Of a stretch of DNA of 64,000 bases, positions 1 through 64,000 are shown one piece after another. Source of the stretch: Protonemura montana (Eukaryota > Arthropoda > Insecta > Plecoptera > Nemouridae); contig OX387603.1 in the NCBI GenBank assembly GCA_947568835.1, positions 10,413,943 through 10,477,942 of the forward strand, written 5' to 3'. The notes beneath the pieces were generated by a model. It made no database searches. It saw nothing but the letters and a program-made list of their open reading frames with translations, and had not been told where the DNA came from. Position 1 is the first letter of the stretch. Every line of letters begins with the position of its first letter. The position numbers and the translations under genes are program-made.

Positions 1-427
1 ATATTCAGTACAGCACACAAGAAAAATGAAATAAAACTCACTTATCCCCCAGGTAGTACAACTTTCAGCAAAGGATATCTAAGTGATAGTTTTTAGACTA
101 ATGTCTACTTTATCTAACCTCAGCAATAGTTTTGACAAAAAACTATTTGAACTGGGTTTTGAATGCTAAGTGAAGAACAACTAAATTTCCCAACGTTTCG
201 TAACTTAAACCCGTTTCTTTATCAAGGGTTAAAGCAGTCCTGACAATTTTCCAATAACAAATTGTAATTGTCAGGACTGCTTTTACCCTTGATAAAGTAC
301 CAGGTACAAGCTACGAAAAATGGGCACTTTAGTTGTTCTTCACTTAGAATTCAAGACCCATTTAAAATAGTTTTTGTTTATTGAAGTGATTTCTGCTCTG
401 ACACTTGACTTTACTCCTGGGTTTCAG
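1..427 (+). other. 3' part of the last intron of Pgd
   Basis: The sequence before the Pgd last exon ends in a pyrimidine-rich tract and a TTTCAG acceptor at 422-427, so it is the 3' end of an intron whose start lies left of the window. Most of it is the foldback element described separately. No exon was seen in it. Confidence 0.85.
84..377. repeat. Foldback MITE-like element with long inverted arms
   Basis: The arms at about 137-246 and 268-375 are imperfect reverse complements. The inner 30 bases (217-246 against 268-297) match with one mismatch, and the outer parts match with scattered differences. The short loop is near 250-265. The left half (about 86-260) is also found in reverse orientation at 33335-33504, and a shorter related piece lies near 19110-19152, so this is a dispersed family and not a local accident. 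No coding capacity is visible, which fits a non-autonomous DNA element. Transcribed within the Pgd intron, it would form a hairpin of roughly 110 bp ending about 50 nt before the splice acceptor. Confidence 0.8.
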
Positions 428-547
428 GCGCAACGCGACTACTTCGGTGCGCACACTTACGAGCTGCTGGGCAAGCCGGGGACCTTCGTGCACACCAACT
501 GGACTGGTCACGGAGGAAATGTCAGCGCAAGCACTTACTTGGCCTAG
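428..547 (+). CDS. Pgd: 6-phosphogluconate dehydrogenase, last coding exon
   Basis: This exon encodes the C-terminal 39 residues of the NADP-dependent enzyme that oxidises and decarboxylates 6-phosphogluconate to ribulose 5-phosphate in the cytosolic pentose phosphate pathway. The translation begins AQRDYFGAHTYELLGKPG, continues with FVHTNWTGHGGNVS and ends STYLA before TAG (545-547). The RDYFGAHTYE block and the HTNWTG block followed by glycines are the hallmark C-terminal tail of the animal enzyme, which reaches across the dimer to the partner subunit's active site. The exon starts in phase 0 directly after a TTTCAG acceptor at 422-427. The other roughly 440 residues must lie left of the window. 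I see no frameshift. The call rests on remembered family motifs; I am very sure of the family. Confidence 0.96.
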   Translation, partial: AQRDYFGAHTYELLGKPGTFVHTNWTGHGGNVSASTYLA

Positions 548-1110
548 AGACCAAACGTGGACGTTATCAAGAATTCTTGGCTCCGTGCATCGAGTCTTCC
601 TGGCGAGCGGCTGCATACTTTTGGTTCCTCATGTTTTGCATGTGTCCCGAGCCCATTATTCTATTCCTCATCCTCTTTCTTTTGGTGGGTTCCTGTTTCA
701 CCAGCGGAAATTCATCGGCCAAAACCCAGACCAATCGCTTTTTAGATGTACTACTTTTTAGATGCTGATTGGTAATTTATTAGTGGTTTAGCATGCTAGA
801 AGGTGCTGTTTTGAATGGTGGTGTTCCTTTCCTTTGTTAACTTTGAAAAATATTTAGGCTGAAATATATATTTTATATTTTTATTTTTTAAAATAATGCC
901 AGCAAATTAGGGTAAAACCTAATTTGTGTTTAAATGATTGGTTTAATGAATGATACATATTTTATTTAGTTTTTATTTAATTCTACCTCTGTGCAGTTGA
1001 TGTGCTAATTATTCATACAAATGCAGTTCATTCTCCAATCCTCACTGTCCCACAAAGAGTTCCAAATTAAGGACCAATTTAATAGGCTAATAAATAATAA
1101 TAATTGAAAC
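548..1110 (+). other. 3'UTR of Pgd
   Basis: This AT-rich sequence follows the Pgd stop codon and has no credible reading frame of its own. The first AATAAA after the stop is at 1089-1094, so a 3'UTR of roughly 560 nt is inferred. The exact cleavage point cannot be read from sequence alone. Confidence 0.6.
1089..1094 (+). terminator. Poly(A) signal of Pgd
   Basis: AATAAA is the first canonical signal downstream of the Pgd stop. A GT-rich stretch near 1131-1150 is a plausible downstream element. A second AATAAA at about 1347-1352 is an alternative. Confidence 0.55.
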
Positions 1111-4100
1111 CTGCCGTATACGGCTGCCCATATGTTTGTCGTGCGGGTTGCCTAACTAGCCCATAAGGGTAAATTACTTCCAAGCTTTGCGGCTAGGTGG
1201 CGTTCACAAGGCGTATCCTAGCTCTTGTACGCGATTCGGGACTGGAATATTTGACCACCAAGGTGAGAAACAATCCCTGTTTTGCAAAAAGAGACCCAAG
1301 ATTCAACTGGAACCTCGCACTTCTTTGACGATAATCACTGGCGCGTATAATAAAGTGATTTCAGTCGCGAATAATTGGCTGATCAAGTAATGATAAGTTT
1401 TGAAACAGCTACATTCCATTCACTCCATTCCGAACGTTACGAATGAGAGTTGAGAACAACTTCATTATTCTATGTTTACATTCCAATCAGAAATGGGAAG
1501 GCTGCCGGTATATTGGGAGAGCTGAACTGAAGCTGTTCAGATTTTATTACTGAGCCTAGAATATCCTTTCGAGATCGAGATCGAACTCAACTGTAGGTTG
1601 ATTTAATAATTGGGTAGTTAGTTACTTGTATACATCATTTAGTACGACCAGAAATCAATCTTACACACATATATGTACCTTGTTAAAGCTGCTATTTTTA
1701 TCTGCAGAAATGTACAGAGTTCTTCAAATTTAAAGTGCAGTTTACTTTGGGGACTGAAACCAGAAAACAAAACTCGCAGTAAGTTAAATTATAAGAACCG
1801 TCATGAGATAGGATTGAAGTGTTAGAAAAGCAAGAAAATAATGTCTGTCGACGAGTAAGTATTTGTAAAAAGTCGAAAAACTTTTCCAGGTGGGTGTAAA
1901 CGAATTGTATCCCATTTCATAGAGATATTTGGTAGATAACTAAGTATATGGAAAGGTAGGCACCCGAACTGAGTCTGCAAATTATCTTGACCCTAAAGTG
2001 GCCTAACTTAAATTTGCTATCCTACGCCGGGAAGGGAAACCATTTCGGCGCGAAGACAATTGCCTGGTGGCTTTGCTTCCTTTGGTTATTGTGTGAGCTG
2101 GTGAGAGTAGCGAATACATTGGAGTACCTACCTACCACAATGGTACCATATGTTGTTACCTATCGCTCTATCTCAGTGCAATCACAATTTAGTTCACCTC
2201 TTATGAGGAACAATTCCTGGACGTGAACACTGAGGTGTCAGATACGAACAAGAAGGTGTCAGAGTTTTTTTGTTGTATTATGTTGCCATTCTCTGAAAGC
2301 CAAACCAACGAGGGATATTTTTTTGGAGTCACCAATAATCTTAAACTTTGCATAAAAAGTGCAATTTAGTGCAATTGAACATGTGTTTTTGAGAGGTTGT
2401 TAGTGTTCCTAATAATAAAATACTCTACCAATTGCAATAATTTCAAATTTAAATAAGATGTCACACCGTAATATATATTCATATATATTTTTTAGTTTTA
2501 AAAGTATTGTCACCAAAATACATCCCTGACAAACGAGCATATATTGTTAAAAAATATAATATAATATAATATTATAAATAAATAAATAATATAAAAGATA
2601 ATATTTTTAGCGTAAATTGTTCGTCAAAACTTACAAGACTTAAAAGAACAGAGGGAATTTCAATCAAAGGGCTCACTGCAGTGTAATTAGGTACAATCCT
2701 TCCACCTGGTATTTCTGAATCAACTTTGGAGATTTTAACCATGGCTATCAAAAATGTACATGCAAACTAACTAGACATACGTAGTTCATTTGCCCATCAA
2801 GTTGTGGATATTATAAAATCCTCCAATTGTGTAAATATTGGAAATATGTCTAAGACTGTTAGCGGGTGGATGCCCCTAGCCCGTCTCAAGCGCTCTAGCC
2901 GTCACGGGTGCAAAGCACCGGCCACAATGGACATTTATAGCGCCGTGAAGGGGGGGAGGGGGGGTGTCGGACGTCAGGTGGGGCCGGGCCGGCCCGTGCC
3001 GGGAGGCGGTGCCGATGGTGGGGGGCACTTGCTTTTCGACCGGTCATACGACGCGCTGCAGAGCGGGGGGCACTCGATGCGCGCCAACCAGGACCTCCTT
3101 GAACAGTGGCGACGTTCAGGAGTTGCCCGTGTGACGACAATTGGTAAACTCCATATGTGATTTCCGTTTTTTTAATTAATAATTTTTTGGGTTTTCTTTT
3201 TTTCTAAAGCGTAGTGATTGGAATTAGATTTTGAGCGCGTATATTTTTTACTTATGTTCTTGTCGATCTCTTACAGCTGTAACCGCACAAGAAACATTTC
3301 TTTGAACAGCGGCGACGTCCAGAAGTTGCCCATGGCACAACCTTTTAAAATCCCCAAATGTGATTTTCGATTTTTTTTTGTATTTATTTGAGTTTGGTGG
3401 ACTTTAAAACGCATGAATAATTTGTCCCGGTTCAGCAGTAATTTTTTTCACTATTTTTGTTCCTTCTGCATTGTAGCAGCATCCGGAAAACTGAAGTTCG
3501 AGAAAATTTTACTTTCCAGCAAAATAACGCTTATTGGAAGAAGAATTATAAAAATTGTATAGCGTTGTACACTCTTGCAAGAAATATACAGCAGTTTGTA
3601 GGGTGCACAGTTTAACAATACATTAATGAGTACAATCATTAATCTAAGGTTTAATTTTGGTTCCATTAATAGTGGGGCGTAAGATTTTCACATAGCATTG
3701 GCATCCCCACCTCCTACCCACCCCCTGACGCTGCTCCTGCTAGAGAAGTCGCGTGACACCCCCGAGAGCCGTTGCCCAAAATGCAGGGTCTTTTTTATCA
3801 TCGAGACCCACATCGGTAAATGTTGTTCGTGGCCTGTGGCCCAGGGTCATACAAAATTCAATTTCTTTGTTTGAGAATAAAGCTAACCAAAACCCCATTC
3901 AATTTAAAAGAGTGTTTCCATAACAAATATTATTTTTGGAACCTTTTGGATAGATACACGTAAAAGCAGACATCAGCAAAAATCACAAACAATTAAAGAA
4001 GCAAAGAAAGTTGACGGAAAATGATAAACATCCTGTCTTGCCACTTGAAAATCCCCTCCTCCGCCACTAAAGTGTGGCCATTAGTGGTGACCAATTATCA

Positions 4101-5055
4101 TACCTAACCCCACCCCTGCCCATGGGCAAGTTGCGTCCGGGGTGTGGTTCAGTTCACAAGATGTAAGCTTCAAGAAAAGCGCCACTGTTTTCCGCGTTGA
4201 TTTTCACACGTTTGCGAACGGGTTTGTGGGTTCGATGACATGTGACCTTCAGCGTGGTTTTCCGCATGGATCCCAAGGTCATCCGTGGCAATGCCAATAG
4301 ATAGTTTTTCAACTAGAGGAAACGGACGCCTCTGCAGGCAAATTCCTCTGGGGATTTCCTTAAAATTTCGGTTCGAGAAGCTCAAGTTCACACTCAGAAG
4401 AATAATGGCAAGTGTATTCACAGGAACTTGAATTCAGGGAAAGAACCTGACCGGGTCAAATTAAACGAAGAAAGCAATTTTGGCTCTATCGCAACAAAAA
4501 ATAACCACTCTTCTAAGCCCGAACTTATCTGCGCTCCCGACTTTGTAACTGTAAGTAAAGTCATCTGTGCCTCATGAAGTCTTAAAGTTTTGAGAATCAG
4601 ATCTCGGAGGTCCCTGAGAACAACCTGCCCCAACGCTATTTATCCCAAGTGCCTGCTGCTCACCGCTCGAGCACCCCGTTGCTGTACTCACAGGTGTGGA
4701 ATTTCACATTGAGACATCCAGACAAGATAACGTCACCCGCGACCGTTCCTTGTAAAGACGTGTGACACGTGACCTGACAGGGGTTTTGGCGACGCCGTTG
4801 TGGACGTCGGTAGAGGGAGCAGGTGGCACGCTCTTATCCCACTAAAGAGATAGATTTTCAAAATCAAACTATTAAACAATTTAGTTGTAACGTTGTCGTT
4901 GCTTAACACAAACCTACAGTCGGACCTGGGAGCCGAAGATCTCTTACCGCTCTGCAAAGTCAAATTTGGAGATAAATCTTTTCCTGTTCTCGATTAGGAA
5001 CGTCTCCGCCTCTCCAGTTTTTTATTGCCTCACGTAGCTCAGTCTTCTCACTCAC
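1111..5055. other. Intergenic or unassigned sequence after Pgd
   Basis: Mostly AT-rich DNA with no recognisable protein. It includes an AT-rich block near 2545-2600, a GC-rich patch with G tracts at about 2930-3130, and the direct repeat at 3099-3377. Open frames here are short, contain simple-sequence translations and match no family I know. Confidence 0.5.
3099..3377. repeat. Diverged direct repeat, two units about 203 bases apart
   Basis: About 70 bases at 3099-3170 recur at 3302-3377. Both contain GAACAG followed by GGCGACGT, then AGTTGCCC, and later AAATGTGATTT/ATATGTGATTT followed by a T tract. The unit spacing is about 203 bases. The first unit overlaps the end of a GC-rich open frame, so that frame is unlikely to be a conserved protein end. 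Confidence 0.65.
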
Positions 5056-5138
5056 CTGATATTCCCTACCAAAACATGACAGTAATTTACATTCTCATAT
5101 TTATTTTCACTTCCTTTCCGAATTTTCGGGGCACACAT
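5056..5138 (-). CDS. Candidate first coding exon, unknown gene
   Basis: On the minus strand an ATG (5138-5136) opens a frame of 27 codons plus 2 nt (starting MCAPKIRKGSENKYENVN) that ends exactly at CAG followed by GTGAGT, a consensus splice donor at 5055-5050. An in-frame TAA lies 21 nt before the ATG, so this ATG would be the true start of any protein here. The CpG-rich promoter-like island at 5340-5720 lies just upstream on this strand, which is the expected arrangement for a gene running leftwards towards Pgd. The peptide matches no family I recognise and I could not find exon 2. ATG-to-donor coincidences of this size are common, so this is a lead and not a gene call. Confidence 0.22.
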
Positions 5139-5339
5139 CGTCGACGCGAGACAAGATTATAAATGATCAAGAAAACAGAAACAGAGTAGGTTTTACATTT
5201 CGTATTCAGATCCATGCGTTCTGAACATTTTTCATATTTTTGAAAAAATTACAGAGGGCAACGCCGGTTTTTCTTGGAAAGCAACGAGGATAGAATCTCA
5301 AACATAAAAAGAGTAGACTATCATATTTCTTGAGCTAAG

Positions 5340-5720
5340 GTGTCAACCTTTACTACCGTCTAACCATCGACGCGAACGACGTCGCTGCCGCAAAGCCGAC
5401 TGATACGTCGTCGAAATGCACGCGATCTCACTCCTATCTCCCTAACACACCACACCTCTCTCTCTCTCTCCGCTCTCATCTCGCCACCGATTGGCGGAGA
5501 TGGCAAGATGCTAATTCATTCACAGCCTCGCGCTTCGATCGCGGCAAAGAGGACCATTTCGTCACATACCGCCCGGTCGGTGCCGTCGACGACCACGTGA
5601 CGCCTGATCGGGAGTCACTGCCACCGCCTCGCCTCGGCAACCTCCTCGGTCGACGATGAGGACGACGACGACGGCCAATAGCCAACTCGGGGAGGTGACG
5701 TCATCGACACTGGGTCAACG
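5340..5720. promoter_or_regulatory. CpG-rich promoter-like island with CRE, CCAAT, E-box and CT tract
   Basis: A GC/CpG-rich patch inside AT-rich DNA. It contains a CT dinucleotide run (about 5457-5471, the GAGA-type motif on the other strand), CACGTG near 5595, a CCAAT at about 5677, and a perfect palindromic CRE, TGACGTCA, near 5696-5703. Together they look like an insect promoter or enhancer. Direction is unproven, but the minus-strand candidate exon at 5056-5138 sits just downstream. Both-strand open frames here are a by-product of GC content. Confidence 0.45.
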
Positions 5721-5798
5721 ACAACTATGTTTCGCATTCATACTTCGTTCTCATGGATAGCAGCGGCTTCCAGATAAACCGTGGCGTTTGGAGGGGTT

Positions 5799-5818
5799 GG
5801 GGGGGGGGGGGGGGGGGG
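5799..5818 (+). repeat. Poly(G) tract of 20
   Basis: Twenty consecutive G residues on the + strand, immediately after another G-rich stretch. It is prone to sequencing and assembly length error and could form a G-quadruplex. It also breaks the reading frame of any open frame crossing it. Confidence 0.9.
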
Positions 5819-5819
5819 C

Positions 5820-8800
5820 GAGGACATGCACCCACAACACCGTCATGCTTTCGAATGGAACAGGAACCCTACCGCTCCAGGCTTTGATAGCAATCGAGAT
5901 ATTGCACGATCTAGATCTCCTGCCATGGGTATGTAAGGAGGCACCCTACGAGTACCCAAGCTGCGTGCACGTCCAAGGTGATTGTGGAGAGGTCGTTCTG
6001 ACTCCGCAGAGAGCACCGGTCCATGCAGATGACGCGCACCGGACGTGCCATCGAAGAATTCTTTCTTCGTGGGTCCAACCCAAGCAGTCACGTGCCGACG
6101 AGAACCGAGCTAAGTCATGGCAGCAGAAACAAAGCAGCTGTCGATGGTGCTTCTGCTTCGGTTGCTACCGGCTCCTGATGGAAATAAGGAATTTGGGGAC
6201 GTTTGACAGTCGGTTCTGTAAGAATTCTTCTGGACTGCGACGTGGAGTACCACACATGTCGCCGCGTTGATGGCCAAACAGTTGTCAATGGGTGCATGTT
6301 AAGAGGAGCCCCTCTTCGCACTAGATATTCTAGTAGGTGCAGTGTGGAACGAAGGATATGGACTACACTCCGTAGGGACCACTTCAAATCAAAGAGGAAA
6401 ACCGTCAAGCGTATTGACATATTTTCTGGTATAAAATTTAGAGACATCAACTGCAAGCGCATAGCACACTCCGTTCCTTGAGGACGCCGTTGAGACATCG
6501 TTGTGGCGGCCACAACCGGAGGGCTTTGCGACCAACGTTTCCAGAGCGGCGAGTACACGCTGTTGTTGTGGACTTTTGGGGTGAAACACATTCTGATCGG
6601 GTTCGCCCCTCAGGCAAGGAATGCCGGTCATTCATGGCCGCTGCCCGGGCCAGGGGACAGTGGGGCAGGGCGAGGGGCTACGCAAGAAAAGAGCGGGAAA
6701 AGGTACTCAAGGTGAGCGGAATTCTTAGGTCGGAATCCTCGGCGGTCAATTCTCTCTCGGCAGCCAGCCAGAGCCAGCATCCCCCCCGTCTCTCCTCGCT
6801 CTACCGTTCGCCCCCCTCAATGTTGTGTGAGCGCGAGAACGACTCTCCTAGCATCGTCGTCGCCGTCGTGCATCGTGATCCATCCATTCCTTGGACGGCG
6901 CGCTGGCTGCTGCATTCCTCGACGCTGCTCTCCGCACGCTGGTTGACTCCTTGACGGACAAGAGGCCAACGTCGTTCTATTTGGAAGAGTTCCCGACGTT
7001 GATTTTTGCGGGGCTGTTATTTGTCATTGTTTGCAAGTTCATTACGGTGTAACCTAACAATTAAAACTAAAAAAAAAAATGCAGAGAAACACCGACACTA
7101 CGCGCTAGATCGATTATCCCTCTGTATTTCAGCTCTAATAAATGTATTTTTCACATTGAGAAAAGTAGCGAAGCACCCATCACTTACTAATGGGTGCTTT
7201 GTGTCCAAGGGTCGTTCCTCTCTTTCATGTTGACAACTATCACGTCGCAGAGGTACCAGTGTGTACAATGGCTTCTTTATTAGCCAGGGTCGTCGAAAAC
7301 AACTAAGCCTCTAAATCGCCTCCGTTCGAATGGTTTTACTTTCAAAATATAAACCATATACCTGACTAACCGCATAACCAAAGGCAAAGGTAAAACCTCC
7401 CGTGGATTCGGAGTCCCCGTTGAATTCCGCGGTCCTGGCCTAATGTTTTCGGTCCGTGCTTAGCTGCGGTGCGTCCTTGCCGCATCCTGACGCAAAAAGT
7501 GCGTGTGTACGTGCGTGCGTTTGAAACGCACCCTCTGGCCCGGGGGCAGCGCGCCCCATTGGCGGGGCGGTGGCGGCCATCATGGATTGGGGCGGGGCTT
7601 GATGGGTCATATTGGGGGTGCTCCCCAAACACGCACATGTGTATACTTCTGACTGTCCGGGATGTAGAGGTGCGTTTGGGTTACGATGGCCCGGCACCGA
7701 CAGTTGTTGGATGCCAGAAGGTTATCTGATTGGGAGATTTTGCCGACCGTAATGGATTTCGGTGGTGGTAATGCGTGATTTTCCGTGATTTGGTGGGTGG
7801 TTTTGGAATGTGTGAAGAGTTCAAAAATTTTAGGATATTTTTGGTTCTTCACTAACATGACGAAAGCGATTTACATGCCCAAGCATAGATGCCTATTTAT
7901 TGCTAAAAAGAATTGTACAACATCTGTTTTCTCAGGGTCTCATTGGCTTCCACGTTTACCCGCTAGAGCGTGAAGAGGATACACGCGCTAAGAAAGGCGG
8001 ATTTTCCCATTTTCATGCTGAGATCAAATGTCTTGTCAAGGGGTTGTGACGGGGACAGTAAATATTTAGAGAGAGGAGTGTTTCTAGCACTTTAGAATGT
8101 TGTGAATAAATTGCTTCGCGTGATGTGTAGCAAATACGTGAAGGAAACAGGCGGTGTCAATTTGGCGCCAAATTAGATAGTCGGAACTTCGCTTTTAGCA
8201 TTCGAGTCTCCTCCACGCTTGGCTAGGGGTGTGCAGTTGGGGCATCATCCCCAGATCGAGTTCGATCTTCTGAATTTGGAAATGCGTTGATGCTGAACGT
8301 TTGTTTTTATAGCCAATCAATTCTCCTTCTCTTTGACAGATTTATTTGATTTTCATAAGTTGCATTTGCTGCTTGATTGATTCACGTTTTCGTCGTAAGT
8401 TTTGAATGCGATTTACAATATATGATACAGAGACGGGAATGTATAGAAAGAGCCTTTACTGAGTTACCAGATTAAATAAATAAGACTACACCTAAATTCT
8501 TATATTCTTTACATTTTTTTAAGTCAGAAAACTCCCAGCTTACACACTGTATGCGTTTAGCACGCTTCTCGATGTTTGGTATGTATGACAATTGGAGGTG
8601 GGACACAAGTTATTTGTCAAAGTGCCCATCTGCTTTAATGTAATACTCCTAAAAATTTGAATCATGAATTATTTACACCGCGCCTCAGCGCCGCGTGGCC
8701 TCCCCTCGGAAGTACTATGGTTCGCCCCAAGATGGGGTAAGTTGCAAGGCAGCCAAAGATGCACCCAAGAAAAAGTGAGAGTACCTATATCAAATGCATC

Positions 8801-10760
8801 GCAGTTTTATCATCGCATTCTTAAAAAGAAAGTTTTTGGAGATTTTGTGGGATCATGCAGGTAATGAGGGGAAGTCAAAAATCAAATTGATTGTGTCCGG
8901 ATAGTTGTACTAGATTAAATTTATTTATGAAAAATATTTTGATACATTTTAGCGTCCAAAGCCTACTATGAATATTTTTGCAATTCAATATCAACGGCAA
9001 TTAGCATTGAAGAAACTAGTGAGGTTTAAACTTTCAGAAATACATACTTTCAAATTGGATCCAGTACCAACCTGGAGCCAGATTCATAAAGGAGAGTTTA
9101 ATTTTAACTTTAGGGTTCGAGTAACAAGACAAGCAGCCAATCGCAGGTTTTCAGATTTTGAGAGGTTGTTGCCATGGTGAACTTTGCCCACACATGTATG
9201 GGGTTAAACTCAGCTTTGTGGACACGGTATTTAGAAAAAACAACTCTCGGGTTGTTTCGAACAGGATCTCGAAAGATTTTCGGCGAATTACGACTTAACC
9301 GTGATAAGCTTTACAATATTATACTTGGATCAGGGCGCCTAAACACAACTGCAAAGTAAAGTAATACACAGAATATTTTTTCATTCATTTTTATTTTAAT
9401 ACGATTCCTGGTAAACGTGCAACAAACGAAACTGGATAGCAAAAAAGTTTCATTTAATTTTCAAGGGATTTGGAATATGAATATTATTCCCACACTGAAC
9501 AAAAAGAAGTGGTTACAAAACAACGTTATTTTTGTATATTTTAAAATCTGTTGAATAAAAAAAATCCTGGCATTCGTTTTACAAAAACAAAGTTCAAATT
9601 AATGTACCGTTTTGGTTATTTTGACCTGACATGACCTTATAACAAGATTTAAATGCAATTACTACGAGTGTATACAGACTAGATCGCGTTGAGAAATGAG
9701 TGCGCGCTCTTTTTGGTGATTCTGAAATAATAAAAAGTGAAACCAAATCATGTGAGGGAGCATGCCAATGGTGGATTCGTCACGTTACACAAATCTGTTT
9801 TGAATTGATCATTGTATACGCAAAATCTGTCCACATTTACTAAAAAAATCGATCGCAAATTTCAAAAGAAATCATCAAAATCAACATATCGAATGGAAAA
9901 TGTAAGTGTGCTGAAATCATTTCACAATTTTCGGCTCTGCAGCACATAACATTTTGAAAATCGTGCAAGTTTTGTAATGTATTTTTCAGTAACTTGGGAT
10001 CAGTTCAAAATATGTGTAAAGCAAATGGGCTTAACATTAAATTAGCGAGATGGGAAATGAAAATTCTGTGTCTCTCACTCAAATTTGGAACACATTAATT
10101 TTTTCTCACATAGGTCCAAAACAAAAAAAAAAAATTGTTTTTCTTTGCCCCAAAATCTTCCTTCTCTCTCAAACTTAACTTCCATATTGCTTCAGTTATT
10201 AAAGGTATATGCGGATATTTTGAGGATGTACGTCTTCGCTTAGCTCAAACATCACATTCACGACAACGAACCAATCAATATTATTAAGATGTTGTCTAAA
10301 AATGTCAAGCCAGAGAAAACCAGAAACAGTTTGCCAGAGTGGTAAACAAGTTGCTGAGATGTGGATCGAGGGTTTAGCAACCCGCCCTTCTCGTGGTTAC
10401 CCTTGGTACCTATAGCAATGCCGCACTGCGCCAATTTAGAGGGAATTCACCTCTGAAACGGGGCATGCGATTTAGCAACCAGCCTACAGAAGAAAACAAA
10501 AACAAAAAAAACAATGCGACAGATTTTGTATTGTTAAATTATGATAAAATAATAATAAAGCGTCATATTTTATTTTTTTAAATAGATCCCTAGTACTTGA
10601 TATAAGTACATTTCTACATTTCTACAAATTCTATGTAATATCACTAGTGTGATATTAGTTATGAATGTCTTTAGCTTATTGGCCAGGTCAATTTAGATTA
10701 CTCTGATCTCAACCAAACGAAACTCTCGTGTTTTATCACAGTATTTCTGTCAGAACATTG
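5820..10760. other. Unassigned sequence, no gene recognised
   Basis: Alternating moderate-GC patches (5.8-7.0 kb and 7.4-7.7 kb) and AT-rich DNA. Open frames of 60-160 codons exist on both strands in the GC patches, overlap each other, and match nothing I recognise. A short segment at about 9085-9150 weakly resembles the MITE family at 14.3 and 24.6 kb (it includes CAGCCAATC). A small perfect inverted repeat, AATATCAC with a 4-base loop, lies at 10637-10656. Confidence 0.45.
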
Positions 10761-10779
10761 GACTGTAATGCATTTATTA

Positions 10780-11195
10780 TATAAACTAGCAGTCAGGATC
10801 ATCGTCAGTCATCTAAAGTCTTTACCGGTCAATATCGGACATAGCAGTCACCAGGAGTCGTCCCTGTCACCAAAACCGTCATCAACAACCATTATCAGCA
10901 ATCATAAATTCTTAGCAGTTATCAGCAGTAATAATAAGTTGCCAACAGTCATCAAGAGTGGATATAGCAGTCATCAGGACTGGTCAGCGGTCATCACATC
11001 TATCTGCAGCAATCATAAGTAATCAGCAGCAAACATAAGCTGTCAGCAGCCACCATGAGTTGCCAGCATTCTTCAGGAGTGGATAGCAGTCATCAGCAGC
11101 AATCATGAGAAGTCAGCGGAAATCAAGAGCCATTAGAAATCATCACAGTCATCAGCAGTAACTATAGGCAGTCAGCAGTCTTCACCTTCAAATTT
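10780..11195. repeat. Degenerate AGCAGTCATCA-type tandem repeat
   Basis: Roughly 400 bases are built from variants of a short unit of the form AGCAGTCATCA or AGCAGCAATCATAAG, repeated irregularly with substitutions and insertions. It looks like a decayed micro/minisatellite. The short open frame running through it is simply the repeat translated. Confidence 0.75.
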
Positions 11196-12959
11196 TGGAG
11201 GTCGTGGTGTTTGATGCTAATTGTATGTTCACATCACTACACATTTTAGAAACAACATGTAGGCTGGAGGTGTAGGTACCGTTGACCACTGTCATTATAT
11301 TCCTCTTTCTTGGTGTCAACTTTATGAATGTGATTCTCGATTAGCTATGTGTCTAAGAAACGCTTTGCAAAAAGAATTTTTGATTTGGTCGTGTATGATT
11401 GTAGCTATTTTTGATAAATCAGTGATACGAATTTTTTATGGAATTTTCCACTTCCGCATTGCAAGTTTGCGCTGTAAACATCAGGGATATGGTACCTTTT
11501 GGTACAACTTCATATTTGAGTGGTTTGATGAGAAAATATTGTCAAAAGTTTCAGCTGTAGGGTTTGGGGAAAATGGTGAAATTTGAGAAAATTGGTGGAA
11601 AATATTGTGGGGTTGAGAACGCAAAAGGGTACCAAATGGCTACAAAGAAAATGTATCAAAATAGAAACAGGTTTTCGCTAACACACGCACATTTCTATTC
11701 ATACTTTACTAGGAGAAACTTTCTTTGGCGCACTGTGAGGTTCAAAATTTTGATTCGGTCCACCTCTTGGGAACTTCTGTTAGAGATAAAATGCACTTTT
11801 TGGGTTTTTCCAATGAGCCTTTTGTGTGTATTCTATAAGATCCATCCATAATAGAGAGGAAACATGAATTTGCTCCCAATTTTAGTGAGAAACCTGAAAA
11901 TTTCATCCCCTGTCATTTTCAAAGCAAATCATAACATTTTCTCCCCGCTCCCTCCCCTTTTCACAATGCTACAATCGCGCACAGCAAACGTTTCATTCCA
12001 AACTTACAAAATATAATTGTTGTGTCGTCTGACCGGAAGTACGAGTACAAGGAACATGGAACGGAAGTAGTTATTCATCCTCACGGTACTGTGTCAATCG
12101 GTGCACGTAATTTCAGAATGTACACTTCTGTGAAATCTTCTTCTAGACTGCGAGCTTCATCTGTTTTCAAAGTGTGGCAACCTTTTTAAACTTGTAGATC
12201 CGTAATAATTGATCAATCGAATTGATAAGTTTATAGATGCAAATAGTTTTTTTTTTACTGCCTTCGGCGAATCCACGATCTGGGAAGTGATCAAAGAATT
12301 AACCGATTCCTGCAACAGTCTATCGATATTGGAGATTTTCGACAAATACCTTCTCTTGCATATTGATCTTTGGCTATAAGAGCCAGAGGGTTACACCGTT
12401 TCTCCTGAAGTCGCTGATTCCTAGAAAAGTTGCCGATCCGAAATTGGCCACATCTTCTTTCCTTGGATTCGAAAAGGAGCACGGTGAACCTTTTTACTAT
12501 ACGAGTACCTAGTTCTCCTCCCGGTAGGAAGTCGCCCATGAACGGGTTCTTGATGCAAATCGTTTTTAGAAATAAGTAAGTAGTCAATTTTGCTCATTTA
12601 TGTTAATTGCACATTTTCTAGTCAGAAATGCTAATTTATTTCGACATTTTCTCAATTTGGTTTTTGTTAGGTATACAATATGATCAATTTTCATTCTATT
12701 GAAATTCAATCTTTTCTAACCTGTATGTTACATGGAAACATTGCTGAATACCGAAATACTTCTCTCATTTGGTGTCTAATGAACCAGTCATCCAAGCTAA
12801 CCTAGCCAAGAGTCAAAACACATACATTTTATCAAATTATATTTCTCATTTAGAGATACAAATTTGTTTAAATCAGCCCTTTCCATGCAATACAAATTTT
12901 CATGCTACAGTTGTTTTGTCTCAATTGCCTAGTTATAAACCGTTCCCTGTCATCATTCA

Positions 12960-13485
12960 AAATCTTGGTCAGTGTGCCGTGAGACTGTGGTTATCTTCTA
13001 TGCTCTACTGACGGTCATTCTCTTCTGCTTCCCCAGCATTCCAAGAAAGACTAGAAAGAACCCCAGGATGCCGTCAATCCCATGCTCATGTTTTACCACT
13101 GCCGGTGCAGTCTCTGTTTACAGTGCTGACGTGGTCATCGTCTTCTGCTACCTCAGCAGTCCAAAAATAACCCCAGAATTAAGACGCCTTCAAGATAACT
13201 GCAGATCATGTCCGATACTCCTTCAATACCCACAACTATCTGCACAGTCTCTGGTTACTATGCTGATGGTCATACTCTTCTGGTATGCCATTGCATTCAA
13301 CCCCATAATGCCTAGAACCACTCCTGTTGTAGTCTCTGCTGACAGTACTACCGGTCATCCTCATCTTCTACCACAGCATACCAAAAATAACCCCAGGATA
13401 CCTTCAAAGCATAAACACCTGCAGCTCATGCCCGGTATTTCTTCAGAACCCACCAATACCGACGCAGCCAATGTTTACAGAGCGG
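12960..13485. repeat. Degenerate minisatellite of about 85-135 base units
   Basis: The phrase GGTCAT followed by CTTCTG or a close variant recurs near 13010, 13131, 13267 and 13351. Each is followed by AGCATTCC/AGCAGTCC-like words, AACCCCA, a CTCATG/ATCATG word and a GCAGTCTCTG-like word. These are three to four diverged units of roughly 121, 136 and 84 bases plus a final one. The 184-codon open frame covering the block is a repeat translation with no family resemblance, so I do not call it a gene. Confidence 0.7.
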
Positions 13486-13489
13486 CTAG

Positions 13490-14290
13490 TAGCGCGACTC
13501 GGTACAGTGTTTGGAGGGAGAACTAGGAGGGGAGGTGCGGTCGATCGCGGCGCGACGTACAAACTTCAAAATGGCGGGTCGGCACTTGCCGGCGCCATCC
13601 TGTTTTGATGTTTCTCGCTGGGAATAAGATGCAAAGACGATAGATTTACTTGAGGAACGATTGTCTATGGTCAAAAGGGGTTGTTTAATTTTTAATACGT
13701 ATCCGTATGGTTAATCACTCTTTTTGGTTGATGGTAGATTCGCATTAAAAACTGCTATCGAATGGAGAGCTTGAACGTTACTACCTATGTACACGGCCGC
13801 CTCCTTCGGCTGTCTTCTTTTCAGCAACAAATTACCAATATTTAGAAGGTCATAGGTACAGAGATTCACCCTTTAAGTTGTACAATTGGTCGAAGTTGTA
13901 GTTGCAGTCTACACAATTGGAAGAGGATGGAGAATTTTCCTCAGTCTGCAACAATAACACCTTTTTAAGATGAAAACCTTTGTTTATAAGTTGAACATGA
14001 AGTTCTGACATTTGCTTGTGCTTTTTTAGAATCTAGGAGGTTTGTTCGATTTGTTTCTTTGAAATCTAAACTGACTCCTGTTTGTATTCCAGCTTCCAGA
14101 GTGTAAATGCCCCCTTTGGAGCGATTCGCATAGTTTAATTTTCTACAAATCAAGTCGCAGCCCTGCTCTTCTCAACGGAGAAGCTTTCCAAATACTGTCC
14201 ATTTTGTGTAAATTAATTAATTTAAGAAGAAAACTCCTTGCTAGTTGCCAATATCTTCAAACTTAAATTTCTAGTGACCCAACCCGCCAT
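13490..14290. other. No feature recognised
   Basis: Mixed composition. A small CpG-rich piece at about 13540-13600 includes an AAAATGGCGG word, but no exon, RNA gene or repeat could be supported. Confidence 0.4.
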
Positions 14291-14294
14291 CGAA

Positions 14295-14426
14295 CTAAGG
14301 GTCAGTTTTACAATATTTAGTAAATAAGCAAATAGATGTCAAGCCAAATATATAATATCTGATTGGCTGTGAGCATGGAGATGAGCTTTTAATTGCCAGT
14401 TAGAAAACTGTAAAATAGGCCCTAAT
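14295..14426. repeat. MITE with imperfect terminal inverted repeats
   Basis: The ends at 14295-14314 (CTAAGGGTCAGTTTTACAAT) and 14408-14426 are imperfect reverse complements. The internal phrase GATTGGCTGTGAGCATGGAG, followed by TTTTAATTGCCAGTTA, recurs with differences at about 24563-24652. The size near 130 bases and lack of coding capacity fit a non-autonomous DNA transposon family. Confidence 0.6.
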
Positions 14427-14429
14427 TAT

Positions 14430-17400
14430 GACTGGAACGTAGCCACAAGAAGTTCGTTTCATATTATGAAATAAACTTTCAAAATTAATCAGATTACAAA
14501 ATACAATACATAAAGACGTCGCTTGCTGCAGCATTTTCGTTTCTCGAAAACAATCGCAGATCTTAATTAACTTTTGCCTAATTTATTACCAAAACGTATT
14601 TTCACAAAATATACAGGAATGACTCTAAATACTTTAAGATACATTTTCTGAATTTTCCTCCTGCCACATGCGTCGCAAACGCAGTTAGTTTTTAACCGAC
14701 AATCGAACAAGATGTTGACGATAACTAGAAACTGATTAATTAACCCTTGTCTATGTTAATTACAGTGCCAGGTGCAGTTGCATCAAGGGTGCATTGTGCA
14801 ACCAGGTGCAAGCGTCAGTGTAATGTTGGGGGGGGGGGGGTGAAATTATGCACCCCCTCAAGCCCACCAAACGTCGCGCGGAAACACCTTTTGAGTGCTC
14901 GCGATGGTCCCTCCATGCCGTCAACATTTCTCTTGTGTAAGACAGGGTTTTGATAAGGGTAGCTTCCTTCTTGGTTTATTTCGTTTTTTGGCGTGGAACT
15001 TTCAGAAATTATTTAGTGTGTTTGGACGTGAGCGGAAAATTACCGCAATTCCATACGAATAGTGTATTGGAACCAGGTATGCAGAAATACCGTATACAAT
15101 TTAACTGTTCCTTATTCATTCTGAGGGCGGAAAATGGCTGTGAATTCTTTTATAAAAACTTCAATCATATTTCTAAGCTTAATCCCATTAAAGTCTGTTT
15201 TCTGTAAGTTGAGATAGAGACTGATTTGCGACCAGTTCAAACATCATCTGTTGTTATTTTTTATGTATGTTACAATGATGTTTCTATTGTAAATTAGCAG
15301 TATAATTTAGAAGAATTCTCTATTAAATTTGATAAAAAAATGGGCACTTTCAGTAGATAAAATTACAATACCTTTAAATTGTCAAAGGTCATCTACACAC
15401 CGATGTTTTGATTGTGATCTGTTAACTTTTGAATATTTTGTTATTCTCTTTAATTAGACGTAATTAACGCATACTTTTATGTACGGTTTCATATCATACA
15501 AAACAAGTCATTTGAAAGAGGCACTTGCTGTAACTTTATGTTGGTTTACAACAGGTAGCATGTACTACCATATAAGAGTACCGGTTCCTGTTTATCATCA
15601 ATCAAAATCTTGCAAATTATTGTTGTGCTGACTTGGTAATTGATGGTAAGGATGAATTAGAAAGTAAGCCAGTTATCTTTTGAGCTAGATGGATTTCGAG
15701 TGAATTTCTTGAACATAACTGCTGATCATGGCTAATTTTTTCCCCAACTTCTTTGATTGGCGCATATTTATGTTAAGTCCGTTATTTGAAAATTAAAACT
15801 GAATACATTTTTAGGTTATTTCTGTCATTTCCGCTAATGAACATTAATTATACTTGAAAAAAAAACTACCCTTCTAAGCATTGTTATGTAAAAGTGTTAG
15901 AAAAATAAATTCTTTATACCACAATTTTAGCTAATTTATGAAATATTGCATTTTGAAACTAAAAAAAATTCAACAAGCACTTCTCTACACAATGCCATTC
16001 TTAATTCACACTTACTTGCAGTTTACTTTACTCGACGTCGATAATTGTACATCCAATTCACACCCTCACACAAATCCACCAACACAATACTTAATACCAA
16101 CAACTGTTGAAAAAAACAGCTAGTTTCTGACTAAATGTAGTCGACTGCATCGCAAAGCACTGCAACAGAAAGTGCATTCGGTTCAGCTTTAGAGGAAGGA
16201 ATGAAACTGGACTGTTGTGTTTTTTTTTTCGGCTAGAAATAGATAAAAGCATGGGTGACGGCGGTAGGAATTTTGTTTTGAAAGTCTGGCCGGTCGCACA
16301 TCTGCCCTACCCTTGTGACATACTACCCTTTCTGACCGCGCACGCCCCAAATAGTTTCGATAGTTTCTGAATAGCTGGTCCCGATTGTGAAGGTTTGGGA
16401 AATTATAAATGAATTCGTTGCGTGTATATTGGACTGCATGTGGATAATTTTGGTAAATACTGGATTTGCCAACGTTTGTCGCAATGTTTGACAATTAGAT
16501 AAACGTGGAAAGTTTTTAATTTCCAAAGAGACACCTGATTTATGCGTACAATGAGTATGTTATAAATACGATGTATTAACCCTTAAACTACCTTTAGTCA
16601 TAATTATTTATTTTCTAAAAATGTGGTTTACATTCAAAGATTTTTTACTTTGTATTATTTTTATAATTTCAACCGCAAAAACTGCAATCATTCTTGAGTA
16701 TTTATGAAAGTTTTGACAGCCTATGAAACTCCACTATTTCTAAATAACTTAAAATCAAGTGACCTATTGCAAGAAAGTAATTCAAAGAGTAGCATTTACA
16801 ACTTCCTGTACTACTTTATTGTGAATAGAGAGACAATTATCAGATTTACTCGCTGGATTTCATCTGCATGGGAAAACTCATCAAGTAACAAATTTGAAAT
16901 AAAATGCAAATTGCTAACTATTCTACAAAAACCTTCGACAAACATCTACTCACGATAACAACCCTCAAAGCAAAGATTGTTCGTGCATCAAATTGTTGTA
17001 TCCTTTTTTATGTCCAGTTCTTAACGGTTGGTTAAGTAATTAACGATCCGTTAATAGTGTAATAACTATAAACAGAAGAATGATACGACTCCCCATAATT
17101 TCTAAACGAACTATTGAGTCACTGGGAATAAGATTGTTAAAACATGTTAATTCTATTCCTATAGTTAGGATGTATTTAAGTTAATTTATAGAAATAAGGG
17201 AACTATTATGGATATTCGCTATTCCTTTACATGAAAAAAACTGAGCCTTTCTGGTCCTGTCTGTTCTATATGTCCTACATGTTCTATAGGTAGATATACC
17301 AATTCCTCCACCAAACCGACAAACAAACAAAATTAAAGTTACGCTCTTTCCAATCTCTCTTTCCACCGTCTCACGCACCACACATACTGGTCCATTTCCC

Positions 17401-18520
17401 ACAAGCCCCACTGACGTCAACCGATATGCAGATCTCAGCCAAAAAGAAACGAATCCCTTGAGAATCACCTCAGAAGCGATACTCAAAGACCGCATCCCAC
17501 TTGAAGCCACCGATCGGCCCGTTGGTCGCACAGACCTGTGACCCCTACGACGTTCCCGTTCTGGGAACCCAAAGCGTTCGACCTGTTTTCGGCCCGTTGG
17601 AGAATCCACCCTTGGCCCGGACTCGAGGTGGCGTAACCCCTTCTTTCCCTGTCCCATCAGCTACCCGGTGCAATCTGTCATGCCTTTTTAGAGGTTGGTG
17701 GGACCAGAGAGGCGGTTGGTACACGTTCTTTGGAGGTGGCCGTTGGAGGCAGGGCCAAGGGCAATGAGAAGTTTTGCACACTTTCTTGAAGCTGTGTTTT
17801 CGTCAGGAAAATTATGGTGAAAAGCGAGGAAATGGGGACTGGGAAATGGTTGTATCATTCTATGGAACTATTTTTGTGTATTTTAGTCTTAGATATGCAG
17901 TGACTTCGGTTGAATGTGACATCAATGGCTTGGATATACAAATTTTTACAATTTTATTGGGATTCTTTTTTCAGATTGAAGAATTGAGTAAAATCTGATG
18001 CGTCGAAAAGCCTCCCAATGTCGAAACATCTCGCCGAGTTGAAATAAATATTAAACAACCCGTGAGCTAAGACCTGTGCGATAAGGGATGAGAGGTCTCA
18101 GCTGTGTTTGAACAAGATTTGATTCTTATTTAATATCTTTTTCAAGTCGCGCGATTGGGTTTTTTGAAAAACGTTTTTTATGTGAGATTTAGAGTTGATT
18201 GTTACATCTTCCCGAGTTGGAATCATTTGACGAATAAAACCGAATCCTATAACTCTCATGTGACAAGAAGAAAATTAAATTCTTTTTTTGAAATATTTCA
18301 AAATTCAAATCATATATGTTCGCATCATAATGAAGATTTCTCATTCAGAAACAATTCAATTAGATTTTTCTCTTACTCAATTTGATATTATCCGAAATGA
18401 TTAGCAAGGAAATTCAGCAAGATTTTTTTCTCAGCAACTTTATGGCCCGCTCATTATTAATTCGAAAAGCACTCGGGCAAACAATGAATGAACTTTACCG
18501 TGTCCAAACCCCTCCCATCC
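14430..18520. other. AT-rich unassigned sequence
   Basis: Long AT-rich stretch with many stops in all frames. A 13-base G tract is at 14828-14840, and GGTGCA/TGCA words cluster at 14765-14815. A moderate-GC patch at 17.35-17.77 kb is open in several frames on both strands, but matches no protein I know. Confidence 0.45.
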
Positions 18521-18524
18521 TTCT

Positions 18525-18710
18525 TGGGTCGATCTTCAAACGGGGCGACCCCTGACCCCCGTTGACCAAGAAGGTCATCTTGCTCACTTACCGCGGGACA
18601 GTTGCTGACCGTTTGTCCATGCTTTGACCCACAAGACAGCAGACACAGCGATGTCTTCCAGTTTTGACCACGGCAGTTTCTTAACGACGTTCACTGGTCA
18701 GTAGTGGCCA
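18525..18710. promoter_or_regulatory. Cluster of TGACC/GGTCA nuclear-receptor-like half-sites
   Basis: Within about 185 bases there are repeated TGACC or GGTCA words, including CTGACCCCCGTTGACCAAG followed at once by AAGGTCATC, and later GCTGACC, TTTGACCC, TTTTGACC and GGTCAG. One pair forms an everted arrangement of two half-sites about 4 bases apart. The motif density is visible. A role as a hormone-receptor enhancer is inference. Confidence 0.3.
18592..18620 (-). CDS. Candidate short first coding exon, unknown gene
   Basis: On the minus strand an ATG at 18620-18618 is followed by nine codons (MDKRSATVP) plus two bases, then GTAAGT, a perfect donor at 18591-18586. It lies inside the nuclear-receptor half-site cluster. 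No second exon was found, and a match this short is easily chance. It is recorded so that transcript data can settle it. Confidence 0.12.
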
Positions 18711-18719
18711 TCTTCATCC

Positions 18720-20620
18720 TGGCTATCCTGATTATCTTGATTTAAGCCGACATCGAGTCGCAAGAAACGGTCAAAACAGGATGAGAATTCCAGTTCTGCC
18801 GTTCACAACGTGACAAACATCTGCATCCCATTCTTGATTACATTTGTCGGTCAGTTTTCTTTATCAGTTACCTTCCAACAATCCACGACACCGACATTTC
18901 TAGCGAACTCATTGTTTTCCTTATTTGCGGCCATTATCTTAGTTCAGTGATGATTCCACGAATCAATTTGTAAGAAAAGCTAGCTCAACTTTATCAGTAG
19001 GTACATAAAAAAACAAACGGGTCTGAGGGAAAGATACGAATTTTAAAATAGCAAATTCTGCGAAAACAGCCTGAATGTGGGCGCAAGTATCTTCACCATA
19101 GCACTGTTTAAAGAAACTTTTTCGAAACTGGGGGTTTTAATGCTAAGCGAAGTCTACTGCCAAACAGTATTTACTCATTTCTGAAAAATGATCATCTAGA
19201 GGCACTTCTTTGAAACAATGCGTTCCGATAAAACAACTTCATTTTGTTACTTCAGTTTTATTGTAAACATGGCATCGCCACTGGTAAAAGAAAATCCCAA
19301 AAAATGATCCTCTGACCACAAAATGGAATATCGAGCCAGAAAATGCGAAAACCGTTGCGCGAAAGCTGTCGTCGCTTTTTATTTTGCAGTTCTAGACTTT
19401 CCATTTGGCCCCACAGGAAAGTTTTCCAACGCATCGGAATGACTTTTCACAGGCTTTTCCGCGGCTAGAGACTGTAATTATTTTAGATCTTAATTGAAAA
19501 GAGCACCGAAGGACAAAAAATGTCCTATATACCTTTACGTTTAAGCTTGTTAAACGAAATTAAATAATTGACAAATGTAGGTAGTATATTAATTTTGTTT
19601 TTGTTTTTTTGTGGCTGTTTACATCGCCTGTTCTTATGTATGTTCTATGTACCTCTTGAATTAAGCATTACACAACAATGTGACATTTTCGGATAATTTT
19701 CAAATTAACTGGCAACCATGCATATCTACTCTTCCATCCCAGCCAGACAGAAAGGTAAGAACTTGCTAGTTCAGACTGTACATTGCATTTTGGTGCAGCT
19801 TGCATCCGGGGCTAGTGCATCCGACTGCCGCCATCATGGATTCCAGAGGAGTGAGGGGGCAACGGGGAAGAGGGACCGAGCACGTGATTGTTAGCTCTGT
19901 GTTTTTTATCGGTCTTTGGGTAAAAAGCAAGATGGCGACCGTGGTCGCGACGCTTTACCCTAGGGTCCGTGTGCCCCCAAGCATGATGACCTTGTGCAAG
20001 GGGTTGGCCACGGTGAACGAGAACAAAAAAATAAATGGTTCGTTTTATGTGTGTCTGAGTTTTTTTTATATTTTTTATGTGGCACGTTGTTTGGTTACGT
20101 TGGGTTTCGGTTTGAATTTCAGTGTGGGCTTCATGTAAATTTGTCTGGACGAGTAACGTGTGTGACTTAAATAGCGAACTGTCTGGGGGACTTGATTTGG
20201 TTTTTCTTGCCGTGCACACATTATTTGCAACGTTCAAATTTTAACCCCAGTTTTGCACTTTAGTGCGAAATCGGTCCGCCAGGATCAAGAAAATGATTTC
20301 TCATTTGGATTTGAACGAAGAACAAAATCTAAGCGTAAACAAAATGGCTCTCACACATTGCAGACGCAAATTATTGGGGTCTATTACCAAGCGATAGCCG
20401 GGCGAACGAAAACTTTTTCGAAACAACGAAAGACAATTTTCTCAAAACATTTACAAAATCTTTGTGTTTTATTTTGTACCATACAATAATATAATTTCAT
20501 GTCACATTCCAAACTTTTTTCCGCTATGGTCACACCCTATTTGTAAATTTAAAAAACCAAGTAAAGCATTTTTTTTTTTCAATTTGTCTGTGTTCCCATG
20601 AGTGTTTCTGTCACAGACCG
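18720..20620. other. Unassigned sequence with a MITE fragment
   Basis: Nothing coding is recognised. A diverged fragment of the foldback family seen at 84-377 lies at about 19110-19152 (shared words GGGTTTTAATGCTAAGCGAAG against GGTTTTGAATGCTAAGTGAAG). A moderate-GC patch at 19.8-20.0 kb contains AAGATGGCGACC, a YY1/Pho-like word. The open frames there overlap on both strands and are not convincing. Confidence 0.4.
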
Positions 20621-20629
20621 AACCACGAC

Positions 20630-20776
20630 AGGATATTTATACAAGCAGTGAATGTGCACCGAATCTTCTTGGTGCATCAAGTCTGCAGTCTCGCCAAGAA
20701 CTCCCTCGGGACCAACCTCTGATTCACAAACATTCAGCTCCTTGAGTTCCCTTCCGCTCCCGCCTTGAGTTTAGTT
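20630..20776 (+). promoter_or_regulatory. Candidate TATA promoter and 5'UTR
   Basis: A TATTTATA box (about 20632-20640) is followed by roughly 140 bases of higher-GC, stop-tolerant leader-like sequence. This leads to an ATG whose short frame ends on a perfect GTAAGT donor at 20799. The order TATA, leader, ATG, donor is what a first exon looks like, but each element alone is common in AT-rich DNA. Confidence 0.25.
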
Positions 20777-20798
20777 ATGTGTGCAAGGAATTATTTGG
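20777..20798 (+). CDS. Candidate short first coding exon (MCARNYL), unassigned
   Basis: ATG at 20777 gives seven codons (MCARNYL) and one base before GTAAGT. The donor phase (1) is the phase needed to join Imp exon 2 at 36286, so an upstream alternative first exon of Imp without RRM1 is conceivable. One random donor in three would fit that phase, so the compatibility is weak evidence. It could equally be the start of an unrelated gene, or nothing. Confidence 0.15.
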
Positions 20799-20799
20799 G

Positions 20800-23700
20800 T
20801 AAGTAACCGTAAAAGAAATCGATCTGCACTCTGAAAATGCTCATATACGGAATTCTCTAAATTTTTTGAAACTTTTCTTTTGAATTCCAAACGTCTTTCT
20901 TGATTCGCTCGAGGCTTTTGGAGGAACTGAAATCCCTTCAACGTAGTAGCACATTCAAATCTAATATCGGATTTGAATTCCTTGCATAGTTAAGTTGCCT
21001 AGGCCTCTGCTGGTTTTTCGCGTCGAGAAAAACTGTCGAGACTGTCGAGAAAAATCTTACCATGCTGTTTTGTGACTTTTAATGTACTTTTTTTTGCTAA
21101 TGCGTTTTCGCAGAGGTGGTAACCTTGCATTTAACACCCAGTTTCTAAAAAAAGGCATCAAACTAAATTTACTGAACTATTTCCAAAAAAAAAAAAACAT
21201 ATTCATGCTAGAATTTTTGAATAACTTGTGCGTGTGTTCTCCTCGCAGAAAATTAACGATACGAAGATGACACCCCCTCCGTTGTAGGGTGAGGGTTATA
21301 GAAGATAATAATTTAGGTTCCTTGCTCCCCACCTACTTTTGCTGTATGATAATTTGGGATGCCAAGCTTTCGGGTGAGACGAAGGTATTTTAATCTCGAT
21401 ATTTTAGGGGTTGTAATTAACGATTCAGGGATATCCTATTAATATTGAGCTTCGTTGTAACTCTTAGTGGCATTCGCTCTTTAGGGGATCAAAATATTTC
21501 GAAAAGTTCGTGCGATAAAATAACGGATTCGATTTTGATTTAACGGAGATTTGTATCCTTTTTTTTGAACCCCTGTGACAAACGATTTACAAAAGATAAG
21601 ACTTGTTCGACATCTACGCCTCAATTACACGAAGGGTAGAGACTAATTTTCTCCACCTCCCTCAAGCTAAAGCTACGGACAAAATATGGTTCCGAATCAA
21701 GCAAAGCTGCCATGTTACTGACAAACGCAGGCCCCTTGTTCAAGAAAGTGAAACTGCTGCTCTAATCGCTTACAAGAGGGATGAGTCATATAAGTATTTA
21801 TCTTTGAGGGGTGGTATTTTCTTAGAATTTTGAATATATACCTACCACCCCAACTTCTTAGCTGGTAAAGGTGAGTCCAAAATATCACCAAATGCACCAA
21901 AATGTCAAAAGGATTTTTTAAATCAAATCTTGTGTAATGCAATGAGGTTTGTTCATGGATCACAGTATATGAAAAGTACGAGTTTTAGTAACACCTACAT
22001 ATTCCCCATATGAAGGAATTATACGGAGTTTCCCCAACTAGTCACTCAAATCGTCGTCATCATCATTGACCTCAAGATTTCTTGCTCAATTTTGTCACCT
22101 GAGACATAAAAAGCCTAAAACTGAAAAATCAAAATCCCACCATAGCACACCAATGTTGACATCTTGAGCCTTGCCCTTGGATCTTGAATACTAACCGCTC
22201 TCCTTACGATACGGCTACCAAAAATCCACCCTACCTTCTAATGCGCCCTGTCGAATATGGGTCCCTGGGCACACTTCATATGTCACCTGGCTCTGAACCC
22301 ATGTCTATTTACCATCATTTAAATAGCAAAGACCGTTTGCACAACCATCATTTGTGTTTGTCCTCGATGCCAGGTAATCGCCCTATCACCCTCTTATCGG
22401 ATATTCAAGATGGCTGCTTCATCCCGATTGGCCAACTTGAGAGAGTTGAGGGCATTCAATTCAAGGCGTTATCAACGCCATGTGCACTATCAGCCGGAAA
22501 AACAAACTGACAAATATTCAAAAAAATATATACTGGCACCTTAGACGTTGATATGTGAATGAATGACAGTTTTTTTAACTGTGGGTGAGGTGTATAGCGC
22601 CACTGTGTCCAAATGGCTTCAAAATTTGAGGAAATTGCAGGTTGAATTTGTTACATGTATCGTGATGTTAGGTTAAGCAACACGTTGCATTGGTGACCAA
22701 AAGGCTTGTAGATAGCATTCATTTTCTTAGACTGAAGATGCAATATTGATAATTCTTCATGTACGAACTAATTTTAATATAGTTTCATTCACAGAATTAT
22801 TTAAATGGACATTTTTTTAATTCTTACTGCCCTGGTAGTTCATTAAATGGTGAATCCATTTCAGACGGTTTTTTAATTTCGGCGTTTTTTTTTTGTCTTT
22901 CAGTTTCCTTCTTTAACTTGGTTTTGTCCAAAGTGCAACGATTACTTCGCATTTTACTCGTTACTCCATTACCAAAATATCACAACAATAAAAAATTAAA
23001 AAAATTAAGCCCGTCCGCCTTTTTCCTTTGGGTTACAAATTAACAAAGCTCGGTTTTTAAAACTCTTTCCATATTATTGTCACATTTTAAACCCGATGCG
23101 CCGTCAAACATTATGAAGCCCCCGAGGCCAAGTCGCGGCTGGTTGGGGTAGGCCTTTTACGTACATATCGCTGGCATGTTGCGCTGAAATCACCCCCATA
23201 CAAAGGGCAGCTCTCTGTCGCATCTGGCATCGACAAAAAACCACCCCTAACTTATTGCATCTGCAAAGCTGCAACCCTGATGCAGTCTATGGGCACGAAG
23301 GGTTGCTTCACCCTGGTGCAGCTATGGTGGGATTTTGTATTTTTTTTGGTCTGTGCGAGCGTTTTTTTTTCGGAAGTCAGGAGAATGAGCAAAGAGCTTG
23401 CCCCAACGGATTTGCAAATCGAGCTGCGGATGCTCTTGTTCTGCATCTCTACCGAACTTTTTAGGCAAAGGGCAAAATGTCTGCGCCTGTTTGTGCACAG
23501 CTCACGCGCGTTTTTTTCGTTCTTTTGCAAATGTACCGCTCGCGACCCTTTTGCACCAGAGTGTTTAGTGTTTTGTAACGATTTATGATGCTGTATGTCG
23601 TGGGCAAGCCTTTCTCATCATGCAAAGAGAAATGGCGTGTCTGTTCTTGTTTCTCTTGAGGAAAAAAATATGCATGAGAAAATATGCTTGAGCTTTTCTT

Positions 23701-24300
23701 TGGAATTGGTTGCAGGATAATCATTGGACGTACAAGGATGTTTTGCAATGGCTTTTTTACGTATTATTTTAGTTGCATTTTTATTACAATCGCTAGGGAA
23801 TAGTGGGAAATAGCTGCCAAGTAAGTGGCGAAAGATGATTAAAAATGACAACGAACGATGTTGATTGAAACCCCCACTTGATTCAAACTAGTCTATTTTG
23901 TGAAATGTTCGTTTTTTGAAAAACCTCAATGGTTAAGAATGATACCAATTAAACCCACTCTAGCATAAGAAAGCAAATTCCAGAAGCTCTGCTGAAATCT
24001 GATATTGTTTCTCATATCTTGATAGTATGTCTTGTTTTTAAAATTGGCAACGAAAATGACTATTATCTCAGAAAAATGAGACTATAGTGATTAATTTTTG
24101 TGTGTTCTTCATATCTGATATTCGAAAGGGGTGAGTGGGATACCCCCATCTGAGACAGATTCAGAGGTCCCTGCAAAACCTCTCGAGTGGCACAAGTGGT
24201 GCATCCAGAGAGCACCACCGGTGCATGATGGCTACCGAAAGGCCATTGCCCCAACAGATAACGTCAAGATGAATGTCGAGAATGCATTTTCTTGAACGTC
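20800..24300. other. Unassigned sequence
   Basis: AT-rich, with moderate-GC patches at 22.2-22.5 kb and 23.1-23.6 kb. The open frames there lack credible starts, overlap on both strands and match no family I know. No RNA gene or repeat was recognised. Confidence 0.4.
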
Positions 24301-24341
24301 AGACATTCTTAGATTGAGTCTGCTATAGGCCAGGCGCTATC

Positions 24342-24473
24342 ATGGGCTATGCTTCCGTAGCCTATTTCTACGACGTGAATCATGTCTGCTCAAGACTCTT
24401 CAGCTCCTCGATGGGTGATTACGCTGCCTCTAGTCTGTTGCTCGAAGACAAGCAGTCTGAAGATAAGGACGCC
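24342..24473 (+). CDS. Candidate first coding exon of an unknown protein
   Basis: An ATG at 24342 opens 44 codons that end exactly at GCC followed by GTGAGT, a consensus splice donor at 24474. The translation begins MGYASVAYFYDVNHVCSR and ends SLLLEDKQSEDKDA, with balanced codon use unlike the AT-rich surroundings. An in-frame TGA lies about 24 bases upstream. A CAG at about 24330-24332 could be an acceptor if this is an internal exon. The exon ends in phase 0, which is incompatible with Imp exon 2 (joining gives an early stop) and with the phase-2 exons, so it is not an Imp first exon. I recognise no domain; the start of a transcription-factor-like or other regulatory protein is only a guess. 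Confidence 0.33.
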
Positions 24474-24562
24474 GTGAGTACGATGGTTTCGGAAAATGGT
24501 TTGTAAAGAGCGAGAATTTTGGAAAGTTTTTTTTTTCAAACTGAAATTTGAAACTGAGTCTT

Positions 24563-24652
24563 TGAATTGGCTGTGACCATGGAGATAAATCTTTAACTGG
24601 CAGTTATATTTTAAACCGGGGATTGTAAAATTGGTTTTAATGTCGTCAGCCC
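24563..24652. repeat. Second copy of the 14.3 kb MITE family
   Basis: GAATTGGCTGTGACCATGGAGAT, then CTTTAACTGGCAGTTA and GATTGTAAAATTGG, correspond in order to the words of the element at 14295-14426. The left end is not clear, so the boundaries are approximate. Confidence 0.55.
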
Positions 24653-24659
24653 AGCTGTT

Positions 24660-26900
24660 ATCTTTATCAAGGGTGGTAGATTGTTTTACTATCCAAGCTT
24701 AATTTAGAGTTGCCTGTAAACTTTCAAATAGTACAAAAAGGGTGAGGAAAAACCAGAAAGGTTACTAATGTTAGATCATTTGATTGTTCTTTGATTTGTG
24801 TAACAAAGTTGTAAAGCTAAGACAAGTGTTATTGGACGTCTGTGTAGTAGTGAAAGAAATCAATCAAGAGATTTTGAACATTGTATTCAATTTCGTGAAA
24901 GTGTAGGCTTTTGTTTGTGAAATGTATTTATGACACCAATATTTGTACCTGACGTATATTTAAAGTAAAATCGTGTGGAGTCTTACTACAACCCTGCAAC
25001 AATTGAACGAAACGTGGAAGAAATTAAAAAAAAAAAATCCAGTCTCTGTAAGAATGAGGAGTCAAGTTTCGGTGGGCCTTGTGAACATATCACTTGACGT
25101 TTATCATATCTTTTGTGGTAAACTCTTTTTTTATTTCTTTCAATTTTGTTCATAGTTAATTCCATTTGTTTCCTGTCTGAACAATAATAAGGAAATAGCG
25201 TTCATATATGGATGTCTCCAGCGAAAATACATATGCGTACTTAGTTATTCCTTTTTTTGACTTTGAACAATGTCTTTTGATCTGGTCATGGACGTAGTTC
25301 CACCGGGGAAATAAATCAAAAAGAAAACACATTTGAGATGAAGTCCTAGCAAAGGAACCCAAATAAATGGTAGCATTATCAGACATGTATGTTACCGAAA
25401 GAATTGAAACAGTTTTAACACTTTTGAAAACAATTCAGCCATGAATTTCGAAAAACTTCCCGCATTACGTTTTAGTGTAAGAATTGAAATATTTTTAATA
25501 AACAAATAAAAAAATAAATAAAAACAAGTTGAATTATATTAAATTGGTACACTTTTTAGCATACCTGGCTGCTTATGAGGTACATAAAGCGGTAGGTATG
25601 TCTTTATTGGACAGTCTAAGTGCATTCCTGGATGCAGTCGCATGCTTCAATCTTAGGCAAACAATCAGCCCCGTCTGGCTGGCAACGGTACCGTTAGGGG
25701 CGGTTTTCAAGAGGGAAAGTTGACCCTCTTTGCCACAGCATCTAGTGTTTACGTCTTGGGTAGCTAACGGAGAGGGAGATTTTCAAGGAACTCAAGAAAC
25801 CTTTGCTACGAGTTGGTGCTAAAATACATTTTATGATCCCAATACGTTACCTCTAATTGATTGTGGAATATAATTATTAATTTGGAGAAAATATTGTAAG
25901 TCATATCTAAGATCCAATGTGATGAAAAAAACCCAATTAATAACATATTTTAATTTAATTATACAGCACCTTGCTGCACGATATTTGCACAATCGACAAG
26001 AAAAAAATAGCTCATTATTAGCTTATACAAGACAAGTAATTGACTGTTATAAATGATAATGACGACATAAACGGCGACTTGTAGTTTTTCTTATTTCTAA
26101 TTAATTCGCAATTTTTTCTTTGGCTCTTGAGGAGCGTTTGTGGGTGGCATCCATCAAGGGGGTAACAAAAAGAGGCATGCAAAGTCCCGACATGCACAAT
26201 GAATTGTGGACCACTCAACCGAGAGTGAATTATTTGGGCGTTTTCGCCTCTGGTGGTTAGATTTAGCATTCACTAGGTTTAGGTAATGGGTAAGGCACCG
26301 TCCCGCTTTTACTGTTACTCTTACCTCCCTGGTCAAAGCCATCGTAGTGCCCTATATCGATCTGAATCGTTGATAAGTTGGTACTAGGCAAACTATTCAC
26401 AGCATTGCCTAATAAATACTGTACCACGCTGCATGCGTTTTGCGTACACGTGCCTTGCGAATTCGTGCGAATTAATATATGCCGAAATTAAATGCCACTA
26501 TTTCTATGCTAACGACGTCCGCAAATCTTGAAACAACATCATTTCAGTGAATTTATAAGTAGCTCTATGTTATAGCTATGTCTATAGCTCTGACTTCAAT
26601 CTAGACCGGCTTGTGGATGATATATATACGTATATATTGTTATCTGCCGATCAATATGATAATGCAAAAGAGAGCACGGGGAATTTTTGATTGAACGAGG
26701 GCACGGAATTTTGCGACTTGTCGAGTATAAGAAAAGTGCAAAAGAAAAAGTTTTTGGTAGTCCTGCCATGCTTTTTTATGTCAGTGCATGGACCTGACCA
26801 AGCAGGAGGATATGCTTGTAGAAACTGTCAGGGTTTGAAAGAGGTTGACATCGAAGAAGGATTGAAAGAGAAAAGCATTTACATTTTGTGAGCTATGCTA
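24660..26900. other. Unassigned AT-rich sequence upstream of Imp
   Basis: AT-rich, with stops in all frames. The open frames are short and unrecognised. A palindromic ATATATACGTATATAT lies near 26622-26637. Nothing coding is supported. Confidence 0.4.
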
Positions 26901-27129
26901 ATTTTTTTAATTTTTCTGGAAACAAAATCAGTGTGTCCAAGTTAACACCAAGCCATGTGGAAACTTTGTTCGGCCAAAAGAGCCGCTTATAATCGACCGA
27001 ATCTACCAGCAATGGATGCTAGTTCGACGTACACTTGTTTCGGGTTAATTGCACGAAATCGCCCACTTTTCATTAATTACTTGATCAAAAGATGATGGTT
27101 ATTTATCAATTTGTTCTTCCCCCTTAAAA

Positions 27130-27392
27130 TTGTATCGCCTGGTCGCAACCAATGGAGCCGGTAGGCGGGAATGGCGGGGAGCGCGTCGGCCAATAGCGCG
27201 ATCGGATCCCTTTTCAAGCTTCCCGGCTCTCGCGGCGTTCGCATAACTGGGTCCCACTGGCTTGCGGCTGCTGGCAACTCACTATTATTCCCCGCGTTGG
27301 TGCTTTATACATTAATTAGTCTAGTGGTGTCCGTATCTGATTACTGTGTCTATCTCGATCGTGTGTCGTCAAGTGAACACCGGACAATTAGA
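27130..27392 (+). promoter_or_regulatory. Upstream promoter and 5'UTR of Imp (RRM1 isoform)
   Basis: A GC-richer patch directly before the Imp start contains two CCAAT boxes (27149-27153 and 27190-27194) and an initiator-like TCACTATT at 27279-27286. No TATA box is at the expected place. A transcription start near 27.28 kb with a leader of about 110 bases would be typical. An in-frame upstream ATG at 27171, without an intervening stop, probably lies before the start site; see the findings. Confidence 0.5.
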
Positions 27393-27567
27393 ATGAGTAA
27401 GCTCTACGTTGGTAATTTGCCGGCTGACACGAGTGAGGTGGAAATCCGTGATCTCTTCGCAGAGCATAACATTGCATGCAGTACGGTGCTAGTGAAGCGT
27501 GGTGGATATGCCTTTGTGGATTGCCCAGACCAGATGACAGCTGACAGAGCTATCGACAAATTAAATG
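27393..27567 (+). CDS. Imp: IGF2 mRNA-binding protein (Imp), first coding exon with RRM1
   Basis: This encodes the first 58 residues of an IGF2BP/Imp/VICKZ-family RNA-binding protein, which in animals packages, localises and stabilises mRNAs in cytoplasmic granules and is prominent in neurons, germ line and growth control. The translation starts MSKLYVGNLP. LYVGNL (residues 4-9) is the RNP2 motif, and RGGYAFVDC (36-44) is the RNP1 motif of the first RRM, followed by DQMTADRAIDKLN. The second residues and the LYVGNL/GYAFVDCPD phrases match the family start, so I chose this ATG over the upstream in-frame one at 27171. The exon ends in phase 1 at a perfect GTAAGT donor (27568-27573). Family proteins are usually about 560-600 residues, so most of this one lies downstream. 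Confidence 0.93.
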
Positions 27568-29788
27568 GTAAGTGTTTCACGTGATAGTGCATACGCCCCC
27601 TTACAAGTATATATCAATTCTGCCAAATTTTCGTATTCATCACGGGCCATGCTGCGAGGAAGGCAGGCCTATCATGCTACAAACATGGCTGCCAAGTTTT
27701 CGATGAAGGTCATGGCATACACAAATCTAAACATTTCGCCTCTTTACCCGTTGCATAATCGCATTTCGACTCGAGAATCCGTTCGCCCACTGGGACGGGC
27801 ATATTATGTACGAGTATCGATCCTAACCTTCAAGGATATTGCCATCTTGGCTTCCTAAAAAGTGGGTGAATGCAACTCACACCAGTGACTAGGAACACGT
27901 GAAGCGGCCGAAATCCGGTTTTTCTTTGGAACTGGTCCGTTGTCGTAATCTTTTGAGCTGAGTCTCGCCTTTAGCGATCCAATCTCACAATGGCGTGATG
28001 CTTAACAATCTTAGGGGTCTGATAACGCCTATCTGTCATTGAATTGACCAAACCTATACCAGCCTAACCTGACAGCGGTCGATGCACTCCTTCCGAACAA
28101 CTGCGGACCAGGTTTGTGCTGTTGATTGCCTTCGATCGAAACATTTTGTCTTTGTTGTCATCGCTTTTCGGTTAACAACCTAAGCGTAGTATCCTTGTAA
28201 GCTTTGCGCTGTCAAACTCCATCGTTACCTGTACAACAGCGCTGTCTTTCTCTAACGATAAGTCTTCTCACAAAATACATCGTCACTTCTGAAAAAATAT
28301 TCCCTTAACTTCACGTTCAAAGTCAGTGACATCAAAAGATTTAAAATATGATGGGTACCAATAACACAAATTTTGACAACCACCAAGTAATCAAAAACCA
28401 TTTAATCTCCTCAGTGCTGATAAAAATAGTTAAGGTGAAAAAACTAAAATCATTTACTCCGTTGTTGGGTTTAGTTTTTAGCGATGAGCTTGCTTAGCAG
28501 ATGTCGATTGAGACAGTTGAAGCCAAGCGTAGGTTGTATGATTTGTGTGCAGTGATGCATCGCTTTGGGAAATTATACCTGGAATGACTGGACCTGCGAT
28601 TCATCCTTAATCGGTCGCTGCGATTCATCGATGAGCGATGAGGTTCTCATCGGCACGAGTCAGACCCAGATGTTGCTCATTGAAATGCGCAGGAAACTGT
28701 TAAATTGCAATTTCTTTTGATGTCCACCTGAATTCTTTTCGTCTTACTCATTATAATTTTCCATGTGTAATATAATTATTACCACCTGCTAAGAAAGTAG
28801 GCAAGCACCTAGATAGTTTCTAATATTTTAAAATGTATGACTGCTTACTTTCTTGAAATACATTTAAGGGGATGTAATGATCAATTGAATCCTGATATTT
28901 ATTAGGTATGTAATATATTTATTTTTTATAATTACTCTATAATTTCGTAGAGGTAGGTAGTAAATACGTTTTAGCATTCAAAGAGGTGCAGAAAGACTAT
29001 GCATTTTCAGGTACCTAAATTGATCAAAAACTAGCGTTTGAGGAATGGACAGATCAAAGATTTTAGTATCATGTGATGAGAGTAATATTTTGCAGACTGA
29101 AATTAGTATAAAAAACAGTAAATTTACTTCTCACCAACATTTTTTTTTAGGGGATGAAGTGCTTGAACTTCCTTACCTACTTCCTGACATTTATCTAATA
29201 AATATTCAATACATGTTTCTCGGTAGGTACCAGTATCCTAAAACACATTAAAACATTTTGACCATCAGAGCCATCAACTGAAAAGACCCACCTACGTATA
29301 GCTAAGAAGCCATGTGAATTCGGGCTTAATGTGTAGTTTGCCCAAGGTACCAGTAGCGGGCAGTGTGGAGTGGGGCGCCATGTCACTTTCGGTCAATCTC
29401 GCTGACCCACCCACCGAGATCTTGTGGCCACACAATGTGGTGGCCACCAGATCTCATCTCCTGTGTGTCGCCATCGTCGGCATACCCTCGACCACCTGAT
29501 CGAAGGGGGGCAGGGGGGGACGAATCGAATGCTCACGACGGCACAATCGACTTTGAGGCGAAACCATGGCAATTTCGCAGCAAACGGGTCACTGACCCTT
29601 CCTGACTGCATGCCAGCACTGGGCCATGCTCGCACTGTAGCACTGTAGGGCGGAATTCCAGTGTGTGTGCTTTTTTTTGTGGCTGAAAGTGAATTTCTAA
29701 ACGGTTTGACCGGTTGGAAAAAAATCGTTAAGTATTTCGGTAATTTCTTGCACCCCCACTTTGATGCTGGCAGTGTGATTTTTTATAC

Positions 29789-30118
29789 TGTACTCGCGGA
29801 GTTCGTACATTAGTCGGATTGGATGGGTGACCACCTACAATGACCTCTTTTGTTTAGGAGAACATATGGAGGGTTTAGAAATTATGTAATACGTTCCACA
29901 TCAACCTCTCGATATCGTAGACTAGTTTGTTCTCTCTAGATCGGAAGAACAAAATGATCGTATTCCTTCTTAACAAGGGCAGGCAGCGAGTCGGCACCGG
30001 ATATCCCCTCCTCCCTTCTTAACCACGCTTGTGGTTATCATCATTCTCATAAACAGCCCTATCACAGAGTAACTATAAACTTGGCCGTCACCAAAACACT
30101 GCGTCGTTAAACACCAAA
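29789..30118 (+). repeat. 5S rRNA-derived SINE copy
   Basis: The 5' end contains a decayed 5S rRNA-like segment, best seen as TTGGATGGGTGACCACC (29819-29835). The body and tail share ordered words with the copy at 59423-59828: AGGAGA, CATCAAC, GGCACCGG with CCCCTCC, TTATCATCATTCTC-like sequence, and AAAACACTGCGTCGTTAA. Two copies sharing head, body and tail define a SINE3-type family. Confidence 0.8.
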
Positions 30119-30240
30119 CAGTCGAACTACGGAGCAAGGGAAGTCCACAAGAGCGTCATTCGACGAGGCCCGCGTTCCACCAGGATGGCAAACCATCATG
30201 TTGTGAAAGATCCGTCACATACTCTGGGATTATTACGCGG

Positions 30241-30464
30241 TTGTGTGTGTGTGTGAGTGTGTGCGTGGTTTTTTTTCATCATCTTTTCTTTTCGACATCT
30301 AGCGTGAAGATTTGCTGCCTCTCGGCCGGGCAATCCGTGGCGAGCACTGAACAGGGAACAGGTTTCTCGGCTCAATTCGCCTAGAAGCAAAATGCGCGGA
30401 GGGCAGGCACCAAAACAGGCACGCATACTCACACATATATACACACACACTCACACACACACAC
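30241..30464. repeat. GT and AC microsatellites facing each other
   Basis: A GT-rich run at 30241-30268 and AC-rich runs at 30427-30464 flank about 160 bases of moderate-GC sequence. As reverse complements they could pair into a long stem in the transcript. Confidence 0.85.
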
Positions 30465-33334
30465 GTATACTATGCACACTCGCTCCGTAGCAATCTTGTT
30501 TGTTTGTTGTTTTGTTGTTAGAGCCACAGTTAGCTCGATCTGTCGGCGTTTGTCAACATTTCAGAACTCCCTCCCCCCCTGGTCGACCGGCGAGAATATG
30601 TGGTGTGCATGGATGTAATTGGAAGTGAAATTCGCCCCCGTTCGATCCCCCCTCGATGCTTTGTTACTGATTATTTTGGCTTCGCGGATATGGCAAATGG
30701 ATATTTAGTTTAGGTTCATGCTGCAAGGGCAAGTTCGGTTTACTCTAAAGACGCTGAAATGTTGCACTGTTTTTTTTTCTTCCTTTTTTTGAAAGGGATA
30801 TTGTGGTGTCTTTCAGGTTTGGCGAGTTTCGCCAATTTGTCGTTTTCCTGGGGTTGGTGCCGAGGGGCGACGATTTCGATTTCCGGTTTTTTTCTTCGCT
30901 TTTACCCCACTTTTGTGAATAATTCGGGCGGTAGATTTTGTCTTCTTGCAGCTAGTTCGTTCCAAGCTCGACGCGGTCCCTAGCATGAAATCGCGGTATA
31001 ATCTTGGACGTCGAATTCGGTAAACGGCGTGTGACATATCGGCGGGGTTGCCGTTGGGTAATTAACCATTCGCATGCTTTAATTCGCTGCGGTAAAACAT
31101 GCTCGATTAGGCGATACATTAATTAATTACACCGTTCAATCGCCCGCACGCCTTCGTGCGTAATAGTATGTGTAAGCGCGTACGAAATGCGGTGAGACGT
31201 TTCATGTGTGTTTGCTGTTAAATCTAACATGTGTCATTGGTGAATAATGATTGGGCCGAGCGATTTGTCGCTCCTTTGATACCCTGGGCTCACATACGTG
31301 CGTAGTGAACCCACTGTAAGCGTAAACGTTCATTTCCTCGCAAAAAAAGTTACCCAAACCGTTTATCCCTGAAATGAAAAAAAAAAGAATAATATAACAA
31401 TGAAAACAATCGCCGATGTGGCAGAATAACAGGCTTATATTTCAGAGCGCTTGCGTATCCTTAAATTACCTTTTCTGTCGGTGCAACTACAACCTCCATT
31501 TTGATCGGACGCTGCTATAATGTGATTGGATGCGCGATGCACAAATGCACTGCTCGGGATACGAACTGGTGTCGATTTTTTCCAAACGCCCTTTAGAAAT
31601 TGTAAACCGGTCGGTTGAGGGGGGGTCACGCTCGCACAGCCCTGCTACTCGACGCGCGGACCGAGCGGGGCCAAAATGGCGTTTGGTCAATTTGGACTGG
31701 TCAATTTTCGATGCTGGTGTTTCTCCAATTCATTAAATGTTATCAGCGGGTGGTGCCTTATCAGGTGGAGAAGTAAGACAATAATTTTACAGCAGGATTA
31801 TGTTGATTAACCACTTGGCAATGAAAAGTCACTGAAAAGCTTCGGCAGTTGATATAAAAATTTAATAGCTTCCTCAGGGCCAGTTTTATAACTTTCACAA
31901 CTCCTTTAAGAAGTGGAATTGAGTTGAACAATTTTCCAGGTGATTTTGCCTTAACTGTATGCTATGTATAGTCGTAAATTTAGGATAATAGTTCAGCTTC
32001 ACTTTCAATACCTATTTTGTATTGTTTTTAATTGAGCTATGCTACTGATAAAGCAGGTACGAGCTTAAAAAGTAAAAATAAATACAAATAAAGTTCAGTG
32101 AATTACCAGTACAACAGCCAATAGCGCCATGAATCACTTTCATTGACTCCATTTCCCATTTTCAAAGTGAAATAATTACTTGCCATGACTGTATTTTGAA
32201 CGTAGCTTTTCCGAGTGGTATTGCGAATTTTTTTAATCGTCTTCAAAGAACAATCTCGCGCATACAAAACACGCTCACCCAAGACGCGAGGTAAAGGGCG
32301 GGAAAGCTTAATACCATCAAAGGGGTTTTGCAACGACTCCCTTAATCCTTTCGAGAGGGCCTCTTCATAATTACCTTCTACATACACACGGAAACCGCGC
32401 GCATTCGCTCTGGATACAAACAGCACCATGCTTTTTTTCCCCTCACGACCCAAATACGAGGCGAATGCGAATGCAAAAAACGGCATCCAACTCAAGGAAA
32501 CGGGACGCGAGTCGCTTCTCTATGTCCCATGTCATGAATGGATGTGCCGGGCATATACCATTGTGTCCCATTGCTTCCTTTAAAAGCATCGCTAAGGGTA
32601 ACCGCCTAGGGCACAGGCTGGCGCCAAAAGACAGATTAGCGCGACTTTGTTGGGAGATAAGAGCCGACAGATGATAGCTGCCTAGCCAAGCCCGATCAAC
32701 AGGCCAGGACACTGGATTAAAGCATGCTTTGAGGAAGTCGAGGTAAACATGGGGGTACAGTGCGTGTCAAAGCGTAGAGGTTTTTAGAATTGGTAGAAGA
32801 CAGAGTCAGCTGGGCTGGGCACGAGAGGAACACACGGAGGTTTGGTTTAGGTAGTTTTCGATGGTTTTTCGTTGTGGATTATGGTCAATGGCTTAGAGAT
32901 TTCGTTTTGTCAGCGGAATCAATTAAGATATGGCGGCTAAATAGCTTTAGGGTTGGCGCTTGTTGCGGAAGGGGTAACTAAGTTGGTTGGTCTTCGTCTT
33001 CAATGTTTGGGATTTGTTTTGATTCGGTTTTGTTTGTGTCAGATGATCAGATCCAATCGTTTCTGTAAAGTTTTCTCTGCCGTGACCTACGCAATACGCG
33101 AAAGTAACGCTCAAGTGCGTACCAACGCATGGCAGCGACGAAAAACTTTAGGTCATTTACGATGGGCTTCCGTTTTGGTTAGTTTTCTGTCTGGAATATT
33201 GAGGAGAATTAGATGTTTCGGTGAAAGTTCCGTTGTGATCGGCGTCAAATTTTTCTTTGAACAACTGTGTTGGATTGTGCCGATTTCAAAATACATATGA
33301 GTACTTTTGAATTATTTTGAAAATACCTTTGTTT

Positions 33335-33504
33335 TCGGAAAATTGTCAGGAATGCTTTCACCCAATTGATAAAGTAACAGGTACACGTTATGACACATCG
33401 GAAAATTTACTTGTTTTTCACTTAGCATTCAAACCCCAATTTGCAAAGTTTTTGTCAAAACTAGTTCTAAGGCTAGATAAAGTAGACATGAGTCTAAAAA
33501 CTAT
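33335..33504. repeat. Second copy of the foldback family, reverse orientation
   Basis: Read on the minus strand, this block matches 86-260 in order: TTTTTAGACT, ATGTCTACTTTATCTA, AGTTTTGACAAAAA, TTTGAATGCTAAGTGAA, and AGCA followed by TCCTGACAATTTTCC-like sequence. Only one arm is present, so it is a half element or the other arm has decayed. Confidence 0.75.
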
Positions 33505-36285
33505 GAAACTGTCAAGTCTTTTGGACCACATGAGTCTCTGGAGAAACGCTAGATTTCAGGTGAAGGTGAAAATGGATTTTTTTTTTAATATTGATCGCTA
33601 AACGATCTTAGACAAGTTTTAATGGTGAAGCTAAACGTTCGTGATTTTATTTTCACATGGCTTTTCAAAACATTTGTTTCTGTCGGTCCATGTGTATACA
33701 TTAAAAAATTATCACCTGGGACACAAATTCGAGCCGACATACCATATCCGTTGTCCCTACCAATCTAGGATTCACTGACAAATCAATCACCCATTCCATT
33801 GGTTTCTATGAAGTGATAAACGTATACTCTTTTTTGTAGTAAAAATATCCCGGCTCAGACTGCTTGAATCTATCAAGAATGCGGTCTTCGCGTTCTACCG
33901 TTGGTCGAGGCGGCGATTTCGCGTTTATGTGTCAAAATATCACTAAACAAAGGTGCATTCTTCTGTGTCCTGTTGAAGAGAGCACCTGTTGGCCAATCAT
34001 TGGGGTCACTAGTTTCGCCCCTCAGCTTAATTAGTTGCTAAGTTTCAATGTTGTTAGGAATGGGCAGCAGCTATGGTGTACATGTACTTGTTAATGCTAA
34101 TTGCTTCCGTCTACAAACGAGCCGCTCTTTCTTTCAATATTCGCGATTGCGGATAGGTGTTGTGCAGTTTTGCGGTAACAAATTTTTTTAAATTTTGACA
34201 TCGCTCTGCACATTTTGTTATAAATTGTTGTTGTTTGGCATAAAAAAGTAAGATTCGAAAGATATGTGCTCCAGCTCATGATGATGATAGATGATACATT
34301 TTTTTTTGTATCTTTGCACATGAATTGGATGACGTTTTCCCTCAGATTTCTGCAAATATTTTCAAAGGAACAGGTTTATTTCGAAAATTTTGGATAACAT
34401 ATGATCGGATTTTGTATCATTCAACATAATTTTAAATAATTAAAATGTTCTTAATTATTTCGTCGTGCATGGGTAGTTTATGCCGCTGTACGTGCAAAAA
34501 TAATGCAAATTGCGTGCAGTTGGATGGCCTGGTTTGATGTTTGAAGTGCGTTGATTTCAATTGAGCTTCTTCGCAAAGCTCGTGGCATTGTAGACATAGA
34601 TTTATTTTAATTAAGGAAAAAGACTAGGTTTAATTTGAAAGAGACACAATTAGAAAAAAAAAATATATTGGGAGAATTCGAAGAGTAAATTGAATTGGAG
34701 TTGAACCAGCGACTTTCTAAGCTACAAAATCAATATATATTTATTTATTGTTTCATGTTTATTTTCAATACAAAATTTAAATGGATGATTACTTTACTTA
34801 TTGTGAAATATTTTGATAATATTAGATGCAGGGTAGTTAAGCTTGAGTTGGACCCTGATTTCTCAGGATTAGATTGTTTTTTCTGGCTACAGAAAAGAAG
34901 ACATATATCGTGTAGATACATCTAAAGTAACTACCTCATTCGTCAAAACTCTTAAGTACACTTCATATAAATTGCGAATTTTTCACCTTACTTCCATTCT
35001 TCAAGGAAGAACCGATCGTTATATACCTTTTCCTTTCTCATTCTTGCTATTCTCCTTGCCATTCTTCTTTCCAATTCTTTTGCCCTCTCTATGCGCTATA
35101 TATCCTTTCAAAACCCATTTATGAGCCATGAGGCCCGAGAATTAATAATCCATTATGAGCGTCATCCGACCAAACTGCAAATCATAATCGTATGCAGTTT
35201 CGCAGACGGTGCACCATTGTTGCTGCTCACGCTGTGCACATGGTGAATTTGCTTGCACGTAATCATAGCACGCGACCGTGCCTCATCCTGGGTATGAGAC
35301 ATACGTTTTGCACCTGCATGCTCGTATTAAGGGCTACCCTCAACGTGCAAACATGGTATTGGATTTAGTCTAACTTATTCCTTTTCTGTTTCTCTAATAA
35401 TAATAGTAATTCAATTATTTGATAAAGAAAATCGCAAGGCTTAGAGTAATCAATATTACAAAAGGATTTAATAGTTATGTGAAAAATTATTTAAATTGCA
35501 AACGCTTGCAATGCGCGGGTTTTATTATTAGGAAAAAAAATGAATAGTTTATTCCTTTCATGGTCTTTCATCTATAACTATAATCAAATTATGATGAGTA
35601 TCAAAAATCCTTAAAAGCTGGAAAGAATGATTTCATATCTGAAAGAAAATTAAAAATACCGCTGTCAATAAAGGCAACGTATTACTTATTAATTTCCCTA
35701 AAAAATGAGTGGGCATTCGCCCAAAATTTCGTTGGCATTTTATCATTTTTGAGTAAAAAACGTTTATTACTGCAATATTATTTGTGCTATGTCGTCAATA
35801 GAAGTTCAAACATTTTTTTTTGAAGCGCAGAGAAAAACAAATCACTTCCCTTTGGTAGTCGTTTGTGCGTGCCCATGAAATCAAAGTGGGTAAAATGTCA
35901 AGATTCATAGTTTTTCTTACCGTTCATGAGTAATTGTGAAAATTGTATGATACAATCATTTTTATGGTAGAAATCGCTTCATACAAAATCTCTACCATTT
36001 ACATCTTTTTTAAAACTGATCGATAATTACATATGTTTGCTACGAGTCTCTTTATTTATCTTTAGCTATACCATCCATAGCAGCCATACCAGACTCATAT
36101 TAAGTTAAAATTATGAAAACTGATGTGTGAAAAGCTGTGAAGTTTAAGACAATTAACGATGGAAAACGAAGAAAATTGTAATACGTTTTTGTTCATGTAG
36201 CAAGTGTGGAATTTCACATTCTAAGGCGTTGGATTTTAGTGACTGGTTCCTCGATTGAAACTTTGAATATTTTTATCGTTTTCAG

Positions 36286-36352
36286 GCGCTCAGCTGGGAG
36301 AGTCGACGATCGTGGTGGAACCCTCTGTAGCCGTCTCTGGCGCCAAGAAAAG
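36286..36352 (+). CDS. Imp: Imp exon 2, end of RRM1
   Basis: This 67-nt internal exon follows a pyrimidine-rich tract and TTTTCAG (acceptor AG at 36284-36285) and ends at AAAAG with a GTAAAC donor. Taking the single base left from exon 1, it reads GAQLGESTIVVEPSVAVSGA followed by KK and the first two bases of an arginine codon. This continues the sequence DKLN of exon 1 and provides the last beta strand of RRM1. The family has a VE-S-V phrase with a basic tail at this place, and IVVEPSV followed by KKR fits. The exon starts in phase 1 and ends in phase 2, so it cannot be skipped between exon 1 and exon 3 without a frameshift. The match in phase, position and family pattern makes chance unlikely. 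Confidence 0.88.
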
Positions 36353-38190
36353 GTAAACAAACCCCTCTGTTTTGGACCCTCCCTCCCACCCGTGTCCTTC
36401 GAAGCGGATGGAGGGAGATCGATGGGCTCTTCTCGCGCGAAAAATGTCACTCTCATCTCCCCCTCTCACCCTACCCTTCACCGATTTGTTCAGCAAACTT
36501 TGAGCTTTTCATCGTTTTCACTGAATCAAACGAAATGTCCTATTGGTTCAGTAACAGTTTTCATTGGCACTTTTATATTTTATTATGTTCAGAACCACGC
36601 GCGCTTCAAGGTTCTGGCGAGATTTCTCTGAGGTATAAGCTGTTTAAAAAAATCGCAAACTTGGTTTTGGAAAGATTTGCCGTCTTTCGACGCATTTTGA
36701 CTTCTTTTTCAATCATACTTGTCATCATTGAACTTGTAAGAATAGTCAAGAGTCCTATCGCTAATGGAAACGTTCTCCTGAGCAAATGAGCCGGCAACAA
36801 TTAGTAACGGCAGGCGCCACCCGATGGCGCTTGTGGCCGTCCTATAAACAAACATACACTATTAAGTAATTACTACTCAAGATATCGAAAAAAGGAAATC
36901 GTTAGTAAATGTAGAATGATCAAGTCTCAAATCGAGTAATCTGCGAGAAATAACTAAAATTACGGTGACACCATCAGTAGCAACTACTTGTTTCGTTCGT
37001 AAGTAGCTGATCGGTCGATATTTTTTGCAAATACAGTTTTACATTAGCGCTGGGACTCTGGCTAAACTATTGGAACTCGATGGTGCTACCAAATCACCCA
37101 TTTCAGCACCTAGTTGAGAGTGACAGCCCGGGAAGTCTAAGAAAGCACTGTCTAGCATGAACATCTTTCATCTCATCGAGGTTATTTGTTAACTTGATGA
37201 CATTACTTTCTGAGCTTTCTTGATCATTTCCGCAGAGCAAACTATCGAGGGTTCTTATTTATATAATAGGCACCAGCTTACAGAGATTAGGAAGTAAATT
37301 CGCAAGTATTTATGGGTTTTCTCAGTACTTCAGGGTGATATGTTTGCAAGAAACATGCAACCCTGGCTAGTCTAGAAAATTTCTATCGTCGTTCGTTACA
37401 TCGGGGTGGTTGATGGATCGGCGGTTCCGAGTCGAGTGTACTTCTAATTCATGGAGCTCCAATATGGGTGTATGCACTTTAAGGCAGTATTTCCAATGCT
37501 CATTATATGTATAAACATAAATATATATTTATGAATATATATAAATATATGTAAACGTACAGAACGAAACAACGAATTTAAGTTAGTGTCACCGTTGTTC
37601 TGTGAAGATTTGTGACCAACGTGGCATGGAAAATGCGGGAACTTATGAACGGGTCATTTCGAGATTGTCGTCAGAAGTCGGGGAAAAAGACAGTGGATAA
37701 ATATTTTACATTTTTCCGTTGACTGCTGGGCTAAACGGAATGTTAATACACAACAGCTAGAAACTTGGAAGTTCCCTAATAGCGAAAAAATGAGTTCACC
37801 TCTATTTTCTTTTCTATTAATCTAAGCAAAACTGAAAATATAATTCTTTCTTATCCCCTGACCTCTTTTACGGGATACCATAATACACTGTCAGAAAAAT
37901 AATTAATATTTCAAAATAAAACAGCGAAAGTAATTTTTGTTGTCAAACAGTGTAGAGGCCGTTAATCCTTGGTCCTTTCCAAGGTCAATGCATTTTCAAA
38001 ATACGCATTCAAGTAGTAATCACAGGCTAAGCGACGCTTAGGAAGCTGTCGGAGAATACCATCAGAAGCAAGGCAAGAAGCGTGATCACGTTTCGCGACC
38101 ATTTCGCCAGCTAGTTTTGATTCGTAGCTCATGCGAGACGAGCGTAATTGACGGATTGCCGCCAGGGCCAAGACCAATCAGCGGGACGAC

Positions 38191-38560
38191 CGGACCAGTA
38201 CCTAACCTAACCTGTATACTGGACTGCACAGAGTAACCCTGGCAAATATACTGGGGACTTACAACCGAATATGTGGTATATGAGCAGCTAGGGACTTAAA
38301 CCGTATCGGTGTGTCAGTAGACTTGATAGGTGAGGCGATCGGACCGGCACCTAACCTAAACTGTACTCAGGACTGCCCAGAATAAGCCTGGCAAAGCTAA
38401 TGGGGACTTCCATGGAATCTGTTGTAGGTAGGTATGGTGGTATGACTGGACTGACTTAACCTAACCTGTACTCTGGACTTCATAGAAAGAGTAACCTGGC
38501 AAGGGTAGGACCTCTAAGGTAAGGGACTTTCACGGTATCAGTAGACAGGGATGGGTGGTC
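38191..38560. repeat. Three diverged tandem units with CCTAACCTAACC cores
   Basis: Units begin near 38191, 38340 and 38449. Each has CGGACC/TGGACT, a CTAACCTAA(A/C)CTGTA core, GGACT followed by CAGA/TAGA, a GTAA or ATAAGCCTGGCAA word and GGGACTT. The spacings are about 149 and 109 bases. The CCTAA pairs resemble the complement of the insect telomere unit TTAGG, but there are only two to three per unit, so a telomeric origin is not supported. Confidence 0.75.
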
Positions 38561-39737
38561 ATTGATAAGTGGTTTTTTCGAGATATTTAGGATCATACTG
38601 AAGGGGAGGTTCTTTTAGTTGAACAAACAAATTACGGAGTATGGGCATTTGGGTGTGGCTTAGAGGTCCACGGAAAATTAACCACTTTTAAACAGATTGA
38701 TAGCAATGCTGTACTGTGTACCTACATGTGGTAAAAAAAACGTGTTGAACGCTGTGAGTTGTGTGTTGGATAGTCACTTCGCATAGGTACTTATTTGTAG
38801 TTAATTATTTTCAATAACGATAGCAGCTAAAAGATAATATGTTGTGATAAGTGTCTATTATTTAACGCAATTTTAATTATGCATTCTATAAAACGTTGGC
38901 AACGATTACATGGTGATGATATCAGATGGCTCTGCCCGACAAGCGATAAGCTACAAGAGGACACAATAGTGACTTCTAGGATTCGATAAATACAAATTGA
39001 AATTTTTGCTTAGCATAACATTACATGTTGATGTTGTTCTTGTCATTTACATTGGATTCCGAAATAACCGAAATAATGGTTTAGATGGTTCACTAGACCT
39101 ACCAGGCCTGGAACGCGTTTGGGAATAGTTAGGACGATAACCGTGGGGCACTTGAGCCAGCAACTTTCTATTGTCTCGTGGAACGCACCTATCTAATGGA
39201 CACTCCTCGATTCCTTCGTACCCGTCGAACTAGCTCGGCCAGAAAGAAGCACAGGACGCGGCAGGCGCGAAATCCTGGAAACGTGACCGACGTCCAGACT
39301 CCGGGCCATCTTCCTGAACACCCGATCCTGCTTGTCACGCGGCTGTCGAAGAACGCGGTCTGCACAGATTTACCAGCCGCAATGTATTTGTGAATTCTTT
39401 ATCGACAGTCGTAGCGGTTTATGATAGCAAAATAAATAAGATTCGAATCGTTGAGCTTTTCGGTCGATGGTGTCTGTGTTTGTCTGTGATTGATCTCGGA
39501 AAATCTCTCAGTTAACCGTTTATTTGGAGGTGCTGCCGATGTAGAAGGTGTAATAGAAATACTTGGAGTCACCCGCTGCTACGCGCCTAGACGTAGTAGC
39601 CGGTTACGCTGGCATCTTTAAACCTTTGAGCCCTTTTCTCTAAACATTTTTGTAATGTGTTATTATTTTATTTCAATATTTCCAGATACGTATTGAATTA
39701 GCTGCGAAATAAAGGACAACCACCCTTTATATGCATT

Positions 39738-39760
39738 ATATATTGTATAATACAATATAT
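39738..39760. repeat. Perfect 10-bp AT-rich hairpin
   Basis: ATATATTGTA and TACAATATAT are perfect reverse complements around a three-base loop. No U tract or known element gives it a function. Confidence 0.8.
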
Positions 39761-40832
39761 TCAAAGTGCTCTGAAGTAGGTGAGGGACAAATCACAGTTT
39801 GTGAATACCACATTCTTTCTGAGACTGGACGATGTTGGTGCGTTAGCCCCTTGGCGACGACAGCCCGATAGAAACACACTCTACACAGAACGATGGCCAT
39901 ATACCAATTATCATGACCTGATGACGGCCCGTTGATGGCCTCTGGAAGATGATTACTAGGGCAGGTAGCGGGTGATGGAGCCGATGTGAGCATGGCACAG
40001 TCAAGTCTCCAAGGTCAGGAAAAGATGCTGCGAAAGAAGCCCGGGAAAGCGCAGGGGGGAGGGGACAATTTCCTTGGTAGCCGGGCGTGGTGGCAGCCAT
40101 AGACGCGTTCACGCTTGTTAGCGCAATTATAATTAGCTGAAAGCGATGCTAATTTAATTGTTAAATGAACGGTATTAATAAGTAGGTATGTCGTTTTATG
40201 AAATGTTTTCGTTTTTTGCTACAGCTGCCTTCGTGCCATTGCTTGTGTGTTCAGCGAACAATCAGCATATACAAGCATGACAATTCGAAGTGGTTTGTTG
40301 CAACGAAAACAAAGTTTGTATTCTTAACGTGCAAATTTCTTGTCCAGTTTGCCAGCGAATTAGCTAAAGCGCATTAGCCGAAGCGCATTAACCAATGACC
40401 AGGTTGTTATGGGGCTCACGGAAAAGGCAAGTGGGTAATCGTGTCTCAATGCAGATTGCCGCGCGCACGAGTGCCACGAAGAGGACATTTCCCGACGGCG
40501 GCGGCGGCAGGCGCGTGGAAACCCGCCGCGGAAAACGGACTAGCGCGTTTTTCCGCCGGTACACGTGTGCGCCGATAATGCTTGTAATTGCTCGTCTGCG
40601 ACCTGTGATTATCAACGGTCCCCCCCCCCCCACACCACCTGAGTGACCATGGAGTGGCGGTCGGTGCACGCGACAGGCTTCGGCCGTCGACGTCTGTCTG
40701 GTGTCCAGTTTGCTCGAAAAGGAGAGGGCGCGCACTTTTCGCGATAATCCGTCTAGACGGTACGCGACAAGTGTATACTGCAATTGTCGGAAGAGTACCG
40801 AGCATTTGGCGCGGGTCCGGTTTTCAATGCTG

Positions 40833-40852
40833 ATATATATATATATATATAT
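40833..40852. repeat. (AT)10 microsatellite
   Basis: Twenty bases of pure AT repeat at the edge of a CpG-rich patch. Confidence 0.9.
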
Positions 40853-41593
40853 TTGTTTACCGTTGGTGTGCGCTCTTCAGGAGTTTTGTTTCCCATGATC
40901 TGCTGATGCCTATGCAATTAGTATAGCCCTGTTGGTATAACGTCTCACATTAACTGAGTTGACTGGTCGGTGGTCAGCTAACCATGCGCGGCTGCAAAAA
41001 TATGTTGCCGAATGGGCCAAGATTTTTTGGGATCCGCTTTGCCCATGGAATTCTTGTGATTCTCGCATACTCGATGGCCAGAGTCATTGGCCGCTCAAGA
41101 TCCAATCACTTTGTCAGTGGCCTGCTGTTGCAGGGGACACAGCATCCATGCTTGTTTCTGAGCGACTCTGCAATGACCACGGCCGCCTTGTCTCAATTTG
41201 ACCTCCTCGTGGTCAAAAGGGGGCCCTGACGCTTTGATTGCGCACTTCCTTTTTTCAAAATGGCTCCGATCGGTTTACGGATATTTACGATCGTCGACAA
41301 CTGGGGGAGGGAATTGCCGAGTTGCAGTGGCCAACGCCCTGCCCGAAGGAAATCGTAAGCGTGCTCGTTCGAATACTCGCAATATTGTCCCTTAACACGT
41401 TTTTGTACGCTGGTGTTTCAATAATCGTTACGTCATTTTCGTACGTAGACACGTGTTGAATCAGTCATCGCGCGAAGCAATCATTTTGTTTATCGAGACG
41501 TCATCAATATCATACAATCATCATCTAAATCATCGATTCTTGTGAGAATGCCCTGTAAGGCGAATTAATTCTAGGGTGTCCCTACTTTTCCAG

Positions 41594-41641
41594 GGATTCG
41601 TTGACCGGCCTGAACGAGGGCTATTCCGACAATGGCTGGAG
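41594..41641 (+). CDS. Imp: Imp exon 3, probable 16-residue cassette in the linker
   Basis: A 48-nt exon between a strong acceptor (CCTACTTTTCCAG, AG at 41592-41593) and an AG/GTAAGA donor. With the two bases carried from exon 2 it reads arginine, then DSLTGLNEGYSDNGW, and again leaves two bases (AG). It starts and ends in phase 2 and its length is a multiple of three, so it can be included or skipped without changing the downstream frame. It would lengthen the linker between RRM1 and the following domains with a polar, Gly/Asn/Asp-rich segment. The splice sites and frame are plain to see. I cannot confirm it by family homology, because linkers are poorly conserved. The alternative is a pseudo-exon. 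Confidence 0.6.
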
Positions 41642-42372
41642 GTAAGAGAGTGGTTTCGCCTCCCAAAATTGACCTAACTAACCCCTAATCTAATCGGTAT
41701 TACTTTACGCTGGCTTACTAACATTGCAGATAACAAATGTGGTTGTCTATGCTCGCTTGGGTCATTTTGTGCTTTCGCTTTTTAGATGCTAGCCGTCGAT
41801 GATTGTTTGATTTAACGATTTTTGGAGGTGTTACGATGGCGGCTCAAAAAGGGCGGGAACGATTATTTCTTATTTATGCCGACCAATACCGAAGTGATTG
41901 GTTGGGGCTGAAGTAATATTGATCCTATTCGAGGGCTAATTGCGAGTCATACTGTAACAGGAATCAAATTATATGGAAAAGAATAGAGTTTTAATTGATA
42001 GGCACACTATACACAGACAGGTGAAAATAGTACTCTAATCAAACCCTTTATTTAAGAAAATAACACAACAGTATTAAGTGAAAGATGAGGTAAAACGTTG
42101 CCAGAATATCTCGTCCACGGTAGCTTTGACGGTAGCGTCTTTGCTAAATCCATTGCAAAATGATATTTTCTCATCCGCAAGGGATGTGATATCGACTTGG
42201 CAGCCACTACATATCAAATCCCCTTCTTTAATTGGTTAGAGCGACCAGAGAGCCAGAAATAACCGCGCAGAAACGTAGGATATGATTTGCACCACGACCT
42301 GTTGCTCAGAATGTTTTCAAAGGAAAATCACGACGGAGGTAATGAATTTCCCGAGCATTTCCCGAAAGTGGA

Positions 42373-42425
42373 TACACGCACATTCACGCACACACACTCG
42401 CACACACTCGCACACACGCACACAA
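42373..42425. repeat. CACA/CACTCG microsatellite
   Basis: ACACGCACATTC and repeats of CACACACTCG give an interrupted CA-rich array, followed shortly by a poly(G) tract of 14 at 42452-42465. Confidence 0.8.
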
Positions 42426-43072
42426 TCGACGCGACCGATTCTAGGGGGTTAGGGGGGGGGGGGGGAAGGACGGTGAAATTGTGTAACGCAGGGCCATTAG
42501 ACAATTTCCACGCAGAGTTTTCTTCAAAGCGTCGATGGGTCATGCACTTAAAGACGTTCAAAGGAGCACTTAGTTGAAATTTGCGAGTCTCTAATGGAAG
42601 AGTGCGTTGCTGTCGTCACGTGGGTGCGATCGGTTGGATCTATTTTCTATTTGAAGCTGAATATGTTGAAATTGCTAACAAGCCTACTGGCATTTTTGGG
42701 AGAAGAGTGTGTTGTTAAAAAGGGAAGATGGTTCTTGAAATTAGTTTTTATCTGATTCCATCAATTATAATTATGAGATACTTTATGGTGGAAGATGTTG
42801 TTGTTACCTGGAATTTAATTTCTCATTTTGCGAGTTCTACAAACTAGAATGCTAGAAAACCAGAGATCCATTGAACATGGCGTTTTTTATGCACAAATTC
42901 TCCTCCAACATATGATTGTACACAATTACAAGCACCGGTATCGTCAGCGAATGTGTTCTTGTTCATGGCTTTTCTGCTATACGATACACATAACCCGTAT
43001 CGATCCAAATCCGATCACAGCGATACCACCTGGACCCGTTCCAGAATCCAATCATTCTTAAATCACCGAGGG

Positions 43073-43184
43073 ATGTTGCCGCACATAGATGATGTGTCTT
43101 GGCAAACGGCAGGTCGGTACAACGTGCACTATGAATGCGCTTCGTTGGAGAGCGTAGTCCCTTTGAGTGGTGGACGACAAAGAG
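43073..43184 (+). CDS. Candidate exon, unknown
   Basis: ATG at 43073 opens 37 codons and one base (starting MLPHIDDVSWQTAGRYNVHY) ending at AAAGAG with a GTAAGA donor. It lies within Imp intron 3 on the same strand. It ends in phase 1, so it cannot join directly to the phase-2 Imp exons. It would need another gene, another intermediate exon, or to be a chance frame. No family is recognised. Confidence 0.15.
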
Positions 43185-46100
43185 GTAAGACGGAGCCTCG
43201 AGAGGCTAGCCGACGCCGGGCAGCTGCGGCCACCACGGTGACTGCGTCGGGACCACCGGCCGACAGATGAGACGCTTGTCGACCCACGTTCTTGGTTGAT
43301 TGGAGCTGGCGGGACCCTTGGTTCTCGCGGTCGGAGCTGTGAGGAGTTATGATTGTTGTGATTTCTTGGAAATTGTTCGTGATTTGTTCGTGAAATCGGT
43401 GAGATCTGGTTGAAAGCTGGTTTATTTTTGTAAAGTGGGTGGATTGGTTTTTTAAACATTTTGAGAATGAACGGTCCAATTCATTTTTTTTTAACTATGT
43501 GCGTTGGGCTTTGTTTTTAACATTTTAATTCATTTTGCGGGTAATTTTCGATTTTTAAAATGGCAATGCTCATGTTGTGTAGTGGAATAGAAATAAAAAA
43601 CATTTTGAAAGCGCCCAATCGATACAAAATTGATCGGTAAATTATTAAACGATTGATGCTAAAGTAAAAGACTTCTCCTGTTAAATTTCTCTAATTACAA
43701 TACTTTCAATGTAAGCTTCGAAAGTCTGTAGAACTTCGGTATCTAGAAAAAATTGTCAGCTTACGCAGCGTGACCGCACCAAGGGGCAGGTATTAGGCAA
43801 GATGACCCCCGAAGAGCTGGAGGGCGTCCGCTCCTGCGCGCTCGTGCCTTCCACATGTCACCTGTCCTCATCGCGCAAAGGTGCACCGCGTAGCTTTGGC
43901 CATTGAACCAATTTACGGATGTCCGCTGGCGCTGGGTACAGATGGGTCTGCTGGGCTAGCAATCTCCGCCTTGCTACCACACACCCGATTCGCACTTCGG
44001 GGAAGGGAATCGGTTCTTGTAACCGTAGGTACGTTTTTATCATTATAGTTGCTCTGGATATGTGCCTGTATATATTTTGGGGTTTAGGCTGTGGGTGGTT
44101 GGCCATTTTTTTTTGTGTGGTGAATTTAGGTTCTGTTTGCCATCGGAATGGTTCTAGGGTTCACCTGCCGATGTCATTAGCATTAATTGGAGTGGGGTTA
44201 AGGATCTCTCCTACGTTTCTACCGGGATGCTTTACGATGCTGTATATATAATTGGTTTGATGTTAATACGTGATTACACTGCCTCTTTTGATAAGCATCA
44301 TCGAATCAAAAAACAAAAAACGGTTTCGAGTGATGTTTCTCAATAAACTGTTCGGACATTTTTTAAGTTTTTTTTGCGGAAACAATTTTTTCCTATGCTT
44401 GATTTTCTTAAGATGCCAAGGGCAAATGGCATCGCGAAATGGAAAACAGCTTTTCCCCTCCGCGCGATGCATTCCGCACGACGGGGCCGCGTCACTTGGG
44501 GTAGGTGGGGAAGGGGCGCGTATTGATCGCGAGTCGGCGACGCCATAGCGCGACCGCGGCGCCGACGCCGTGCGTCGCTCTTTGCGTTGGCCGACGCCGA
44601 GCGTCCGGGTGTGTGCCTGAGCGCGCCAAGTGCGCTTTCTTGGGCGCGCGGATTTGTTCTGATGGGTTTTTTTTTTGGCTTGTCGAGGTTCGGCGTTCGT
44701 TTCGATGGATTGGTGAAATGAGTGGCAAATGAGTTTTTTGTGACTTCCTGGCATAAGCGTATCAGAAAACGTCTGTAAAAAGGCATTTCTGGAAAAAATG
44801 GGCACAAGTACCTAAACACTGAGGTGCAAAATGAAGGAGGTTTTAAATTTTCGAAAATGGAACTGAAGCTTAGAATGGATTGAAAATTAAAGTCGTTAGT
44901 CGTTGGAGTAATGCGCATTTGAAATTGTGTGCATGTTTGAAATAACCTCTGGAAGCTTACCTAATTAGCAGCAAGTTTGTAAACATCAAACTGTGTTGTA
45001 TTGAAATAAGTTGCAAGTTTATTAACTGAAAAATGCTGCATGAAAATCAACCAAATACCGACAGTAAACCACATATAAAAAACGTTTTAGGCATTTTCTG
45101 ACATTTTCCGAAAAGCGGGAAGCGAGCCACGCGTTCTGCTGAGGTCAAGAGTGTGAGCCTGTGCTGGAAGGGGTTGGGGGGGGGGGGGGGGGTGTAGAAG
45201 GTCGTTGCCCGAAGGAAGGGCGCATCTTTCGGGGGATAATTGCTTCCTGCTTCTCCTCAAGGATGCGGTGTGCAGAGGGGCTGCGGTCCTATTCGCGCGC
45301 CAAAATGAAACCGGGCACGTTCATACTCGGCAGATTTCGAATCTTGTCCTCGTTAAATTGAGATTTTCCAGTGGAAATTATCCTGAGGGAGTTGGATGGG
45401 GTCTCATATCATTTAATATACCCCATGGCACTGTTCCCCGTTTCATCCATATTGGAAGAAGGATTTGCATCTTCCAGGAGTACCCGCTGCCTGTTATTGA
45501 CTTAAGGCAAATAGTTGCAAAACTGCTATTTGAGCCTTTTGTCTGCATTAGGCCACAGGCTGTAGGTTTGGAAACTTTAACCTCGTGTCTTAGTATTTGG
45601 ACCAAGATGCCAACTTAAATGAGGAATAAAAGCACACGCGCGTGGGTTCATCCCCCGAAATCAGATTTTATTCTTTGTACAAGAAATTGCGGCTTGATGG
45701 GTTTCGGTTAAACTTGTGAGGAGGAAGTTAAGTTTCCCTGTAAAATACTTTAACAAGATGGCGACTGAACTTCAAATTTAAACACCGATTGAAAAGTTTT
45801 TAGATATGAGTAAGCATAGTTTGTGGTAGTTGCTAGTTGTGTATTTTAGTAGGTTTATGGTTTAAAATCTCTTCAGAGCGACTGGGGCATTATAATCTCA
45901 TTGGTTCGAACTGAATTCCCATGCGGGCCCCAGCAGAAAGAAAGCCCCTAGAACTACCCTACGCCGATTTTGAAATATCGGCCTAGACTTAACAAATACA
46001 AACGGGGCCCGTTTCCCCATTCTTTGACCGTTCTACATTCTTCGTCCCATATCGGTTTGGTGCTATACAATATAAGACGTTGTGCGAAATTCGCACATCT

Positions 46101-49100
46101 CTGCGCTTGTTTGTAGGTTGAATGACGTTCATCCCCAAGACTTCTCGTCCCTCCGACACGTCGAGGGTGCCATCGCTCACCCTCGTACCAACGGTACAGC
46201 CTCCTCACTTACCTTTCTTAACGCTTACCCTCGTGTGTGCCGTAACGGTGGAATCCTGACCTAGGCGAGGTTGTTCACATCATTGCAAAAACCAGTGGCG
46301 TCTGGATGATGGTTTGCGGTTTGTTACTGAATATGATTGGCTACCGTTGTGTTTAGTTACGCTAAGGTACTGCCACTGGCGCGGTGACTAGAAAGGCGTA
46401 TGATATCAAGGTAGCACTTTAAGCGAGAAGGGGAATTTACTTCTACAAATACCTTGCTATTCTGTGAAAGCTGAAAGTTTTGAATGTAATTTCAGGAAGT
46501 ATGGATCGTAGCTAGTTCAAGTTTTGAACATTTTCGCCCTTCTCTCCTTTTCAAAATGAATACCAGTGCATTTATGTACCCAGGAAAGGGTTAAGAAGAG
46601 CCCATGCTCTTGTCAATAGGTTTATGTTCCTTTTCAAGCTTGCATTCTAAAAGAAAGACGAATACAAGGATGGAAATTTAAAATGAAATGCAGGTATATA
46701 TCTGGTGTAACCCATTTTAGACGATTTTGTTGCTCTTTATGTTATACCTACTGTTCATTTAGTGATAGAATGTACCAAATCCAAGCCCTTGAGAGCCGTA
46801 TGTGCTATAAGAATCAAATGTATACAGAGGGTTTTAAAAGGGTTTTTTCTTTCACGTAATACCCACCATAGAACTAGGTGAAATGTAAAGGGTTATTATT
46901 TGCTACACTTCGTGGTATTGCACGAGTGTCCCAGAAAATTAAAGTAAATCTTAAATTTTCTCTTTGATTTCTTGGGGAAAGCGCTGCTTAACAATACCGA
47001 TAAATAACCTGAAAAACAACGCCAAAAAAAGGTCATTATAGTATTAGAATTTCCCATCGGGTCACCCATCCGATTCACGATCAGCAAATTGCTGCTTAAC
47101 TTCGGTAAATGCTGAACCGATGTTTGCAACACGCCCAAACGCGGGTGTTCCGCCGCTGCCCTGCAGATAGATGGCTCCTAGCCCCGACAGGGTGTATAGG
47201 CAGGCGGAGGGGCCATGAAACAAGCTGCTTTGTGGAGATCGTGGGAGCCCCCTATCCCAACGCGGTGCTCGAGGATGAGCTATTGAACTTTGAGACATAA
47301 GAAAGGGCCCTTTTTGGTTGGCATGGCCATTACTAGTGATCTTTACGATGGGCCTGTATAATAGACAGGTGCTAGCTCTACCTATGCGCTGGTATACCTG
47401 AATTGCTGTTTCCTACAGGCTGTTTATTATGTGCGTACAGTTATTTATCGAAGCCAGATACTCCAGAATTTTTCCAGTAAAATTTAATAAAAAAGTAAAG
47501 CGATCCGTGGCACTAAAAATCGGGTTGAAATGGATATATGCTACACAAGTCTAATCTTTTATCAACTGATCCGAATACAAGGTTTGTTTCTACTACTTGT
47601 ATTTTTCTAGCACATAACTCATAAAACGCCAAAGAGCAGCTTAAAAGTTTCTAATAATCATTCGCCAATTTGGTAACATTTGTCGAACATTTAGCCCCGC
47701 TATCTTTTGAAAAACTTTTCTATCTGGATTTAAAAGACAGTTTTATGAATTTAATATGACTCTCACCTAAGGACTAAGCAGTCATGGAACTAGTAATGCA
47801 CTTTTTATCTCAGAAGTTTCTCAAATTTGAGACATGTAGTAAAAGCGAGCCAACGAAAAGTTGATCTCCCAAACCCGACCCACGTGTACCGGCTAACCAT
47901 TCCGTTCGAAAGTGGCGCCCTGCGTTCCTCTCTCCCCCCGCTCCGCTCTCCGCGCCGACAGATGGCACTGGCGTCGGTGCGCCGGCCGGCGTAATGAATG
48001 ACGGGACAATTAGTGATGAGCGTCCTCCCCCGCCCCGCCGAACCCCCCCTTACTCTCTCCCCCGCCCGATGGCCCCCACCACGGAGCACACGTGTGGCTG
48101 GGGGCGGGGCGAGCGACATGCTAGTAGCCGGACGGAGAACATAGGTCGTGATCGTGCTTGCTTTTAGCTCGTGGCTCGTGTTGATCAGAAAGTTCGGTAA
48201 AATGGAAAATCGCGAAATAGCATGTCTTTTTAAGATGAAACCGGAAGAGGAATGATTCAAGGACGAAGGTTCTTTGCTTAAAGTCTGTACCGTTTTTGAT
48301 TTTGTCATAGGTCCCATGGATGTATCAAACTGCTAAGATATCAAAAGTAACTCTAGTCTAGTAAACATGACAATGTGCGTGCGTAAATAACCCTGAGGTA
48401 GTAAAGAACCGTCTACGAAATATGTGTGAATCAAGACAGCGATAATGAAGCTTTCAAACCCTCTTGTTCCATCGTTTTTTGAAAACTTTGCTCGTTGGGG
48501 GGACTGATCTCACATCGTGGTTTTCAGTTCTGTTCGGGGATCACTTTTACGGTAGAACATGCTTGCTCGTTGACACTTTTATCAGACAATTCCTTTGCTC
48601 CCAATCCTGGGGAGTCGCCCAACGAGGTTTTACTCCTGCTAGATTTTCAGTTTAGGGGATGATATTTTAAAAGCGACGATGGTGTCTGGACGAAATTTAA
48701 AAATACTTTTCTTGAGCATGTTCTCTGCTATTTTTAAAACACATTATAGGTATAGATCAGTAACTGTACCGTGGAAACGGTTGGCGTGACTTCCGTTCCT
48801 TGTGAAAAAAATATGATTTTTTTTTGGTGCAACCGTCATAAATATCTCATATTTTCTTTACGACGCTGCAGGTTCCTTACGTTTAAAATTGATTTTCCTG
48901 TTTTTTTTCTCGTACTAAACAGAGCTGCAAATGAGCCGGTCGACAGTTTTTTTTCATTTCGACTGATAAGAAACATCAGACATTATCAATATGTACCACG
49001 TCCTTATACGACATCGCTCCTGAATCCTGACACCATGAAAGCCGCGCCCTGTAACCATTCGATGACTGACACCCGGAGTCCAGGGAACCAACTTCTGTGC

Positions 49101-49759
49101 CCGCCGAGTGCTTTAAGATGTTCCCGAAGAAGCGGCCGGTCGATGCACACCACCCCCTCAATGCACTTTCTTTCCGTGGGAATCGTTGGGTTGGGTCGTA
49201 GCCCCCTCACTCCCTCTGGACGCTCATGGCGCTTTTAGGAGATACGGGAGTGGCTGGATATTGTGCACTAGCTCTTGGCTGTCATTGATTTTCAGATATC
49301 GGAAATTGGAAATCTATGCACAGCGGATGCTTGTGACGGTTAGTGGATGATTTGGATATTGTTGTCAACAAACTGGGATTGAAGGGTTGCCTCCGGCCTA
49401 ATTAGTTACAAGCGCCATTTCGTATGATCGCAACAAAGCACCAGAATGTATAAATTTTAGAAAAAAGTGAATACCATGCAATATTCAAGTCTATACATAG
49501 ACAAAGATTTTTTACTGATGGGGCTGGGGCGAGGCAGGGGAGTCGTTTTATGTTTACCTATTGCCTAAGGATTTTCGAGACTGACGTTGGTAGCTGTTGG
49601 TGGACCATAAGGTCGCACCCAGTTCACTGTGGTAGTGAGACAACAATTGGTTTAAAAATTGGCAAGTGTCATCCTTCTTACAAGTCACACATTCGACCAT
49701 TGCACACTCGGTACCATCAACCGCTTTTTGGTTTTTCTGGTTTATCTACATAGATGCTG

Positions 49760-49990
49760 CAACCACCTAGCAAAGGATGGGTCTCTCGATCGGCAATCGA
49801 GAGGTCCCGGGTTCACATCCTGGTTCGGGTGCACATATACAGCTTCGCAGTCCTGCGAAGCGTGAAAAAAATTGTCATCATCTTTGGTCATGATCGTGTT
49901 CCTGTGGCCGGAGTACAGACTTTTGCCATCCCGTCCAATCCCATCCAATCCCATCCACACCACACCACACGGAGCTAGCCAGCTCGGTAG
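49760..49990 (+). repeat. tRNA-derived SINE
   Basis: A tRNA-like head has an A-box-like TAGCAAAGGATGG (49768-49780) and a B-box-like GGTTCACATCC (49810-49820), 42 bases apart. The TCTCGAT/ATCGAGA stem is at the anticodon position, and CCGGG pairs with CCTGG around the T loop. A 7-bp hairpin (CTTCGCA/TGCGAAG, 49843-49860) and an A-rich stretch follow, then a CCCATCCAAT repeat. The acceptor stem does not pair properly, so it is a SINE and not a tRNA gene. The 3' end is uncertain. Confidence 0.6.
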
Positions 49991-50360
49991 CTGGAACTGG
50001 AATGGCAGGGGCAAACTCATGAGTAAGGTCCTGACTCAGTGATTCCAAGTCGCAGCTGTATGATGGGTCACCGCCAAGAACGAGAAGATCGTCCGTCACA
50101 CTCCGCGGTCCTTTGGTAGACTCCCAGGAAGGACACGCCGTGCGATTCACCTACCGGGAATAGAGTCTGCAGCGTCACAACGATGTCTAATGCACTTTCT
50201 CATGCACTTGCCCTTATAATGCATCGCAAAATTATCAGTCATCTCCCGGACCGGACCTCCCGGCCTGAGTTAGTCAGAATCTCATGGCGAGGAATTTTCT
50301 GAGAAAAAGTTATTGTTGCTGATTTAAAAACGTCTTAACACCTAAAAGAGATTGTATTAC

Positions 50361-50420
50361 TCCCGTCTCATCACAGGAGTTAAGCGGCACTGCGCCGAGC
50401 CACGTGTTGTATGGGCGTTC
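50361..50420 (+). repeat. 5S-derived SINE head fragment
   Basis: TCTCATCACAGGAGTTAAGC, then GGCACTGCGCCGAG and TGTATGGGCG, align in order with the 5S-like head of the SINE at 59423-59490. The body beyond 50430 does not clearly match, although a GGCGTTAAACGAC word near 50870 may be its tail. Confidence 0.5.
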
Positions 50421-52328
50421 ATTTTACAAATTAGAGTAATTTTTTGAAAATACGCCAGAGAGGTTTGTGCTGGTGCAACAGTGTTACTCATTGCACTTGT
50501 AAACCGCGCCCTCAATAGACAACGAGCTGTCTTGATCTCCGAACTTGTGCTTGTCGAGGACACCGTAGATCTTCAACAACCCCTCGGTGACCTCATAATG
50601 AATAAAAATACAATAGACCAGCACCAGAATTACCTCTTTCTACGTCTGCAATAATAAGATAATCACGTGTTGCATACATCGTCACCATTTTAATCACACG
50701 GATAACGGGCCATAATCATGACGGGCCATCACTCGAGATGTTTCTTTTTGGTGCACTTTGACATGTCCGTGCCATCGCATTTCTAGCACCGATTCTACTC
50801 TCTCCACGCTGCAGACCATAACAAGTTCATCATCACCCTATCAGTCATCGGCGTCAGTCCGAATCACCCGGCGTTAAACGACACACATCACCATCATCAT
50901 CATCTGCACGTCCCCGATCTCCGCACGAGCTCCCTGCCAACACGGAGAATGCCTTTGTCTTGAACGATCTCATGCCAAAGCCGGGCCGGCCCGCGCTCTC
51001 GGAGGTGCACATGTCGTCTTGTCAGGGGCCGCTCGGCTGGAATAGTTCTACACACACACACAACATATGTGTGCTAGGATGTGCGTAGATGGTCGCTGCT
51101 GCCGGTGCCGCCGCCGCCTCGCATCATTACCATATTATTATACAACCCGACAAGAGATGGCTGTAGCTTATAAGCGCGCTAGAGATTGACCATGTTACGT
51201 TCCTGGTTCTCTTCGCCGGGCGCGGGGTGAGTGACCCTCGTGAAGGATTGCGTGTTTAACGTTTCTCTTGCTCCTTGGTCCTTTCTTCTAGTGATGTCCG
51301 TCGTCAGCCGCCCGATCAACCTCCCCCTTCATGGCATGTCGGTCTCTCCTAGGAATTATATCATCAACATCGACCGGTACATGCTGATTACTGTTGTTAT
51401 TAATCAAATCGCACGCCGTGTTCAGCTTGCTTCTTGGAATGGGGTGGCTGCGGGTTCGAGCCCCATCTGGTTGGTTTGCACAGCGATGAGTCGCTTTGCC
51501 GTAATGTCGCCCGGTGTTCGGGGCCAATTTGGCTTGTTTTTTTGTTTTTGTTTTTGTGTGGTTTTTTTCTTTGCTGCCCTCTTTGATATTTAGATCGGCG
51601 ATGGTCGGCGGAGTTATGATGGGTGGATTGTGTCGAGCGTTGATGCACAGGTGCACTTTGTGTACATGGTGTGTGTTTGTCGACGCTTTTTTGTTGTTTC
51701 GTTCGTTTTTTTGGGCTGCTTCCTTCCTGGGAACTGTTTTGTTCTAATTTTTAACGAAAGGATAGGCTGACTACTATTATTTATCCGTTTGTGGAGCGGC
51801 ATATCTCTGAATCAGAATCTAACTTGTTGCGAGCAATCGTGACAATTCGAAGAACTATTATTTTCGTTGTTGTTCAGCCTCAAAAGTAGGATGTTTGAAA
51901 TTTCGAATCAGCCGCGAGGGTTTCTTATTTTATTAGTTGGTTTCTACTTCTCTCTAAAATGTATCCCTGTCATGTCATAGGTTTCCGATTGAATGCATCA
52001 AATCAACGGTTCTCAAGATGGTTTTCTAACCCAATGCTTTCCGCCGTGGTTCGAGACATGCTAACGCCAATCTCCGAGTGGCTGGACCCAATTGACAGGC
52101 TTCCCGATCGGGACATAACGGACCTTAATGCTTGTCCCAAACTAACAGCCCGTAAATCCACCCTTAGTCGCTTCTAATTGTCTGCCTTGAACACTTGCAG
52201 TCGAGCTCGTCCAGGTAAATGCTAATTTCACCCGAATTTACGACCACAACAATAAATAACCGCAGATAACTCGGTGATTTCAACAGAAACACATTCGCAG
52301 GTAAAACGTTGGGTGGTGAAACTCGGCG

Positions 52329-52376
52329 GACGCAGTGCGTGTTAACTGTAAACGACGCACTGGCTCGCAGTGCGTC
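52329..52376. repeat. Hairpin and repeated GACGCACTG words
   Basis: GACGCACTG (52354-52362) and CAGTGCGTC (52368-52376) form a perfect 9-bp stem with a 5-base loop. A related GACGCAGTGCGT lies just upstream at 52329-52340, itself almost palindromic. Confidence 0.7.
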
Positions 52377-52799
52377 TAGCCAACTTGTCAGCTGTCACTC
52401 GACCTGCAGGGATAAAGTGCAGTTAGTGCCGCCGTAACTGCAGTTGGAGCCTAACTGCATCTCTCCATCGAGCCAACTAAAGTTTGACATTTGCGGTTGC
52501 ATCGTCGACGGGCATGCTCTCTCGTGCATCAAGCCATGAAATTAATATCTAATTGAGCCCTCAAACGTCGTAAATTTTTAAAAGAGTTATGGTAAAGAGT
52601 TTTTTTATGACGTGGATGTAAGGATGGTTTCACAGGCCACTTGGAGTGGAAAGGGCTTCGCAGTCGATCGCATGTTCCGGGCCAGTGATAAGATCCGATG
52701 AGATGCAACGAGTGCAGTCTCTCTGCACGGTGCAATGGTCGCATGCACTTGTTCGTAATTCTGTAATCTTGCCCAATCATCAGCAACGTGCGTGCTCTG

Positions 52800-55700
52800 A
52801 AGAAGGAAGTCTTCTAGTTGCGACGCAATAGCCCCAAAAAGCAGCTGTCGCGGTCGCGCCCAACGGCATGCATGCGTCCCGGGCCAGAGAATTTTTCGGA
52901 AAGTTTTGCCGACAAAAAAGTGTTTGTCCGGCTTGAGGCAAGTTGCCGGCAGAAGGCGCCGACGTCGCCGGGACAAGGCGCGACCGCCGGTGATACATTC
53001 GACCGAAACGGTTCTTTGCGTCGTCCCCGAGGATCCAAGGGCTGGCGTGCACCAAACGTCCCGACGCCGGTGCACGAAGGAAGTCCCGCCAGGGAATCGG
53101 CGACATGGCGATCGTGCCGCGGCGGGCTTCTCTCGATGTTGCATGCTTGGCCATACTGATGGTCACATGCACTTAACAAAACGTGCACTAGACGAGAGTG
53201 GGCTTTACAGACAACGAGGCAATATCGCAATAGGCGTCGTTGTCACGGTTCTCTACCCTTCTATAAAATCGCTTGCCCTTCTCAGACGTGAGGGCAAGTT
53301 GCCCTTTCGCCGTCCGGCAGAAGCGATAAGTCTACGACGACGGGCCGTTTCCGAAGCCGGCCTTTCGCTCTTGGTGGGTCGTAAGTGTTGCGCTCTCCGC
53401 CACGCGTGGGGGTGCTTCGGCGTCGCGAGCCCTCTGACCCGCGTGACGGTCACCGCGTGTGCAGATCACCTTCCGACAACCACCGGGCATCGAGTGCATC
53501 TAATTGGGCTGACCGATCATTAATTGCCGTGGCCAGGTAGCGCTGGAGGGGGGGGGGGGAGGGGGGCGTCTTGGCCGGGAGCTGCGAAGGGCAGGTGGCG
53601 GATCACATGAACATCTCTTCTAGGAAGCACACGCTGCCAGCTAAGAGCCGACTTCAAGTCTCTGCAGAGCATCGCGCGGAATGAGAGCCGGCTGCGGCGC
53701 AGGGTGGCACGTGTCGGTTTCGCCGACTTGTCCAAGTGTGGATGAGTTGCTGGTCTCTGGATATTTACTACCCAAAGTTTCATCTCCGACTCGATGTTAT
53801 GTGTACCAGCAACCACGGCTCGTGGCTCGCTCTTTGTGCACGCGTTCAGTCATGCGCCGCGGGCTGTGAGAAACTCGGGAGTTCTTGCGGTGCACGAGCC
53901 CCGATGGTTTTGGGGCGCTGTCAGCCCCCTCGGCCCACCACCTCCCCTGGCCTAGGTTGCCCGGCCGATTTCGGAAGTGGATTTTCGTCTGTCTTGCCTT
54001 TCGGACCATCTTGTACTCACGGGAGAGGGCCTGTTCGATGGCGGCGGTGGGGCGAGGGGCGGAGGACGTGCGATCGCCCCTCGTTTTCGCGACGAGGAAG
54101 GGGCACAGGGTGGGGCGGGGTGGGAGGAGCGCGCGAGGGGAAACGACTCGTTTGCGGCGCTCGCCATCGAGTCAGTTCCCGAGGATCGGCGCTAGAGTGT
54201 GCAGCGTGGCAAGGTGTAGGCCCCGCATGATGGATATTAGAATTGTTCAGCAAGTACCAACACTATTATCAGCAGGACGACGCTTGCAGCCAGCGTCATC
54301 AGCGTCGATCAGATTATAGCAATCGCTGAGACCGCGACCGCGCGTCTTCGACACAAGCGCGTGACTCGTGCTGGCATACAGGAGGCCGACAACGACGACG
54401 TCCAAACTAGGTGCAGTGACCAGTGCAGTGCAGTGACAAGTGGACGGCGCTGGAAGCTCAGAAAGCTCGCCGCCTATCGGTAATTGGAAGAGTGAATTTG
54501 CCCCCGTCCCGACTTGTCTTCGCCGGTACGCGGGGGTGCAGACTTGTTCCCGGTCGCGGACACGTGCGTCCATGGCTGCACACCCGCGTACCGGCGATGC
54601 AGGGCTTGCCGGCATGTGTGCCGGCTTTCGGTACGCGGTCGGCCAGTCGACATGGTCGGGCAACGTGGCAGCGCTGAGTGCAGTCGGATTCGTCGCCGCG
54701 GAGGTTCGCGTTCGCGTTAATTGCTTGCGTACACAGACGGAGGTGGCCGCCAGAGCGACGCCTTTGCTATGGCAGAGTGTTTTCCACGAAGCGTCGGCGT
54801 CGCGGCGCTTAAACGACAAGTTTTCCCACACACTAGACGCCACACGTCAAACGTCTTAGCGCTTTGGCCAGTACTACGCGATTGGTTTACCTCGTTATGC
54901 CCCCGGTGTGATTTTACCGGATGTCGACGCCGCTTTTCCTACTCGGGCAACGCGGCACCGCACGGAAAAGCTGGTTTCCCAAAGTGCGGGCGACTAGGTG
55001 ATATCGTCGCCGGCCGTTTCGACCGCGTCGGCCGGGCGAAGCGCGCGTGACTCGACCGCACTCGGGCGACCGCTCTCTGGGGCCCTCGATGGGCGGCCGT
55101 ACCACCTGACGTCACCACCCGCCCGCCGCCCGCCGGGGACACGACATTCTTATGCGAGACCGAGCGAGCAAGACGACCACGTGATCGCGACGCGCGCGGC
55201 GGCGGCGCGTTCACGGAATCGTGCAATTCGACGCGCGAATTCGGGACCTGCAACCGACAGCGTCGACCGGGACACTTGCGATGACAAGCGAGCTGCATGT
55301 TCCCGTTCTACGAAAGTCGTTCCATGGTGGTATTTTGACTCTGCATACAAGAACGCAGTTCGGTCCGGTTTCATGTTGCCGTCAACTGGGTTCCCTCTCG
55401 TGGGAAAGTTTGCCACCTTTGTAACCAAAAGTGTGCACATTAATTTCCTTCGCTCTTATATTTGATGGCCATCAGAATTCCTCTGTGGGGCTTCATTTTC
55501 CTAACTATCAGATCGTCACGAATACTCGAGGACATTCTTCCGGTAACCTTTCGTTTGCATGCCATTTTCACTTTTTTTCAATTCGCCGTTATCATTAACT
55601 CCAATATTGTATGGAGACTTCTACGCCTAAATGTCTAAACAGCATGCCCATGCCTACATAATGGGGCTTGCGCTCCAAGTGTTGCCCCGTAGGAGCCCAT

Positions 55701-56460
55701 TGGGGCGCGACGACGGCGCGCTGACGAGCACAGTGATTGCGCGAATTTCCACCCTGGTCTCGCGGACCGGTTTCGCACATACACACACACACATACTCTC
55801 GGCGTGCAAACCCGTTTGGGCGACGGCGGCGGCGGCGGAGGCGGCACGATGCGTTACCGCCCGGCAGCCGGTTCGCTGTGATTGTGCCACTCAGTGCTCA
55901 GTCACGTGCCGAAGACCGGTTCCCGTGACACCCGCCGTTTCTGTGCGAGCGACGTCCTAAACGGCGTCGGCGTAGCTTCGTTTTGCCGGCGTCTTCATGA
56001 CCACGTGGTCGTCTAGATGATCGGCCTTCCGTGGGCAGGAAGCTCTCGAACGTGGCGTTTCATAAATTTTTAACATGCATGAGTTTACGTTATGGCTCTT
56101 CTATGCACCTTACGGTCGATACTTTTGAAGATAATGCACACTCGCAAACTAAACGTCGTTAAACTAAACTATTTCAACAATCGGTCTCCTTTTTATCATT
56201 CTTGTAGAATCCTGGCGAAAATTTCTCTCTTTCGTATGCGTCTTCCATTATTTTATAGCTGCAACCTACATGTAAATTCTTCTCATGCCAATCAATTGGT
56301 AGTGCCCACAAAATCATTGCCGATTAGGTGAAATATATGAGTTTTACGAGCGATCAATTTTCGTGCACGAAATCGACCAAGTCCGACACTCACAGCGCTG
56401 CCCCTCGTCGACCGACGCTTGCCTCCCTTCGACGCCGACATCAACGCGACTTTCTTTCAG
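52800..56460 (+). promoter_or_regulatory. CpG-rich domain before the alternative Imp first exon
   Basis: About 3.6 kb of dense CpG and GC-rich sequence in an otherwise AT-rich intron. It contains many GC-box-like and CACGTG words, including the 12-base palindrome GACCACGTGGTC at 55999-56010. Stops are rare simply because of composition, giving overlapping open frames on both strands. It ends just before the candidate first exon and is the natural place for its promoter and possible noncoding 5' exons. I see no TATA box at a fixed distance, so initiation may be dispersed. Confidence 0.5.
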
Positions 56461-56804
56461 ATCGACGTGACGGCGCCATCGACGCAGCAGCCACTAGCTA
56501 CTCGTGATATTGTGATAAGACTTGACAGCGAATTCGAGGTGATCTACAGTAGTCAGGAGCGAGGAAGATTTGCGAAAAAGACGTGATCAATTCAGGATCT
56601 AAAAGCTAGGAAGTTGTGCGATACGTCTTTATTGGAGGCAGGAGAAAGAAGTGTGATTGTGATCTCCACAAGCCAACACCCAGAAGTAAAGAAAGTGAAC
56701 GTGTCAGTTTGGAACGCAGCAGATTTTTGAAGTGAGCATCGAGGTGTTCTTGAGGAGGGAAATCAACGAGGAACACGAGTAGTGGACGCGGAGGGCGTCT
56801 GCAC
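56461..56804 (+). other. Candidate 5'UTR of the alternative Imp first exon
   Basis: The sequence before the ATG carries an in-frame TGA at 56751-56753, so translation of this frame cannot begin further upstream. A TTTCTTTCAG acceptor-like sequence ends at 56460, which allows either a spliced leader exon from 56461 or a continuous leader starting in the CpG-rich domain. Confidence 0.45.
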
Positions 56805-56914
56805 ATGGAGTTTTCGGACGACACATACTTTCCGACTTCAGCTAGCACAATGGCGCTGTCGCCGGAAGCCCAGGGCAACGGCGATGAGGACGACGTCGTT
56901 GACGAAGATATCAG
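56805..56914 (+). CDS. Imp: Probable alternative first coding exon of Imp (RRM1-less isoform)
   Basis: ATG at 56805 opens 36 codons plus two bases, ending ATATCAG with a GTAAAT donor at 56915. The peptide begins MEFSDDTYFPTSASTMALSP, continues EAQGNGDEDD and ends VVDEDI. It is strongly acidic, and an in-frame stop lies at 56751-56753. The donor leaves two bases (AG), exactly as exons 2 and 3 do, so it can splice to the same next exon beyond the window. Alternative promoters that remove the RNA-recognition part are known in insect Imp genes as I recall, but I cannot prove membership because exon 4 is not visible. The alternative is the first exon of a separate nested gene. A second in-frame ATG at residue 16 could also serve. 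Confidence 0.55.
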
Positions 56915-59422
56915 GTAAATTTCTGCGAGTATGTCTATGGCACATCTATGTGTACATGATTTCTGTTGAAGATTGTTTGCGGACTGCAAATATATACACT
57001 TTTTTTCCTGGTGGTGTAAGGTATAGTCGTTTCCTAGTGAGAAGAAGGGGTAGTCTGCACATAAAGGAGTACTTGTGATGATGGTTCAAGTCATTGCTCA
57101 TGACTTATTAGTCGACATAGCCTGTCAATGGCGGTCAAAGATGTTTATTAGTTGTCGTTGGTTAAAAGGGTACGTGCTGTAATCCCAGGATGTCGTAGGT
57201 CATCAATGGTTAATACAGCTGTGAGCCACTATTTCGAGTGATTTTGGGATAACACCGGTGTGGTGTATTTTGTAATCGGGTCGCGACATAGTTACTATAT
57301 TTTTGGAGGCAATTGTTACATTTTTGCCGCTCTTTGCTCTCTTCCGGCGTGTTGTTTGAACAGTCACATTTCTCTCTAGCTCACACTATGTCGCTTTTTC
57401 TCTGATAAGCAATAACAAAAACGCTCGTGATGATAAACGTCCTGATAAGCGTTTCTCACCCTCCCTATACTGAGCGTCATTGCTACAAGATCACCTACGG
57501 CTCGAGCCTTCACTTACAATTTTAAACTTGCTATCGTTTCATTGGGGTACTTTCTGATTTATTTGTACCTGCAAGGTTATTATCGAATAAATTGGTGGTA
57601 TTTTGAGAAAAATAGGCTCAAAGCTTGCCACGCGTTTGTCCCGCTGAAGACTTAGTTCAAAGTCTTCAACACTTGGCTGAAGTGTTTCGAAGGTTGCAAC
57701 ACCGTCGTCCAACTCAATACGAGGACCGCAACTTATGGAAGTTGACGAATGGCGAAGTTGACTATATAGACACATCATTGCTGTTTTAGGTACACATAGA
57801 AATATCGAATGTGAAATCTTTTTCTTTTAATTTCCTGTAACCATCTTAAAGTACCGAACTTTGCACGGCTGAAGAAATCCAATCTGTAATCGACGCTCGA
57901 ATAACTATCCATAAGATTCGGTCAGCGAGTATTTTATCGTCTAGAACAACCGAAGACAAGACAGCTGCATCTTACCATCCCACCGATCGCGAATCCGAAC
58001 TGCGATTGGCAAAGATCGCGGCAACAACTTCATCTTCGCGGTGCCTACTCGCAAGCGTCATACCATGGTCATGAACAAGGCTAGATCCATTCATCTACGT
58101 CGTGATCGAGTATACTGTGTTGTGATGGTGTGTGACCTTTGTTTGTCGCGATTCATTGATAGTTCGCGTGGGCAGCGGATGCCCCCTGCGAAGAGGTCGC
58201 CCATGAGCTGTGTACATGTGTTACCAAGAAACGCGTGTAGTGGTTGTTGACTGTGTATCATTGATTTCTGAAATATTGCTTGGCTAACTCGATTAAGTTC
58301 TACGGGACACTAAAAGCCCCATTGTTGAATCTCGCGGGTAGCCAGATAGAGAGGTCTTCCAAGATCTTGTGCGGTGAGAGGTAGAGATTTACTTACTGAA
58401 TTTGAGAATTAACGAAATTCGGATACTAAATAAAGTTGAAATTCCAAAGTTATAGCTTAACCTAATTTGGGGTCGTTAATAATGGGTTGTTTTGACAACG
58501 GGCCTTAAGGCACTGGTCTAATTGGTTTAGGTTAATTTGGCATTGGGTTAGTGCCGGAGGATTATTTCATTTGGGCAGTACATTTAAAAAAGCCAATTTG
58601 AGATCCGAAGGGTCAATTTACTACTGCAAGAGTATTTCTTAACATTGTATGATGAGCACGCCAGAATAAACACATAGGAAGTTGTTCCGATTCTGCGTCA
58701 TGCGGATAAAATTGGCTGCGTATGCCTCTTCATAATTTAGTGGGTTTCATTATCGGTAGTAGTAAATGTACTGTATGTTTAAAACTGAAAACGCACAATT
58801 TAAATTTAAATTATTAAAGGGTGGCACGCACGAGCGTTTTCCCAACTAACCCGGCCTGATTAGGTTATGAAATTTTGACTAGCTATATATCATAAAATGA
58901 TTATATATATATATTTATATCCAAGGACGTAGATAATTCGCATTTCACGAAAAAACGCTATCCACCATCCAGTTTTATCAAATGGGCGAATATTTTTTTT
59001 TGCCCATGCGGAAGCTAACTCGCTTAGTATAAAAAGATAAAAATAATTGCAGTCCAAAGTTTATTTTTTTCCTAATGAATTCCGCCCGCATGAATGTTAT
59101 GAAACATTTTTCCATTCCTCGTCCGTGTAGTTGGTGAAAACATTTTGATTTTGTGTGTCAACTTAATCGAAAATCGAAACCCGCATTGTGATTTTCACCT
59201 TTTGAGCTATTTTCGTTTTTCACCTCAATTAAGATAAGATAATATTTAATACAGTATTCGATTTGATATACAGTGATAGACAGTATAGAAATGCAGGAAC
59301 TCAATGCGACTTCGCAAATGACATTTTTTGTAATCAAAACGCACGCGATATGAAACTTGAAATTATGATTCTTGATACCTAAACCTCCGATTAACTACCG
59401 AACGGTTTGGCGTTTTGAAAAC

Positions 59423-59828
59423 ACCGGTTCTTGTGAGATCACCAAAGTTAAGCAACACTGCGCTGAGTCAGGTATTGGATGGGTGACCATTATACTCATG
59501 ACGAGCTCTGTTCAGGAGAGAGGTTGGAGGGATGCAAGTTAGTACATCAACTTCATTCGCCTTGCTTATCAACCTCACGACAGCATGGATTTGTGGAAGA
59601 TTTCTAATGTTCGCGTTGTACCGTCTTTCGGAAGGGACGTTAAGCCGATTGTCCCTTTGGTGCTGTTCGACAGGAGTAGGCTACGTGCCGGCACCGGGTT
59701 TCCCCTCCCTTCTATGCTAGGTCAGGTTCATCATCATCCTCGTAATCATAATCATCCGCTCGTTCACCGACGCCATCAGACCAGTGCCGCAGGGTCAGTT
59801 GTCAAAACAGTGCGTCGTTAAGCCCCAA
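59423..59828 (+). repeat. 5S rRNA-derived SINE, best-preserved copy
   Basis: The head (about 59423-59490) reads GGTTCTTGTGAGATCACC, then AAAGTTAAGCAACACTG, then TTGGATGGGTGACC, which follows 5S rRNA including its internal promoter region. The body has GGCACCGG with CCCCTCC, a CATCATCATCC run, and a tail AAAACAGTGCGTCGTTAA, matching the copy at 29789-30118. It is a retroposon and not a functional 5S gene, since only the 5S middle and 3' part is kept. Confidence 0.85.
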
Positions 59829-62800
59829 TAATTAATCAATCTCTAATTAACTACATGCAGCTAGCAATTACATTTTACGCCTCTGTCATTGTCGGCGGTA
59901 ACAAAACACAAACGTGCTGATTATGATAATATACCTCCGTGGAATCTAACAATGATGTTTACAATGGACATTTAATCGAGGAAAACTGAATCTAAAACGG
60001 ATCATGAAAATCTACAATGAGCATCTCTGGTTGGTAGTACAACACATATATTGCTAACGGAATCATTTTTAGGGTTTCAATAAAAATGTTTATGCTAGAA
60101 TCTTACCGCTTAAGCCTGAAGAAAGTTTCTGAAAATTTCCAAAAATACAGAGGCCAGTCATGCGAAATCAGCGCAATTATCGATAGCTAATTTTATTGGC
60201 CAAATTCTTCAAAATCGCCCAGCGTATCGTTATTGTATTGCATAGTATTCACGTTGTGTTGCTATCGTGTAGTATTGGATTGTTATCTTATTGTTCGTGC
60301 TCGTCCCTGCTGCTCGCATCATGAAAGTAATCCACACGAACATTCACATTGCATGTGAGATGATGCAGTCAGTAACTAGCATCGAGTAAACATCTTACCT
60401 TTAGCTTTGTTGTTGTAAAAACACATTTTTCTAGCCATTTTCCTATTTTCCATTTAAAAAAAAAAAAAAATTTTATTTGAAATTTACCATTGTACCATTC
60501 AAATTTTCATCTTAGGGCGTTAGAAAGGAAGATCTTCGTAGCTGCAAAATAACACTTCCAAGGTGTTACTTCCACGAGCAACATTATTTCAAGCAATAAG
60601 GCTTCAACACGTGATAAAGGTTGTGGCCATCATATTTAAGAAACTATGTACATTTAAATAATTTTGATTCGAACTATCGATGCTTGTTTTTCGTTCGGTG
60701 AGGTTAGTTTTAATAAGGATTAATTGAGAGATAACCAACCTCATATGCGTGCAATCTGCGGGAAACCCTCAACGTAACGGTGACTCCATCCCTGGGCGAC
60801 ATCCCCTTTTATCGGTATAGTGGTGTTATCGGTCGGCATTTAATTTTTTTTTGTGAAATACATACGCGCGGAGGCTCACTAATTAAAAACTCAATTTTCG
60901 CGCAATGCCTCGCACTGCGAAACGCACGTTACCTCACCCAGTATGTGCATGCGTTGCGTGTTGCCGCGTTGATGGTGGAGCCATCGCTCTCAAGGCGGTC
61001 ATGCAAATTCGGCGGTGGTGGCTGTTGGCCGTCGCCTGACCATTTCGTGGCTCGACGTGCGTTTCGGCCGATGCACACATAATCGGTTGTTTCTAGGAAT
61101 TCTCCCGAATCGCACCGACGACTCCCACGGGGGGGCGTTTGGACACATCGTCGGTACTATCTCGGTGTAACTGGTTTTTATAGGTATTTTTTTCTTGACA
61201 TTGCGTTATGGAAATTAAATTTGGTGCCTTTTTTGTTGGTTGTGACTTTAAGTTTCAAGACTATTCTGCTTCGAAATGTTGGTCGGTATTCGTAAAAGCC
61301 CGTGTTTTCTTACGTCGAGATTTGTGGAGGTGCTGGCTGCAAAACTGGTCCATTCAGTGAGCCAATTCAAAGTCTTCCAGAGCCATTTTTGATACAGAGG
61401 TTTTTGGAATTGTATTTCCTCTCAGGGGCTTGACTTACTATAAAGCATGGAACTTTGAGCTTCTTTGATCTAAAATGACTGTATACCAAATGCAGCATTG
61501 TGGTTGAGGTTTGGGCGTGGTCGAGCGACGTGGTAGCTCCAATACCGCCGTTGTACCGTTCCTGGCGGTAAGGTCTCTGGACAAAATCGGGAATGCTACG
61601 AGCATATTGGAAACATAGTAACCCAGTAGTTTTAATGTATAAAATAACGCATACAATTCATCTGGCCGACTTTATTTTACGGTCGCTATGTCTAAGTTGA
61701 AGAAGCTTAATGTGAAGATTCCTTTTAGCACCAATTGTCAGCCTCAAATTTCAACACGTGGTTTACAAATCATAAGTACAGTAAAAAAACTTTCCAAACT
61801 GTCGGGCGTTATAATTTGATCAAAACTTCTCTAATGAAATTGTCGCAAATGCTTATACTTAGCGGAACTAGTAAAGACGAACAGAAAATGTTCTCGGAAT
61901 CGTCCACTTCTAGTGAATCGTTTTTTTCCTTACCGCCGGTGATACGGCTGAAAGAAAACCCCAACTATAATCACACTGTTTTTGATGCGGGACCCGTCTC
62001 CCTCTCCACCTACGTGCGTGCATTGCCACGCTTTTCACGAGGCGCCGGCCACGTGGTTTTTTCGGCGCCACGGGGACACGCTCTCGCACTCTGTCGCCCG
62101 CGTTTCGAAACTGTGCCCCCCTGCTCTGCCCCCCTCCCCGCTGCGCCGAGATCTTCCCGGATTGATCTCTTGCTCTTCGTGGGCGCACAGCGAGGGCGCC
62201 CGGGGGGACGGGGAGACGAGCATATTGATCGGCGGGGTGCGGACCCAGGCCTCGCCGAAAGAGACTTCTTTTCGTTTCGAGGTCGAGGAACTCGCACGTG
62301 TGTTCGCTATTGAACATCTTATCACCTTGGCGGGGACAGGGACGCGCGAACTGCTGTAATTATGCATGGAGATTATGATCGTATGTCCTGAAGGAGTGAT
62401 TGGGTGTTGAATCCTGAATCCTGGAGGAGTGACTGAAATTTAATTAGATTTTGTTTTCATATTTCTTATTTCAAGGTCACAAACTCCGCTCTTCGATTAC
62501 ATTGCTTTGAATTCCTTGATAGTGCTTATGCTGGCATACCGGGCAGCGAAATGCGAAACAAATATCTTCTTTCTAGATTCGGTAAATAAAATAGACAGCG
62601 CGATGTCTGGAGGACTTTGCCGAATTGGAAGAACAAATTAAATCCTTGATCTTCGGTGTTCGAAAACTTGGTTTTCTATGCGATCAAGCAAGGGAACAGG
62701 ATTGCAGAATAATTCTTAATTTAAGTCACCCCACACGCTTAATCGCTTGAAATATTGGCAAGCAAGAAAGCTTAGATATTTACGAGATGCCATCGTTCCT

Positions 62801-63699
62801 TAATTTGACGCCAGCACCCTCGGACTCTCCAGTCAAATGCACCCGGGGTCACTTAGGGCGATCCGACCCCTGCGATGGCTGTCAAGTTGCACCCTCTTCG
62901 ACGTCTTGGTCGGGCCTCGCTCAAGGAAGTGCGCGCTCGCCCAGGATAGAGGGATAGGGGAGATTGACCTTGGCACCCCCCAAACGAGCGACCCCCTGGC
63001 AGGGGCGCAATCGATACTGGGGGCCAATTAGCGCTCGGGAGATTCTCACCGACTTTCTCGACGTCGCTGTTGTGCGATCGCTTGGGTTTCTTGGTGCTTT
63101 GTAGATAGCTTTTGATCAAGTTTAAGTCACCTTAGTTTTTTATTTTAATGCATCCGATTTCCTTAATGGCATACCAATGGCATCGAATTGGCACGCTGTC
63201 ACTCGTTCTTACGATTGGTTCAAGATCATTTTAATTCTGATTTACCTGTGCGCTACGAAGAGGACCCATGAGTCCCAAGAGGAAGCCAATTTTGAAACTG
63301 CACGCTTCAACCGTGTTTTATCTCTTAAATAGGTTCCGTTAATTCCTTGCACGAATATAGGATCAACTAGGGGCTCGAACGAGCCCGCATTTTTCTAAGG
63401 TTTTGTCATGGAATTATACACCGTTCATTAAGGGATCATACTTTTCCGAGAGAGTCACCACCGGTAGTTTTAGAGTAACGTATGGGCCAACTGTTATGTT
63501 TTTAAACACTACAAATCATCTCCTCTGATGTCCGCCATTTTCCTTATGCTCTAAAGCTTTTGTCACGCTAAAAGGGGTTGTTTTTCGATAACGTGTCTAC
63601 CAATATTAGCAACATTTGAATTTTTTTAGAAACTTAAAACATATTTTGATATCCCGCTACTAAATTCATAGCTGAAATATCATTTGTGAGTTGGTAGCA

Positions 63700-63831
63700 A
63701 TGCTAGGGGCTTTCCTTTGCCTGGTATCTTCCCTCGCAGGCTGGACTGTAGACAGTGCGTGTCCAGATAAGACAGATCGCTTCACGTATGTTGTACCTTG
63801 TGTACAACAACCCGAGAAGGAACACCCTTAA
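63700..63831 (+). CDS. Short ORF with signal-peptide-like N-terminus
   Basis: ATG at 63700 gives 43 codons ending at TAA (63829-63831). The start MLGAFLCLVSSLAGWTVDSA has a hydrophobic core and a small-residue cleavage-like site, and two cysteines follow (ACPDKTD and VPCVQQ). It could be a small secreted peptide or part of an exon, since CTCGCAG inside it also resembles an acceptor. Frames of this length are frequent by chance, and no family is recognised. Confidence 0.15.
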   Translation: MLGAFLCLVSSLAGWTVDSACPDKTDRFTYVVPCVQQPEKEHP

Positions 63832-64000
63832 CAAGTCGGAAAATTCTTAGATTCTCAGCAACGGAAGCGGTTATCTTAATTTAGCATCCCATTATACTTC
63901 CTCTGAACGGATAGATTGCTTTTGACAAGATAATTGTCATCGAGCCCATATGACAACAGCGGGTTGTAAAAAAACATGAGCCTGTTGTATAATCGCCGGT

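Follow-up and report, generated by a model that had tools for sequence, protein, structure and literature searches.

An exon of 110 nucleotides that we term A1 probably serves the single-copy gene Imp (IGF2BP) as a genuine alternative first coding exon, spliced to the third coding exon of that gene (E3) and transcribed from an internal, intronic promoter. It lies in a 64,000-nucleotide stretch of Protonemura montana DNA, hereafter the window. The exon itself, with its upstream stop codon, its splice donor and its phase, is confirmed by inspection, and its role as an alternative first exon of Imp is likely from what can be read in the genome sequence. The protein predicted for this exon would carry a short acidic segment in place of the first RNA recognition motif (RRM1).

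Exon A1 and the predicted Imp gene

The features that bear on A1 and on its upstream region are these.

56805..56914, plus strand: A1, candidate first coding exon of an alternative transcript, with 36 residues; CAG/GTAAAT donor, phase 2
56850..56852, plus strand: second in-frame ATG, codon 16 of A1; context ACA ATG G, against CAC ATG G at the first
56340..56804, plus strand: candidate 5′ leader of A1, ATG-free; possible splice acceptor before 56461
52781..56100 (52781-55400 plus 55601-56100), no strand: GC/CpG-rich tract, candidate promoter region, defined by composition

The initial annotation described an ATG at 56805 preceded by an in-frame stop, and an exon end at an AG/GTAAAT donor in phase 2. 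Both descriptions hold, the nearest upstream stop being the TGA at 56751 and the donor reading CAG/GTAAAT. Because 110 nucleotides correspond to 36 codons plus 2 nucleotides, A1 ends in phase 2, and it indeed shares this phase with Imp exon E2 and a 48-nucleotide candidate exon, as had been stated. The donor agrees with the consensus at 8 of 9 positions, and ten other Imp donors scored alongside it agree at 6 to 8 of 9; if the donor were not used, the frame would close at a stop at 56916. The encoded peptide is MEFSDDTYFPTSASTMALSPEAQGNGDEDDVVDEDI, and the acidic character previously ascribed to these 36 or so residues is borne out by 11 acidic residues and a complete lack of lysine and arginine. 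An A at position -3 makes a better start context, and the first ATG of A1 has a C there. Since the second ATG, at codon 16, stands in the better context, a shorter tail of 21 residues is also possible.

Searches of Pfam and PDB gave no match to the A1 peptide, and exact strings from it did not occur in open-licence papers. A single place in the genome was found for the DNA (a 701-nucleotide region) and for the peptide, which rules out that A1 is a transposable element or other repeat. It was likewise rejected as a coding cassette exon: the TGA at 56751 closes the frame 54 nucleotides upstream, and no acceptor scoring at least 10 is present from this stop to 56799.

The Imp gene was modeled from genomic sequence as ten coding exons (E1 to E10) whose joined frame is open for 645 amino acids. 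Coordinates above 64000 carry the window numbering on into the adjoining genome sequence.

27393..27567, plus strand: E1; holds the start codon plus the first 58 RRM1 codons; phase-1 donor
36286..36352, plus strand: E2; end of RRM1; donor AAG/GTAAAC, phase 2
41594..41641, plus strand: E2b, candidate in-frame cassette exon of 48 nucleotides, located between RRM1 and RRM2; both of its ends in phase 2
75299-75481, plus strand: E3, beyond the window; phase-2 acceptor; RRM2 begins here
79643-79894, plus strand: E4; phase-2 acceptor
80342-80495: E5
81029-81256: E6
81866-82168 (L010:7866-8168), plus strand: E7
82545-82736: E8
83700-83951: E9
84642-84773 (L011:642-773), plus strand: E10

The translation of E1 begins MSKLYVGNLPADTSEV, and the E1 sequence occurs at one place in the genome. 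E2b encodes 16 residues, including DSLTGLNEGYSDNGW, and has an acceptor that scores the same as that of E2; if included, it would extend the linker between RRM1 and RRM2. The protein spliced from E1 to E4 contains two RRM_1 stretches according to Pfam and aligns over 165 residues with the RRM1-2 structure of human IGF2BP3 in PDB (E 1.8e-25), and a query made from E7 to E10 aligns with the KH3-KH4 structures of IGF2BP1 and IGF2BP2. We take Imp to be a single-copy gene because the RRM1 exon and the KH4 exon have one full-identity place apiece in the genome; six other KH matches reach 30-46% identity. On the same grounds a second Imp gene was rejected as the partner of A1.

Several other features of the locus were recorded along the way. 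The linker between KH2 and KH3 of Imp (E7, L010:7866-8168, plus strand) holds a run of 22 glycines, and the gene model, which stops after 43 codons of E10, has no glutamine-rich tail of the kind that has been reported in Drosophila Imp. A sequence resembling 5S rRNA lies in the Imp intron at 59397-59517 of the window on the plus strand, scoring 43.5 bits (gathering threshold 38). Among 3,719 first-look candidates, 40 further places were scored, with 80-93% identity; because the element is thus part of a dispersed repeat, it is probably a 5S-derived SINE. Downstream of Imp on the opposite strand there is a coding-like segment (L012:4049-4195, minus strand) that by eye we take to be a nuclear receptor DNA-binding domain, and a long coding-like frame (L014:3505-4197, plus strand) resembles a retrotransposon gag protein by eye.

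Proposed joining of A1 to E3 and the region upstream

The initial annotation had proposed that A1 joins a downstream Imp exon. A suitable partner exists in E3, a phase-2 exon 18.4 kb downstream, and A1 followed by E3 to E10 is in phase and forms a single open frame of 601 amino acids. The changed RNA specificity that was claimed along with this joining is a consequence that we infer. Pfam finds one RRM in the predicted protein, at residues 46-114 and corresponding to RRM2, and four KH_1 stretches. Provided that the A1-E3 junction is made, RRM1 would thus be absent and KH1-4 retained. RRM1 is contained within E1 and E2, whereas E3 starts at residue 81 of the 645, in the linker that leads to RRM2, so that use of A1 would exchange one whole domain.

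Immediately upstream of A1, the sequence is unusual in its lack of start codons. The previous ATG is at 56337, and from there 465 nucleotides run free of ATG and end exactly at the ATG of A1. In the 124 kb scanned, only 2 of the 2,006 plus-strand ATGs, namely those of A1 and at 5076, are preceded by a gap of this length; on the minus strand it is 3 of 2,032. In a Markov-1 model of the stretch itself the probability is 0.0016 (0.16% of 20,000 runs). The stretch looks like a 5′ leader that has been selected against upstream starts. A plausible splice acceptor stands before 56461, with a score of 13, equal to the scores of E2 and E2b and reached by 61 of the 1,690 AGs in the intron. The leader may for this reason be spliced from the GC/CpG-rich tract.

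That tract had been described as 3.6 kb of CpG-rich DNA leading up to A1. Its main part is real, with the interval 52781-55400 being the longest in the 124 kb to have a GC content of at least 0.55 and a CpG observed/expected ratio of at least 0.65 (2,620 bp, the next longest being 1,060 bp), and a further GC/CpG-rich piece of 500 bp is present at 55601-56100. The final 0.7 kb before the exon is not GC-rich, and the longest tract ends 1.4 kb upstream of A1. A search for core promoter elements between 55.8 and 56.8 kb gave five Inr-like sites, none of the five with a DPE, and did not find a TATA element. The same scan before E1 yielded no Inr-like site, so its outcome says little about A1.

A promoter in the intron that separates the exons of RRM1 from that of RRM2 would start transcripts upstream of A1. 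The signs of a start between E2b and A1 are indirect, namely the ATG-free leader and the GC/CpG-rich tract. The start could lie either near A1 or within the CpG-rich tract, in the latter case with removal of a leader intron whose last position is 56460. A1 would then be spliced to E3, as E1 and E2 lie upstream of the intronic start and could not be included. The product would keep RRM2 and KH1-4, with RRM1 replaced by a 36-residue acidic tail, or one of 21 residues if the second ATG is used, and contacts that RRM1 makes with RNA or with a partner molecule might be lost while binding driven by the KH domains would stay. We infer transcription from the intron, the A1-E3 junction and this effect on contacts alike. 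The acidic tail would precede RRM2 and a basic, RGG-like linker follows RRM2; as a guess, the tail may act as a mask.

Alternative readings of A1

It might be argued that A1 is only a chance open frame that happens to have a good donor, and that the GC-rich tract is an enhancer or a compositional patch. We therefore scanned the 33.7-kb intron (41642-75298) for open segments of at least 80 nucleotides that begin with an ATG, follow a stop in the same frame and end in phase 2 on a donor matching at least 8 of 9 positions; these thresholds were set with knowledge of A1. The exon was the sole plus-strand match, and the minus strand gave none. In 100 Markov-1 simulations 0.7 such structures were expected in the intron, a number that leaves room for coincidence. 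However, the expectation for the same structure together with a codon score near that of A1 was 0.0, and none of the 100 simulations produced it. When donors were relaxed to 7 of 9 positions, there were eight plus-strand and six minus-strand matches in the intron, among which A1 alone reached its codon score. Over the whole 124 kb the strict scan returned two plus-strand and three minus-strand matches, and those with a codon score of at least 5 bits, on both strands, were A1 and one that lies inside the real exon E4.

The codon score was also compared with those of 15,657 open 36-codon windows of the intron, taken from both strands and overlapping. The score of A1 was reached by 0.30% of them with a model trained on other RRM-bearing loci, by 0.72% with a model trained on Imp and by 0.06% with a model trained on both; for GC-matched windows the figure was 0.08% of 10,563. 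In a free scan for coding-like segments, by contrast, the signal of A1 is modest: at 12.3 bits it ranks 25th in the 124 kb, in the company of many segments that do not look like genes. This would fit a chance frame. Such a scan is weak for short exons, since the real exons E1 and E2 are not among the 45 segments listed. Coincidence would, in addition, have to account for the ATG-free leader, which is unusual in its own right, and we consider a chance origin of A1 improbable.

If A1 is a real exon, it could still belong to something other than an RRM2-containing Imp transcript. Transcription from the CpG-rich tract might instead yield another gene's transcript or a long non-coding RNA, with A1 as its first exon. 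In our estimation this is very unlikely, even though the promoter-like tract upstream fits that reading and there are four other ab initio phase-2 exon candidates between A1 and E3. None of these four resembles a known domain by eye. Moreover, a different gene would make the fit of phase and domain boundary to E3 a coincidence (phase alone would fit 1 time in 3), and none of 20 selected long intron ORFs contained a Pfam domain at E 0.1. These ORFs comprised two sets of ten, the second consisting of nine plus-strand ORFs from the region between A1 and E3 and one minus-strand ORF at 74746-75204. As they are a selection, a small unknown gene is still conceivable.

Similarly remote is the case in which A1 is a true Imp first exon that is joined to E4 instead of E3, giving a protein with no RRM1 and a cut RRM2 that would in effect be a KH-only Imp, as in Drosophila. 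The E4 acceptor is also in phase 2 and the A1-E4 frame is open as well, the remnant of RRM2 left by this joining has no Pfam match on its own, and in the excerpted part of PMC4477473 Drosophila Imp is described as lacking both RRMs. Against this joining, E3 is nearer, its acceptor scores the same as that of E4, and it leaves RRM2 whole where E4 would cut it. Splicing of A1 to E3 hence remains the reading that we prefer. Half an RRM, moreover, is unlikely to fold, which also counts against E4.

Relation to known Imp isoforms

The predicted A1-E3 protein belongs with the Imp/IGF2BP (VICKZ) family by its four KH domains, the family criterion, all of which are present in the 601 amino acids. The two N-terminal RRMs that mark the vertebrate form are found in the E1 isoform only, and the predicted A1 isoform has one. 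The primary paper on an N-truncated variant of IGF2BP1 (CRD-BP) is said to be that of Fakhraldeen et al. 2015, and in mouse the start of this variant reportedly lies in intron 2. As described in the excerpted text of PMC8891971, the variant arises from an internal promoter, keeps all KH domains and predominated in the breast cells studied, tumour and non-tumour alike. On that description it is like the A1 isoform in its internal promoter, in belonging to the same gene family, and in retaining the KH domains while losing an N-terminal part. It is, however, termed N-truncated, whereas the A1 isoform would add an acidic N-terminus of 36 residues and keep RRM2. Because a mammalian N-truncated isoform of Imp/IGF2BP is already known, the idea of an isoform from an internal promoter is less novel than it had first seemed.

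IGF2BP2 has a 58-kDa isoform that starts at Met69 and lacks RRM1 (PMC3299737, in part). RRM1 is thus absent as in the A1 isoform, but the 58-kDa form is made from one mRNA by leaky ribosome scanning, and for A1 a second promoter is proposed. Transcript variants of IGF2BP2 that lack an RRM are also mentioned in an excerpt of PMC11439276. Drosophila Imp has four KH domains without the N-terminal RRMs of vertebrates, according to partial texts (PMC4477473, PMC6565635, PMC3708292), the last of which also assigns most RNA binding in the family to the KH part. The fly protein is comparable to the A1 isoform in that an Imp of an insect functions with its four KH domains and without the N-terminal RRMs of vertebrates. 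It lacks both RRMs, however, whereas RRM1 and RRM2 are both encoded in the present gene and one isoform would drop only RRM1.

For IMP2, head-to-tail dimers have been described, with the C-terminus of one molecule contacting the N-terminus and RRM1 of its neighbour (review, PMC11942581, in part). If such dimerization holds in insects, the A1 isoform would alter self-association in addition to RNA contacts. In the open-licence literature, no N-terminal alternative Imp isoform of an insect was among the matches listed, and annotation databases may already predict one. For hymenopteran and silkworm Imp, N-terminal isoforms were likewise absent among the matches listed (the best 5 to 15), and PMC3654919, as excerpted, is irrelevant to the matter.

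A broader scenario would make the internal promoter and the acidic first exon an old insect feature. In flies, a promoter of this kind would have become dominant and the RRM exons would have disappeared, leaving an RRM-less Imp. The acidic tail would mimic RNA and mask RRM2 or the basic RGG linker, so that promoter choice would set the tightness of RNA binding or of self-association by Imp. We regard this scenario as doubtful and offer it as speculation. The finding would gain wider weight only if A1 proves to be conserved and tied to the loss of RRMs in flies.

If the proposed structure is true, an insect Imp locus makes RRM1-bearing and RRM1-less proteins by promoter choice. The locus would have an N-terminal switch of the kind known from mammals, and it would provide a testable route to the loss of RRMs in flies. 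Imp regulates neural timing, the germ line and RNA granules, and such a switch would therefore matter for experiments on Imp in RRM-bearing insects.
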